Shown piece after piece: positions 1 to 64,000 of a DNA stretch of 64,000 nt. The notes under the pieces are model-generated. The model had not been told where the DNA came from. It saw only the letters and a list, made by a program, of their open reading frames with translations, and made no database searches. How positions within the stretch are numbered: position 1 is the first letter of the stretch; each line of letters opens with the position of its first letter. Origin of the DNA: Aegilops tauschii subsp. strangulata (lineage: Eukaryota; Streptophyta; Magnoliopsida; Poales; Poaceae); assembly GCF_002575655.3 (NCBI RefSeq), contig NC_053041.3, positions 378,183,054 to 378,247,053 on the forward strand, read 5' to 3'. Both the position numbers and the translations under genes were made by a program.

Positions 1-898
1 GATGATCTGGCGCTCCCTTGTCTCCAACCTCTCAAGCTCAAGGCTGCGCTCCATGGCTTCTAGTGCCATCGCCTCCTTGCGCTTTAGGATCTCTTCCTCC
101 TCGGCAGGTGTCCCCGTCATCGACGCAAGGGCGGCTTGGCGCGCCTCCACCTGCTGCTCCAAGGAGGCGCTCCAGGCTTGGAGCTCCCACGTCCGTTTCT
201 CTGCGATCTCGCGGCGGCGGTCAGCCTCCTGGGCTTCTTCCAAGGCTCGGGAGCAGGCCTCGCGCAAGGTCGCGAGGGATGCCTCCGCCTTTGCATTGTC
301 AAGCTCGCACTGGTGGCGCCCGAGGTTGATGGCCACCTTCAGTTTACGACACTCCTCCACCAGATGAAGGCCCTCGGCCTTGAGGCATGCATCTACATCC
401 ACGAGCTCTCCGCCGAGCCGGCTCATCGCGGCCATCGCCTCCTGAAAAAGCTCATGACAGACGACACTCCGTTCATGTGCTATTTTAAGCACGCTACCGA
501 CCTCGTCCTCCGCCGCGGGGGTTGCTGACGGGGTCTGAAGCGGCTCACCCCCTCTCAGCAGGAGGCTGGGGGCTGGCCCCCCGGTTGTCGGCCAGACCTC
601 GCGAGGGACCCGGATGGGCGGAAACCTGCTGCTCGAAGGAGAGCCCAGGATCGAAGCCATCCAGCCGCCTTCCACCATTAGAGGAGGAGCCCTTGGCACA
701 CTAGCCGCACCCCAAGCAAGGCCACGAAGGAGAGACGGCAAGGGCGCGGGCTCGAGGCGCCTTGCAGGCAGGCTTGCTTCTCCAGCTGACCCCGCACCAG
801 GGGCGGCGTGCAAGCTTGGGGCGCTCAAGGCTAGCGAGGGAGACAAGGCGAGAGGAGGCTGCTTCTCGGGAGACTCCACGACCTTGGCAGAAGGGACC
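1..898 (-). pseudogene. Antisense gypsy-type protein, exon 2 (Pro/Ser linker and coiled coil)
   Basis: Reading on the minus strand from an acceptor TTCAG at 903-899, the frame is open without a stop to the window edge. A split codon GA|G joins it to exon 1 across a 62 bp intron (899-960). The first ~120 residues are rich in Pro, Ala and Ser. From about position 510 down it becomes a strongly charged, heptad-like Glu/Ala/Arg/Leu sequence (for example EEEEILKRKEAMALEAMERS), typical of a long coiled coil. That two-part structure, globular N-terminus then coiled coil, fits the known architecture of this antisense protein family. The C-terminus lies outside the window. Confidence 0.6.
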
Positions 899-960
899 CT
901 GAAGAGCCACCGTCAGGAAGGGAAGCAAAACTCGAGGAACTACAAAGATAAGGTACTTAC

Positions 961-2396
961 TCGACGATGGCGAAGTACTTCCTATGTTTCAATGGCCAGA
1001 CGGTGCCACTACTACAGGTTGGAGACTCCTTCCTCTTGCGGACCGTTGCGAAGTCCACGCAAAACCGGCCCAAGCGTTGGACGTGGAGACCAGCGTGGGG
1101 CGCGACTGGATAGGCACCCAAGGAGACGACCTCAGAGGCGCCAGGCTGGGAAGAGCTATCGAGCTCCGCCTCGCGGTGACCTGCCGAGGCCTCAGGAGCT
1201 TCGACCTCAGGAGCAGCGGACTGCGTCGCCCCTTCAACTGCTGCCCCAGCGCGAGAATCACGGGTTCCCGAAGATGACGCCTCGGGAACCTCAGGCGGTA
1301 TCGACACCTTGATGCCAGCACCTCTGGCCTCCAGCGGTGCTAGCCCCCCTGCATCCACCCCCGGGGTGAGTCCGGCACTGGTGGCAGGGAGGGGGACCAT
1401 GGAGACAGGGTTCTCGCGAGGCCCTTCAAGGCCAGCAAGACGCAGCCCCCACTCGTCGAAAGGGGGCATTTGCTCCACAAATTCCTCCTTGTTCAAGTAG
1501 CGGTACAAGAGACAACTCTCCTCTGGCATGTCATCTGGCAGTGGGATGCCCGTCAGGACCTCGAGCACCATTCGCCGCGCCTCAAGGGGGAGCCCGGACT
1601 CCTGAAGTCTCATGCGGTCCTTGCTGTTGAGCAAGGCCCACATCGGTCGAGAATGGCGCTGAAGCAGAGCGACTCGGCGCCGGATGAACTCCATCACCAC
1701 CATTGGCGCAGTCACGCCAAGATCCTTCAGCCTCTTCAGCCGGAGCCAGACAAAGACAAGGCGTGAGTTAGCGAGCTTCTCGTGGCGCCAACTGGAGTTG
1801 GGAATGGCGGGTGCCGACGGAGAAGAGAGCAGGGGGCTGAGCACTCCGACATCGACAAACACCCATCGTGTCCGAAACCCGCTCGTGGACGGCGGAAGCT
1901 CGAAGTCAATCCCTGAGCCAGCCGTCACTGCCACAGCCTGGAAGCTCAGGTATCCCGAGCTCTGCCGGGGATCAATCAGGTGCAACGAGAAGAAATGGCG
2001 GAGAAGGGCCACGGAAGGAGCAATGCCCACCACGGCCTTGCAAACAAAGGCGAAGACAGCGAGAAGGGCCATGGATTGGGGATCAAGGTGCAGCTTGTGG
2101 ATCTGATAATGGGAAAGCACGGCGTTGAAGAAGGCGGAGAAGGGAGGAACCAGGCCAGCACACAGGGCGTCGATGAAGAATGGGACCTCGGTGGCTGTCC
2201 TGTCGACACGAGCTCGAGACGCCGGCCAGGCCACCGTCCCTCCCCACTCGTTGAAGCCGGTGGCGAGCGCGGGGCGCACCTTGTCCATGGCCTCCCGGTT
2301 GAGCACCAGCGACCGGCCGACAGCAGGTTCAATGGCCAGAGGTGGTTCGGTGGAGGACAGGGGCTTCTTCCCTTTCTCTGTTCAATCCGGCGCCAT
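961..2396 (-). pseudogene. Antisense 'putative gypsy-type transposon' protein, exon 1
   Basis: Long reading frame antisense to the Gypsy element, between where pol would end and the 3' LTR. The open part (2306 down to 961) encodes about 449 residues. Segments such as EVPFFIDALCAGLVPPFSAF and the tract around LLRHFFSLHLIDP resemble the plant antisense-ORF family annotated as 'putative gypsy type transposon' (Pfam PF04195, by recollection, unsearched). The frame extends upstream to an ATG at 2396 beginning MAPD, but an in-frame TGA follows at codon 5, possibly a C-to-T change of CGA. The exon ends at 961 before a canonical GTAAGT donor. Read through, it stops at once; spliced, it continues in phase into 1-898. 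The function of these proteins is unknown. With the early stop this copy is probably a pseudogene unless translation starts at a downstream ATG (2288). Confidence 0.7.
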
Positions 2397-2670
2397 GGCG
2401 ATGGGAAGGACTGAGCTCAGATCAGATTGGGAGAAGAGGCTGAGCTTCGAGGAAGCGGAAGAATTGGGGGAGTGCGCCGCAACAATGGGAGGGAAACCGT
2501 GTAGAGCACGGTGGCCGCCTAGCCAGGCAGATATCAGGGCTGCGTGGGGAAGTGGAGACGCCCACGTCCAATCAATCGCCACGCGTCGAGCAGGGCCGCA
2601 GGCTGTTGGGTCCCGCGGAGCTCCGCACTTGCCCTTTGGCTTCGCCTCGAAGCCAAGTCCGAGCGCGCCT

Positions 2671-2686
2671 TGGGCCTGGGGGCGAC
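2671..2686 (+). other. Polypurine tract of Gypsy element 1
   Basis: Purine-rich TGGGCCTGGGGGCGAC directly before TGTCGG of the 3' LTR. It matches in place and form the tract of the related element at 14660-14675 (minus strand, GGCCCGGGGGCTAC). It is the expected primer for plus-strand DNA synthesis and fixes the element's orientation. Confidence 0.75.
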
Positions 2687-3518
2687 TGTCGGCGTTCTGG
2701 GAACGGGGGTCCCCAGACTTGCCTGCCTGCGGCCCACGGCGTGGCTCTCCCAGCGGCCCCGTACGGCCCATCTTCACCAACAAGTACTCAAGACCCTCGC
2801 GAGGCGGACGACACAAGACCTCCTCAGGGGCGGCCTCACCAGGATGGCTCGCGAGGGGCTGAGAGATCAAGGCAATGGGTACCTCGCGAGGTTTCCCGTG
2901 ACGTAAGCCATGCCGATCAAGGCCAGGCGGGCGCCAGTGATCACAACATCCTCGTTCCTCTTTGGTGCTAAGGAGGCAAGCGCAGGCGAAGAGTACCGAG
3001 GCATCAGACAAAGGTTTCCATATCGGTACAATGAGACCAAGACCAGCAGGACGGCAGGACGGTGGTCACCGTGGAGCCCAAGACGGCGTCACCACCAGAG
3101 CCTTTGGCAGGCGAAGACCACCTTTAGTCAGGATAGCTTGTACTAGCTGTCCCACTTCAAACTGGCCGTTGTGGCATCCCTTCCTGCTCAATATTTGGGA
3201 AGAGGACTAGGGCCTCTATAAATAGGACTAGCCACCTCCATAGCAGGGGATCGAAACCTTCACCAGCTCACCAAACACAAGAACACCTCTCCTCAGGAGG
3301 CTGTTCTTCCCTTGTACCGTTCATCATCAGCCTCCAAGGCAATCCACCACCACCGCACTGGAGTAGGGTATTACACCATAACGGTGGCTCGAACCAGTAT
3401 AAATCTTATGTCCTTTGTGTTGTGAGCTCGTTGAGTTCAGCCCTAGAGATTGCGGTGAGGGTGAGGGCGTGGTTTGTTTTCGAACCTCGAGGGTTTTGCC
3501 GGAACCCGAAATCCGACA
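2687..3518 (+). repeat. 3' LTR of Gypsy element 1 (832 bp)
   Basis: Begins TGTCGGCG and ends ATCCGACA, short inverted termini of the TGTCGG...CCGACA kind. A TATA box (TATAAATA, 3217-3224) in plus orientation marks the promoter. The sequence is homologous over its length to the two LTRs of the minus-oriented element at 13820-22014, so the two elements belong to one family or close subfamilies. Confidence 0.85.
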
Positions 3519-4617
3519 CTAGGCAATGATCATTATATAGGCATCACGTCCAAGATAAGTAGACCTATTCCTGCCTGCATCTACTACTATTACTCCACAC
3601 ATCGACCGCTATCGCATGCATCTAGTGTATTAAGTTAATGGAAAAACGGAGTAATGCAATAAGAACGATGACATGATGTAGACAAGATCTATCTATGTAG
3701 AGATAGACCCCATCGTTTATCCTTAGTAGCAACGATACATACGTGTCGTTTCCCTTTCTGTCACTGGGATCAAGCACCGTAAGATCGAACCCACTACCGG
3801 GCACCTCTTTCCATTGCAAGATAAATATATCAAGTTGGCCAAAAAAACCAAATATCAGAGAAGAAATACGAGGCTACAAGCAATCATGAATATAAGAGAT
3901 CAAAGAAACTCAAATAACATTCATGGATATAAAAAGATATAACTGATCATAAACTCGAAGTTCATCAGATCCCAACAAACACACCGCAAAAGATGTACAT
4001 CATATGGATCTCCAAGAGACCATTGTATTGAGAATTCAGAAAGAGAGAAATGAAGCCATCCAGCTACTAACTACGGACCCGAAGGTCTACAAAGAACTAC
4101 TCACGCATCATCGGAGAGGCACCAATGGAGGTGGTGAACCCCATCCGAGATGGTGTCTAGATTGGATCTGGTGGTTCTGGACTCTGCGGCGGCTGGATGA
4201 ATATTTCGTCGATGTCTCTAGGGTTTCTGGAATATTGGGGTATTTCTAGAGCAAAGAGGCGGTCCGGGGGGCACCCGAGGTGGGCACAACCCACCAGGGC
4301 GCGCCTGGGCCTCATGGCGCGCCCTGGTGGGTTGTGCGTCCCTCGGGGCACCCCCCAGGCGCAGCCAGGACCCAATGTGTTCCTTCTGGCCCATAAAAAA
4401 TCATCATGGAGTTTTGTGGCATTTGGACTCCGTCTGGTATTGATTTTCTGCGATGTAAAAAAATGAAAAAATATAGCAACTGGCACTTGGCACTATGTCA
4501 ATAGGTTAGTACCAAAAAATGATATAAAATGACTATAAAATGATTATAAAACATCCAAGATTAATAATATAACAGCATGGAACAATAAAAAATTATAGAT
4601 ACGTTGGAGACGAATCA
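3519..4617 (-). repeat. 3' LTR of E1 (partial)
   Basis: Matches 8348-9450 nearly base for base. In minus orientation the LTR starts TGATTCGTCTCCAACG, preceded by the polypurine tract AAGCTTGGGGATGA (4618-4631). It contains a GC-rich palindromic stretch near 4290-4350 around CACAACCCACCAGGGCGCGC, also present in the partner LTR at 9120-9180. Confidence 0.85.
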
Positions 4618-7068
4618 TCATCCCCAAGCTTAACTCCTACTCGTCCTTGAGTAGGTAAGTGATAAAAACAGAATTTTTGGTGTGGAATGCTGCCTATCAT
4701 GTCATATCATATTTCTTTTGTTTATAGCATGGAAATTTGGACTTTTATGTGATTCAAAGCAATAGTCTAGTTTTGACATAATAATTTAGATACTCAAGCA
4801 TATCAACAAGCAACCAAGTCTTTCAAAATATCAACGCTAAAGTAAGTTATCCCTAGCCCATCATGCTCAAACACTGACCCATTCATGAAACACACTCGAA
4901 TATTTGCTACACCCAATACTTAAGTACGATCATATTGCCTCCTGGTTGGTTCTTTTTATGAGAGAAGATTGAGACTCAAATTCAAAAATAAAAATTGCAT
5001 AAAGTAAAAGAAAGGCCCTTCGTAGAGGGAAGTAGGGATTTGTAGAGGTGCCAGAGCTCAAAGCGAAAAACTTAGAGATAAAAACATTTTTAGAGGTGTA
5101 TCCATCCCACCAACGAAAACGACTTAGAGTTCCAAACACTTTCCATGCTAGATATGCCATAGATGGTTCCCAAACAGAAAATAAAGTTCATTCCTTTTCC
5201 ACCATACTTTCACTTTTCATGGCTAACCCTATCCACGGGTGCCCTCCATACCAACACTTTCCAAGGAATTTATTATTTGACAACATAAAGTAAATTCATT
5301 TTTGCATTTCGGGACTGGGCATCCCTAAGACCTTTGCCTTACTCTCGTGCAATGACAGGTGAATAAACACTCATCGTGAGAATAACACATCCAGCATGGA
5401 AAATATTAGCCACCCGTTACCGTTCCGCGAGCGAAACAAACACACAAAAGAGAAGTTTATTTTGAAAATTAGAGATGGCACATGCAAATTTGCTTAGAAC
5501 GGCATAAGAATACCACATATAGGTAGATATAGTGGACTCATGTGGCAAAACTGGTTTAAGGGATTTTGGATGCACAAGTAGAGATCATACTTGGTGCAAA
5601 AGGAAGGCTAGCAAAAGATTGAGAAGCGGCCAACAAAGAAACGGATAATCTCATAAGCAAACATTAAGCATAAATAACACCGAATAATGCACCACAAGTA
5701 GGATATAATTTCATTGCATGACTATTGACTTTCGTACTTGCATAGGGAATCACAAACCTTAACACCAATATTCTTACTAAAGCATAATTACTCATCAATA
5801 TAACTCACATATCACATCATTATATCTCAAAACTATTACTAAGAATCAAGTTTATTTTGTCCAATGATCTTCATGAAAGTTTTTATTATATCCTTCTTGG
5901 ATATCTATCACTTTGATACTAATTTTCATGTGTTGCTTTTCATAAGCTCAAACAAATATAAGTGAAGATCATGAGCATAATTCTTTTTCTTTCTCTCAAA
6001 ATAATTTAAGTGAAGCAAGAGAGAATTTCTTGAAAATTTTACTAACTCTCAAATAAATCTAAGTGAAGCAAGAGAGTATTTCTTAAAAAATACTAAGCAC
6101 ACCATGCTAAAAAAGATATAAGTGAAGCACTAGAGCAAGTCCATTGCTCATAAAAAAAATTAAGTGAAGCATAGAGAGCAATTCTGACAAGTCATGCCAT
6201 AATTTTGGCTCTCTCAAATAGTTGTGTCCAGCAAGGATTGATGACTTAAAACACAAAATAAAACAAGCAAAGACTCATATCATACAAGACGCTCCAAGCA
6301 AAACACATATCATGTGACGAATAAAAATATAGTTTCGAGTAAAATACCGATAGTTGTTGGAAGAAAGCGGGGATGCCACTCGGGGGCATCCCCAAGCTTA
6401 GTTGGTTGCTCATTTTTGGATAATAGCTTGGGATGTCGGGGCATCCCCAAGCTTAGGCTCTTCTATCCTTCGTCCATCCATCGTAAGATAACCCAAAACT
6501 TGAAAACTTCAATCACACAAAACTCAACAAAACCTTCGTGAGATCCGTTCATGTTAGAAAAATAAATCACTACTATAAGTGTTGTATCAAACCAATTGTT
6601 ATTTTGTTTTTGTATTATATCTATTGTATTCCAACTTTTCTATGGCAAAAACTCATCAAAGAAAACCATAGAGCCATCAAAATAAGCACACAACACAAAG
6701 AAAACAGAATCTGTGAAAACAGAACAGTCTGTAGCAATCTGATTTGTTTGAATACCTCTGGAACTCCAAAAATTCTGAAAAACTAGGATGACCTATATAA
6801 TTCGTATATTAATCTTCTGCAGAAAGAATCAGGGAAAAGCTCTTTCTGATAAATAATGAGAATTTTTTTCGTGAGCACAAAGTTTCTGTCTTTTTCAGCA
6901 AGATCAAACAACTATCACCCAAGAAGATCCTATTGGCTCTACTTGGCACAAACACTAATTAAAACACAAAAACACAATCATAACAGTAGCATAATTGTGC
7001 TAACACTCAAGAACAGAGAGCAAAAAGCAAAAATAAAATTTATTCATTGGGTTGCCTCCCAACAAGCG
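4618..7068 (-). other. E1 non-coding internal region with repeats and hairpins
   Basis: About 2.4 kb of AT-rich sequence without a credible ORF. It contains a degenerate repeat around TAAGTGAAGCA(A/C)(G/T)AGAG at about 5955-6185 (five or so copies) and a pair of hairpins built from GGGGATGCC/GGCATCCCC and CCCCAAGCTT (6369-6393 and 6425-6453). The same features occur in the same order in E2 (38460-38610 and 38780-38861), so they are conserved parts of the family. Confidence 0.7.
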
Positions 7069-7680
7069 CTATAGTTTTACACCCTTAGCTAGGCATAAAG
7101 CAAGGATCTTAGTTTTGTCTTCCGAAGTTTTGGAAACTTTTGTAAGGGTTTTCTCAAACCCGGGAGGCTCTTTACGCTTCCCTAAATTCTCCAGAAAAGA
7201 AACCATCTTAAGATTCAAAATATCCAATCGTGTGTTGCAAAGAGTAATCAGAGTATTCATGCGATTGATACTACCATTGAGGTGTTTGAGGGGTTCATTA
7301 TATTTCTGTATTTCAACCATATGTTTATGCAAATCACTAAGTTTGTCCAACATTTGAGCTCCCTCAGGGGTAAAAGGAAACCCCCTCTTTTGAGGTGGAA
7401 TTCCCAGATTCCCTCTAAGATTTCATAGGCAGCATTGGCATCAAGTTCAATAAAGTGTCCTTTAGCGGCAAAATCGAGAAGTTGTCTATGACGCAAAGCA
7501 TATCCTATGTAAAAATTACGAAGCAAAACTTTAGCGTCCCCTTTAAGTTGGAAATACGATATGATTCCATAAGCCTATACCAGGCATCTTTCAAATGTTC
7601 TCCTTGTCTTTGTTTGAAGTAAAGGACTTCAAAATCTAGTGACAAAGGAGGAGTAGGGACACTAGCCATCGAGACTAGAA
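7069..7680 (-). pseudogene. Athila-like gag fragment
   Basis: Starting near 7669 (MASVPTPPLSLDF) on the minus strand, the pieces RQGEHLKDAWYRLMESYRIS, LLRNFYIGYALRHRQLLDFA and NAAYEILEGIWEFH read like the N-terminal and central part of Athila-lineage gag. They lie in shifting frames (breaks near 7510 and 7370), so the gene is dead. The last part, toward 7069, is Lys-rich with no recognised domain. It lies directly downstream of the primer-binding site, as expected for gag. Confidence 0.7.
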
Positions 7681-7830
7681 AGCAAGAGAACAACAAACGG
7701 AAAAAGAAAGACGAATAAAACAACAATTTTTTGTTAAGTGGGGGAGAGGAAAACGAGAGGCAAAAGGCAAATAATGTAAATTGCGAGGAGATGAAATTTG
7801 TGATTAGGAACCTGGTATATGTTGAAGATC

Positions 7831-7849
7831 CTCCCCAGCAACGGCGCCA
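7831..7849 (-). other. Primer-binding site, tRNA-Asp type
   Basis: Minus strand TGGCGCCGTTGCTGGGGAG lies about a dozen bases inside the 5' LTR end (7861). It matches the 3' end expected of plant tRNA-Asp with about one mismatch. An Asp primer is characteristic of the Athila lineage. Confidence 0.8.
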
Positions 7850-7860
7850 GAAATTCCTTT

Positions 7861-9450
7861 TGATGTCGCTTGAAGCTACGTCAGTATTTCCCCAAAGAGG
7901 AAGGGATGATGCAGCACAACGATGGTAGGTATTTCCCTCAGATATGAAACCAAGATTATCGAACCAGTAGGAGAACCAAGCAACACAACATAAACAGCCC
8001 CTCCACACAAATAACAACACCTCGCAACCCGACGTGTTAAAGGGGTTGTCAATCCCTTTTGGGTAACGGTGCCAGAAATGGCGTGCAGACGGGAATAAAT
8101 TGCAATAATTTGATAAATCAAACGCTAAATAAAATAAATAGAAATAAAATGCACCAAGGTATTTTTGGTTTAGTAGATCTGAAAATAAATGCAAGGAAAA
8201 AGTAGATCGCAAAGGCAAATATATGAGAAATAAGACCCGGGGGTCTTAGGTTTCACTAGTGGCTTCTCTCGACAAAAATAGCAAACGTTGGGTGAACAAA
8301 TTACTGTTGGGCAATTGATAGAACTTCAAATAGTCATGACGATATCCAGGCAATGATCATTATATAGGCATCACGTCCAAGATTAGTAGACCGACTCCTG
8401 CCTGCATCTACTACTATTACTCCACACATCGACCGCTATCCAGCATGCATCTAGTGTATTAAGTTCATGGAAAAACAGAGTAATGCAATAAGAACGATGA
8501 CATGATGTAGACAAGATCTATCTATGTAGAGATAGACCCCATCGTTTCATCCTTAGTAGCAACGATACATACGTGTCGTTTCCCTTTCTGTCACTGGGAT
8601 CAAGCACCGTAAGATTGAACCCACTACCGGGCACCTCTTCCCATGGCAAGATAAATTAATAGATCAAGTTGGCCAAACAAAACCCAAATATCAGAGAAGA
8701 AATACGAGGCTACAAGCAATCATGCATATAAGAGATCAAAGAAACTCAAATAACTTTCATGGATATAAAAAGATATAACTGATCATAAACTCGAAGTTCA
8801 TCAGATCCCAACAAACACAGCGCAAAAGAGTTACATCATATGGATCTCCAAGAGACCATTGTATTGAGAATTCAGAGAGAGAGAGATATGAAGCCATCTA
8901 GCTACTAACTACGGACCCGAAGGTCTACAAAGAACTACTCACGCATCATCGGAGAGGCACCAATGGAGGTGGTGAACCCCATCTAAGATGGTGTCTAGAT
9001 TGGATCTGGTAGTTCTGGACTCTGCGTGGCTGGATGAATATTTCTTCGATGCCTCTAGGGTTTCTGGAATATTGGGGTATTTATAGAGCAAAGAGGCGGT
9101 CTGGGGGGCACCCGAGGTGGGCACAACCCACCAGGGCGCGCCTGGGCCTCCTGGCGCGCCCTGGTGGGTTGTGCCTCCCTCGGGGCACCCCCCAGGCACA
9201 GCCAGGGCCCAATGTGTTCCTTCTGGCCCATAACAAATTATCGTGGAGTTTCGTGGCATTTGGACTCCATCTGGTATTGATTTTCTGCGATGTAAAAAAC
9301 ATGGAAAAAAACAGCAATTGGCACTTGGCACTATGTCAATAGGTTAGTACCAAAAATGATATAAAATGACTGTAAAATGATTATAAAACATCCAAGATTG
9401 ATAATATAACAACATGGAACAATCAAAAATTATAGATACGTTGGAGACGT
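7861..9450 (-). repeat. 5' LTR of E1 (about 1.59 kb)
   Basis: Plus-strand left end TGATGTCGCTTGAAGC, right end GTTGGAGACGT. The final few bases (expected ATCA) are missing where it abuts Angela-like LTR sequence at 9451. The left 490 bp have no counterpart in the visible 3' LTR because that is truncated. Confidence 0.8.
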
Positions 9451-9575
9451 TTCGAACGCTTCCGCTTTTGGTCTACGAGGGTACGTAGACACACTCTCCC
9501 CCTCGTTGCTATGCATCTCCATGGATAGATCACTGCGTGTGCGTAGATTTTTTTTCCATGCAACATTTCCCAACA
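9451..9575 (+). repeat. Angela-like Copia LTR, terminal fragment
   Basis: Reverse complement of this stretch matches the first ~125 bases of the Angela-type LTRs at 23467, 30261 and 59410, including TGTTGGGRAA at the end and GATGCATAGCAACGAG within. It is the 3' end of a plus-oriented LTR; the rest is missing at the junction with E1. Confidence 0.75.
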
Positions 9576-10145
9576 GCTCTAGCGCCGTCTCCACGACTAC
9601 TTCCTCGCCAACCACGGCGCCAAGCACATGCGGCTCAACCGACAATACCGTAATCTGAATCAAGGTGATCTTCTCATCGTCGAGTACGCCTGGCGCCTCA
9701 AGGTGCTCGCCGATGGGCTTGATGACATTGAACAGCCCGCCTCAAATGCCAATCTCACCATGTAACTCTTCCATGGGCTCGACTGGCGCCTTGAGACCAT
9801 CTACGTCATCCTCGGCGATATTGTGCCCCTCCCGCCATTCGACATCGTCCTGTCTTGCATGCTTCTCGCGGAGGAGTCACACGCGCAACGCGTGGTGGAC
9901 GAGAGCACCTCTACTCTCACCCTCACTACTAGCGGCTCTCTTGGTGGCGGTGCCGATCAACCACGCTGGTGATCGTGTGGCAGCCTGGGCACGGCAATGG
10001 CAAAGGCCCCGACCTCAACAACAACGATGACAACGGCGCCAATGGTGATCGCAGCCGAGGCCCTGGTCGTGACCCTGGCTGCGTTGGTCGCGGTGACTCG
10101 CAAGAACGCGGCCCCATGCAACACCATCAGCCGTTCATGGGGTAC
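9576..10145 (+). pseudogene. Copia-type gag fragment
   Basis: Plus-strand reading contains RLHDYFLANHGAKHMRLNRQ, then GDLLIVEYAWRLKVLADGLD and, after a stop, ETIYVILGDIVPLPPFDIV. This is the pattern of Copia gag (UBN2/Retrotran_gag-like): a helix-rich region with a QGD...EY...LKxLADxL signature. A glycine-rich tail follows, then the CACTA-like end at 10149. Several stops make it a relic. It is a different gag from the Angela and Maximus types elsewhere in the window. Confidence 0.6.
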
Positions 10146-10699
10146 TTTGACTACAAAAAAGGATACATCCGTGACATTTTGGGCCAAACGAAATGTTTTC
10201 TGTCATGCTTATGACACTTCTATGACGATAACTGTGACAAAACCCGGTATCATCATAGATGTGGTGGGCTCCTACTTCTATGACAAAAAATCACGACAGA
10301 AAATGGGCTTTTCATCCTGGGCGGACCAGAGACGCAGCTGCATGACATTCTTTGGTCGTCCATGACGGAAAAAATCATGGTAGAAGCGAGGGAGAGGAAA
10401 TATCGCGGAGTTCCCGTTTATGGTGGGTGGTCGGGGCCGAGCGATGCACTATGGTTTGCGCGTTTCTCTTGTGTACGTGCGTGTGTGCGAGGCGTTGGCT
10501 AACTGAACCTGGAGCGATCGCACATTACTGAACCCGATCGATCGATCCATTGGCTGTTAACTAAACCCGAGCGATTCACTCGCTGCTGACTGAACTGGAG
10601 CAATTCCTTCGCTACTGCTGCTAACTGAACCCGAGCGATCGATCACTGCTGCTGCTTACTGAAGCCGATTGAGCCCCTGTGCGAGACGTAGCCAGTCGG

Positions 10700-11440
10700 T
10701 GTTGGGTTGCCTCTCGATGAACAATGACCGTTGCTACCATGCGCGCAGTACATAGAACGAGTCGAGACGTGGTGAGTCGAGCCGGTTGGTTGGCTGTGGA
10801 TGAACAGTTCCCGGTGGGGGTTTGATGAACAGGACCCCATGGTAGTAGGCCGTTGCCGCTGGATGAACATGACCCCGAGGAGGCCGCCGCACCCCAGCCG
10901 ATTGGGGGTGGATGAACAGGACCCCGTGGAGGCTCTATGAACAGCAGCCGGTGGAGGCTGGATGAACAGTAGCCGTGGATGAACAGTAGCCCGTGGAGGG
11001 TGGAGGAGGTCGACGGTGGATGAACAGTAGCCTGTGGAGGCTGGAGCGAGGCAGTAGACGGTGGATGAATAGGACCCGTTTCGACCGTAGGCACTCCAAC
11101 ACAAGTTCATTTCCTCCGTTTTGTGGTACGCCACACCCCTCCCGATCAACAGGACCCCGTTTCGACCGTAGGCACTCGAACACAAGTTCGTTTCCTCCGT
11201 TTTGCGGTACGCCAGACCCCTCCCGATGAACAGGATCCCGTTTCGACCATGGCCGGTCGAACAAAAGGCTGCTTCCTCCATCCTGCGGTACGCCAGACCC
11301 CGTTTCGGCTGTTCCGTCCGAGCCAGTTTGCTCCCATTGAACAGGACGCATTCCGACCCAGTCGGTTGCCTCCCGATGAGCAGGACGATGTTTCTCCGTT
11401 CTGACCCAGTCGGTTCGCTGCCCAATGAACAGAACGTCAT
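10700..11440 (+). repeat. Subterminal array of GATGAACAG motifs
   Basis: About 15 copies of (G/T)ATGAACAGNANCCCGTGG, with variants GATGAACAATGACC, GATCAACAGGACCCC and GATGAGCAGGACG, at irregular 18-80 bp spacing. Density is highest between 10800 and 11030. The motif also gives rise to accidental long reading frames on both strands. Confidence 0.75.
11078..11310 (+). repeat. 81-bp tandem repeat, about 2.8 copies
   Basis: Units start GTTTCGACC at 11078, 11159 and 11240. Units one and two are nearly identical; the third diverges (GTTTCGACCATGGCCGG) and fades near 11310. The period, 81 bp, is divisible by three, which keeps reading frames open through it. Confidence 0.85.
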
Positions 11441-13814
11441 TGCTGCCATCCGTTGCCTCTCCACGTACATAAGCCCTGGCCGTCCGTATATATGCGCGAG
11501 TACGCGCTCGAGACCCCGCCCGTATGTACGTACGTGGCCGTATTTTTCCCTGTGGCTGTACGTAGGTGTACATGACTTAGACGGGACTGTGTGAACTGCT
11601 ATAGTAGGTAAGTAGGTAGAAAAATTACTAGATATCATTGGACTTACTTCGCTTTGCTATCTAATAAGTTTTTCTACCCCTCTTCCCTTTTTCTTTGTAT
11701 CGACTATAAACCACTGGATTGTCTTCAATTGGATGTCGGGTGCTCTACAACGACACGTGCCGCTACTTACTCGGCCACGGTTCATACTTGCAGAGAGACC
11801 GATCGGCCAGTATGTACATACACGTTCGCGACCAAACAGACAACGCTACGTACACTTTGACCGGGTGGGTCCCAGCGGTCAGGGAGGATAAGGACGTACT
11901 TCCTTGCGTGCGGAGATATAGCTGGTCAGTCCCAGCTGTCAGGGGAAGGAATCGTTTTTATTTTACGAGTAATAAGGAGGCACTTCCTTGTGTTTGAAGA
12001 TGTAGCTGGTGGGTCCAGCTGTCAGCCTCACCGCCTAAAGTCCTCTTCCGATGGCTGTCCTTCGTTGACCACGTTGACCACGCCGCGCCGAGAGCACCAA
12101 GGCGGTGGATGACGACGAGGCCTAGGAATGGAATGACGCGGAGCCGGGGAAGACGCGGCAGTGGATGTCCACGCGGAGGGGAGTACGTGGGTTGACTTCT
12201 TCGCCTGCGGTGTGAGGTTGCCGTCGCCGGAGAATAACAGGAGGTGTGGGTGAGTATAGAGGGATGACATGGCCAGCGGTGGCAGCACAACCGGACACGG
12301 GATGCAGGAGCAGGCGGCACGACCGGCGCTGGTTTGGGCGGCTGGAGCAAGAAGACCAGAGGTTGAAGAGGCACGACGGCCGTTGGATGGACATCGTACG
12401 GTCACTGTAGCTAGAATCGTTTATATTGACTAAGTTGACAAAGACCTTAGTACGCGTCAACTTAGTAGGCCCACAGGTCAGCCTCCGAAATGGTGTGCCC
12501 TAGATGTCAGGGGGAGGAATCATATTTTGGGCGGCTGAAGCAAGAATATCCGAGATTGAAGAAGAAGCACGCATCCGTTGGATGGACATCCAACGGCCAT
12601 TGCTGCTAGAACCGCGTGTTGACTATACGTTGACACAGCCTTGCATACGCGTCCACTTAGGGTTTTTTAGGGGACGTGTCAACTTAGTGGGCCCACAAGT
12701 GTGTGGTAGAGAACATATAGCCCATTTGCGATTTGTAAGAATGTACAGCCCATTTTTGAATTCTAATGGAATTTACTACAGCCCACAGTTTGTTAAAAGT
12801 ACAGCCCATTTTCTAGTTAGGACAACGATTAATAATTTCAACCAACCGCTCAAAACAGAATTCAATAAAAATTCCCACATTTTGATGGGATCCGAAATAT
12901 TTTATGCCGAAATTTCTAGTCAAATTAAATATAATTTCAAAATAAATTTGTATTACGTAAAAACCAACGAAATATTGCGCGCGCAACAATTAATGAAATT
13001 AAAATTTTCAAAATCCAAAACTAATATTTTTTAAACTAATTACATGTTTGGTGCATTTTTTTAGTTACTGCCCAGTTTTTATAATTACATCCCATTTATT
13101 ATTTCTTAAAGCCAATTTTCTGGTTAAGCCTAATGCATCCCTCCTAGGAAAGTTTTGCAGCCCTTGGTGGCGGAGAATAACAAGTTGATCTTGCCTGGGT
13201 ATTCCTCAAAAAAAAGTATAGCTGGGGTAGCCATTTTCAGCTTGAAAAATAATAATATCTGGGCTGGGTATCTGGCCTGGGCCAGATGGGCCACAGTCTG
13301 CCCAGTTAATACCCTGCTCTCCTCTGAAAAACAACAAAAACATCGCTCAAGAAAAACTATGCAGTGCTCACACATGAAAAATACAAATACTGCTCGAGCT
13401 GCTTGATCCTAGCTGTCGGCCGCTCCTTGTGCAATTCTCTCGTTTATTGACTACATAGGTTGACAATGGTGTGGGACCCTGATGTCAGGAAACCAGGAGG
13501 AAGCAAAAAAGTTATAGTTGTATATAATAAGGAGGCACTTGCGTACGTACGGCTATGGCCCTGGTGGGTCCCCACTATCATCTTTTCCAAGTAAAGTCAT
13601 CTCCTCATTCATCATGTCCGCTGACCATGTTGACAACGCGAGACGGCATCGCCATGGCGAGCGCAACAACTCGAATGACAATGGAGAGGGCCTCACGGGC
13701 CCTATGGATGGTCTGATATAGTGCCCACTGCTCATTCAGGAAGCCAGGATCATAGGGCCACATGTCCGCGACGACATTGTCGTTCGCTTGTTCGCCGGTG
13801 CTCATTGAGGAGAC
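11441..13814. other. Non-coding remainder of CACTA-like block
   Basis: No convincing gene. Recurrent motifs are visible: GGTGGGTCC(C)AGC(T/G)GTCAG(G) or its partner at about 11870, 11925, 12010, 12470, 13455 and 13565; ATAAGGAGGCACTT at 11970 and 13530; and ACAGCCCATTT at 12718-12812 (four copies). The segments 11946-12075 and 13500-13630 look like diverged duplicates of each other. The stretch 12800-13110 is very AT-rich and empty. Confidence 0.4.
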
Positions 13815-13819
13815 GGAGG

Positions 13820-14659
13820 TTCGAACTCTGGGGTGCGCGTGAAGTTCTCCCCCTACCGATCCACGTCCTAGCTTTGCTAAGATCTCAAGGACTAACTCGA
13901 CGAACTCGCAACACAAAGAACACAAGATTTATACTGGTTCGGCCCACCGTTGTGGTGTAATACCCTACTCCAGTGTAGTGGTGGTGGATTGCCTCTTGGG
14001 CTGAGGATGAACAGTTACAAGGGGAAGAACAGCCTCCTGAGGTTGAGGTGTTCTTGTGCTCGGTGTGCGGGTGAGGATTCCCCTCTCTATGGTGGTGGCT
14101 AGTCCTATTTATAGAGGCCCTGGTCCTCTTCCCAAATATTAAGCGGGAAGGGAGCCAACAACGGCCAATTTGAAAGGGGACAGCTAGTACAGCTTATCCT
14201 AACAAAAGTAGTCTTCGCCTGCCAAAGGCTCTGGCGGTGACGCCGCCTTGGGCTCCATGGTGACCTCCGTCTCACCGTCCTGCTGTTCTTGGTCTCATTG
14301 CACTAATATGGAAACCTTTGCTTGACGCCTCGGTACTACGCGCCTGCGCTTGCCTCCTTAGGACCAAAGAGGAAACAAGGACTCTGTGCGCACTGGCGCC
14401 CGCCTAGTCTCGGTCGTCATGGCTCACGTCACAAGAACCTCGCGAGGTTTCTCTTGCCTTGATCTCTCCGCCCCACGCGAGCCAACCTGGTGAGGCCGCT
14501 CCTGAGGAGGTCTTGTGTCGCCCGCCTCGCGAGGCTTGGCCCCTCGCGAGGGTCTTGAATGCTTGTTGGTGAAGATGGGCCGTACGGGCCCACTAGCAGA
14601 GCCACACCATGGGCCGCAGGCAGGCAAGTCTGGGGACCCCCGTTCCCAGAACATCGACA
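13820..14659 (-). repeat. 3' LTR of Gypsy element 2 (840 bp, outer 34 bp absent)
   Basis: Aligns with 21175-22014 of the 5' LTR; the outermost 34 bp of the partner (21141-21174) are absent here. The inner end GACA (14656-14659) abuts the polypurine tract. The minus-strand TATA (TATAAATA) lies near 14106-14113. Confidence 0.85.
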
Positions 14660-14880
14660 GTAGCCCCCGGGCCCAAGGCGCGCTCGGGCTTGGCTTCGAG
14701 GTGAAGCCAAAGGTCAAGTGCCGAGCACCGCAGGCCCCAATAGCCTGCGGCCTTGGTCGACGCGTGGCAGTTGATTGGACGTGTGCTCGGCAACTGCCCG
14801 ACTTGACAAGTCCCTCCGACATGCAAGGGAAAACCATCATTACCTATGATCATGGGGGGCGCTGGTTGGCCTTCTCTTGC

Positions 14881-14887
14881 TATAAAT
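14881..14887 (+). promoter_or_regulatory. TATA box of the antisense B3-like gene
   Basis: TATAAAT on the plus strand, about 86 bp upstream of the ATG at 14967. A CCAAT-type box (ATTGG, 14775-14779) lies about 100 bp further upstream inside the 122 bp segment shared with Gypsy element 1. Spacing fits a plant core promoter. Confidence 0.5.
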
Positions 14888-14966
14888 GGGGAGGGCGGCA
14901 GAGCCCCCGTCACCCATCTCTTCCCATTCTGCTTGCTTCTCCTCCTATGCTCCACCGCCGATACCA

Positions 14967-15767
14967 ATGGCGCCGTCAAAGAGGTTCTCTGCCGCGGAGA
15001 AGGGGAAGGCCCCTCGCGAGGGGCCTGGCTCCCCGGCGCCCAAGCGTGGACGTGGCCGTCCCCGCAAGCACACCGCGACCCCCGCCGCGGCCCCTCGCTC
15101 CCGCGGTGGTGCCGCTGCGCGTGGAAGGGGTCGTTCTGGTCTTGGCAGCCCTGTCGATGAGAGGAGACATGCCATGGTTGCATGGCCTCCCCGGCCGCGC
15201 TTCCACTCGGCGGAGGTGCTGCCGGAGTTCGTCATGTGGTCGAAGGACCCGGCCGGCAATTGGCTTCAGCTCCCGCACTTCTTCGCCGATGAGCTGCCAG
15301 CCTCCGGTCTAGGTGGGCTCTGGCTGCAGGCGGACGGTTGCTGCAGCAAGGCTTCTTGGGTTGCGGTCGAGGTCTCCGTCGCGGGCAACATAGCTCTGGC
15401 CTGCGGTTGGCAGACGTTCCCCCGCGCACGCGGCCTGGGCAGGCAATGCACCCTCCATTTCAAGTACGACGGTGATGCGACCCTCTACGTGAGGGTGTTT
15501 GGGGAAGATGGTCGCCGCGCCGGGTGCTGCCCCGAGGTGAACGACGGCGAGGAGGTGCTCGGCCTTGGCGATGGTCGGGACGAGGAGGAGGGCGAACCCG
15601 CCCTTGGTGTCGACCGCGTCTCGTCCAGCTATGATGGCTCTTCCCCTGGTGACAGCTCCAGCAGTGGTGGCTACGACCAACCGCCATGCCGCCGCGCCCG
15701 CTTCGAAGGTGGCAGCGGGTCGACTCGTTGCCGCGCCTCCGTGAAGCGCGAGGAGGGGTCCAGCTGA
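14967..15767 (+). CDS. AT-hook and B3-like protein, antisense cargo of Gypsy element 2
   Basis: Intact 266-residue ORF, antisense to the retrotransposon, between the end of pol and the 3' LTR. Start chosen at CCAATGGCG, 86 bp after a TATA box; the frame is open a further 81 bp upstream. Residues 26-34, KRGRGRPRK, form an AT-hook core (GRP). Residues about 98-180 resemble a plant B3 DNA-binding fold: NWLQLPHFFADEL, then a W-V-A-V segment, GNIALACGWQTF, and FKYDGDATLYVRVF, which matches the family's 'GW..F...H....L.F.Y.G...F.V..F' pattern. The C-terminus is acidic, then Ser/Gly-rich, then basic. This suggests a nuclear DNA-binding protein, but family assignment is by pattern only. Every sense gene of the element is broken while this one is not, which is unexpected without selection or recent gain. 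Confidence 0.65.
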   Translation: MAPSKRFSAAEKGKAPREGPGSPAPKRGRGRPRKHTATPAAAPRSRGGAAARGRGRSGLGSPVDERRHAMVAWPPRPRFHSAEVLPEFVMWSKDPAGNWLQLPHFFADELPASGLGGLWLQADGCCSKASWVAVEVSVAGNIALACGWQTFPRARGLGRQCTLHFKYDGDATLYVRVFGEDGRRAGCCPEVNDGEEVLGLGDGRDEEEGEPALGVDRVSSSYDGSSPGDSSSSGGYDQPPCRRARFEGGSGSTRCRASVKREEGSS

Positions 15768-16401
15768 GCTCAGGACGTAGCCAAGAGCCCGTCCCCGTGA
15801 ACCACTGTAGGGGCAGACGCCGCTTTTATCTTGTTCTTCCTTTTCTTCCTGTATCAAAAAGAAACCAGTATGGGCCCCGGAGGGGCGTGTATCAAACCAT
15901 GATTCCTCAATCACTATGTTGTGCTTATCGTTTCTGTGCTGTGCCTTTGTTTTGCGTAGAGACGACTTAGCTTAGCACACTTGGGGTAGCCTCCTCTTCA
16001 CGAGGCATTGTTTCCTGGCGCCTGTCAAGGCCTTCCTTGACTCGGTGGGCGCTTAGGAACTGCAAAAAATTCATTAGGAAGCTCGTTAGGAGGCTTATCG
16101 TTCACCTAAGCCTTGACCCAGCGCTTCACATCGCGGTACCCGAGGGGCACGGATCAGGAGATATGCACCAGCTTGTGGGCTCGAACGAGGGTGCCTCATG
16201 AAAAAACAGACGGTAGGCAGAGAAAAGGAAAAACGCTCGCGAGGGCACCTAGTCTAGTCTTCAAGTCTTCTCACCAGCGCGGAGCTCAGTGCTGCCACTA
16301 AGACGTGGGAGGGAGCCGCCGAGGCCCGAGGGCGGCACTCCTGAGACTCCGGGGCGTGTACAGCCCCACTCGTTATTATGTGAGAGTGTCACAGGCGGCG
16401 A

Positions 16402-16463
16402 TCTTCACAGGCACTGGGCCTTCTTCACAGGCACTGGGCCTTCTTCACAGGCACTGGGCCTTT
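16402..16463 (-). repeat. 20-bp tandem triplication after integrase
   Basis: Three perfect or near-perfect copies of TTCACAGGCACTGGGCCTTC at a 20 bp period. It lies immediately downstream (minus strand) of the pol stop near 16470. The stretch from here to 15768 has no sense-strand gene and holds only the 3' flank of the antisense ORF. Confidence 0.85.
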
Positions 16464-16469
16464 CTTCAT

Positions 16470-17677
16470 GGGTAGAACTTCTGGATGTGCTGGATGTTCC
16501 AGGCGTTCTGGATGGGTACCCTGTCCTATGTCTCCAGGCGCGTGGCGCCAGGCCTGGAGACATGGACGACCTTGAACGGGCCCTCCCACATGGGTGAGAG
16601 CTTATGCATCCCTTCCCTGGAGAGGACCCGCCTCAGGACGAGGTCACCGGCCTCGAGCGTCCTGGAGCGGATGTTGCGGCAGTGGTATCATCGCAGCGCC
16701 TGCTGGTACCTTGCCGCCCGTAGTGCGGCTTCGCGGTGGCGTTCCTCCCCCAGCACGAGGTCCATCCCCCACGTGGCGTCCTATTGCGCTTCATCAAACG
16801 CCAAGACCCGTGCGGAGCGATGCTTGACCTTGTGAGGGAGGACCGCTTCTGCTCCGTAGACAAGGAAGAACGGGGTCTCGCCCGTTGGCTTGGTGGCGGT
16901 GGTGTGGATGGATCACAGCACGGACTGGAGGTCGTCGTACCAGCCCCTGTTGCAGGCCTCGAGCTTCTTCTTGAAGGTCCTGGTCTTGAGGCCCCTGAGG
17001 ACCTCTGCGTTAGCGCGTTCGGCCTGACCATTGCTCCTGGGGTGAGCCACCGAAGCGTACCAGATCTGCGTTCCAAGGTTAGTACAATACGTCTTGAAGA
17101 GATTACTAGTGAACTGCGAGCCGTTATTAGTGATGATGCGGTTGGGGACCCCGTAACGGCTCACGAGACCCTTAATGAACTTGACCGCGGAGCCCGCTGG
17201 GATGGTGCGGACGACTTCCACCTCCGCCCACTTGGTGAACTTGTCAATGGCGACGTAGAGGTAGTGGTAGCCCCCAGGCGCTCGAGGGAACGGGCCCAAG
17301 ATATCCAGCCCCCAGACCGCGAACGTCCATGTAAGTGGGATGGTCTGGAGGCCCTGAGCCGGCTGATGGATCTGCTTGGCGTGGAACTGGCAGGCTTCAC
17401 AGGACTTCACCAGCTCGGTTGCGTCGTTGAGCGCCGTGGGCCAGTAGAATCCGCTGCGGAATGCATTGCCGACGAGGGTACGTGATGACGAGTGGTGCCC
17501 GCAATCCCCAGCGTGTATGTCGGATAGCAGCTCCTTCCCCTGATCCTTGGAGATGCAACGCAGTGAAACATCATTTGGTCGCTTCCTGTACAACTCACCG
17601 TCCCGAATGCAGTATGCCGTGGCTTGCCGGGCCACGCGCTGCGCGTCCTCCTCCTTCTCCGGCAGCGCCCCTTGCAT
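16470..17677 (-). pseudogene. Gypsy integrase remnant
   Basis: Minus strand. The N-terminal zinc-binding HHCC pattern is visible (GDCGHHSS... SCEACQ), then the catalytic core: first Asp in WGLDILGPFP, second position in RIITNNGSQF where most relatives have TDNGSQF, so the catalytic Asp is Asn here, and the QAERAN region for Glu. The C-terminal chromodomain-free tail runs to about 16470 but is cut by stops near 16905, 16785, 16690 and 16560. The enzyme is therefore inactive. The loss of the second Asp is a G-to-A change, typical of decay at methylated cytosines. Confidence 0.85.
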
Positions 17678-17704
17678 CAGGTATTCCTTGAATTCCTTGG
17701 TGCA

Positions 17705-18290
17705 TCATCCCTCCTGGGGCTCGAGCGCAAAGAGTAGGCGCGCTCCCAAAGTCGGGCCACAGGCTGGGGCTCCTGCGACAGGCGGCTGCGGGGGCTCCTC
17801 CCGAGGCTGAGCTGTCCTTGAGAGTGGTGGTGTGGCCGATGGCTTGAAGAGCCGCTCCTTGAAGACGCCAGGCTCTTGGGGCTGCCGCTTGGATGCCCTC
17901 CTGGCGATGTCGTTAGCTTCCTTGTTGGTGCCGCGGGGCACGTGCTGCAACTCCAGGCCCAGGAACTGCTTCTCCATCTTGCGCACCTCCGTGAGGTACG
18001 CCTCCATGTGCTCATCCTTTGGCTCGTATACCTTGTTGGAGAAGTTGACGAGGAGCTGCGAGTCGCCCCTAATGGTGAGGTGATTCACCCCCAGACCGGC
18101 CGCAGCTTTCAGGCCAGCTATGAGGCCTTCGTATTCTGCGATGTTGTTGGGGACCTTCCTGCCTGCTGAAAGCAGAGCTGCACGGCGTGGTAGAGCTTGT
18201 CTTGGGTGGGCGAGATAAGTACTACTTCAGCCTCCGTGCCCTGGTGCGCGAAGGCGCCATCGAAATACATGACTCATCCATCTGGCGCCT
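17705..18290 (-). pseudogene. Gypsy RNase H remnant
   Basis: Minus-strand reading begins near 18280 with VMYFDGAFAHQGTEAEVVLI, the first catalytic Asp region of plant Gypsy RNase H. It continues after stops near 18140 with HLTIRGDSQLLVNFSNKVYE (GDSxLV motif, second Asp) and VPRGTNKEANDIARRAS (the closing N..AD.LA motif). Stops separate the two halves. The Pro-rich segment from 17850 is a linker to the integrase. Confidence 0.8.
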
Positions 18291-18375
18291 CACTTCCCGG
18301 CGAGGTGGACTGGTCCTCGCCTACTTCAAGCGTCGGGGCATCGATCCATTCTGCCACGAAATCAGCCAGTGTGGC

Positions 18376-19925
18376 TCACTTGATGACCCTGGTAGTGCTG
18401 AACTCCAACTGGAACGCCTGCAACTCGATGTTCCACTCAGCGAACCTTCCAGCAGAGTTGGGGCTCCTGAGCACTCTCTCCAATGGGTAGGCTGAGATGA
18501 CCTTGATGGGGTGGCACTGGAAGTAGTGCCGCAACTTGCGCGAGGCCACCAAGAGCGCTAGCAAGAGCTTCTGAGGCATGGGATACCATGCCCTTGCGTC
18601 CCGCAACACCGTGCTGACGAAATACACCGGGTGCTCGATGAGAGCTGGCGCGTCGGTGAGGCTCGTGTCCCGCGGGAGCCGGGGTGTCTCCTGAGGTAGT
18701 GGAGTCCCAGACGCTTGATCGCTTGTTGGGGTCTCAGCGGCGTCGTCCTGCCGAGCTTGGTCCTCTATGGATGCTGCTACAGTTCTTGTGGCGCCTTCAT
18801 GATCTTGCGTCGTCTTGGCTGGCGGCGTAGCTTGGCGTGACGCGCCCTTGGCTTGGCGCTCTTCCCGAACCGCCACCAGAGCCGCGCTGGCAGAGTACGG
18901 AGTGGCGGCAAGATAAAGCACTAGGGGCTCGAGGGGCCGTGGCGCCACCATCACCGGAGGGCTGGTCAGGTATCTCTTGAGGTCTTGAAAAGCTCCGTCG
19001 GCCTCCGAGGTCCACTCGAACTGGCCCTTCTTCTTCATCAGCTTGAAGAAGGGCAGGGCGCGCTCCCCCAGCTTGGAGATGAAGCGCCCCAACGCAGTCA
19101 CCCGACCAGCCAGCTTCTGCATTTCCTTGAGGGTCTGTGGTGGGCTCATGTCTTCAATGGCCTTGATCTTTTCTGGGTTCGCCTCAATCCCTCTGTGGGA
19201 CACGAGGAAACCCAGCAACTTACCGGAAGGGACACCGAACACGCACTTCTCCGGGTTAGGCCGCAAGTTCACCTGGCGCAGGCTCGCGAAAGTCTCCCCC
19301 AAATCTTGGATCAAGGTTCTGGCCTCCCGAGACTTCACCACAATGTCGTCGACGTAGGCCTCCGCGTTTCTCCCGAGCTGCTGCCCTAGTGCGATGTGCA
19401 TCAACCGCTGAAAGGTTGCGCCCGCGTCACGCAGTCTGAAGGCATGCAAGTGTAGCAGTACACCCCACACGGGGTCAGGAAGGCTGTCTTCTCTACATCT
19501 TCTACCGCCATCTTGATCTGGTGATACCCCGAGAACGCATCCAGGAAGCACAGCAGGTCGCACTCGGCGGTGGATTCGACGATCTGGTCGATGCGTGGAA
19601 GTGGGAACGGATCTTGGGGATAGGCCTTGTTGAGGTTGGTGAAGTCGACGCACATTCGCTCCTTCCGGCCTTTCTTCGGCACAACGACGGGGTTTGCTAG
19701 CCATCCGGGGTACCGAACCTCGCGAATGGCACCCGCCGCCTCTAACTTGCGGGTTTCTTGGACGATGAAGGCCTGCTTCTCCGTGGACTGCCGTCTCGCC
19801 CGCTGCTTCACAGGGCGTAAATTGGGGCAGACCCTCAAGTGATGCTGAATCACCTCTCTCTGGATCCCCACCAGCTGCTTGGGTTCCCATGCGAATATCT
19901 CCTTGTTCGCGCGCAAGAACTTCAC
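18376..19925 (-). pseudogene. Gypsy reverse transcriptase remnant with frameshift
   Basis: Minus strand. The N-terminal fingers and palm are in one frame (19925 to about 19435: AGAIREVRYPGWLANPVVVP, MCVDFTNLNKAYP, DAFSGYHQIKM). After a frameshift near 19435 the catalytic block AYVDDIVVKS and the thumb (KLLGFLVSHRGIEANPEKI) continue in the frame that runs to 18376. The YVDD box is intact. From 18990 the RNase H connection begins. Upstream sequence of the longer frame is an out-of-phase shadow of the first half. One frameshift separates the two halves. Confidence 0.85.
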
Positions 19926-19960
19926 CAGTGCTTTCTCTTGGCTTGGGTCGAGGTCGGCAC

Positions 19961-21070
19961 CTATGGTAAAGGTGGCTCCTCAGGACCCGTCCTCATCGAC
20001 CGGCACCTGCTTGGTTTCCGCCTTGTCTTAGGTGAAAACTGCTTCTTCTTGGTTGGTGCAGCTCCCTTGGCCTCGGAGGTGCCCGCACCGGCGGGCTGTG
20101 CCGCCGCGGCGGTCTTGAGGGCAAGCTTGAGCGCCGCCAGGGCCTCCTTGGCGTCCCCCTTGATGGTGAGGACGCCCTTGCTTCCAGGCATCTTCATGAG
20201 GTTGTAGGCCGGATGGATTGCTGCCATGAACTGGGCCAGAGCTGGGTATCCGAGGATGGCGTTGTACGGGAGGCCGATGCGGGCGATGTCGAAGTCGACC
20301 AGCTCAGTGCGGTAGTTGTGGCGCGTGCCAGAGGTGACAGGGAGGCGAATCTGCCCCAGGGAGCGGGCGGTGCCGCCGCCAACTCCTGAGAAAGGCTTGC
20401 TGAGGCTGAGCCGCTCGAGCGGTACGTGAAGGAGGCTGAAGGCCTCCACGGAGAGCACGTTGAGGCCGGCGCCGCCGTTGATGAGGGTCTTGGTAACGGC
20501 CACGTTGAAAATAGTGGGCGTGCAAAGCATCAGGAGGATACCCGACCCGTCGGTGGTGACGGGGTGGTATTCCGAGTCAAAGGTGAGGTTGGCCTCGGGC
20601 GCAGCCCAGCCCGGCAGAACCCCCGAGCGCTTGGAAGCGGCGCCGATTTGGCGAAGGAATGGCTTGATGTGGCGATCTAAAGGCGGTGCTTGAGAGCCAC
20701 CTAGTAGGGCCGCAACCGCGTGGTGCGCCGGTGCCGCGTAGCGCGCAGTGAAGAGGCTGTGCAGGTCCTCCCAAGATTCCACCATGGATCCGGGGAGGTT
20801 GAGTAGCCAGGCGCGTGGCACGCCGGTGAGGGCCATGGGAAACCAGTTGGCCATGACCTTGTCGTCACCCCCAGCCTCGAGGACGGCCTCCTCATATGCC
20901 AGCAGGAAGCTGACGGGTCCGCCGTGCCGTCGTAGCGCGGCGGCATCTCCGGCTTGAACTTGCGCGGCCACTACACCTGCCGCAAGGCGGGGGCCAGGGC
21001 TCGGAGCCCCCTGGCCCCGTCGTCGGTGTTTGCCGTCAGAGCCGGGAGCGAGACGCCTGCCATGAGGGTG
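19961..21070 (-). pseudogene. Gypsy gag-protease remnant with internal deletion
   Basis: The gag part (about 20950-20590) contains DDKVMANWFPMALTGVPRAW and ESWEDLHSLFTARYA, the standard plant Gypsy gag signature. A frameshift near 20920 precedes it. It then jumps within one frame to the aspartic protease: FNVAVTKTLINGGAGLNVLS, where the family normally has the catalytic IDGG; here Asp is Asn. The zinc knuckle expected between gag and protease is missing, so an internal deletion fused the two. GLPYNAILGYPALAQFMAAI is the protease C-terminal flap and helix. Confidence 0.8.
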
Positions 21071-21120
21071 GAGCGCGGTGGTGGCGGAGCACAGATCGAC
21101 GGGAGGGAAGCTACGGTGCA

Positions 21121-21138
21121 CCCCTACCTGGCACGCCA
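21121..21138 (-). other. Primer-binding site of Gypsy element 2
   Basis: Minus strand TGGCGTGCCAGGTAGGGG, two bases inside the 5' LTR. The TGG start and the position identify it as a primer-binding site. The primer tRNA is not assigned from sequence alone. Confidence 0.65.
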
Positions 21139-21140
21139 AA

Positions 21141-22014
21141 TGTCGGATCTCGGGTTCCGGCAAAACCCTTAAGGTTCGGACTCTAGGGTGCACGCGAAGT
21201 TCTCCCCCTACCGATCCACTTCCTAGCTTTGCTAAGATCTCAAGGACTAACTCGATGAACTCGCAACACAAAGAACACAAGATTTATACTGGTTCGGGCC
21301 ACCGTTGTGGTGTAATACCCTACTCCAGTGTGGTGGTGGTGGATTGCCTCTTGGGCTGAGGATGAATAGTTACAAGGGGAAGAACAACCTCCTGAGGTTG
21401 AGGTGTTCTTGTGCTCGGTGTGCGGGTGAGGATTCCCCTCTCTATGGTGGTGGCTAGTCCTATTTATAGAGGCCCTGGTCCTCTTCCCAAATATTGAGCG
21501 GGAAGGGAGCCAACAACGACCAATTTGAAAGGGGACAGCTAGTACAACTTATCCTGACAAAAGTAGTCTTCGCCTGCCAAAGGCTCTGGCGGTGACGCCA
21601 CCTTGGGCTCCATGGTGACCTCCGTCTCGCCATCCTGCTGGTCTTGGTCTCGTTGCACTGATATGGAAACCTTTGCTTGACGCCTCGGTACTCCGCGCCT
21701 GCGCTTGCCTCCTTAGCACCAAAGAGGAAACAAGGACTCTGTGCGTGCTGGCGCCCGCCTGGTCTCGGTCGTCATGGCTCACGTCACGAGAACCTCGCGA
21801 GGTTTGCCTTGCCTTGATCTCTCCGCCCCTCATGAGCCAACCTGGTGAGGCCGCTCCTGAGGAGGTCTTGTGTCGCCCGCCTCACGAGGCTTGGCCCCTC
21901 ATGAGGGTCTTGAATGCTTGTTGGTGAAGATGGGCCGTACGGGCCCACTCGCAGAGCCACGCCATGGGCCGCAGGCAGGCATGTCTGGGGACCCCCTTTC
22001 CCAGAACGCCGATA
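21141..22014 (-). repeat. 5' LTR of Gypsy element 2 (874 bp)
   Basis: Plus-strand ends TGTCGGATCTCGG (21141) and GCCGATA (22014; expected GACA, one base changed). The promoter TATA is TATTTATA at 21461-21468 on the plus strand, read in reverse. The flanking GGAGG at 22015-22019 repeats at 13815-13819. Confidence 0.9.
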
Positions 22015-22019
22015 GGAGG

Positions 22020-22156
22020 TTGCAGCACAGGTCCTCCTGCGCTGGTAGCTCTTCCAGCATTAGGGCGTCGAAGTGCGGCCGCACCTGCTCTATGGTGAAC
22101 ACGGCTTGAACCGGCTTGGACAGTGGCGCCGGCTCCTCGTCGGAAGCTACGTCCAT
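22020..22156 (-). pseudogene. Hypothetical low-copy ORF split by Gypsy element 2
   Basis: Minus-strand ATG at 22156 begins MDVASDEEPAPLS and reads through FTIEQVRPHFDALMLEELPA to the element boundary. If the element and one GGAGG copy are removed, the frame continues without a stop into 13814 and downward for about 20 codons (ending near 13750). An alternative frame in 13605-13790 is also open (MSTGEQANDNVVAD...). No known domain is recognised. It may be a real uncharacterised gene, a transposon-derived ORF or chance; the join across the insertion is what makes it worth listing. Confidence 0.35.
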
Positions 22157-22464
22157 CGTCCGATTGTCGTCACTCAGCTCGGCGAGCTCACTGGTGAGCC
22201 AGCATGTCCGGCTGGTGGACCGACCCGCTGCCAAGCACGAGTCTGACCGCCCTGGCCCACCCAGACCGCCTCCCTCGCCCGCGCGCTCTTTCCGCCCGAA
22301 ACGGTCAGCGCCGCCCGCCCCGCTTCCTGGTGCAGGCGATTGCTCCGTGTTCAAACGACACAAGTGCCATCCGTCCATCCGTCTGCCGTCCACATTAATG
22401 ATACGCGGTTGCCGAGGCGGCTAATCCGGCGTCACCCATCCGTCCCTCAGCCACCCACCATTGC

Positions 22465-22471
22465 TATATAA
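22465..22471 (+). promoter_or_regulatory. TATA box of hypothetical gene at 22545
   Basis: TATATAA, 74-80 bp before an ATG in good context (CACCATGGCT). Upstream GC-rich sequence (22251-22315) is related to 53800-53864. Confidence 0.5.
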
Positions 22472-22544
22472 ACTACTGTGTCGGCCATAGCCGCAATCAT
22501 CCGCCTCTATTCCCTTTCTCCTGTCCACACCACTACTGCTCACC

Positions 22545-23242
22545 ATGGCTTCCTCACGCTCCAGCGCTCTTCGGGACGGGCGGATGACGGATCACAAGGA
22601 GATGCCAGCCATTGCTGTCGACTGGCTGGCCAGTAGGCAGCCGAAGGACGACGACGTCCCAATGGAGAACGTGGTAGTTGATGATCCGGCGCCAACCCCC
22701 TACTCCGCGCCATCCTCGCCGGTGCATTGCACCATGACCATCGATGAGGCCCGTGCCCAATACATGGACACGGTGAGGCAGAAGCGTGAGGAGCAGTTCT
22801 GGGAGGCACAGGCTGACACCGTCTACAACCACCATCTCCTCCAGGAGCACCTGCAGGTGGAGGAGCAGATCGCCGCGGAGCGGGCGGAGCAGGAGGCACT
22901 GCTTGACTCATACCGCTCCGCCCGCGAGAGCCGCCTCGAGTGCTAGCGGTACCGCATGCGGGTGGCGGAGGTTGAGGACGCCTATAAAGAGGGCGATGAA
23001 GCGGGCAAGGCGCTGTTTGGTGAGACTGATGATCTGGCAGAGGACAATGCGGCTCCGACGAGTCCCCGCTCCGCTAGCATCAACGAGGCCCTGCTCCGCC
23101 GAGGCCCCACCGCGCCAACAACTAGGCAGAAGACACCGCCGGCTCCGCTGATGCCCCACCCCGCTGGCGCCGAGGTGAAGAATTTCGGCGGCTTCGGCAA
23201 GGCCCTGCTCCGCCGAGGCCCCGCCGCTCCAACAACGAGTTA
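22545..23242 (+). pseudogene. Hypothetical charged, coiled-coil protein gene, broken
   Basis: ATG at 22545 in a strong context with a TATA box upstream. The first 133 codons encode a Ser/Pro N-terminus and then a charged helical region (ARAQYMDTVRQKREEQFWEA, EEQIAAERAEQEALLDSY) that looks like a coiled coil. An in-frame TAG at 22944 interrupts it. The same frame stays open from 22947 through RVAEVEDAYKEGDEAGKALF to 23240 and enters GC-rich repeats. I do not recognise the family. The tail of the gene is further cut by the Angela-like element at 23467 and resumes at 48379. It was probably a real gene of the low-copy island and is now a pseudogene. Confidence 0.5.
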
Positions 23243-23466
23243 GAGGACATCGCCGGCAACGCCGAGGCCCCGCCCGCCGACACCGAGGCAGAGGACCTCG
23301 CCGGCTTTGGTGAGGGCCTTCTCCGCCGTGGCCCCACCCCGCCAACAATGAGGCAGACGACATCGCCGGCTAAGCGGAGGCCCCATCCTGCTGGCAACGA
23401 GGGGGGGGGGGATTTCCCCCGCTCCGCCGAGGCGCCATCCCGCCGGCAACGAGACAGAGGACATCG
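23080..23466 (+). repeat. GC-rich degenerate minisatellite, interrupted by Angela insertion
   Basis: Repeated unit around CTCCGCCGAGGCCCC(A/G)CCC and GACATCGCCGG with irregular spacing of about 40-110 bp. The array continues at 48379-48440 on the other side of the 24.9 kb Copia insertion. The target-site duplication CATCG lies inside a repeat unit. Confidence 0.65.
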
Positions 23467-25186
23467 TGTTGGGGAACGTAGCATGCAATTTCAAAAAAAA
23501 TCCTACGATCATGCAAGATCTATCTAGGAGATGCATAGCAACGAGAGGGGAAGAGTGTGTCCACGTTCCCTCGTAGACCGAAAGCGGAAGCGTTATGTTA
23601 ACGCAGTTGATGTAGTCGAACGTCTTCACGATCCAACCGATCCAAGTATCGAACGTACGACACCTCCGTGTTCAGCACACATTCGGCACGATGACGTCCC
23701 TCGAGCACTTGATCCAGTAGAGGGTCCAGGGAGAGTTTCGTCAGCACGACGGCGTGGTGACGGTGTTGATGATGTGATCCGCGCAGGGCTTCGCCTAAGC
23801 ACTACGACAATATGACCGAGGTGGTAAACTGTGAGGGGGGCACCGCACACGGCTAAGACAAATCTTGGAGTGCCTTTGGGGTGCCCCCCACCCCCGTATA
23901 TAAAGGAGGAGGGGAGAAGGCGGCCGGCCTAGGGGCACGCCAAAGGGGGGAGTCCAACTAGGACTCTCAATCCTAGTTGGACTACCTTTCCCTTTCTAGA
24001 GGGTGGAAACAAGGAAGGGAGAGGAAAAGGAGAAGAAAACCGGGGGGGGGGGGGGGCGCCCCCTCCCTAGTCCAATTCGGACTCCCTATAGGGAGGGGGC
24101 GCGGCCACCCCTTGTGGGATGCCTCCCCTCTCCCCTATGGCCCATGTAGGCCCAATATTCCCTCGGGGGGTTCCGGTAACCCCTCGGTACTCCGAAAAAA
24201 TACCCGAATCCCTCGGAACCATTCTGATGTCCGAATACAACCTTCCAATATATGAATATTTACCTCTCGACCATTTCGAGACTCCTCATCATGTCCGTGA
24301 TCCCATCCAGGACTCCGAACAATCTTTGGTCATCAAAAACACATAACTCATAATACAAATCGTCATCGAACGTTAAGTGTGCGGACCCTACGGGTTCGAG
24401 AACTATGTAGACATGACCGAGACACATCTCCGGTCAATAACCAATAGCGGAACCTGGATGCTCATATTGGCTCCTACATATTCTACGAAGATCTTTATCG
24501 GTCAAACCGCATAACAACATACGTTATTCCCTTTGTCATTAGCATGTTACTTGCCCGAGATTCGATCGCCGGTATCATCATACCTAGTTCAATCTTGTTA
24601 TCGGCAAGTCTCTTTACTCGTTATGTAATGCATCATCCCGTAACTAACTCATTAGTCACATTGCTTGCAAGGCTTATAGTGATGTGCATTACCGAGAGGG
24701 CCCAGAGATACCTCTCCGATACACGGAGTGACAAATCCTAATCTCGATATATGCCAACCAAACAAACACCTTCAGAGATACCTGTAGAGCATCTTTATAA
24801 TCACCTAGTTACGTTGTGACGTTTGATAGCAGACAAGGTGTTCCTCTGGTATTCGGGAGTGGCATAATCTCATAGTCAGAGGAATATGTATAAGTCATGA
24901 AGAAAGCAATAGCAATAAAACTTAACGATCATTATGCTAAGCTAACGGATGGGTCTTGTCCATCACATCATTCTCTAATGATGTGATCTCGTTCATCAAA
25001 TGACAACACATGTCTATGGTTAGGAAACATAACCATCTTTGATTAACGTGCTAGTCAAGTAGAGGCATACCAGGGACACCTCTATTTTGTGTATGTATTC
25101 ACACATGTACTAAGTTTTCGGTTAATACAATTCTAGCATGAATAATAAACATTTATCATGATATAAGGAAATATAAATAACAACTT
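23467..25186 (-). repeat. 3' LTR of A1
   Basis: Plus-strand left end TGTTGGGGAACG. The right end is missing: compared with 48330-48378 and 61110-61160, about 41 bp from the LTR end through the polypurine tract were deleted between two ACTT tetranucleotides, leaving AACAACTTGCACTAGAG. It includes a homopolymer of 17 G near 24040. Confidence 0.9.
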
Positions 25187-25206
25187 GCACTAGAGTCAAT
25201 AATCTA

Positions 25207-25350
25207 GTTCACATCGCCATTTGATTCAACACCAATAGTTCACATCACCGTGTGATTAACACCCATAGTTCACATCGCCATGTGACCAACACCCAAAGGG
25301 TTTACTATAGTCAATAATCTAGTTCGCATCGCCATGTGATTAACACCCAA
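25207..25350 (-). repeat. Short tandem repeats beside the 3' LTR of A1
   Basis: Four copies of AGTTCACATCGCCATGTGAT followed by TAACACCC, at 29-30 bp spacing except for one longer interval. The same array is present at 61178-61322 in element A2, so it is a conserved feature of the family next to the polypurine tract. Confidence 0.8.
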
Positions 25351-25558
25351 AGAGTATTAAGGTGTGATCATGTTTTGCTTGTGAGAGAAGTTTAGTCAAC
25401 GAGTCTGCCACATTCAGATCCGTATGTATTTTGCAAATTTCTATGTCTACAATGCTCTACATGGAGCTACTCTAGCTAATTGCTCCCACTTTCAATATGT
25501 ATCTAGATTGAGACTCAGAGTCATCCAGGTCGGTGTTAAAGCTTGCATCGATGTAACT

Positions 25559-26700
25559 CTATGTGACAAACTTTTTGTCACTTCCATAACCGAGAAACAT
25601 TTCCTTAGTCCTCTTTAGGTACCTAAGGATAATTTTGACCGTTGTCCAGTGATCGACTCCTGGATCACTATTGTATCCCCTTGCCAAACTCATGGCAAGG
25701 TACACATTAGGTCTGGTATACAGCATGTCATACTTTATAGAACCTATGGCTGAGGCATAGGGAATGACTTTCATTCTCTTTCTATCTTCTGCCATGGTCG
25801 GGTTTTTTTAGTCTTACTCAACTTTATACCTTGCAATACAGGCAAGAACTCCTTCTTTGACTGTTCCATTTTGAACTACTTCAAAATCTTGTCAAAGTAT
25901 GTACTCATTGAAAAATCTTATTAAGCGTCTTGATCTATCTCTATAGATCTTGATGCCCAATATGTAAGCAGCTTCACCAAGGTCTTCCTTTGAAAAACTC
26001 CTTTCAAACAATCCTTTATGCTTTCCCGAAAATTCTACATCATTTCCGATCAACAATATGTCATTCACATATACTTATCAGAAAGGCTGTAGTGCTCCCA
26101 CTCACTTTCTTGTAAATACAGGCTTCACCGCAAGTCTGTATAAAACAATATTCTTTGATCAACTCATCAAAGCATATATTCCAACTCTGATATGCTTGAA
26201 CCAGTCCATAGATGGATATCTGGAGCTTGCACACTTTGTTAGCATCTTTAGGATCGAAAAAACCTTCTGGTTGCATCATATACAACTCTTCTTTAATAAA
26301 TCCATTAAGGAATGCAGTTTTGACATCCATTTGCTAGATTTCATAAAATGCAGCAATTGCTAACATGATTCGGACAAACTTAAGCATCGCTACGAGTGAG
26401 AAAATCTCATCGTAGTCAACACCTTGAACTTACCAAAACCTTTTTGCGGCAAGTCGAGCTTTGTAGATAGTAACACTACCATCAGCGTCCATCTTCCTCT
26501 TGAAGATCCATTTATTCTCAATGGCTTGCCGATCATCGGGCAAGTCAATCAAAGTCCATACTTTGTTCTCATACATGGATCCTATCTCAGATTTCATGGC
26601 CTCAAGCCATTTATTGGAATCTGGGCTCATCATCGCTTCCTCATAGTTCGCAGGTTCGGCATGGTCTAGTAACATGACTTCCAGAATAGGATTACCACCA
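25559..26700 (-). pseudogene. Copia reverse transcriptase/RNase H remnants of A1
   Basis: Minus-strand pieces in several frames. From N to C: MSPDSNKWLEAMKSEIGSMY and VWTLIDLPDDRQAIENKWIF (RT start), MDVKTAFLNGFIKEELYMMQ (RT palm, first Asp), then 25795-25559 with VIPYASAIGSIKYDMLYTRP (end of RT and start of RNase H). The YVDD block region near 26040 survives only as MSFTYT-like antisense of a poorly conserved stretch. Many stops; inactive. Confidence 0.85.
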
Positions 26701-27036
26701 CTCTGGTGCGGAACGTGCTCTGGTTAACCTACGAGGTTTGGTAGTAACTTGATCTGAAGTTTCATGATCATTATCATTAGCTTCCTCACTAATTGGTGTA
26801 GGCATCACTGGAACTGATTTCTGTGATGAACCAAATTCCAACTTGAGAGAAGGTACAACTACCTCATCAGGTTCTACTTCCTCCCACTCACTTCTGTCAA
26901 TAGAAACTCCTTCTCTAGAAAGGATCCATTCTTAGCAACAAATGTCTTGCCTTCGGATCTGTGATAGAAGGTGTACCCGACATTTTATTTTGGGTATCCT
27001 ATGAAGACGCACTTCTCTGATTTGGGTTTGAGCTAA

Positions 27037-27991
27037 TCATGTTGAAGCATCGCAGCCCCAAATTTTAAGAAACGATAGATTAGGTTTCTTGCCAAACCAT
27101 AGTTCATATGGTGTCGTCTCAACGGATTTAGATGGTGCCCTATTTAACGTGAATGCAACTGTCTCTAATGTATAACCCCAAAATGATAGTGGTAAATTGG
27201 TAAGAGACATCATAGATCGCACCATATCTAAAAAAGTACGGATACGAGGTTCGGACACACCATTAAGCTGTGGTGTTCCAGGTTTTGTGAGTTGTGAAAC
27301 TATTCCACATTGTTTTAAATGAAGGCCAAACTCGTAACTCAAATATTCACTTCTACGATCAGATTGTAGAATCTTTATTTTCTTGTTACGATGATTCTCC
27401 ACTTCACTCCGAAATTCTTTGAACTTTTCAAAATGTTTTAGACTTGTGTTTCATTAAGTAGATATACTCATATCTTCTCAAATGATCTGTGAAGGTCAGA
27501 AAATAACGATACCCGCCGCGAGCCTCAATACTCATCGGACCGCATACATCAGTATGTATTATTTCCAATGAGTCAGTGGTTCGCTCCATTGTTCCGGAGA
27601 ACGGAGTCTTGGTCATCTTGCCCATGAGGCATGGTTCGCAAGCATCAAGTGATTCATAATCAAGTGATTCCAAAAGCTCATCAGCATGGAGTTTCTTCAT
27701 GCGCTTTACACCAATATGACCTAAACGGCAGTTCCACAAACAAGTTGCACTATCATTATTAACTTTGCGTCTTTTGGCATCAATATTATCAATATGTGTA
27801 TCACTGCGATCGAGATTCAGTAAACCATTTACATTGGATGTAAGACCATAGAAGGTTTTATTCATGTAAACAGAACAACAAATATTCTCTGACTTAAATG
27901 AATAACCGTATCGCAATAAACATGATCCAATCATATTCATGCTCAAAGCAAACACCACATAACATTTATTTAGTTCCAATACTAATCCCAA
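27037..27991 (-). pseudogene. Copia GAG-pre-integrase and integrase of A1
   Basis: 27991-27430 has the zinc-binding pre-integrase region (LWNCRLGHIGVKRMKKLHAD, ACEPCLMGKMTKTPF) and the first catalytic Asp (IHTDVCGPM). 27402-27037 continues with ILQSDRRSEYLSYEF, where the family has SDRGGEY, then GVSEPRIRTFLDMVRSMM, where the third catalytic Glu lies (normally E-x-R-NRTLLDMVRSM). The frame breaks once between the two parts near 27425. Inactive. Confidence 0.85.
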
Positions 27992-29080
27992 AGGTAGAGG
28001 GAGTATACGATGGTGATCTTATTAACCTTGGCATCATTTCCAACACACATCGTCACCTCGCCCTTAACTAGTCTATGTTCATTTTGTAACTCCTGTTTCG
28101 AGTTACTAATCATAGCAACTGAACCGGTATCAAATACCCAGGGGCTACTATGAATACTAGTAAAGTACACATCAATAACATGTATATCATATATACTTTT
28201 GTTCACTTTGCCATCCTTCGTATCCGCCAAGTATTTTGGGCAGTTCCGCTTCTAGTGACCGTTTCCCTTGCAGTAGAAGCACTCAGTTTCAGGCTTGGGT
28301 CTAGCTTTGGGTTTCTTCATGGGAGTGAAAACTTGCTTGCCATTCTTCTTGAAGTTCCCTTTCATTCCCTTGCCCTTTTACTTGAAACTAGTGGTCTTGT
28401 CAACCATCAACACTTGATGCTTTTCTTGATTTCTACCTTCGCCGATTTCAGCATCGCGAAGAGCTCGGGAATCGTTTTCATCATCCCTTGCATATTATAG
28501 TTCATCACGAAGTTCTAGTAACTTGGTGATAGTGACTAGAGAACTCTTTCAATCAGTATCTTATCTGGAAGATTAACTCCCCCTTGATCAAGCGATTGTA
28601 GTACTCAGACATTCTGAGCACATGCTAACTGGTTGAGCTATTCTCCTCCATCTTGTAGGAAAAATACTTGTCAAAGGTCTCATACCTCTTGACTTGGGCA
28701 TGAGTCTGAAATACCAATTTCAGCTCTTGGAACACCTCATATGCTCCGTGGCGTTCAAAACATTTTTGAAGTCCCGGTTCTAATCCGTAAAGCATGGCGC
28801 ACTAAACTATCAAGTAGTCATCATACCGAGCTTGCCAAATGTTCATAACGTCTGCATCTGCTCCTGTAATAGGTCCACCACCTAGCGGTGCATCAAGGAC
28901 ATAATTCTTCTGTGCAGCAATGAGGATAATCCTCAGATCATGGACCCAGTCCGCATCATTGCTACTATCATCTTTCAACTTATTTTTCTCTAGGAACATA
29001 TCAAAAAATAAACGGGGAGCTACATCGCAAGCTATTGATCTACAACATAGATATGCAAATACTATGAGGACTAAGTTCAT
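27982..29080 (-). pseudogene. Copia gag, zinc knuckle and protease of A1
   Basis: Gag start near 28998 (MFLEKNKLKDDSSN), then ILIAAQKNYVLDAPLG, as in Angela/BARE gag. A CCHC zinc knuckle (CFYCKGNGH.KRNC) lies near 28240-28275 with its Trp codon changed to a stop. The protease has the active-site region SPWVFDTGSVAMISN at about 28150. Between 28300 and 28800 the gag core is present but in shifting frames. Confidence 0.8.
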
Positions 29081-30260
29081 GATAAATTAAGTTCAATTAA
29101 TCATATTACTTAAGAACTCCCACTTAGATAGACATCCCTCTAGTCATCCAAATGATTACGTGATCCATATCAACTAAAACATGTCTGATCATCACGTGAG
29201 ATGGAGTAGTTTTCCATGGTGAACATCTCTATGTTGATCATATCTACTATATGATTCACGTTCGACCTTTCGGTCTTAGTGTTCCGAGGCCATATCTGCA
29301 TATGCTAGGCTCGTCAAGTTTAACCCGAGTATTCTGCACGTGCAAAACTGGCTTGTACCCATTGTATGTGAACGTAGAGCTTATCACACCCGATCATCAT
29401 GTGGTGTCTCGGCAAGACGAACTGTAGCAACGGTGCATACTCAGGGAGAACACTCGTACCTTGAAATTTAGTGAGGGGTCATCTTATAATGCTACCGTCG
29501 TACTAAGCAAAATAAGATGCATAAAGGATAAACATCACATGGAATCAAAATATGTGACATGATATGGCCATCATCATCTTGTGCCTTTAATCTCCATCTC
29601 CAAAGCACCGTCATGATCTCCATCGTCACCGGCTTGACACCTTGATCTCCATCGTAGTGTCGTTGTCGTCTCGCCAACTGGTGCTTCCACGACTATTGCT
29701 ACCGCTTAGTGATAAAGTAAAGCAATTACATGGCGATTGCATTTCATACAATAAAGCGACAACCATAAGGCTCCTGCTAGTTGCCGATAAATTTTACAAA
29801 ACATGATCATCTCATGCAATAATTTATATCTCATCACGTCTTGACCATATCACATCACAACATGCCCTCCAAAAACAAGTTAACATCCTCTACTTTGTTG
29901 TTGCAAGTTTTACGTGGCTGCTACGGGCTTCTAGCAAGAACCGTTCTTACCTACGTATTGAAACCACAACGATTTTTCGTCAAGTGTGCTGTTTTAACCT
30001 TCAACAAGGACCGGCCGTAGTCAAACTCGATTCAACTAAGTTGGAGAAACGAACACCCGCCAGCCATCTATGTGCGAAGCACGTCGGTAGAACCAGTCTC
30101 ATGAACGCGGTCATGTAATGTCGGTCCGGGACGCTTCATCCAACAATACCGCCAAATCAAAGTAAGACGTTGGTGGTAAGCAGTATGATTATTATTGCCC
30201 ACAACTCATTGTGTTCTACTCTTGCATATCATCTACACATAGACCTGGCTCGGATGCCAC
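29081..30260 (-). other. Leader region and primer-binding site of A1
   Basis: About 1.2 kb without an ORF between gag and the 5' LTR, as in other BARE-type elements where the leader holds packaging signals. The primer-binding site is at 30241-30259 (minus strand TGGCATCCGAGCCAGGTCT), a variant of the initiator-Met type TGGTATCAGAGC. Confidence 0.7.
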
Positions 30261-31770
30261 TATTGGGGAACGTAGCATGCAATTTCAAAAAAATTCCTAC
30301 GATCACACAAGATCTATTTAGGAGATGCATAGCAACGAGAGGGGAAGAGAGTGCCCACGTACCCTCGTAGACTGAAAGCGGAAGCATTATGTTAACGCGG
30401 TTGATGTAGTCGAACGTCTTCACGATCCAACCGATCCAAGTACCGAACGTACGGCACCTTCGTGTTCAGCACACGTTCAACACGATGACGTCCCTCGAGC
30501 ACTTGATCCAGTAGAGGGTCGAGGGAGAGTTTCGTCAGCACGACGGCATGGTGACGGTGTTGAAGATGTGATGCGCGCAGGGCTTCGCCTAAGCACTACG
30601 ACAATATCACCGAGGTGGTAAACTGTGGAGGGGGGCACCGCACACGGCTAAGACAAATCTTGGAGTGCCTCTGGGGGCCCCCCACCCCCGTATATAAAGG
30701 AAGAGGGGAGGAGGCGGCCGGCCTAGGGGGCGCGCCAAAGGGGGTAGTCCAACTAGGACTCCCAATCCTAGTTGGACTCCCTTTCCTTTTCCCGAGGGGG
30801 GAAAGAGGGAAGGGAGAGGAAGAGGAGAAGGAAAGGGGGGGGGCCCTCCCTAGTCCAATTTGGACTCCCTATAGGGAGGGGCACGTCCACCCCTTGTGGG
30901 CTGCCTCCCCACTCCCCTATGGCCCATGTAGGCCCAATATTCCCCTGAGGGGTTCCAGTAACCCCTCGGTACTCGGAAAAATACCCGAATCACTCGGAAC
31001 CATTTCGATGTCCGAATACAACCTTCCAATATATGAATCTTTTCCTCTCGACCATTTCGAGACACCTCGTCATGTCCGTGATCTCATCTGGTACTCCGAA
31101 CAAACTTCGGTCATCAAAAACACATAACTCATAATACAAATCGTCATCGAACGTTAAGTGTGCGGACCCTACGGGTTCGAGAACTATGTAGACGTTATCG
31201 AGACAAATCTCCGGTCAATAACCAATAGCGGAACCTGGATGCTCATATTGGCTCCTACATATTCTATGAAGATCTTTATTGGTCAAACCGCATAACAACA
31301 TACGTTATTCCCTTTATCGTCGGCATGTTACTTGCCCGAGATTCGATCGTCGGTATCATCATACCAAGTTCAATCTCGTTACCGGCAAGTCTCTTTACTC
31401 GTTCCGTAATGCATCATCCCGTAACTAACTCACTAGTCACATTGCTTGCAAGGCTTATAGTGATGTACATTACCAAGAGGGCCCAGAGATACCTCTCCGA
31501 TACACGGAGTGACAAATCCTAATCTCGATCTATACCAACCAAACAAACACCTTCGGAGACACCTGTAGAGCATCTTTATAATCACGTAGTTATGTTGTGA
31601 CGTTTGATAGCACACAAGGTGTTCCTCTGGTATTCGGGAGTTGCATAATCTCATAGTCAGAGGAATATATACAAGTCATGAAGAAAGCAATAGCAATAAA
31701 ACTTAACGATCATTATGCTAAGCTAACAGATGGGTCTGGTCCATCACATCATTCTCTAATGATGTGATCC
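30261..31770 (-). repeat. 5' LTR of A1, first segment
   Basis: Starts TATTGGGGAACG (TG changed to TA) and continues to the GATCC target at 31766-31770, where the Maximus-like element inserted. Rejoined with 48148-48378 it gives a 1741 bp LTR very similar to 23467-25186. Confidence 0.9.
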
Positions 31771-33450
31771 TGAAAGCACAAGTGCTCCCTGGGTGATTTT
31801 GGTAATTAATGTCAACATATCTCTTGTTGGACTAATGCTTTCATTTAGTATGCTTCAGATAAGTTCAACAATGGAGTGGCATGGACTAGAGGATGTGGAA
31901 CCCCTTCGAGATGATAAGGACAAAGGATTGGCTCAAGCTCAGAGCTCAGAACTCTACATTTTTCTTTTTAGTGATCCAAGATCACATTGAGTCCATAGGA
32001 AAGCCAATACTATTAAGAGGGGATGAGGTGTTGCTTAATGGCTTGCTTGCTCAAAGTGCTTAGTGATATGCTCCAAAGCCCTCAACCATTTTCTCACATC
32101 CACATATGTCCCAAACCAAAAGTCAAACTTGGCCCCACCGAAAATTTCTATCCGGCGCCACCGAGTTCTCTTGACATAGCCACTGCCAGAAACCCTAATC
32201 AATTCGGTCTCACCGATAGGGATCTCGGTATCACCGAGATGGGATTGCAAACTCTCTATTTCCTATTGCAATAATCTCGGTCTCTCTGAGATATGCGATC
32301 AGTCCCACCGAGTTCGCAATGCAAACTCTCTGTCTCCCTTTCGTAACGTTTTGGTCCAACCGAGATGAGCGAAACGGTCCCACCGAGTTTGCCTGACCAA
32401 CTCTCTGGTTAGCTTATTACCAAAATCGGTCCCATCGAGTTTGTGTAATCGGTCTCACCGAGATTACATTATGCCCTAACCCTAATGAAATCGGTCCCAC
32501 CGAGTTGATCATGTCGGTCCCACCGGAAATCCTAACAGTCACATTATGAACCAAATCGGCCCGACCAAGTTTTATAGTTCGGTCCCACCGAGTTTGGTGA
32601 TTTGTGTGTAACGGTTAGATTTTGTGTGGAGGCTATATATACCCCTCCACCCACTCTTCATTCGTGGAGAGAGCCATGAGAACATGCCTACACTTCCAAC
32701 ATACATTTTCTGAGAGAGAACCACCTACACTTGTGTTGAGGTTAAGATATTCCATTCCAACCACATAAATCTTGATCTCTAGCCTTCCCCAAGTTGCTTT
32801 CCACTCAAATCATCTTTCCACCAAATCCAATCCTATGAGAGAGAGTTGAGTGTTGGGGAGACTATCATTTGAAGCACAAGTGCAAGGAGTTCATCATCAA
32901 CACACCATCTATTACCTTTTGGAGGGTGGTGTCTCCTAGATTGGTTAGGTGTCACTTGGGAGCCTCCGTCAAGATTGTGGAGTTGAACCAAGGAGGTTGT
33001 AAGGGCAAGGAGATCGCCTACTTCGTGAAGATCTACCCTAGTGAGGCAAGTCCTTCATGGGCGACGGCCATGGTGGGATAGACAAGGTTGCTTCTTCGTG
33101 GACCCTTCGTGGGTGGAGCCCTCCGTGGACTCGCGCAACCATTACCCTTCATGGGTTGAAGTCTCCATCAAGGTGGATGTACGATAGCACCACCTATCGG
33201 AACCACGAATAAAAAATCTCCGAGTCTCCAATTGCGTTTGCATACTCCAGTCCCATCCCTTTACATTCTCGCAATTTGCATGCTTTACTTTTCGCTGCTC
33301 ATATACTCTTATCATGCTTGCTTGATATGTATTGTGAATGTTTAAACATGTGCTAAAACTCCACTTCAACTTAAAGAAATTTAAAACTGCCACTTTTCTT
33401 GCTAAGGGTCTATTCACCTCCCCTCTAGACACCTCTTCTCGATCCTTTCA
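31771..33450 (+). repeat. 5' LTR of M1 (1680 bp)
   Basis: TGAAAGCACAAGTGCTCCCT to GATCCTTTCA. TATA box TATATATA at 32633-32641. The partner LTR (46501-48147) has the same features and a modest number of substitutions and small indels, including a 15-20 bp stretch near 32140-32160 present only here. Confidence 0.95.
32130..32600 (+). promoter_or_regulatory. Array of CTCGGT/ACCGAG near-palindromes upstream of LTR TATA
   Basis: About 13 copies of the half-sites TCGGTC(C/T)CACCGAG or close variants, in a 470 bp window that ends about 35 bp before the TATA box. Several are complete near-palindromes (ATCTCGGTATCACCGAGAT). The array recurs at 46850-47300 in the 3' LTR and, more diverged, at 57500-57830. 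Placement suggests an enhancer or binding array; no binding protein is known to me. Confidence 0.6.
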
Positions 33451-33452
33451 AT

Positions 33453-33464
33453 TGGTATCAGAGC
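33453..33464 (+). other. Primer-binding site of M1, initiator tRNA-Met
   Basis: TGGTATCAGAGC two bases after the LTR, an exact match to the classical plant Copia site complementary to initiator tRNA-Met. Confidence 0.9.
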
Positions 33465-33505
33465 TTTGGTCTCCATTGCTTTGGTTTAATCACCATTGGA
33501 GGAAG

Positions 33506-35156
33506 ATGGATGAGTCTACGTTGGGACGTAGATTGCCTATTCTTGATGGAGAGTTCTTTCATGAGTGGAAAAAATGAGATGCTTGAGATTTTCAATGAAT
33601 ATCATTTGAACAAGTACATTACTAGCCCTTGTGCACCTCATGTTGATCCTTTGCATCCTACCCTTGATGAGTCTATTGACATGATCCGCAACCTTAGAAC
33701 TGTTAATCTTATCACTAGAGGCTTGCCTAGAAACTTGATTGGATGTTTGCCTACTATTGATTGTGCCTACACTATATGGAGATTTCTTGAGGAAAGATTT
33801 CCAAACTATTCCTTGCAAAACTTAGACGAAATTCTCCATAAGTCTATTGCCTTGAGTGAGATGAATTCCAGTGATCCTAAGTTTGGTGATTGTCTATTTG
33901 AGCTTACCAATCTCATGCGTGCCAAAGGAGATGTTGGAATCATTAGCAATATCATCTCCGAAGCTATTGGAATTCATAAAGATGACCATTGTGATGATCA
34001 TTTATCTAATGAATTACCCTCTCTAGGAATTGATCAAATACAAGACGATGTTGAACATGGATATTATGATGAGGATGATGATAGTGACTATGATCTTGAT
34101 GATGCGATGAGACACTTTGGTCTTATGGATAATCTTCATGGCTACATGGCTGGAGGAAAGGAATGGGTCCTTGATAGTGGATGTACTGATCATATGACCG
34201 GAGACAAAGATATGTTTCGTGAGCTTGCTGAAAACGACGACCCTCGAAAGTATGTCACTTTTGGTGATAACTCAAAGGGTAAGGTGGTTGGCCTCGGTAA
34301 GGTGGCCATCCCACATGATAGCTCCATACAAAATGTCATGCTCGTTGAATCTCTTGGGTACAATTTACTTTCAGTATCTAGACTTGCTGATTTCGGTTTC
34401 AATGTCCTATTTACTGAAGTAGACTGCCAAGTGTTTTGTAGAGACAATCATAAAATGGTCTTTACCGGTATACGTAGAGGTGATCTTTACATTGTTGATT
34501 TCACTAAAAAGGATCAACCTAGAACTTGCTTAATTGCTAAATCTTCTAAAGGCTGGTTGTGGCATAGAAGGTTAGGTCATGTGGGCATGCGAAATCTTGA
34601 TAAGCTTATTAAAGGTGATCATATCCTTGGAGTAAAAGATGTTATATTTGACAAGGATAGACTTTGTAGTGCTTGTCAAGCAGGAAAAAAAGTTGGAGGA
34701 AGTCACCCCGTGAAGAACATCATGACTATGAGAAGACCGCTCGAGCTACTTCACATGGATCTCTTTGGTCCCAATGCCTACAAGAGTCTCGGTGGTAACC
34801 CATTTGGTCTAGTCATAGTCGATGATTTTTCAAGATTTACGTGGGTGTTCTTTCTTGATGATAAATCGCAGGTCCAAAAGATCTTCAAAAACTTCACTAG
34901 GAAGGCCCAAAATCAATTTGAAGTGAAGATCAAGAAGGTTCGGAGCGACAACGGAAGGAGTTCAAGAACACAAATGTGGATACTTTTCTTGACGAAGAAG
35001 GGATTTCACATGAGTTCTCGGCTACATACACGCCTCAACAAAATGGAGTTGTTGAGAGGAAGAACTGGACTCTTATTGAGATGGCAAGAAGGATGCTTGA
35101 TGAGTACAAAACTCCAAAACACTTTTGGGCAGAAGCGGTTGAGACAGCTTGTCATG
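33506..35156 (+). pseudogene. M1 gag-protease-integrase, 5' part
   Basis: Gag begins at ATG 33506 (MDESTLGRRLPILDGEFF) but hits TGA at 33575 after a run of six A (33569-33574). The adjacent frame carries on from there through gag to integrase. The gag has DEILHKSIALSEM and ISEAIGIHKD but no CCHC knuckle; it passes within one frame to the protease active site EWVLDSGCTDHMTG, so the nucleocapsid part was deleted. Then pre-integrase (LWHRRLGHVGMRNLDKL, CSACQAGK) and integrase (LLHMDLFGP, VRSDNG). A one-base deletion at 34956/34957 shifts the frame just after SDNG. The Athila-like element cuts integrase at 35157. Confidence 0.9.
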
Positions 35157-36719
35157 TGCTACCTCTTGAGCACTGCGTTGGTTTTCCCTTGAAGAGGAAA
35201 GGGTGATGCAGCAAAGTAGCGTAAGTATTTCCCTCAGTTTTTGAGAACCAAGGTATCAATCCAGTAGGAGGCTACGCGCGAGTCCCTCGCACCTACACAA
35301 ACAAATAAATCCTCGCAACCAACGCGATAAGGGGTTGTCAATCCCTTCATGGTCACTTACGAGAGTGAGATCTGATAGATATGATAGGATAATATTTTTG
35401 GTATTTTTATGATAAAGATGCAAAGTAAAATAAAAGCAAAGTAAAAAGTAAAGGAAATAACTAAGTGTTGGAAGATTAATTTGATGAAGATAGACCCGGG
35501 GGCCATAGGTTTCACTAGTGGCTTCTCTCAAGAGCATAAGTATTTTACGGTGGGTGAACAAATTACTGTTGAGCATTTGACAGAATTGAGCATAGTTATG
35601 AGAATATCTAGGTATGATCATGTATATAGGCATCACGTCGAGACAAGTAGACCGACTCCTGCCTACATCTACTACTATTACTCCACTCATCGACCGCTAT
35701 CCAGCATGCATCTAGAGAATTAAGTTGATAAAAACAGAGTAACGCCTTATGCAAGATGACATGATGTAGAGGGATAAATTCATGCAATATGATAAAAACC
35801 CCATCTTGTTATCGTCGATGGAAACAATACAATACATGCCTTGCTGCCCCTACTGTCACTGGGAAAGGACACCGCAAGATTGAACCCAAAGCTAAGCACT
35901 TCTCCCATTGCAAGAAAGATCAATCTAGTAGACCAAACCAAACTGATAATTCGAAGAGACTTGCAAAGATAACCAATCATACATAAAAGAATTCAGAAGA
36001 TTCAAATATTGTTCATAGATAAACTTGATCATAAACCCACAATTCATCGGTCTCAACAAACACACCGCAAAAGAAGATTACATCAAATAGATCTCCACGA
36101 GAGAGGGGGAGAACATTGTATTGATATCCAAAAAGAGAGAAGAAGCCATCTAGCTAATAACTATGGACCCGAAGGTCCGAGGTAAACTACTCAAACTTCA
36201 TCGGAGGGGCTATGGTGATGATGTAGAAGCCCTCCGTGATCGATGCCCCCTCCGGCGGAGATCCGGAACAGGCCCCAAGATGGGAGCTCGTGGGTACAAA
36301 AGGTTGCGGCGGTGGAATTAGATTTTTGGCTCCGTATCTGATCGTTTGGGGGTACGTAGGTATATATAGGAGGAAGGACTACGTCGGTGGAGCAACAGGG
36401 GGCCCACGAGGGTGGAGGGCGCGCCCCCTACCTCGTGGCCTCCTCCTTTGTTTCTTGACGTAGGGTCCAAGTCTCCTGGATCTTGTTCGTTCCAAAAATC
36501 ACGTTCCCGAAGGTTTCATTCCGTTTGGACTCCGTTTGATATTCTTTTTCTGCGAAACTCTGAAATAGGCAAAAAACAGCAATTCTGGGCTGGGCCTCCG
36601 GTTAAGAGGTTAGTCCCAAAAATAATATAAAAGTGAATAATAAAGCCCAATAATGTCCAACACAGAGGATAATATAGCATGGAGCAATCAAAAATTATAG
36701 ATACGTTGGAGACGTAGCA
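35157..36719 (-). repeat. 3' LTR of E2 (1563 bp)
   Basis: Plus-strand TGCTACCTCTTGAGCACTGC to GGAGACGTAGCA. The adjacent polypurine tract is AAGCTTGGGGATGC on the minus strand (36720-36733). It differs from the 5' LTR by scattered substitutions and two larger indels (near 36420 and 36590). Confidence 0.95.
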
Positions 36720-39529
36720 AGCATCCCCAAGCTTAATTCCGGCTCGTCCTCGAGTAGGTAAATGATAAAAACAGAATTTTTGATGCGGAGTGCTACTTGG
36801 CATAATTTCAATATAATTCTTCTCATTGTGGCATGAATGTTCAGATTGGATATGATTCAAGATAAAAGTTTAATGTTGACATAAAAACAATAATACTTCA
36901 AGCATACTAACTAAGCAATTATGTCTTATCAAAATAACATAGCCAAAGCAAGTTATCCCTACAAAATCATATAGTCTGGCTATGCTCCATCTTCCCCACA
37001 CAAAATATTCATATCATGTACGACCCCGGTTTTAGCCAAGCAATTGGTTCATACTTTTAACGCGCTTCAGCCTTTTCAACTCTTACGCAATACATGAGCG
37101 CAAGCCATGGATATAGCACTATGGTGGAATAAGGTATAATGGTAGGGGTTATGTGGGAAGACAAAAAAAGAGAAAGTCTCACATCAACGAGGCTAATCAA
37201 CGGGCTATGGAGATGCCCATCAATTGATGTTAATGCGAGGAGTAGGGATTGCCATGCAACGGATGCACTAGTGCTATAAGTGTATGAAAGCTCAAAAAGA
37301 AACTAAGTGGGTGTGCATCCAACTTGCTTGCCACGAAGACCTCGGGCATTTGAGGAAGCCCATCATTGGAATATACAAGCCAAGTTCTATAATGAAATTT
37401 CCCACTAGTATATGAAAATGACAAAATGAGAGACTCTCTATTATGAAGATCACGGTGCTACTTTGAAGCACAAGTGTGGTAAAAGGATAGTAACATTGTC
37501 CCTTCTCTCTTTTTCTCTCATTTTTTTATTTGGGCCTTTTCTCCTTTTTTATGGCCTTTTTTTAGTCCGGAGTCTCATCCCGACTTGTGGGGGAATCATA
37601 GTCTCCATCATCCTTTCCTCACTTGGGACAATGCTCTAATAATGATGATCATCACACTTTTATTTACTTACAACTCATGAATTACAACTCAATACTTAGA
37701 ACAAAATATGACTCTATATGAATGCCTCCGGCGGTGTACCGGGATATGCGATGAATCAAGAGCGACATGTATGAAAGAATTATGAATGGTGGCTTTGCCA
37801 CAAATACGATGTCAACTACATGATCATGCAAAGCAATATGACAATGATGGAGCATGTCATGATAAATGAAACGGTGGAAAGTTGCATGGCAATATATCTC
37901 GGAATGGCTATGGAAATGCCATGATAGGTAGGTATGGTGGCTGTTTTGAGGAAGATATAAGGAGGTTTATGTGTGAAAGAGCGTATCATCACGGGGTTTG
38001 GATGCACCGGCGAAGTTTGCACCAACTCTCAAGGTGAGAAAGGGCAATGTGCGGTACCGAAGAGGCTAGAAAATTGCGGAAAGGTAAGTGTGCATATAAT
38101 CCATGGACTCACATTAGTCATAAAGAACTCATATACTTATTGCAAAAATTTATTAGCCCTCGAAGCAAAGTACTACTACGCATGCTCCTAGGGGAAGGGT
38201 TGGTAGGAGTTAACCATCGTGCGATCCCGACCGCCACACAAAGGAAGACAATCAACAAATACTTCATGCTCCGAATTCGTTACATAACGGTTCACCATAC
38301 GTGCATGCTACGGGAATCACAAACTCCAACACATGTATTTTTCAATTCCACAATTACTCAACTAGCACAACTATGATATTACCACCTTTATATCTCAAAA
38401 CAATTACCAAGCATCAATTTTCTCATGATATTAATTAAAGCAAATTGCCATGCTATTTTAAGACTCTCAAAATAATCTAAGTGAAGCATGAGAGATCAAT
38501 AGTTTCTATAAAACAAATCCACCACCGTGCTCTAAAAGATATAAGTGAAGCACTAGAGCAAAACTATATAACTCAAAAGATATAAGTGAAGCACATAGAG
38601 TATTCTAATAATTTCCCAATCATGTGTGTCTCTCTCAAAAGGTGTGTACAGCAAGGATGATTGTGGTAAACTAACAAATAAAGACTCAAATAATACAAGA
38701 TGCTCCAAGGAAAACACATATCATGTGATGAATAAAAATATAGCTCCAAGTAAAGTTACCGATGGAAGTAGACGAAAGAGGGGATGCCATCCGGGGCATC
38801 CCCAAGCTTTGGCTTTATGGTGTCTTTAGATTATCTTGGGGGTGCCATGGGCATCCCCAAGCTTAGGCTCTTGCCACTCCTTGTTCCATAATCCATCAAA
38901 TCTTTCACCCAAAACTTGAAAACTTCACAACACAAAACTTAACAGAAAATCTCGTGACCTCCGTTAGCGAAAGAAAACAAAACACAACTTCAAGGTACTG
39001 TAATAAACTCATTCTTTATTTATATTGCTGTTAAACCTACTGTATTCCAACTTCTCTATGGTTTATAAACTATTTTACTAGCCATAGATTCATCAAAATA
39101 AGCAAACAACACACGAAGAACAGAATCTGTCAAAAACAGAACAGTCTGTAGTAATCTGTAACTAACGCAAACTTCTGGAACTCCACAAAATCAGCCAAAA
39201 TAGGACGACCTAGGAAATTTGTTTATTGATCAGAAACAATTGGAATCAATATGTTATCACGTTCTGGTGATTTTTAACAATTATTTTCGTGAACAGAAAG
39301 TTTCTGGAAATTTCTGCAAGATCAAATAACTATCATCCAAGAAGATCCTATAGGTTTAACTTGGCACAAACACTAAGTAAAACATAAAAACACATCTAAC
39401 CCGAGGCTATAACAAATATTTATTCCGAAACAGAAGCAAAAAGCAAAAAAACAAAAAATAAAATTGGGTTGCCTCCCAACAAGCGCTATCGTTTAACGCC
39501 CCTAGCTAGGCATAAAAGCAAGGATAGAT
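36720..39529 (-). other. E2 non-coding internal region
   Basis: About 2.8 kb without a credible gene, AT-rich. It has TAAGTGAAGCA repeats at about 38470-38600 and paired polypurine hairpins at 38780-38803 and 38835-38861, both matching E1. 37490-37570 contains a T-rich tract. Confidence 0.75.
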
Positions 39530-40513
39530 CTAGGTATTGCCATCTTTGGTGGGCAATTCATAAGTGGCTCTCGTGATAGATTCATATGGTAGTTTAACTT
39601 TCTTCCTAGGGAAGTGTTCCATGCCTTTCTTTAATGGAAATTGGAATCTAATATTCCCTTCCTTCATATCAATAATTGCACCAATCGTTCTAAGGAAAGG
39701 TCTACCAAGAATAATAGGACATAAAGGATTGCAATCTATATCAAGAGCGATAAAATCTACGGGCACATAGTTACTATTTGCAACAATAAGAACATCATTA
39801 ATTCTTCCCATAGGTTTCTTAATAGTGGAATCCGCAAGGTGCAAGTTTAGAGAGCAATCATCAAAATCACGGAAACCTAGCAAATCGCACAAAGTTTTGG
39901 TAATAGTGGAAACACTAGCACCCAAATCACATAAAGCATAGAACTCATGATCCTTAATCTTAATTTTAATAGTAGGTTCCCACTCATCATAAAGTTTTCT
40001 AGGGATAGAAACTTCCAACTCAAGCTTTTCTTCATAAGATTGCATCAAAGCATCAACGATATGTTTGGTAAAGGCTTTATTTTGACTATAAGCATGAGGA
40101 GAATTTAGCACGGATTGCAACAAGGAAATACAATCTATCAAAGAGCAATTATCATAATTAAATTCCTTGAAATCCAAAATAGTGGGTTTATTAACATCTA
40201 GGGTTTTGATTTCTTCAATCCCACTTTTATCAATTTTAGCATCAAGATCTAAAAACTCCGAATTTTTGGAACGCCTTCTAGGTAAAGGTGGATCATATTC
40301 AGTCCCATCATTATCAAGATTCGTATTGCAAAACAAAGATTTAATAGGGGACACATCAATAACTTTTAGATCTTCATCTTTATTTTCATAGAAATTTGAA
40401 GAACACGCTTTCATAAAGCAATCTTTCTTAGCACGCATCCTGGCGGTTCTTTCTTTGCGATCATCAATGGAAATTCTCATGGCTTTGAGAGACTCATTGA
40501 TATCAAAAACTTC
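39530..40513 (-). CDS. Athila-like gag C-terminus and aspartic protease ORF
   Basis: Open minus-strand frame of about 330 codons (to 40534). MRISIDDRKERTARMRAKKD and CSSNFYENKDEDLKVIDVSP belong to the gag C-terminal region of Triticeae Athila elements; EWEPTIKIKIKDHEFYALCD runs into the retropepsin site CDLGAS near 39930. Downstream NPLCPIILGRPFLRTIGAII is the conserved protease flap/helix region. It ends with a normal stop at 39530, with no RT following, so this is a non-autonomous arrangement. The first ~8 codons (40534-40513) are Copia-derived through the chimeric junction, so no natural start remains; translation is doubtful although the frame is intact. Confidence 0.75.
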   Translation of the reverse strand, partial: EVFDINESLKAMRISIDDRKERTARMRAKKDCFMKACSSNFYENKDEDLKVIDVSPIKSLFCNTNLDNDGTEYDPPLPRRRSKNSEFLDLDAKIDKSGIEEIKTLDVNKPTILDFKEFNYDNCSLIDCISLLQSVLNSPHAYSQNKAFTKHIVDALMQSYEEKLELEVSIPRKLYDEWEPTIKIKIKDHEFYALCDLGASVSTITKTLCDLLGFRDFDDCSLNLHLADSTIKKPMGRINDVLIVANSNYVPVDFIALDIDCNPLCPIILGRPFLRTIGAIIDMKEGNIRFQFPLKKGMEHFPRKKVKLPYESITRATYELPTKDGNT

Positions 40514-40775
40514 GCTAGGAAGGCCCAAAATCAATTTGAAGTGAAGATCAAGAAGGTTCGGAGCGACAACGGAACGGAGTTCAAGAACGCAAATGTGGAT
40601 ACTTTTCTTGACGAAGAAGGGATTTCACATGAGTTCTCGGCTACATACACGCCTCAACAAAATGGAGTTGTTGAGAGGAAGAACTGGACTCTTATTGAGA
40701 TGGCAAGAAGGATGCTTGATGAGTACAAAACTCCAAAACACTTTTGGGCAGAAGCGGTTGAGACAGCTTGTCATG
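40503..40775 (+). repeat. Duplicate of M1 integrase sequence inside E2
   Basis: Copies 34885-35156 including the TCATG target site, and abuts the 5' LTR at 40776 exactly as the original abuts the 3' LTR at 35157. About three differences in 272 bp: 34897 A versus 40515-region G, one substitution, and a C present here but deleted at 34956/34957. The copy therefore keeps the integrase frame that the original lost. Both junctions share TCAAAAACTTC with Athila sequence. Confidence 0.9.
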
Positions 40776-42310
40776 TGCTACCTCTTGAGCACTGCGTTGG
40801 TTTTCCCTTGAAGAGGAAAGGGTGATGCAGCAAATTAGCGTAAGTATTTCCCTCAGTTTTTGAGAACCAAGGTATCAATCCAGTAGGAGGCTACGCGCGA
40901 GTCCCTCGCACCTACACAAACAAATAAATCCTCGCAACCAACGCGATAAGGGGTTGTCAATCCCTTGACGGTCACTTACGAGAGTGAGATCTGATAGATA
41001 TGATAGGATAATATTTTTGGTATTTTTATGATAAAGATGCAAAGTAAAATAAAAGCAAAGTAAAAAGTAAAGGAAATAACTAAGTGTTGGAAGATTAATA
41101 TGATGAAGATAGACCCCGGGGCCATAGGTTTCACTAGTGGCTTCTCTCAAGAGCATAAGTATTTTACGGTGGGTGAACAAATTACTGTTGAGCATTTGAC
41201 AGAATTGAGCATAGTTATGAGAATATCTAGGTATGATCATGTATATAGGCATCACGTCCGAGACAAGTAGACCGACTCCTGCCTGCATCTACTACTATTA
41301 CTCCACTCATCGACCGCTATCCAGCATGCATCTAGAGTATTAAGTTCATAAAAACAGAGTAACGCCTTAAGCAAGATGACATGATGTAGAGGGATAAATT
41401 CATGCAATATGATAAAAACCCATCTTGTTATCCTTGATGGCAACAATACAATACGTGCCTTGCTGCCCCTACTGTCACTGGGAAAGGACACCGCAAGATT
41501 GAACCCAAAGCTAAGCACTTCTCCCATTGCAAGAAAGATCAATCTAGTAGGCCAAACCAAACTGATAATTCGAAGAGACTTGCAAAGATAACCAATCATA
41601 CATAACAAAATTCATAAGATTCAAATATTGTTCATAGATAAACTTGATCATAAACCCACGATTCATCGGTCTCAACAAACACACCGCAAAAGAAGATTAC
41701 ATCGAATAGATCTCCACGAGAGAGGGGGAGAACATTGTATTGAGATCCAAAAAGAGAGAAGAAGCCATCTAGCTAATAACTATGGACCCGAAGGTCTGAG
41801 GTAAACTACTCACACTTCATCGGAGGGGCTATGGTGATGATGTAGAAGCCCTCCGTGATCGATGCCCCCTCCGGCGGAGCTCCAGAACAGGCCCCAAGAT
41901 GGGATCTCGTGGGTACAGAAGGTTGCGGCGGTGGAATTAGGTTTTTGGCTCCGTATCTGATCGTTTGGGGGTACGTAGGTATATATAGGAGGAAGGAGTA
42001 CGTCGGTGGAGCAACAGGGGGCCCACGAGGGTGGAGGGCGCGCCCTGGGGGGTATGCGCGCCCCCTACCTCATGGCCTCCTTTGTTTCTTGACGTAGGGT
42101 CCAAGTCTCCTGGATCTTGTTCGTTCCAAAAATCACGTTCCCGAAAGTTTCATTCCGTTTGGACTCCGTTTGATATTCTTTTTCCGTGAAACTCTGAAAT
42201 AGGCAAAAAACAACAATATAAAGGCGAATAATAAAGCCCAATAATGTGCAAGACAGAGGATAATATAGCATGGAGCAATCAAAAATTATAGATACGTTGG
42301 AGATGTATCA
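40776..42310 (-). repeat. 5' LTR of E2 (1535 bp)
   Basis: Plus-strand TGCTACCTCTTGAGC to GGAGATGTATCA, followed by TCATG. It lacks about 50 bp present at 36585-36630 and has about 20 bp extra near 42045. Confidence 0.95.
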
Positions 42311-42315
42311 TCATG

Positions 42316-44594
42316 CAACAAATCGTTTGTATCTTCACAAGCTACTCGGCAAGACGGCATACGAGCTCCTCACCGGTAACAAACCCCAAGTTGGATACTT
42401 TCAAGTATTCGGCTCAAAGTGCTACATTCTTGATAAGCATCGTCATTCTAAATTTGCTCCTAAATCTCATGAAGGTTTGCTAGTTGGTTATGGCTCAAAC
42501 TCTCACACTTACCGTGTCTACAACAGTTTCACCCAAAAGGTTGAAGAGATGGTAGATGTGAAGTTTGATGAATCTAACAGCTCACAAGTAGAGCAATTGC
42601 CAATTGATGTAGGAGACAAAGACCCTTCGGAAGCAATCCAAGACTTGTCTATTGGCAAGATTCGTCCAACGGAGGTGAAGGAGAGTACCTCGTCCGTCCA
42701 AGTGGAAGCTTCCACCTCACGACAAGGTGAACCAAGAGTCGACATGGAAGCATCCACGAGTGGGACACACCAAGATGAAGAAAACGAGGAAGTACACCAA
42801 GATGAACCTCATCAAACTCCCTCTCCACCACGACAAGAGAACGACAACATCAACAATGAAGAAGGCCAAGAAGAAGGACAAGATGAAGAAGATGTTCCAC
42901 CCCGACCAAAGCAAAAGCTCCCACGAGTTCGAGCAAGAGTCGCCAAAGACCATCCCGTCGAGCAAATCTACAATGATATCCAAACCGGGAGAATCACTCG
43001 CTCTAAAACTCGTTTGGCTAATTTTTGTGAACATTATTCATTCATCTCTAGAATTGAACCTATGAAGGTTGAAGAAGCTTTGGAAGATCCGGATTGGATA
43101 AACGCCATGCATGAAGAACTACACAACTTTGAGAGAAACCAAGTGTGGACATTGGTCGAGAAGCCCGACAACAACCACAACATCATTGGTACCAAATGGG
43201 TGTTTCTCAACAAGCAAGATGAAGATGGACAAGTAGTTCGCAACAAAGCACGTCTCGTCGCCCAAGGCTACACTCAAATCGAAGGTGTGGACTATGGTGA
43301 GACATATGCCCCCGTTGCTAGACTTGAGTCCATTCACATCTTACTTGCTTATGCTAATCACCATGATATCACCTTGTACCAAATGGACATTAAAAGTGCT
43401 TCTCTAAATGGTGAGATTGAGGAGGAAGTTTATGTTAAGCAACCTCCCGGCTTTGTCAATCCTAAGAAACCTAATCATGTTTACAAACTTCACAAAGCTC
43501 TTTATGGTCTCAAACAAGCTCCTAGAGCGTGGTATAAATGCTTGACCAAGTTCCTTATTCAAAAAGGCTTTGAAATTGGAAAAATAGAGTCTACTCTTTT
43601 TACTAAAAGGGTTAATGGAGAACTATTTGTGTGCCAAATTTATGTTGATGATATTATATTTGGTTCGACTAACCCTCATTTTAGTGAGAAGTTTGGAAAG
43701 CTAATGTCGGAGAAGTTTGAGATGTCTATGATGAGTGAACTCAAATTCTTTCTTGGTTTGCAAATCAAGCAAACTAAGGAAGGTACCTTTGTTTCTTAAA
43801 CAAAGTACACCAAGGACTTATTCAAGAAGTTCAATATGCAAGAATGCAAAGGTATGAATACACCCATGCCTACTAGTGGACATCTTGATTTGACCAAAGA
43901 TGGTGAACCAGTTGATCAAAAAGTTTACCGCTCTATGATTGGTTCATTGTTATATCTATGTGCCTCTCGTCCCGATATTATGCTAAGTGTGTGCATGTGT
44001 GCATGATATCAAGCGGCCCCTAAAGAATGTCATCTTAAGGCTGTGAAAAGGATAGTGAGATACTTAATACATACACCAAATTTTGGCATTTGGTATCCTA
44101 AGAGGTCTTCTTTTGATCTTGTCGGCTACTCCGATTCGGACTATGCTGGAGACAAGGTTGATAGAAAGTCCACTTCGGGTACTTGTCAATTTCTTGGTAG
44201 ATCTCTTGTGTCTTGGTCCTCCAAGAAACAAAACTCGGTATCCTTATCCACCGTCGAAGCGGAATACATTGCCGCTGGTTCATGTTGTGGTCAATTTCTT
44301 TGGATGACCCAAACTCTTAAAGATTATGGGATATATGTGAAACACGTTCCATTGCTTTGTGACAATGAGAGTGCTATTAAGATTGCTCACAATCCCGTGC
44401 AACATTCTCGAACCAAGCATATTGAAGTTCGTCATCATTTCATTCGAGATCATGTTGCTAAAGGGGACATTGATCTTAAGCATGTTCGTACCGATAAGCA
44501 ATTGGCGGATATATTCAACAAACCACTTTATGAGAAAGTTTTTTGCCGTTTGAGAGGAGAATTGAACATCATTGATGCTTCAAACTTGGAGTAG
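42316..44594 (+). pseudogene. M1 integrase C-terminus, reverse transcriptase and RNase H
   Basis: Continues M1 after the Athila insertion: integrase C-terminal (GKTAYELLTGNKPQ, FGSKCYILDKHRH), an acidic linker, RT (QVWTLVEKPDNNHNIIGTKW, LVAQGYTQIEGVDYGETYAP, MDIKSASLNG where relatives have AFLNG, and YVDDIIFGS at 43641) and RNase H (GYSDSDYAGD, STVEAEYIAA, LLCDNESAI). Two stops lie in the otherwise open frame: TAA at 43797 and TGA at 44004, both explicable as C-to-T changes of CAA and CGA. RNase H from 44043 to TAG at 44594 is otherwise full length. Inactive but recently so. Confidence 0.93.
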
Positions 44595-46500
44595 GAACTC
44601 TATTTGGATACATGCAAGGCATGAGCCTTTGACTAATCCTTGATATTTCTTTCATGATGCTATTTATATGTCTTGGATATACTTGCACCCTTGCATGCTA
44701 TCTAACCCTTGTAGGTACTTGGATGAATCTAAATCCATGAGATTGCAACTCACTCACATCTTGAGCAATCTCTACATCACCAAGTCTCTACGCAATGGTG
44801 GTTGAAAACAAGGAAGCATGAAACTCTTCAAACATATCCTTTGACAAATTCTATATTAAGTTTTATGATTGTCATTTTGGATACACAAGTGCTCTTCCTT
44901 GCAAAACTAACCCATGTAGGTAGATGAACTCAAATTCCAAGTGGTGCTCCCGACTCTTGATGAGCTACATCAACCTTGAGCAACCCACACAAGTTAAACT
45001 ACATGATCAAGATCAACACCACCACCCAAGGTATGTTATTCCATCTTGGAGAAGCTTTACTGCAAGTCATGGGTCAAAGAAACTCAACAAGATGTGAATA
45101 CATCAAGATGCTTAAACGAAAAATGGTAACCCCATTTTGAGCTTAAATGATGAGTATGACCTATGATCAAGTGCCCTCACTTGACTCCTAAGTCAATATA
45201 CTCTAACATAGGTGACTTTGTCGCCGACCAATTCTAGATGAAGTTCTCTTGTGTTTCTCCGTGCTCTTGCATTTGTCTCATGCATATTTGTTTCCCCTTT
45301 CAAAAAAAACTTCATCTAGACTTCCTTTCTTTTTAATTTTTGTTCCGCATTCCCTGCATCCAATTCATTGCAAATCCTTTAGTTAATTCCTTGCAAATCC
45401 TTGTGAGATCTTATTTGCCTAGTGAGCTGAGGTGACAAGTGTTTTCTCTGTGATGAACTCGGTCCCACCGGTCTGTTGCTTTCGGTCCAACCGAATCCTT
45501 TCGGTGCAACTGAAGCACACAACTCGGTGCCCGATTTCACTGCAGAAAAGACAACTTGCCACTTGATCCTGCATTTTTGCTCCAGCTCCACTCGATGATT
45601 CTTGTCCTCTACCAGCATCATCTTCTCTATGCTGCTTTGCTCTGTGTCTCAAGGACCAAACCTATTTTGACTCTCACTCTAGAAGATCCCTTCTTGGAAA
45701 TTGATGTCAAAGGGGGGAGAGAGATCACATCAAAGCTTAATCACTTTGATAGGGGGAGAGAGTTCTTCAACAGGGAGAAAGAGGAATCACATCAAAGGCC
45801 CCATATGCTTGGTGTTCAAGAGGAGAGAAGTCACATGTCTTTAAGAGGGGAAAGACATGATCATATTTGGTTGTTTGCATTTTCTCTGATTTTCTTTGCT
45901 CTGATTTTCTGTTCCCTATCTTCTCCCAGTATCCCATACAAGATTCAGGGGGAGCAAGACATCTAAGGGAAGAAAATCTTTGAATTCATTGCATATCTTT
46001 ACCTTTAGGGACATGTCTATATCCAATAGAGTACTCAGTACTCACTCTCTACATGTCATCCCAGTCTTGGTACTCTTGTGGTTTCTTTTGTTTGCTCTGG
46101 CTAGTAGATATATTTGTGTTATCTAACCTTGTTTACTCAGGTTCATTCCTTCCTAAGCCAACTCAAGACCACAAGGTAAGTATATGCATCACAGTCATGT
46201 GCATGAGGATTTCTTGCTGATGTACATACTGTTTGCAACAAGGACTCATGAGCATGAAGGTACATTTCCTATACTCACATCATTTGCTCTGATGCATATA
46301 GCCAATATACATGTAACACATTGCTTACTCTGTCATGCTTATGCATTCACATGCTCCTATATTCCATATTTACATGATTGCATACATGTAGGGGGAGCCT
46401 ATGCATGTTACATGTCTTTCCAAAGCTTTACTTGTTATTCTCTATATCTTTATCTAAAGCTTTGATGTATGTTGTCATCAATTACCAAAAATGGGGAGAT
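44595..46500 (+). other. M1 3' non-coding region with many polypurine tracts
   Basis: 1.9 kb between RNase H and the 3' LTR, too degenerate for an envelope-like ORF. It contains purine runs such as AAAGGGGGGAGAGAG (45709), ATAGGGGGAGAGAG (45750), AGAGGGGAAAGA (45844), CAGGGGGAGCAAG (45949), TAGGGGGAGCC (46391), and the functional-position tract AAAATGGGGAGAT at 46488-46500. SIRE/Maximus relatives often carry an env-like gene here. A CTCGGT/ACCGAG motif cluster also occurs at 45450-45530. Confidence 0.6.
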
Positions 46501-48147
46501 TGAAAGCACAAGTGCTCCCTGGGTGATTTTGGTAATTAATGTCAACATATCTCTTGTTGGACTAATGCTTTCATTTAGTATGCTTCAGATAAGTTCAACA
46601 ATGGAGTGGCATGGACTAGAGGATGTGGAACCCCTTCGAGATGATAAGGACAAAGGATTGGCTCAAGCTCAAAGCTCAGGACTCTACATTTTTCTTTGTA
46701 GTGATCCAAGATCACATTGAGTCCATAGGGAAGCCAATACTATTAAGAGGGGATGAGGAGTTGCTTAATGGCTTGCTTGCTCAAAGTGCTTACTGATATG
46801 CTCCAAAGCCCTTAACCATTTTCTCACATCCACATATGTCCCAAACCAAAAGTCAAACTCGGCCCCACCGAGTTCTCTTGACATAGCCACTGCCAGAAAC
46901 CCTAATCAATTCAGTCTCACCGATAGGGATCTCGGTATCACTGAGACGGGATTGCAAACTCTCTGTTGCCTATTGCAATAATCTCGGTTTCACCGAGATA
47001 TGCGATCGGTCCCACCGAGTTCGCAATGCAAACTCTCTGTCTCCCTTTCGTAACGTTTCGGTCCAACCGAGATGAGCGAATGGGTCCCACCGAGTTTGCC
47101 TGACCAACTCTCTGGTTAGCTTATTACCAAAATCGGTCCCACCGAGTTTGTGTAATCGGTCTCACCGAGATTACGTTATGCCCTAACCCTAATGAAATCG
47201 GTCCCATCGAGTTGATCATGTCGGTCCCACCGAAAATCCTAACGGTCACATTATGAACCAAATCGGTCCGACCGAGTTTTATAGCTTGGTCCCACCAAGT
47301 TTGGTGATTTGTGTGTAACGGTTAGATTTTGTGTGGAGGCTATATATACCCATCCACACACTCTTCATTCGTGGAGAGAGCCATCAGAACATGCCTACAC
47401 TTCCAACATACATTTTCTGAGAGAGAACCACCTACACTTGTGTTGAGGTCAAGATATTCCATTCCAACTACATAAATCTTGATCTCTAGCCTTCTCGAAG
47501 TTGCTTTCCACTCAAGTCATCTTTCCACCAAATCCAATCCTATGAGAGAGAGTTGAGTGTTGCGGAGACTATCATTTGAAGCACGAGAGCAAGGAGTTCA
47601 TCATCAACACACCATCTATTACCTTTTGGAGAGTGGTGTCTCCTAGATTGGTTAGGTGTCACTTGGGAGCCTCCGTCAAGATTGTGGAGTTGAACAAGGA
47701 GTTTGTAAGGGCAAGGAGATCTCCTACTTCGTGAAGATCTACCCTACTGAGGCAACTCGTTCATGGGCGACGGCCATGGTGGGATAGACAAGGTTGCTTC
47801 TTCGTGGACCCTTCGTGGGTGGAGCCCTTCGTGGACTCGCGCAACCATTACCCTTCGTGGGTTGAAGTCTCCATCAACATGGATGTACGATAGCACCATC
47901 TATCGGAACCACGGATAAAAATCTCCGAGTCTCCAATTGCACACTCCAATCCCATCCCTTTACATTCTTGCAATTTACATGCTTTACTTTCCGCTGCTCA
48001 TATACTCTTATCATGCTTGCTTGATATGTATTGTGAATGTTTAAACATGTGCTAAAACTGCACTTCAACTTAAAGAATAAAAAACTGCCACTTTTCTTGC
48101 TAAGGGTCTATTCACCCCCCTCAAGACACCTCTTCTCGATCCTTTCA
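46501..48147 (+). repeat. 3' LTR of M1 (1647 bp)
   Basis: TGAAAGCACAAGTGCTCCCT to GATCCTTTCA, then GATCC. TATA near 47341-47348. Homologous to 31771-33450 throughout. Confidence 0.95.
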
Positions 48148-48378
48148 GATCCCGTTCATCAAATGACAACACATGTCTATGGTTAGGAAACATAACCATC
48201 TTTCATTAACGTGCTAGTCAAGTAGAGGCATACTAGGGACACTCTGTTTTGTGTATGTATTCACACATGTACTAAGTTTCCGGTAAATACAATTCTAGCA
48301 TGAATAATAAACATTTATCATGATATAAGGAAATATAAATAACAACTTTATTATTGCCTCTAGGGAATATTTCCTTCA
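48148..48378 (-). repeat. 5' LTR of A1, second segment
   Basis: Continues the Angela LTR after the M1 insertion, ending CTAGGGAATATTTCCTTCA, then CATCG. This end is intact, unlike that of the 3' LTR. Confidence 0.92.
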
Positions 48379-48837
48379 CATCGCCGGCTCCGTCGAGGCC
48401 CCGCCCCGCTGCCAACGAGGCCGCGCCACACAGAAAACGAGGAAGAGTAGAACACGGTAGGTCGCCGCCGCTCGGGTCCAAGTAAGGCCACCGCTGCTAC
48501 CCTCGGGTTGAAGCCAAGCTAGGCGGGTTGACCATTGACGGCCGATTAGCTTCTTGGCGGCAACGTGGAGTCGGAGAGCTGTGCTGGAGAACAAGCTTCT
48601 GTTTGGCTCATCCGGACATGGGTGGGTAGCTTCGGTTAATTAATTATACCTCCAGCGCACCCCTTTTTAGTTGAATAATGAAATCTGACATGTTTATATG
48701 AAATTCGACCGTGTATGAATGAATTTATTTCGATTAGTTCGAATTCTTGTATCACTGGCATTGGATGAACATGCAAAACAATACGTACTAGCATTATTCC
48801 CAGGGTGATCACCTCGTTTGCAGCAGTTTCACATGTA

Positions 48838-48994
48838 CTCCCTCCGGTCCTTTTTAGTCTGCATATAAGTTCTGTCTGAAGTCAAAGTATCTCTACTTTG
48901 ACTAATCTTATAGAATAAAGTATGAACATTCACAATGTAAAATCAACTGACTTGAAAGAAATCTAATATGCGAAGTAAAAAGGAACAGAGGGAG
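48838..48994. mobile_element. Stowaway MITE (157 bp)
   Basis: Inverted termini CTCCCTCCGGTCCTTTTTAG and CTAAAAAGG-like GTAAAAAGGAACAGAGGGAG, flanked by TA on both sides (48836-48837, 48995-48996). Inner sequence partly self-complementary (TTTGACT). Tc1/mariner derived. Confidence 0.88.
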
Positions 48995-49186
48995 TACAAA
49001 GAGTTTGAGCAGCTTTTTAGCGTTCCTGTACATTGCAATCAAACACACAGGCCTGGCAATTCATAGAGAACATTCAAAACAATCGATGATTATGCATCTC
49101 AGCGATTCACATGTCAGAGCCAATATTTACTTCACAACTAAAGAATAAAGAAAAATCGATCGATGCTGCTGACAGCAAAGGGCGTC

Positions 49187-49335
49187 CCATTCAAAAATAT
49201 CAAATGCATGTCCTCTTGCTAACATCAATGAGCAAAGACAAGGTTGTCCCATTCCAAAATGTCAAATGTGTGTTGTTTTGCGTACATCAATGAGCAAACT
49301 TTGACAAGGTTTTCCCATTCCAAAATATCAAATGC
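49187..49335. repeat. About 62-bp tandem repeat, 2.4 copies
   Basis: Units begin GTCCCATTCAAAAATATCAA (49187), GTCCCATTCCAAAATGTCAA (about 49247) and TTCCCATTCCAAAATATCAA (about 49313). Each carries ACATCAATGAGCAAA before the next. Confidence 0.75.
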
Positions 49336-49682
49336 CTACAATTGTGGAATGGGCAGGGTTTGCTATCAGTTCGGACATTGGCATGGCACCCTGTGCAGTT
49401 CCACCAAAATCAACCAAATTCGCGCGTAGCTTGTATGATTTCACCTTTATATGTTGCAACGCCTTGAACATATCGGCACCTCCTTTCTTGTGGTGGAAAT
49501 GAATGATTCGATGTATTCATGAACATTTTGTGCAGTTCCCATTGAAATCAAGCTGAGCACCCCTGTTTGCACAAATACAAAAGAAGTGATTAGTATAAAG
49601 CAAACTTTACTATGAATTGACAGTTTAAACATGCAACCTACATGATCCATGCAGAGCACACATTTAAAAAAATGGAACTCAC

Positions 49683-49901
49683 CGGCAGGAATCCTAACAC
49701 AACACTGTATTGGCCATCACAGCAACAAAGATGGAGATCCGTGAGTCCTTCTGAGCTGAAGTTAGTTTGTTCTTGTGGGCAAGAATGTAACCATCCTTCA
49801 ACTGCTCCCTTCTTAAGAGAGAGGCTTGGCTTCTTTATCCTGGCATAAATGGGAACTAGGCACTTCACGTACTCCATATTCTTCTTCAGAGGAGGATGAT
49901 C
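49683..49901 (-). CDS. Candidate internal exon of an uncharacterised gene
   Basis: 219 bp on the minus strand, exactly 73 codons, bounded by a good acceptor (pyrimidine-rich, TTTGCACAACAG) and a canonical donor (CCGGTGAGT). It encodes DHPPLKKNMEYVKCLVPIYA ... GQYSVVLGFLP, basic in the middle and Cys-rich near HLCCCD. I do not recognise the family. The next exon would begin at 49562 after GCAAACAG and add GCSA then a stop (49548-49550). A similar terminal exon (GCSS...) exists at 54625-54648. No upstream coding exon is certain; a promoter-like first exon lies at 52130-52450. Alternative: a non-coding RNA or a pseudogene. Confidence 0.4.
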
Positions 49902-51233
49902 CTGTTGTGCAAAGACAAGAGGACAACTAAATGCTAGCATCCATGTTTGCTCGAAAAAAGGAAAGGAAATATTTAAAACAACACAAATGAAGCACTTCTC
50001 AAGGACAATACCACTTTCTCATGACAGTATCTAAACAGTAGCACAACACCAATAGAGATGACAAAGCTCAATCATATGGATGAAATCTATGGGCAAGTAC
50101 CAACCTTTGTCAGGAGGCTTATTGGGTAGAGCATAGAGATCAGACACTTCTTCGGAACCATATGTTGTTATCTACTATGGTTGCCATGCTTACTATATAG
50201 TCGTCGATTAGTTTAATGTTTCCAACACCTTCTTGTGTAGTTTCACTAAAATATATGTTATCTTCAAAGAAGATCCCTGTTTGCACAAGTAGAGATAATT
50301 ACATATTGCATTAAGAGTGGCATCAAATCAGTTCCAAAACAATTGCTCGTTCTAGCCATAGCAATAAATTAAGATGCTAAACTATATCATTACTTGTGTC
50401 ATCACAGTTCCAGTGCTTCATTACAGCACCGGGAGTTGATTTTTGTTTTTCTTCCGCTTGTTCTTCCCCTTCATCACTTGGTTCAATAACAGACAAGCTT
50501 CGCCTTCAATGCAAGATTTGGCATGTAAATTAGGGAGCACAAGTATGGCACTAAAAAACAACACTAATTTTCTGATGAAAGTGGCAAAATACAGGCCAAC
50601 AGTTGTGAAATATCCTTATCTTTCCTCAATGGGGTATTGCGGTGCACATACAGATTGGAAGTCTTGTCTCCATTTATGCAGTTCACTAAAATCAAGCAAC
50701 ATTACCGTATAAGTAGCACAACATATGGAAGCACACTGCACAATCATGTGAAAGAAGGCTAGTACTGATCTCTCATGACGCGGATTTCAAAAATCTCACA
50801 AGAAGAAGATCTCAAATAAATTTGCCAACACAGATAGGAAGTCAGATCTCCTCTTGTGCGGTTCCACTAAGATCAAGCAATCAAGCAACGTTGTCGGTGT
50901 GACATTTTTGTTGAACTGCACAAAACACTCTTAAAACAAAAGTTTTTTGTGCAGTGCAAAAAAAGGTCACAATAGCAACTAGGTGAAGTAGATAAGCATG
51001 TTTCCAGAGAGGTGCAAAGGAAACAACTAGTGGTCAATAACGGTGGATGACACAGAAGCCAACAAAAAGAAGCATCTGACTTATCTAAATGTGAAAGAAA
51101 GCAAGACAGTAGCATTTATCAAATGGTGGCATTGATTCATATTAACAGAGAGATTATATTAACAATAAAATTCGTTAAACATGTAATTTGCTTTTAACTG
51201 TGGCATTGCTTCAATTTTCCAGCGGCGTTATTA

Positions 51234-51577
51234 GAGGGTGTTTGTTTACAGGGACTTTTTGGTGTAGGGACTATAAAAAGTCCCTTTTAGTCCCATCTAA
51301 ACCAAACAGGAGGGACTTTTATGGACTAAAAGTGGGCATTTGGGACTAAAGAAAGAAGACCCTAAGGGAGAGCTTTATGTGACTTTTCTCAACAGTTGCC
51401 CCTGCCCCGCATCACACCTTATCTCTATTATTTCATTACTAGGGGTAAAATGGTCTTTTAGCATGTCATTTAATAACCTCTAGTCCATGTTTAGTCCCTG
51501 GAACCAAGCAGGTAGGGACTAGGGACTTTTTAGTTGGGACTAAAAAAAGTCCTAGGACTTTTTAACCAAGCAGGGCC
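51234..51577. mobile_element. Harbinger-type MITE (344 bp)
   Basis: TTA duplicated at 51231-51233 and 51578-51580. Imperfect inverted termini GAGGGTGTTTGTTTACAGGG and the complement of AACCAAGCAGGGCC, with repeated GGGACTTTTT/AAAAAGTCC motifs inside. TTA target and the GGGCCTGTTTGGTT-like end fit PIF/Harbinger MITEs. Confidence 0.85.
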
Positions 51578-51894
51578 TTAGATTAACAACAGCTAAAGAG
51601 TTGCACGGGACAGTGGACGCACCAGCACCATGTGCATCTACCGATGTATAAAGGGGTGATGCATAGTCTGTTGCAACAAATAACGAACAACCAAGGAGCA
51701 TATTTGTGTTGGTCCTAGTTTATTTATCTTTAGACACCTTTCCCTATGTGAGGGCAGCAAATCTAGTCCTGCTCAAACTCTACAGCCTTGTCCCCCAAAC
51801 CAAAAAGATCAGTTTGTTACAGATGTGCATACTGTGTTTGTCATTGTTTTCACTTTTCGACCAACGTAGATGCTGGATAGCTAGTCTGTACTAC

Positions 51895-52050
51895 TTTCCC
51901 CCTTCCTTTCCTCTTTGAACCACGTCCTAGATTCATGCTATACAACTTTCCCCACTACTTCCCCCCTTCCTTTCCTCTTTGAACCACGTCCTATATTCAT
52001 GCTATACAACTTTCCCCACTACTTTCCTATTTGATCCAACACCTAGATTC
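51895..52050. repeat. 64-bp tandem repeat, 2.4 copies
   Basis: CCTTCCTTTCCTCTTTGAAC at 51901 recurs at 51965; both units run to CAACTTTCCCCACTACTT. A third, diverged partial unit follows (ACTTTCCTATTTGATCCAAC, 52021). Only one or two differences between the first two. Confidence 0.9.
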
Positions 52051-52129
52051 GAGTGCAGAAGCGGAAAAATCCCACATGCCGCTAGAGCAATGCATGTGGA
52101 ATAAGTAAATTATAACTTAAAGTTCTCGG

Positions 52130-52450
52130 GGTGTGGCTCAGTGGGCGGCCGGAGGCCGATCTGCCCACACTATGTACGGCAGCAAGGAAGAAGGGGTCAG
52201 AGGCCCTGCCGTGCTGCCGCTTTGTGAAAGAGAACAGCTGCGCCGGTAGTGGATTCCCTCCCTCACCGATGGCGATAGCGTTAAGCCTCCTTCCCTTCCC
52301 GGTGGACAGATCATGCCGGCTCTTTGACCAACAGTGAGGGGGGGGAGAGAGAGCGAGAGAGGCCAACGAAGTCTTGTTTAGATCTAGAGAGGGTGAGGGA
52401 GTGTGAAGAGAGCAACTACAAGAGTTGAGGCTCCAACGTGTATATATATA
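52130..52450 (-). promoter_or_regulatory. Promoter and first-exon-like segment, copy 1
   Basis: Minus strand: TATATATATA at about 52438-52447, then GTTGCTCTCTTCACACTC, then a coding-like stretch LNAIAIGEGGNPLPAQ. The same order is found at 54937-55150 (copy 2: AVAIADGENPLSAR). The similarity indicates a duplicated gene 5' end. A CT-rich leader and C-homopolymer lie at 52335-52350. Confidence 0.4.
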
Positions 52451-52784
52451 GTGGAGAGAGAGTATGAAGAGTGCAAACCCTAGAAAACAAGCGCTGAGGC
52501 TGCAGTGTATATACATGGAGTGGTTTTCTTTTTCTCTCCATAAAAATCTTTTAAAATTGTGCATGAAGCGAAACTCTTTGTTTAACGTAGTGAAGAAAAA
52601 TACTAGGGGCAATGCTAATACATGAAGAAAATTTAACGCTCGAAGGAGTCAACTCGCAATTAACGCTGCACGCTTCCCGGTCGCGCTTACTAATGTTCAC
52701 ATGTGGTACACGACCCTCCGAAGTGAACAACAACTGAACCACACACGGTCAAAATATCGGAAAGGTGGGCTGTACCATCCTCCA

Positions 52785-53092
52785 ATTTTAAATATTTTGG
52801 GCACTTGTATTCGACCTAAGTCAGTGTTCCACCATATGTACTAAGGGTTACAACGGGTGCTAAGAAACTAGGGCGTATTGAGAGTAATTGCCATGGTGTT
52901 TATTTGTAGGGTCACTTGCAAATTGTGAAACTCTATTCTCCTCTTATTTAGTGGATGAGGCAAATCTTTTGCCTCTGTTTCGGAAAAATAAATGAGAAAT
53001 TCAATTTTAATTATTTAGTTTGTACACTTTGCTCTCTTCAAATAATTTTGGGCACTTGTATTCGACCTAAGTCAGTGTGCCACCGTATCTCG
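52785..53092. repeat. Direct duplication of about 47 bp, 250 bp apart
   Basis: TTTTGGGCACTTGTATTCGA followed by CCTAAGTCAGTG, at about 52794 and 53046, with two mismatches in the flank. The second copy ends at the Stowaway MITE at 53098. The intervening DNA has no gene. Confidence 0.8.
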
Positions 53093-53097
53093 TACTA

Positions 53098-53501
53098 CTC
53101 CCTCCGTCTAGGTGTAAGTCACGTTAGAAGGTGCAGTGGGACCAAGGTGCAAGCAGATTGGAGGAGAAGGAGAAACTTGACCGGTCCTTCCTCCAATCAA
53201 AGCCCTGATTTGTGTCTCTAAACGCAACAATTAATCACAACAATTAAGAGATGTTGTTTTAGCTACCATGCAGGGCAACGTATTAACTCGCATGCAAGCC
53301 GACTTTAATTTCTTGACTGATCAACACGTAGTTGCGCTCCATGCATTGGGTTTCCGGGGGAGATAACAAGGCAGAGTAAGTAACAACACTCGCTAGCAAC
53401 GAGGCTAGGAGGGGATTGAGATGCGAAGTTAATGGATGACGCCCAAACATTTTGGGAATATTTGATTTTCGTAAGATGACTTAACACCTAGACGGAGGGA
53501 G
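53098..53501. mobile_element. Stowaway-like MITE (404 bp)
   Basis: Perfect inverted termini CTCCCTCCGTCTAGGTGT and ACACCTAGACGGAGGGAG, extended by AAGTCA/TGACTT, with TA on both sides (53096-53097, 53502-53503). Longer than usual Stowaway; no ORF inside. Confidence 0.88.
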
Positions 53502-53624
53502 TACTACTCCTCAGTCCAGGTTTGATGGAATATTCGTCACCTCTTCTCTTCTTGTACGTACTCCATTTGTATCTCACTTCATGTGGCTTCGCACTCGCAC
53601 GATATTCCTATTCTATGAATCTAT

Positions 53625-53670
53625 GTGTGTGTGTGTGCGTGTGTGTGTGTTTAACAGCGTGTGTGTGTTA
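53625..53670. repeat. (GT)n microsatellite
   Basis: Two runs of GT/GTGC dinucleotides separated by TTTAACAGC. Confidence 0.85.
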
Positions 53671-53799
53671 GAGAGAGCGACACATCGTCCTACTCCTACG
53701 GAGAGATGGTGTGTAGTGTACGATTTAGCCGCGAGAGTCGGTGCATCCTCTCGTTTCCGGGCGTCCGGTCAGAACAGCTGCCATGCCCGCTCCTAACCA

Positions 53800-53864
53800 G
53801 CCTGGCCACCCGAAGCCCCTCCATCGCTCGTGCGCGCTTCCCACCCGAAACGGTCAGCGCCGCT
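53800..53864 (+). repeat. Copy of the GC-rich module found upstream of the 22545 gene
   Basis: CCTGGCCACCCGAAGCCCCT ... CCACCCGAAACGGTCAGCGC matches 22251-22315, with an identical 19-base core CCGAAACGGTCAGCGCCGC. No TATA or ORF follows in the same arrangement, so this may be a second, incomplete copy of the promoter region. Confidence 0.6.
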
Positions 53865-54388
53865 CCAAAGAATCGGTGCCGCATTCATGCCTGGGTATAG
53901 CGGACGCGACCTCTCACTAGCGCCTGCGTTGAAGGGAGAAGCGGATTCAAGAGTGATGGTTGCTTCGTCCGTCCAACTTACTGCTGGGTCTATGTGATTT
54001 GATGGCTCATTGGTCATTATTACTGAGGCGGTACGATTGGATGTCCCACGCTTCAGCGAAAGGAGGTACTAGATTGCAATTTTCTCCATTCTTACAGTGG
54101 AGGAGTGTGAAAGCAGTGAAAACACACAGGCTCAGTGATTACATGGCCCACCTCACACTCTCACCATATTTTCTGGACACCGTGCGACACCTAACTCTTT
54201 ACATAGTAGTATAGTATGTACTGTAATTTCTCAGCGAGATAAATTTGTACAATGCTATGAAGCTTCCAGCTTCTGTTTCATGTATCTTGCGTCCAAGGTT
54301 TCCCCGTTGCAACATTTCATCAAATACAAAGTAGACTAACATGCATGCTATTGCATCTAAATGATTGACAGATCATAGCCAATATGTA

Positions 54389-54485
54389 CTCCCTCTGTTC
54401 CAAAATAAGTGTGTCAACTTTATGCAAAATTTAGTACAAAGTTGTACTACTACTAAAGTTGACACTTATTTTGGAACAGAGACAG
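54389..54485. mobile_element. Stowaway MITE (about 97 bp)
   Basis: CTCCCTCTGTTCCAAAATAA and TTATTTTGGAACAGAGACAG are inverted repeats, extended by TGTCAACTTTA/TAAAGTTGACA. TA precedes at 54387. The right terminus is degraded. Confidence 0.82.
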
Positions 54486-54624
54486 CTAAAGAAAAAAATG
54501 ATCCATGCAGTCCCTAGCCCTTGAACCCTAAACCCTAACCAAGCTTTAATTTACTGGCAAACCTTGAAGCTTCCGAAGAAATGAAGTTTGCAACCCTTTG
54601 ACCATCGGATCATTTTTTTCAGTT

Positions 54625-55032
54625 TCACCAAAATCGAGATGAGCATCCCTGTAGCAAAGAAATTGAATAAGCGTGATTAGAATAAGATTACTAGTACTAG
54701 TTGATGAGATATAAACTCATCACAAATATAGTAGAAGCTAGTAGAGGTATGTGCGGGGCAAAGAAGTAGAGAAATATCCACATGGAGAGATGTGGGTAGC
54801 TGGGGCAGTGGTGCAAGCCGGTTGTAAGGAAGTTGTACCCGAGGGATGTCGGGACATAGCTCAACCTAGAGGAGGGCGGCGGGAGGTGGTAACTACCCAC
54901 AGCACGACAGTGAGCAAGGGACGAAGGCAACCTCACCGGCTTTGTGAGAGAGAATGGCAGGGACCCCTCATCGGGACGTGCCGACAGTGGGTTTTCGCCG
55001 TCGGCGATGGCGACCGCATCTACACAAAGCAT
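54625..55032 (-). CDS. Candidate two-exon small gene, copy 2
   Basis: Minus strand. TATA (TATATACA) near 55140-55148, a CT-rich leader, ATG at 55032 beginning MLCVDAVAIADGENPLSAR, donor CCGGTGAGG after 54937 (32 codons), an intron of about 288 bp, acceptor TTTGCTACAG, then GCSSRFW and a stop at 54625-54627. Both sites are in phase 0. The product would be 39 residues, so it may be a remnant of a longer gene (copy 1 has an extra 73-codon exon before the same terminal exon) or a non-coding transcript. I do not recognise the family. Confidence 0.35.
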
Positions 55033-55849
55033 CCACCCCTTCCCCCGGTGGACGTGATCCGCCCGGATGTTAGAGACGTGGCCACAATCATTTTGTGCGA
55101 GAGAGTGTGAAGAGAGCAACCCCAGCAAGCGTCCTGGCTATGTATATAGTGGAGCGGTTTACTTTTCTCTCCAGATGAACCTATTTATATTGCGTATGTG
55201 CCACTGAAGAAAAAAACTTTATTTATAAATGGCGCGGCACCATTCATGCGTGGTTCCCGAGCCTCCATTATTTATATGTGAGTAACTACTACTAGACGCG
55301 TCAAATTATCACGTGGGCTACATCATCTTACAGAAATGAGCTCCACCGTGTCACGTGTGTGGTTGGGGAAGACGCAAAGAGTGCTACTAGTACTACGTGC
55401 GTGGGTGCGTGCACCTCTTCTCTTCGAGCATGGTTATTAAAAGTATAGCCCACTACTATACCACACGGTTATTATAGATGGGCAAAGAGTATAGGCAGTA
55501 ATAATGACTAATAAGTCGTCAAATCACGAGGCCGACCTTTCTCTATGTTTGACCGAGGAAGCAGCCATCATTTCACTCCTCATTGAATATCCATCCGCTG
55601 CTACCTCTGCAAATAAATAAAAATCCGCTTCTACCTCCGTAGCAGGGTTAATAATATAGCCTTGTCAATCACGACGTAGAAATATCATTCACTGATACAA
55701 TAGGGCTGGATCTAAGGCTGGTGATTTTTTTTACTTTTTCTCTTTCTCTTTTTGACTCATTTACTCATTATACATAGGAGCACGTGTAGAGGACGGCTAT
55801 TCCTTTCGATGGGACTTCTTCATGGGGTTTAAGACTAAGCAACTCCGAA

Positions 55850-56098
55850 TTATGCCCGCCGCCCACCACTCTGAATCGTGCCATCTATGATAGGGAGTAC
55901 TCCCATTGCAAGAATGAGGTCCACTAGGTCTAGCACGTCCTGTAAGAAGAGACTGTCACGCAAAACGTACATCTTGTTGCCTTCTTCCTCATACAGTATG
56001 TACCACTGGTACGTACTACTAGTACTACTACTACTCGTTCTCCTATAAACATTGCGCTTGGCATCTCCAAAATATTTACCTTGTGCTTGGCTCTTCAC
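55850..56098 (-). other. Short ORF of unknown nature
   Basis: 82 codons, with WYILYEEEGNKMYVLRDSLF and LQDVLDLVDLILAMGVLPII, which look protein-like (balanced charge, hydrophobic segments) rather than random. No start context, homologue or splice structure recognised. It may be a gene fragment. Confidence 0.2.
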
Positions 56099-56245
56099 CT
56101 CTTCGGGAAGTCGAGCAATAATGGTACTGCAGTATATATCGTTCTGGCTATCTGAGACCGAATGAACTACTATACGTCCACCATGTGGGCGAGGGTCGAG
56201 CGAGTGTCAAGGGGCGAGGGGCGAGGGAGACTGCATACTAGTATT

Positions 56246-56434
56246 ACGTCCGTTTCAATATGGACTACATACATAGCAAAATGAGTGAATCTACACTCTA
56301 AAGTACGTCTATATACATCAGTGTTTGGAGTATGTACTAGTAGTTCATATTGAAATCTACTAAAAGACATATATTTCAAACAATATGATAATCTCTCTAA
56401 CCAAGGTAGGGACGAGGAGTAAACGGAGAGAGTA
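56246..56434. mobile_element. Degenerate Stowaway (Thalos-like) MITE
   Basis: Contains TACGTCCGTTTCAATATGGA, the common core GAGTGAATCTACACTCTAAA, and near the end AAACGGAGAGAGTA, the complement of the left end. Boundaries are approximate. Confidence 0.7.
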
Positions 56435-56759
56435 GTAAAATTTTCTCCTCGTCCTGGGAGCCACCGCACGTGTGGGCTGTCAAGCACGAGTACTTCATGC
56501 ATTACTCTATTTGTCATTAACTTAATACGTAGAGAGGCAAACATAGAAGCACTCTCGAAGTGGAGTAATAGTGGTAGGCACAGTAAGTTTAACTGTCTAC
56601 TTGTCATTGACGTAATTTCTAAGTACCGATCACGCCATGAATAACATCATTACTATGCGCTTTTTTATCAATTGGCCAACAGTAATTTGTGTACGCACTG
56701 TTTGCTATGTTCTTGAGAGATATGCCTCTAGTTAAAGCTATGGCCCCTGGGTCCATCTA

Positions 56760-57045
56760 AATCATATCGCTAAAACCCTGATTTCCTTGCTGCAATTTAT
56801 TTACTTGTATTTAGTTTTGTAATTTATATATCTCCTACTATCATATTTGATCCTTGCAATTACCAAGTACAAGGGGATTGACCACCCTCTTGCCCATATT
56901 AGGTGCAAGTATTTGCTCTTATGTGTGTGGGTACTGCTAAAGGTCATTTTGTTGGATCTCCTATTGGTTCGATAAACCTTGGTTCTTAACTGGGGGAAAT
57001 ACTTCCTGCTACTATACTACTTCACCCTTCCTCTTCAGAGAAATC
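56760..57045 (+). repeat. Athila-like LTR fragment
   Basis: Plus-strand CCTTGGTTCTTAACTGGGGG AAATACTTCC and the following CTTCACCCTTCCTCTTCAG match, in reverse complement, the left ends of the E2 LTRs (35180-35260). The fragment is old, with many differences. Confidence 0.65.
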
Positions 57046-57062
57046 CCAATGCCTATCACAAG

Positions 57063-58215
57063 TAGTTGGGTCCATGGAGAAGCAACCTTGTCTATGACAT
57101 CATGGCTTCTATCCACAAAGGACTAGACTCACTAGCATAGATCTTCATGAAATAGGTGATCTCCTTGCCCTTACAAACTCCTTGGTTTTGGTAATTAATA
57201 ACAACATATATGTCATTAAACTAATGCCTATTCAAAGATAGATTTCAGGAAAGTTCAATGTTGGCATGGTAAGGACATGAGAGTGTCGACCCCTCGAAAT
57301 GCTAAGAACGTGGATTTACAAAAGCTTCAAGACTCTACATTTTGGCTTAAGTGATCCAAGATCACATTGAGTACATAGGAAAGTCAATACTATTTAAAGG
57401 GGGTGATGTTTTGACATGACTCAGTTGCTCAACTGCTTGAAGATATTGCTTCAAAAATTCTCAACCACCTTCTCCAAATCATATCTGTCCAAAACCTAAA
57501 AGTCCAACTCGGTCCAACTGAAACTTCTGCATCCGTACGCATCGAGTTGATCCTAGACAGTGCCATAGCCAAACCCTAGAACATCGATTCCTTCGAGCTG
57601 ATGATTAGCCTCACCGATTTGCACTGACCAAGTTTCTGTAACCCTTTCACATCATTTCGGAATTACCGAGATGTTTCGATCGGAATTACCGAAACGAAGT
57701 CTTGCTTAGGTCATCGCACATTGGTCCCACCGAGTTGTTCCATTCGGTCTCACTGAAAAGCCCAACGTTCAAATATTTTACACAGGTCGGTCTCACCGAG
57801 ATTTTTGTTTCAGTGCCATCGAGTTGAGTCAAAAGGTTTTAATGGTTGGATTCTTGGTGAAGGCTATTTATACCCCTCCACCCACTTACTGTAAGAGAGG
57901 GCCATCGGAATGAAACTACACTTCCACCATTCATTTTCTGAGAGAGAACCACCTAGTCATGTGTTGAGATCAAGGCATTCCCATCCAACCATTTAAACCT
58001 TGATTTCTAGCCCCCTCAAGTTGCTTTCCACTCCAATCCTTCTCATACCCAAGCCAAATCTGTGAGAGAGTGATTGAGTGTCGAGGAGACTATCTTTTGA
58101 AGCACAAGAGTAAGTAGTTCAGTATCAACACACCATTTATTACCTTTTGGAGATTGGTGTCTCCTAGATTGGTTAGATGTCACTTGGGAGCCTCCAAGAT
58201 CATGTGGAGTTGAAA
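57063..58215. repeat. Old Maximus-like LTR with an inverted piece at its head
   Basis: 57180-58215 follows the M1 LTR from near its start (TTTTGGTAATTAAT) through the CTCGGT/ACCGAG array and the TATA (TATTTATACCCCTCC, about 57866) to GTGGAGTTGAA. 57063-57183 matches the reverse complement of the M1 LTR segment about 32990-33110 (ATCTTCA(C/T)GAA(G/A)TAGG(C/T)GA and CTCCTTGCCCTTACAA). The junction lies in CTCCTTGGTT, common to both. 58216-58577 is unassigned AT-rich sequence. Confidence 0.7.
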
Positions 58216-58577
58216 CACTTTTTGATGCAACCAAAAGATACTAATCGGTGAGACCGATTCTACATTTCTGCAGTGCCATGAGCTCTTTGAAGAGACCAAG
58301 TCAACTTTGGTGTAACCAAAACAATGTGACCTCGTCTCTGTTGCAGCCTCGGTACTTCCAAAATTTTCAACTCAATCATTCTGAAATGCATACTGTGGAA
58401 ACCTAAAACTGAATTTTGAACTCAAATTTTTTAAAAACCAGCCGTGTTTCAGGATGCTCATTCAATACAACAAGGCAAACCCGATCATTTGGCATGGTAT
58501 TACAAAATAAAATTAACCCAAAAGATAAAAGCCTAAGTGACAGACCCTGATAGTCCGGCATTCCGAGTAGTAGGCGA

Positions 58578-59409
58578 TGTCATTGAGGGAGTCCTGGACT
58601 AAGGGGTCCTCGGGCGTCCGGCCTGTTATTCATTGGGCCGGACTGATGGGCTGTAAAGATATGAAGGCCGAAGACTATACCCGTTTCCGGATTGGACTTT
58701 CCTTGGCGTGGAAGGCAAGCTAGGCGACCAACTGTGAAGATTCCTTCTTATGTAACCGACTCCATGTAACCCTAGATCTCTCCGGTGTCTATATAAACCG
58801 GAGAGCATAGTCCGGATAGGGGACATTCATTACCATATTCACATTGGCTAGGCTCCTAGGGTTTAGCCATTATGATCTCATGGTAGATCAACTCTTGTAA
58901 CACTCATATTCATCAAGATCAATCAAGCAGCAAGTAGGGTATTACTTCCATAGAGAGGGCCCGAACCTGGGTAAACATCGTGTCCCCCGTCTCCTGTTGC
59001 CATCGATCCTAGACGCACAGTTCGGAACCCCCTACCCTAGATCCGCCGGTTTTGACACCGACATTGGTGCTTTCATTGAGAGTTCCACTGTGTCGTCGAC
59101 AAAGGACTCGATGGCCCCTTCGATCGTCAGTAATGATGTCGTCCAGGGAGAAACCTTCCTCCCCGGACAAATCTTTGTGTTCGGCGACTTCGTACTGCGG
59201 GCCAACTCGCTTGGCCATCTGGAGCAGGTCGACAGCTACGCCCCTGGCCATCAGGTCAGATTTGGAAGCTTGAACTACATCGCGGATATCCGCGGAGACT
59301 TGATCTTCAATAGATTTGAGACCACGGCAATTGCTCCCCTGTGCTCCGATGAACGTGACTTAAATTTCTTATCAAATTACGTCCAGGAGATGGATCCCGT
59401 TGCTGCAAC
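58578..59409 (+). mobile_element. Gypsy element G3, 5' end
   Basis: 5' LTR 58578-59062 (TGTCATTGAGGGAG to TTTTGACACCGACA, 485 bp) with TATA (TATATAAA, about 58790), a primer-binding region TTGGTGCTTTCATTGAGAG at 59063-59081 and the start of gag. Then Copia A2 interrupts it at 59410. The rest lies outside the window. Confidence 0.8.
59111..59409 (+). pseudogene. G3 gag N-terminus, cut by A2
   Basis: ATG at 59111 (MAPSIVSNDVVQGETF), about 98 codons to the insertion, with FVFGDFVLRANSLGHLEQVD and RDLNFLSNYVQEMD. It resembles the N-terminal region of gag in Triticeae Gypsy elements of this LTR type, by recollection. The frame continues into the Angela LTR by chance. Confidence 0.6.
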
Positions 59410-61148
59410 TGTTGGGGAACTTAGTAATTTCAAAAAATTTATAGGTACACGCAAGATCATGGTGATGCATAGCAACGAGAGGGGAGAGTGTTGTCCACGT
59501 ACCCTCGTAGACCGAAAGCGGAAGCGTTAACACAACGCGGTTGATGTAGTCGTACGTCTTCACGATCCGACCGATCAAGTACCGAACGCACGGCACCTCC
59601 GAGTTCAGCACACGTTCAGCTCGATGACGTCCCTCGAACTCCGATCCAGCCGAGTGTTGAGGGAGAGTTTCGTCAGCACGACGGCATGGTGACAATGTTG
59701 ATGTTCTGCCGACGCAGGGCTTCGCCTAAGCACCGCTACGATATTATCGAGGTGTAATATGGTGGAGGGGGGCACCACACACGGCTAAGAGATCAATGAT
59801 CAATTGTGTATCTAGAGGTGCCCCCCTGCCCCCGTATATAAAGGTGCAAGGGGGAGGCCGCCGGCCTAGGAGGTAGAGGCGCGCCAGGAGGAGTCCTACT
59901 CCTACTGGGAGTAGGACTCCCCCCTTTCCATGTTGGACTAGGAGTGGAAGGGGGAAGAGGTGGAGGGGAGGAAGGAAGGGGGGGGGGGGGGCGCCCCCCT
60001 CTCCTTGTCCTATTCGGACTGGGGGGAAGGGGGGCGCGGCCCTGCCCTAGCCTCCTCTCCTATCTTCCACCTAGGCCCAATAAGGCCCATTAAGTTACCG
60101 GGGGGTTCCGGTAACCTCCCGGTACTCCGGAAAAATCCCGATTTCACCCGGAACACTTCCGAGGTCCAAACATAGGCTTCCAATATATCAATCTTTATGT
60201 CTCGACCATTTCAAGACTCCTCGTCATGTCCGTGATCACATCCGGGACTCCGAACAACCTTCGGTGCATCAAAACATATAAACTCATAATATAACTGTCA
60301 TCGTAACTTTAAGCGTGCGGACCCTACGGGTTCGAGAACTATGTAGACATGACCGAGACACCTCTCCGGTCAATAACCAATAGCGGAACCTGGATGCTCA
60401 TATTGGTTCCCACATATTCTACGAAGATCTTTATCGGTCAGACCGCATAACAACATACGTTGTTCCCTTTGTCATCGGTATGTTACTTGCCCGAGATTCG
60501 ATCGTCGGTATCTCGATACCTAGTTCAATCTCGTTACCGGCAAGTCTCTTTACTCGTTCCGTAATACATCATCCCGCAACTAACTCATTAGCCACAATGC
60601 TTGCAAGGCTTAAGGTGATGTGTATTACTGAGTGGGCCCAGAGATACCTCTCCGACAATCGGAGTGACAAATCCTAATCTCGAAATATGCCAACCCAACA
60701 AGTACCTTTGGAGACACATGTAGAGCACCTTTATAATCACCCAGTTACGTTGTGACGTTTGGTAGCACACAAAGTGTTCCTCCGGTAAACGGGAGTTGCA
60801 TAATCTCATAGTCATAGGAACATGTATAAGTCATGAAGAAAGCAATAGCAACATACTAAACGATCGAGTGCTAAGCTAACGGAATGGGTCAAGTCAATCA
60901 CGTCATTCTCCTAATGAAGTGATCCCGTTAATCAAATGAAAACTCATGTCTATGGCTAGGAAACATAACCATCTTTGATTAACGAGCTAGTCAAGTAGAG
61001 GCATACTAGTGACACTCTGTTTGTCTATGTATTCACACATGTATCAAGTTTCCAGTTAATACAATTCTAGCATGAATAATAAACATTTATCATGATATAA
61101 GGAAATAAATAATAACTTTATTATTGCCTCTAGGGCATATTTCCTTCA
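59410..61148 (-). repeat. 3' LTR of A2 (1739 bp)
   Basis: Plus-strand TGTTGGGGAACTTAG to CATATTTCCTTCA. G-homopolymer of 14 near 59980. It differs considerably from the A1 LTRs in 59800-60180. Confidence 0.92.
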
Positions 61149-61534
61149 GTCTCCCACTTGCACTAGAGACAATAATCTAGTTCACATCGCCATGTGATTT
61201 AACATCAATAGTTCACATCACCATGTGATTAACACCCATAGTTCACATCGTCATGTGACCAACACCCAAAGGGTTTACTAGTGTCAGTAATCTAGTTCAC
61301 ATCGCTTATGTGATTAACACCCAAAGAATACTAAGGCGTGATCATGTTTTGCTTACGAGATAATTTTAGTCAACGGGTCTGTCACATTCAGATCCATAAG
61401 TATTTTGCAAATTTCTATGTCTACAATGCTCTGCCCGGAGCTACTCTAGCTAATTGCTCCCTCTTTCAATATGTATCTAGACCGAGACTTAGAGTCATCT
61501 AGATTAGTGTCAAAACTTGCATCGACGTAACCCT

Positions 61535-62778
61535 TTACGATGAATCTTTTGTCACTTCCATAATCGAGAAACATATCCTTATTCCACTAAGGATAATTTT
61601 GACCGCTGTCCAGTGATCTACTCCTAGATCGCTATTGTACTCCCTTGCCAAAATCAATGTAGGGTATACAATAGATCTGGTACACAGCATGGCATACTTT
61701 ATAGAACTTATGGCTGAGGCATAGGGAATGACTTTCATTCTTTTTCTATCTTCTGCCGTGGTCGGGCTTTGAGTCTTACTCAATTTCACACCTTGTAACA
61801 TAGGCAAGAAACTCTTTCTTTGACTGTTCCATTTTGAACTACTTCAAAATCTTGTTAAGGTATGTACTCATTGAAAAAACTTATCAAGCGTCTTGATCTA
61901 TCTCTATAGATCTTGATGCTCAATATGTAAGCAGCTTCACCAAGGTCTTTTTTTTTAAAACTCCTTTCAAACACTCCTTTATGCTTTGCAGAATAATTCT
62001 ACATTATTTCCGATCAACAATATGTCATTCACATATACTTATCAGAAATGCTGTAGTGCTCCCACTCACTTTCCTGTAAATACAGGCTTCACCGCAAGTC
62101 TGTATAAAACTATATGCTTTGATCCACTTATCAAAGCGTATATTCCAACTCCGAGATGCTTGCACCAGTCCATAGATGGATCGCTGGAGTTTGCATATTT
62201 TGTTAGCACCTTTAGGATTGACAATACCTTCTGGTTTCATCATATACAACTTTTCTTTAATGAATCCATTAAGGAATGCAGTTTTGTTTATCCATTTGCC
62301 AGATTTCATAAAATGCGGCAATTGCTAACATGATTCGGACAGACTTAAGCATCGCTGCGAGTGAGAAAATCTCATCGTATTCAACACTTTGAACTTTGGT
62401 CAAAAACCTTTTTCCGACAAGTCTAGCTTTGTAGATAGTAACACTACTATCAGCGTCCGTCCTCCTCTTGAAGATCCATTTATTTTTTATGGCTCGCCGA
62501 TCATTGGGCAAGTCAATCAAAGTCCATACTTTGTTCTCATACATGGATCCCATCTCAGATTTCATGGCCTCAAGCCATTTTGCGGAATCTGGGCTCACCA
62601 TCGCTTCTTCATAGTTCGTAGGTTCGTCATGGTCTAGTAACATAACCTCCAGAACAGGATTACCGTACCACTCTGGTGCGGATCTTACTCTGGTTGACCT
62701 ACGAGGTTCAGTAACAACTTGATCTGAAGTTTCATGATCATCATCATTAACTTCCTCACTAATTGGTGTAGGTGTCAC
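61535..62778 (-). pseudogene. A2 reverse transcriptase/RNase H remnants
   Basis: 62778-62269 encodes the RT start (MVSPDSAKWLEAMKSEMGSM, VWTLIDLPNDRRAIKNKWIF, VEYDEIFSLAAMLKSVRIML). 62321-62025 has TAFLNGFIKEKLYMMKPEGI and QRSIYGLVQASRSW. 61807-61535 has VIPYASAISSIKYAMLCTRS. Frames shift between them; inactive. Confidence 0.85.
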
Positions 62779-63901
62779 AGGAACCGGTTTTCTGTGATGA
62801 ACTACTTTCCAATAAGCGATGAGGTACAGTTACCTCATCAAGTTCTACTTTCCTCCCACTCACTTCTTTCGAGAGGAACTCCTTCTCTAGAAAGGATCCA
62901 TTCTTAGCAACGAATGTCTTGCCTTCGGATCTTTCATAGAAGGTGTACCCAACTGTCTCCTTTGGGTATCCTATGAAGACACATTTCTCCGATTTGGGTT
63001 TGAGCTTATCAGGATGAAACCTTTTCACATAAGCATCGCAACCCCAAACTTTAAGAAACGACAACTTTGGTTTCTTGCCAAACCACAGTTCATAAGATGT
63101 CGTCTCAACGGATTTAGATGGTACCCTATTTAACGTGAATGCAGCTGTCTCTAATGCATAACCCCAAAACGATAGTGGTAGATCGGTAAGAGACATCATA
63201 TATCGCACCATATCTAATAAAGTACGGTTACGATGTTAGGACACACCATTACACCGTGGTGTTCCAGGTGGCGTGAGTAGTGAAACTATTTCACATTGTT
63301 TTAACTGAAGGCCAAACTCGTAACTCAAATACTCTTCTCCACGATCAGATCGTAGAAACTTTATTTTCTTGTTACGATGATTTTCCGCTTCACTCTGAAA
63401 TTATATGAACTTTTCAAATGTTTCAGACTTCTGTTTCATTAAGTAGATATACCCATATCTGCTCAAATCATCTGTGAAGGTCAAAAAATAATGATACCTG
63501 CTACGAGTGTGAATATTCATCGGACCACATACATCTGTATGTATGATTTCCAACAAATCTGTTGCTCTCTCCATAGTTTCGGAGAACGGTGTTTTAGTCA
63601 TCTTGCCCATGAGGCACGGTTCGCAAGCATCAAGTGATTCATAATCAAGTGATTCCAAAATCCCATCAGTATGGAGTTTCTTCATGCGCTTTACACCAAT
63701 ATGACCTAAACGGCAGTGCCACAAATAAGTTGCACTATCATTATCAACTCTGCATCTTTTGGCTTCAATATTATGAATATGTGTATCACTACGATCGAGA
63801 TCCAACGAACCATTTTCATTGGGTGTGTAACCATATAAGGTTTTATTCATGTAAACAGAACAACAATTATTCTCTAACTTAAATGAATAGCCGTATTGCA
63901 A
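62759..63901 (-). pseudogene. A2 pre-integrase and integrase remnants
   Basis: 63901-63401: LWHCRLGHIGVKRMKKLHTD and CEPCLMGKMTKTPFSETMER (zinc-binding region), IHTDVCGPM (first Asp). 63211-62759: SLTDLPLSFWGYALETAAFT, FLKVWGCDAYVKRFHPDKLK (integrase C-terminal). The second Asp/Glu region (63220-63400) is frame-broken. Protease and gag are outside the window. Confidence 0.85.
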
Positions 63902-64000
63902 TAAACATGATCAAATCATATTCATGCTCAACGCAAACACCAAATAACACTTATTTAGGTTCAACACTAATCCCGAAAGTATAGGGAGTGTGCGATGATG

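What the first reader, a model, noticed from the sequence alone, without database searches (positions are those of the whole stretch)
14881..15767. Intact AT-hook plus B3-like gene carried antisense inside a dead Gypsy element
The 266-codon ORF is uninterrupted, has a TATA box 86 bp and a CCAAT box about 190 bp upstream, an AT-hook (KRGRGRPRK) and a B3-like fold signature, while gag, protease, RT, RNase H and integrase of the same element all have frameshifts, stops or lost catalytic residues. A retained DNA-binding ORF could be a captured host transcription factor used by the element or co-opted by the host. The B3 call is pattern-based.
Basis: partly seen in the sequence, partly recalled or inferred. 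Interest (0 to 1): 0.82.

Follow-up and report, generated by a model that had tools for sequence, protein, structure and literature searches.

The report
Retrotransposon's antisense DNA-binding accessory gene
A very abundant jumping gene of a wheat-relative genome carries, back to front, its own gene for a plant-type DNA-binding protein that selection has shaped across the family, so the intact copy seen here most likely belongs to the jumping gene and is not a special host gene.

Summary
The ORF is real: 14967-15767 (+), 266 codons, with a TATA box 86 bp upstream and a KRGRGRPRK AT-hook. It lies antisense between integrase and the 3' LTR of an 8.2-kb Ty3/gypsy element (13820-22014, minus strand) that inserted about 2 My ago.

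The ORF belongs to the family. 144 matching places were scored. dN/dS is 0.24-0.28 over deep divergence (copies picked without stops) and 0.48 among copies chosen by DNA. 13 of 39 DNA-chosen copies are open and 26 are broken, so one open copy needs no host co-option.

Best reading: a Tat-lineage antisense accessory ORF ("aORF-3R") for an AT-hook/B3 DNA-binding protein acting for the element. Antisense aORFs are known, and a 2022 paper mentions B3 in Ae. tauschii Gypsy consensuses. Apparently new are the AT-hook, the antisense architecture, the selection test, the grouping with REM-like B3 domains, and an LTR-enriched CTCGCGAG palindrome as a candidate target.

The parts
13820..22014 (-). complete Ty3/gypsy (Tat-type) element, 8.2 kb, with 5-bp target-site duplication GGAGG at 13815-13819 and 22015-22019
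   Evidence: LTR comparison and flanks; boundaries read from the sequence
21175..22014 (-). 5' LTR (about 840 bp)
   Evidence: LTR pair K2P 0.0506, about 1.95 My at an assumed 1.3e-8 per site per year
13820..14659 (-). 3' LTR (about 840 bp), with CTCGCGAG palindromes at 14439, 14526 and 14543
14967..15767 (+). antisense accessory ORF, 266 aa: AT-hook, linker, B3 domain, acidic/Ser-rich tail
15042..15068 (+). AT-hook KRGRGRPRK (residues 26-34)
   Evidence: Pfam AT_hook 13.9 bits, below the 17.4 cut-off; GRP core in 32 of 39 DNA-chosen copies and 15 of 21 deep-set sequences, window included
15204..15521 (+). B3 domain (residues 80-185)
14881..14887 (+). TATA box of the antisense ORF
   Evidence: TATAAAT kept in 26 of 28 protein-chosen copies; control 7-mers with at most one G or C average 0.52 and 8% of them reach this value
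14774..14778 (-). inverted CCAAT box (ATTGG on +)
   Evidence: kept in 26 of 28 copies; no control for this motif
16913..17677 (-). integrase, with N where a catalytic D is expected (motif recalled)
   Evidence: Pfam rve 4.2e-10; translation
17705..18088 (-). second RNase H (RVT_3 type, aRH) between RH and INT: Tat hallmark
   Evidence: Pfam 5.3e-09
18376..19925 (-). RT and RNase H, split over two frames
19961..21280 (-). gag-like ORF (weak; its 5' end as listed runs into the LTR)
   Evidence: Pfam Retrotrans_gag E 0.0069, below cut-off
957..2306 (-). TRP28 (Transposase_28) ORF of a second, partly contained element with a related LTR; context, not part of the 14.9-kb ORF
   Evidence: PF04195 2.5e-18; LTR at about 2686-3450, reverse orientation, about 85% alike; [quoted passage not shown]

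Best explanation
The ORF is an antisense accessory gene (aORF-3R) of a high-copy Tat-lineage Ty3/gypsy family. Shown: it sits antisense between integrase and the 3' LTR here and in the same arrangement in other copies, has a retained TATA box, and codes for an AT-hook plus a B3-fold domain with purifying selection on the reading frame. Inferred: it is transcribed from its own promoter, the protein enters the nucleus, and its AT-hook and B3 domain bind DNA. From there it serves the element in trans as a regulator of LTR transcription, or as a chromatin-binding factor for pre-integration DNA. The B3 domain was most likely acquired, long before this insertion, from a REM-like plant B3 gene. The copy in the window is one decaying member whose ORF has not yet taken a stop.
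Against: No expression, localisation or binding data. The window protein's own Pfam B3 score is half the cut-off, and its AT-hook is below its cut-off too, 6 of 7 genome copies gave B3 matches at E<=1, best 21.9 bits, none over the cut-off. The model's mean pLDDT is 63.8, with blocks over the barrel at about 70-86. The B3 part of the window protein is slightly acidic (9 K+R, 11 D+E), although the N-terminus is basic (20 to 4). B3 is not more constrained than the protein's average over all pairs (0.28 against 0.28). An antisense frame sharing third positions gives dN/dS 0.50 and is stop-free in 11 of 39 copies against 19 of 39 for the ORF frame, so the strand of coding rests on the B3 homology. 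Nonsense changes are not depleted (28 counted against 19.2 expected, sd 4.2; this count includes codons where the first copy already has a stop), and 26 of 39 copies are broken. 0.48 is laxer than RT's 0.24 and 0.42. The deep set was picked among rows without stops, and the promoter copies were protein-chosen.
Confidence: 0.72

Rival explanations
1. This copy has been co-opted by the host as a transcription factor gene.
For: The ORF is open, has a TATA box and codes for a plant-type DNA-binding protein.
Against: It is one of a family with thousands of first-look candidates. 13 of 39 DNA-chosen copies are equally open. Expected stops since insertion are about 0.3. The element is only about 2 My old at the assumed rate.
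Confidence: 0.03
2. The ORF codes for a protein but the element gains mainly from the antisense RNA: it pairs with the genomic RNA and tunes copy number through small RNAs. The protein is secondary.
For: The antisense position itself; PMC7264820 raises this role for antisense aORFs.
Against: Constraint follows codons and is strongest in the first 38 residues, AT-hook included; frames +1 and +2 show none.
Confidence: 0.12
3. The B3 domain has lost DNA binding and serves as a protein-interaction module; the AT-hook alone tethers the protein to AT-rich DNA.
For: Slightly acidic B3 barrel in the window protein; Pfam matches only positions 59-99 of 101 in the window protein; over all pairs the AT-hook is more constrained (0.18) than B3 (0.28).
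Against: Window against others, B3 (0.23) is about as constrained as the AT-hook (0.21), and B3 has a lower nonsynonymous difference (0.13) than linker and tail (0.22, 0.19) over all pairs. The second family, which lacks a GRP AT-hook core in the copy read (L150), keeps the B3 domain.
Confidence: 0.25
4. The ORF is a recent capture of a host gene in one subfamily, a passenger without function.
For: B3 domains are host transcription-factor domains; capture by retrotransposons is known (PMC7264820).
Against: At least two diverged high-copy families share it, and dN/dS stays at 0.24-0.28 over synonymous differences of 0.43-0.49.
Confidence: 0.04

Closest known systems
Antisense additional ORFs (aORF-3R / eORF-3'R) of plant Tat-lineage Gypsy elements: maize Grande gene23, rice RIRE2, Silene Retand (PMC7264820, parts 1-2 of 3 read; PMC6317226, passages)
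   Same: [quoted passage not shown] nuclear or DNA-binding role proposed; own upstream promoter reported for Grande gene23
   Different: PMC7264820 says no clear similarity to other proteins had been described for aORF-3R proteins, while naming an SMC domain (PvRetro13) and a Transposase_28 domain (Retand); here a B3 domain and an AT-hook are found. Sequence kinship with gene23 or RIRE2 was not tested.
B3 domain in LTR-retrotransposon consensuses of Aegilops tauschii (PMC9289625, passages and section 12 read)
   Same: Very probably the same phenomenon: B3 found in Gypsy consensuses of that species only, in a screen that kept domains seen in at least five consensuses of a species
   Different: One sentence there; no AT-hook, orientation, selection test, origin or mechanism in the parts read
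TRP28 (Transposase_28) antisense ORFs of Retand elements (PMC11963269: abstract, passages and part 1 of 2 of section 11)
   Same: Antisense, between pol and 3' LTR, predicted DNA binding; a TRP28 element with a related LTR lies in the same window
   Different: Other domain; no TRP28 among the ORFs of this element that were scanned, and a shorter pol-3'LTR region (at most about 2.25 kb against 2.9-6.6 kb)
Fatima (autonomous TREP3189 with polyprotein and a second ORF PTREP234; PMC3129301, passages and section 8 read)
   Same: Gypsy family of Triticeae, present in Ae. tauschii; autonomous copies have a second ORF; LTRs shared with a differently coded non-autonomous partner
   Different: TREP sequences are not held here, so identity with Fatima is a lead, not a test
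Plant REM/VRN1-type B3 proteins (At1g16640, VRN1)
   Same: Best structural matches; the B3 places of the genome that group with the aORFs look REM-like (name recalled)
   Different: Host proteins are ordinary gene loci; no AT-hook + B3 host protein was looked for by architecture

Membership tests
B3 superfamily | B3 fold (seven-strand open barrel with two short helices) | tested here: met
   (E-E-H-E-E-E-H-E-E); the first 27 VIA rows are plant B3 domains or DNA-recognition domains of restriction enzymes (B3 nature of 1yel and of some enzymes recalled)
B3 superfamily | Sequence match to PF02362 above its gathering score, window protein alone | tested here: not met
   15.3 bits against 30.1; best of 7 genome copies 21.9 bits
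B3 superfamily | Sequence match to PF02362 above its gathering score in homologous aORFs | tested here: met
   L150 39.5 and L148 47.4 bits; 5 of the 120 listed relatives carry precomputed PF02362
B3 superfamily | Sequence-specific DNA binding | not testable with these tools
   none
AT-hook proteins | GRP core in basic context | tested here: met
   KRGRGRPRK; GRP in 32 of 39 copies; Pfam 13.9 bits, below the 17.4 cut-off
aORF-3R of plant Gypsy elements | ORF between pol and 3' LTR, antisense to gag-pol | tested here: met
aORF-3R of plant Gypsy elements | present in many copies of the family, in the same arrangement | tested here: met
   16 of 40 RT places (window included) within 5 kb on the opposite strand, 0 on the same strand, 7 more at 11-31 kb (capped lists, so a lower bound)
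aORF-3R of plant Gypsy elements | own promoter | tested here: inconclusive
   TATA retained in 26 of 28 copies; no transcript data
Tat lineage (Ogre/Retand branch) | second RNase H (aRH) between RH and INT | tested here: met
   RVT_3 at 17705-18088 between RH and INT; criterion from PMC6317226 passages
Retand | TRP28 antisense ORF and pol-3'LTR of 2.9-6.6 kb (PMC11963269) | tested here: not met
   no TRP28 among the element's ORFs scanned (not every frame); at most about 2.25 kb from integrase ORF to LTR
Fatima | sequence identity to TREP3189 | not testable with these tools
   TREP not held

The most novel reading that the evidence does not exclude
A plant retrotransposon system carries its own transcription factor: the antisense AT-hook/B3 protein recognises the LTR, with the CTCGCGAG palindrome as a candidate site. 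That palindrome is in both the B3-carrying family and the TRP28-carrying family whose LTRs resemble it. The protein would thereby tie the two into one co-regulated set, much as retroviral accessory factors control proviruses.
Probability: 0.15. Interest if true: 0.78.

Novelty: new variant of a known kind. Interest (0 to 1): 0.5.

Why it matters
The function of antisense accessory ORFs in plant Gypsy elements is an open question, since few had a recognisable domain. One with a B3 fold, an AT-hook and purifying selection gives a direct experimental handle: ask what DNA it binds. It also indicates that plant transcription-factor domains live and evolve inside very large transposon families, and that B3 gene counts and 'B3 domain-containing protein' gene models in Triticeae may include transposon ORFs.

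Tried and rejected
Host co-option of this copy: rejected on copy number and the share of open copies. Immediate host donor: the nearest B3 places L142 and L145 first looked like host genes, but L145 proved to be a repeat with 150 places scored of 12516 candidates (L142's copy number was not tested). L139 is also repeated; of the four, L136 looks single-copy (next best 55%). The tree is not rooted, so transposon-to-host transfer is not excluded. RY motif CATGCA at 14820 (target of ABI3-type B3 factors, recalled): kept in 25 of 28 copies, but 27% of control 6-mers do as well, so not evidence. Bacterial promoter/terminator scan: not applicable. Rfam: 0 matches in 13000-23000. A single-sequence model of L148's ORF (pLDDT 55) was not used. 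The literature search for the palindrome found nothing on this element among the 8 papers listed. Searches for prior reports. Among the papers opened, PMC9289625 alone was seen to mention B3 in LTR elements. PMC9744471 and PMC8775202 were seen in passages only. Steinbauerova 2011 and Gomez-Orte 2013 were not read.

Full report
What is there. The ORF at 14967-15767 on the plus strand has 266 codons and no stop. It lies inside an element whose reading direction is minus: 5' LTR 21175-22014, gag-like 19961-21280, RT and RNase H 18376-19925 in two frames, a second RNase H 17705-18088, integrase 16913-17677, then the antisense ORF, then the 3' LTR 13820-14659. A 5-bp duplication, GGAGG, flanks the element at 13815-13819 and 22015-22019 (read). 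The LTRs differ by K2P 0.0506, about 1.95 My at an assumed rate of 1.3e-8. A second RNase H between RNase H and integrase is the mark of the Ogre/Retand branch of Tat elements (criterion from PMC6317226, passages). Its seven large contigs and 4.10 Gb recall Aegilops tauschii (recalled sizes), and a relative of the second family's ORF bears that species' name in nr (P0134).

The pol part of this copy is damaged. The RT frame is split, and each of 15 copies differs from the window's 5' RT segment by at least one out-of-frame indel. The integrase has N where a catalytic D is expected (motif recalled). Breakage of gag and protease was not examined.

One copy or the family? A DNA search scored 40 places of 4770 candidates. 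Protein searches scored 144 of 22789 and, with a distant relative, 144 of 21093. Only best candidates are scored, so these are lower bounds. Sixteen of 40 RT places, the window included, have the ORF 2.9-3.3 kb away on the opposite strand, and none has it on the same strand within 5 kb. Seven more have it 11-31 kb away, as nested insertions would give. The remaining 17 had no ORF among the 114 places typed.

Selection. In the 39 copies chosen by DNA similarity (all other rows), dN/dS is 0.48. Frames +1 and +2 give 0.96 and 1.00, and 0 of 300 CpG-aware shuffles have as few nonsynonymous changes. Nonsense changes are not depleted (28 against 19.2 expected, sd 4.2; the count includes codons where the first copy already has a stop). 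RT segments of 15 copies give 0.24 and 0.42. A protein-chosen set of 29 of 30 copies (L031 dropped for frameshifts) gives 0.33, which leans low by choice. In a deep set (20 places picked from 144 rows, all without stops, plus the window), dN/dS is 0.28 over all pairs: residues 1-22 0.19, AT-hook 0.18, B3 0.28, tail 0.27, linker 0.37. For the window against the others it is 0.24: AT-hook 0.21, B3 0.23, tail 0.25, linker 0.29. So the N-terminus with the AT-hook is the most constrained part, and B3 is about average. One antisense frame shares third positions and also gives 0.50. It is stop-free in 11 of 39 copies against 19 of 39 for the ORF frame. The coding strand is therefore settled by the B3 homology rather than by dN/dS. 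Thirteen of 39 DNA-chosen copies have neither a stop nor an out-of-frame indel and 26 have one or the other, so an open ORF in this copy is ordinary.

Promoter. Among protein-chosen copies, TATAAAT at 14881 is identical in 26 of 28; control 7-mers with at most one G or C average 0.52, and 8% reach that value. The start codon is kept in 28 of 29 and the stop in 29 of 29, as the choice by protein would favour.

Origin. In a tree of 13 aORF B3 domains and 40 of the genome's 150 scored PF02362 places, the aORFs form one group (99/96). They pair with L142 and L145 (100/98) and sit in a 99/98 group with L136 and L139. L145 is itself a repeat (150 scored of 12516 candidates), and so is L139. L136 is single-copy-like (next best 55%), and other near hits lie on C3 near 590.8 Mb and C4 near 427-429 Mb, where one search shows further B3 places. 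A REM-like host B3 donor is the simplest reading; the direction is not proven.

A candidate target. The palindrome CTCGCGAG occurs 11 times in the window against 0.54 expected, all 11 inside this element or the stretch 1-3450 that holds the related one. Those parts are richer in G+C (0.61 against 0.43), so the whole-window expectation overstates the excess. In 29 copies of the B3 family it occurs 134 times against 3.2 expected and is the third most frequent 8-mer; in 7 copies of the TRP28 family 26 times against 1.1. Related copies share sites by descent, so these counts are not independent. Twenty-five 3' LTRs hold one to four sites each. Despite its CpGs the five sites are kept at 0.68 on average against 0.42 for other CGCG 8-mers, but 18% of those controls reach 0.67. 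It was not found in three loci of other B3-carrying repeats. It is a lead, nothing more.

Mechanism. Most likely the protein is made from its own antisense promoter, enters the nucleus and binds DNA through the basic AT-hook region and the B3 domain, acting in trans for the family. PMC7264820 (parts 1 and 2 of 3 read) reports own-promoter transcription and nuclear location for maize Grande gene23. Whether our protein controls LTR transcription, tethers pre-integration DNA or does something else is not shown. The slightly acidic B3 barrel of the window protein (9 K+R, 11 D+E) and its average constraint warn against assuming strong sequence-specific binding.

Novelty. Antisense aORFs are a known kind. 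PMC7264820 states that no clear similarities to other proteins had been described for aORF-3R proteins, while naming SMC and Transposase_28 domains in two of them. PMC9289625 (section 12) reports B3 in Gypsy consensuses of Ae. tauschii alone, in one sentence, so the B3 presence is not new. The AT-hook plus B3 architecture in an antisense ORF, its selection, its second family and its grouping with REM-like domains were not seen in the listings of searches or in the parts of papers read; most papers listed were not opened. The family may be Fatima, whose autonomous members have a second ORF (PMC3129301, section 8), but this could not be tested.

Noticed in passing
window 1-3450: Part of a second element with a related LTR (about 2686-3450, about 85% alike, opposite orientation) carries a TRP28 ORF (957-2306) that, by the LTR's orientation, is antisense: a different accessory ORF in the same slot, reminiscent of the autonomous/non-autonomous Fatima pair. 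Its pol is not in the window.
   Followed up: partly
window 14439, 14526, 14543, 15013, 16236, 21794, 598, 1413, 2796, 2848, 2883: CTCGCGAG palindrome enriched in both families, several sites in their LTRs; candidate cis site.
   Followed up: partly
L148, L150 (150 places scored of 12516 candidates): A second high-copy family carries a homologous RG-rich + B3 ORF that passes the Pfam cut-off.
   Followed up: partly
L149 1188-2123: A B3 ORF (open frame 335 aa) belongs to a repeat: 27 of 150 rows, on all seven chromosomes, tie at 107.5 bits, as a recent amplification would give. The type of repeat was not determined.
   Followed up: no
P0134: An nr gene model 'B3 domain-containing protein Os03g0212300-like [Aegilops tauschii subsp. 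strangulata]' is 66% identical over 45% of the second family's ORF; B3 gene lists may contain transposon ORFs.
   Followed up: no
window 23077-23388: Three direct copies of 85 nt spaced 113-114 bp, 79-81% alike to the first, just beyond the element.
   Followed up: no
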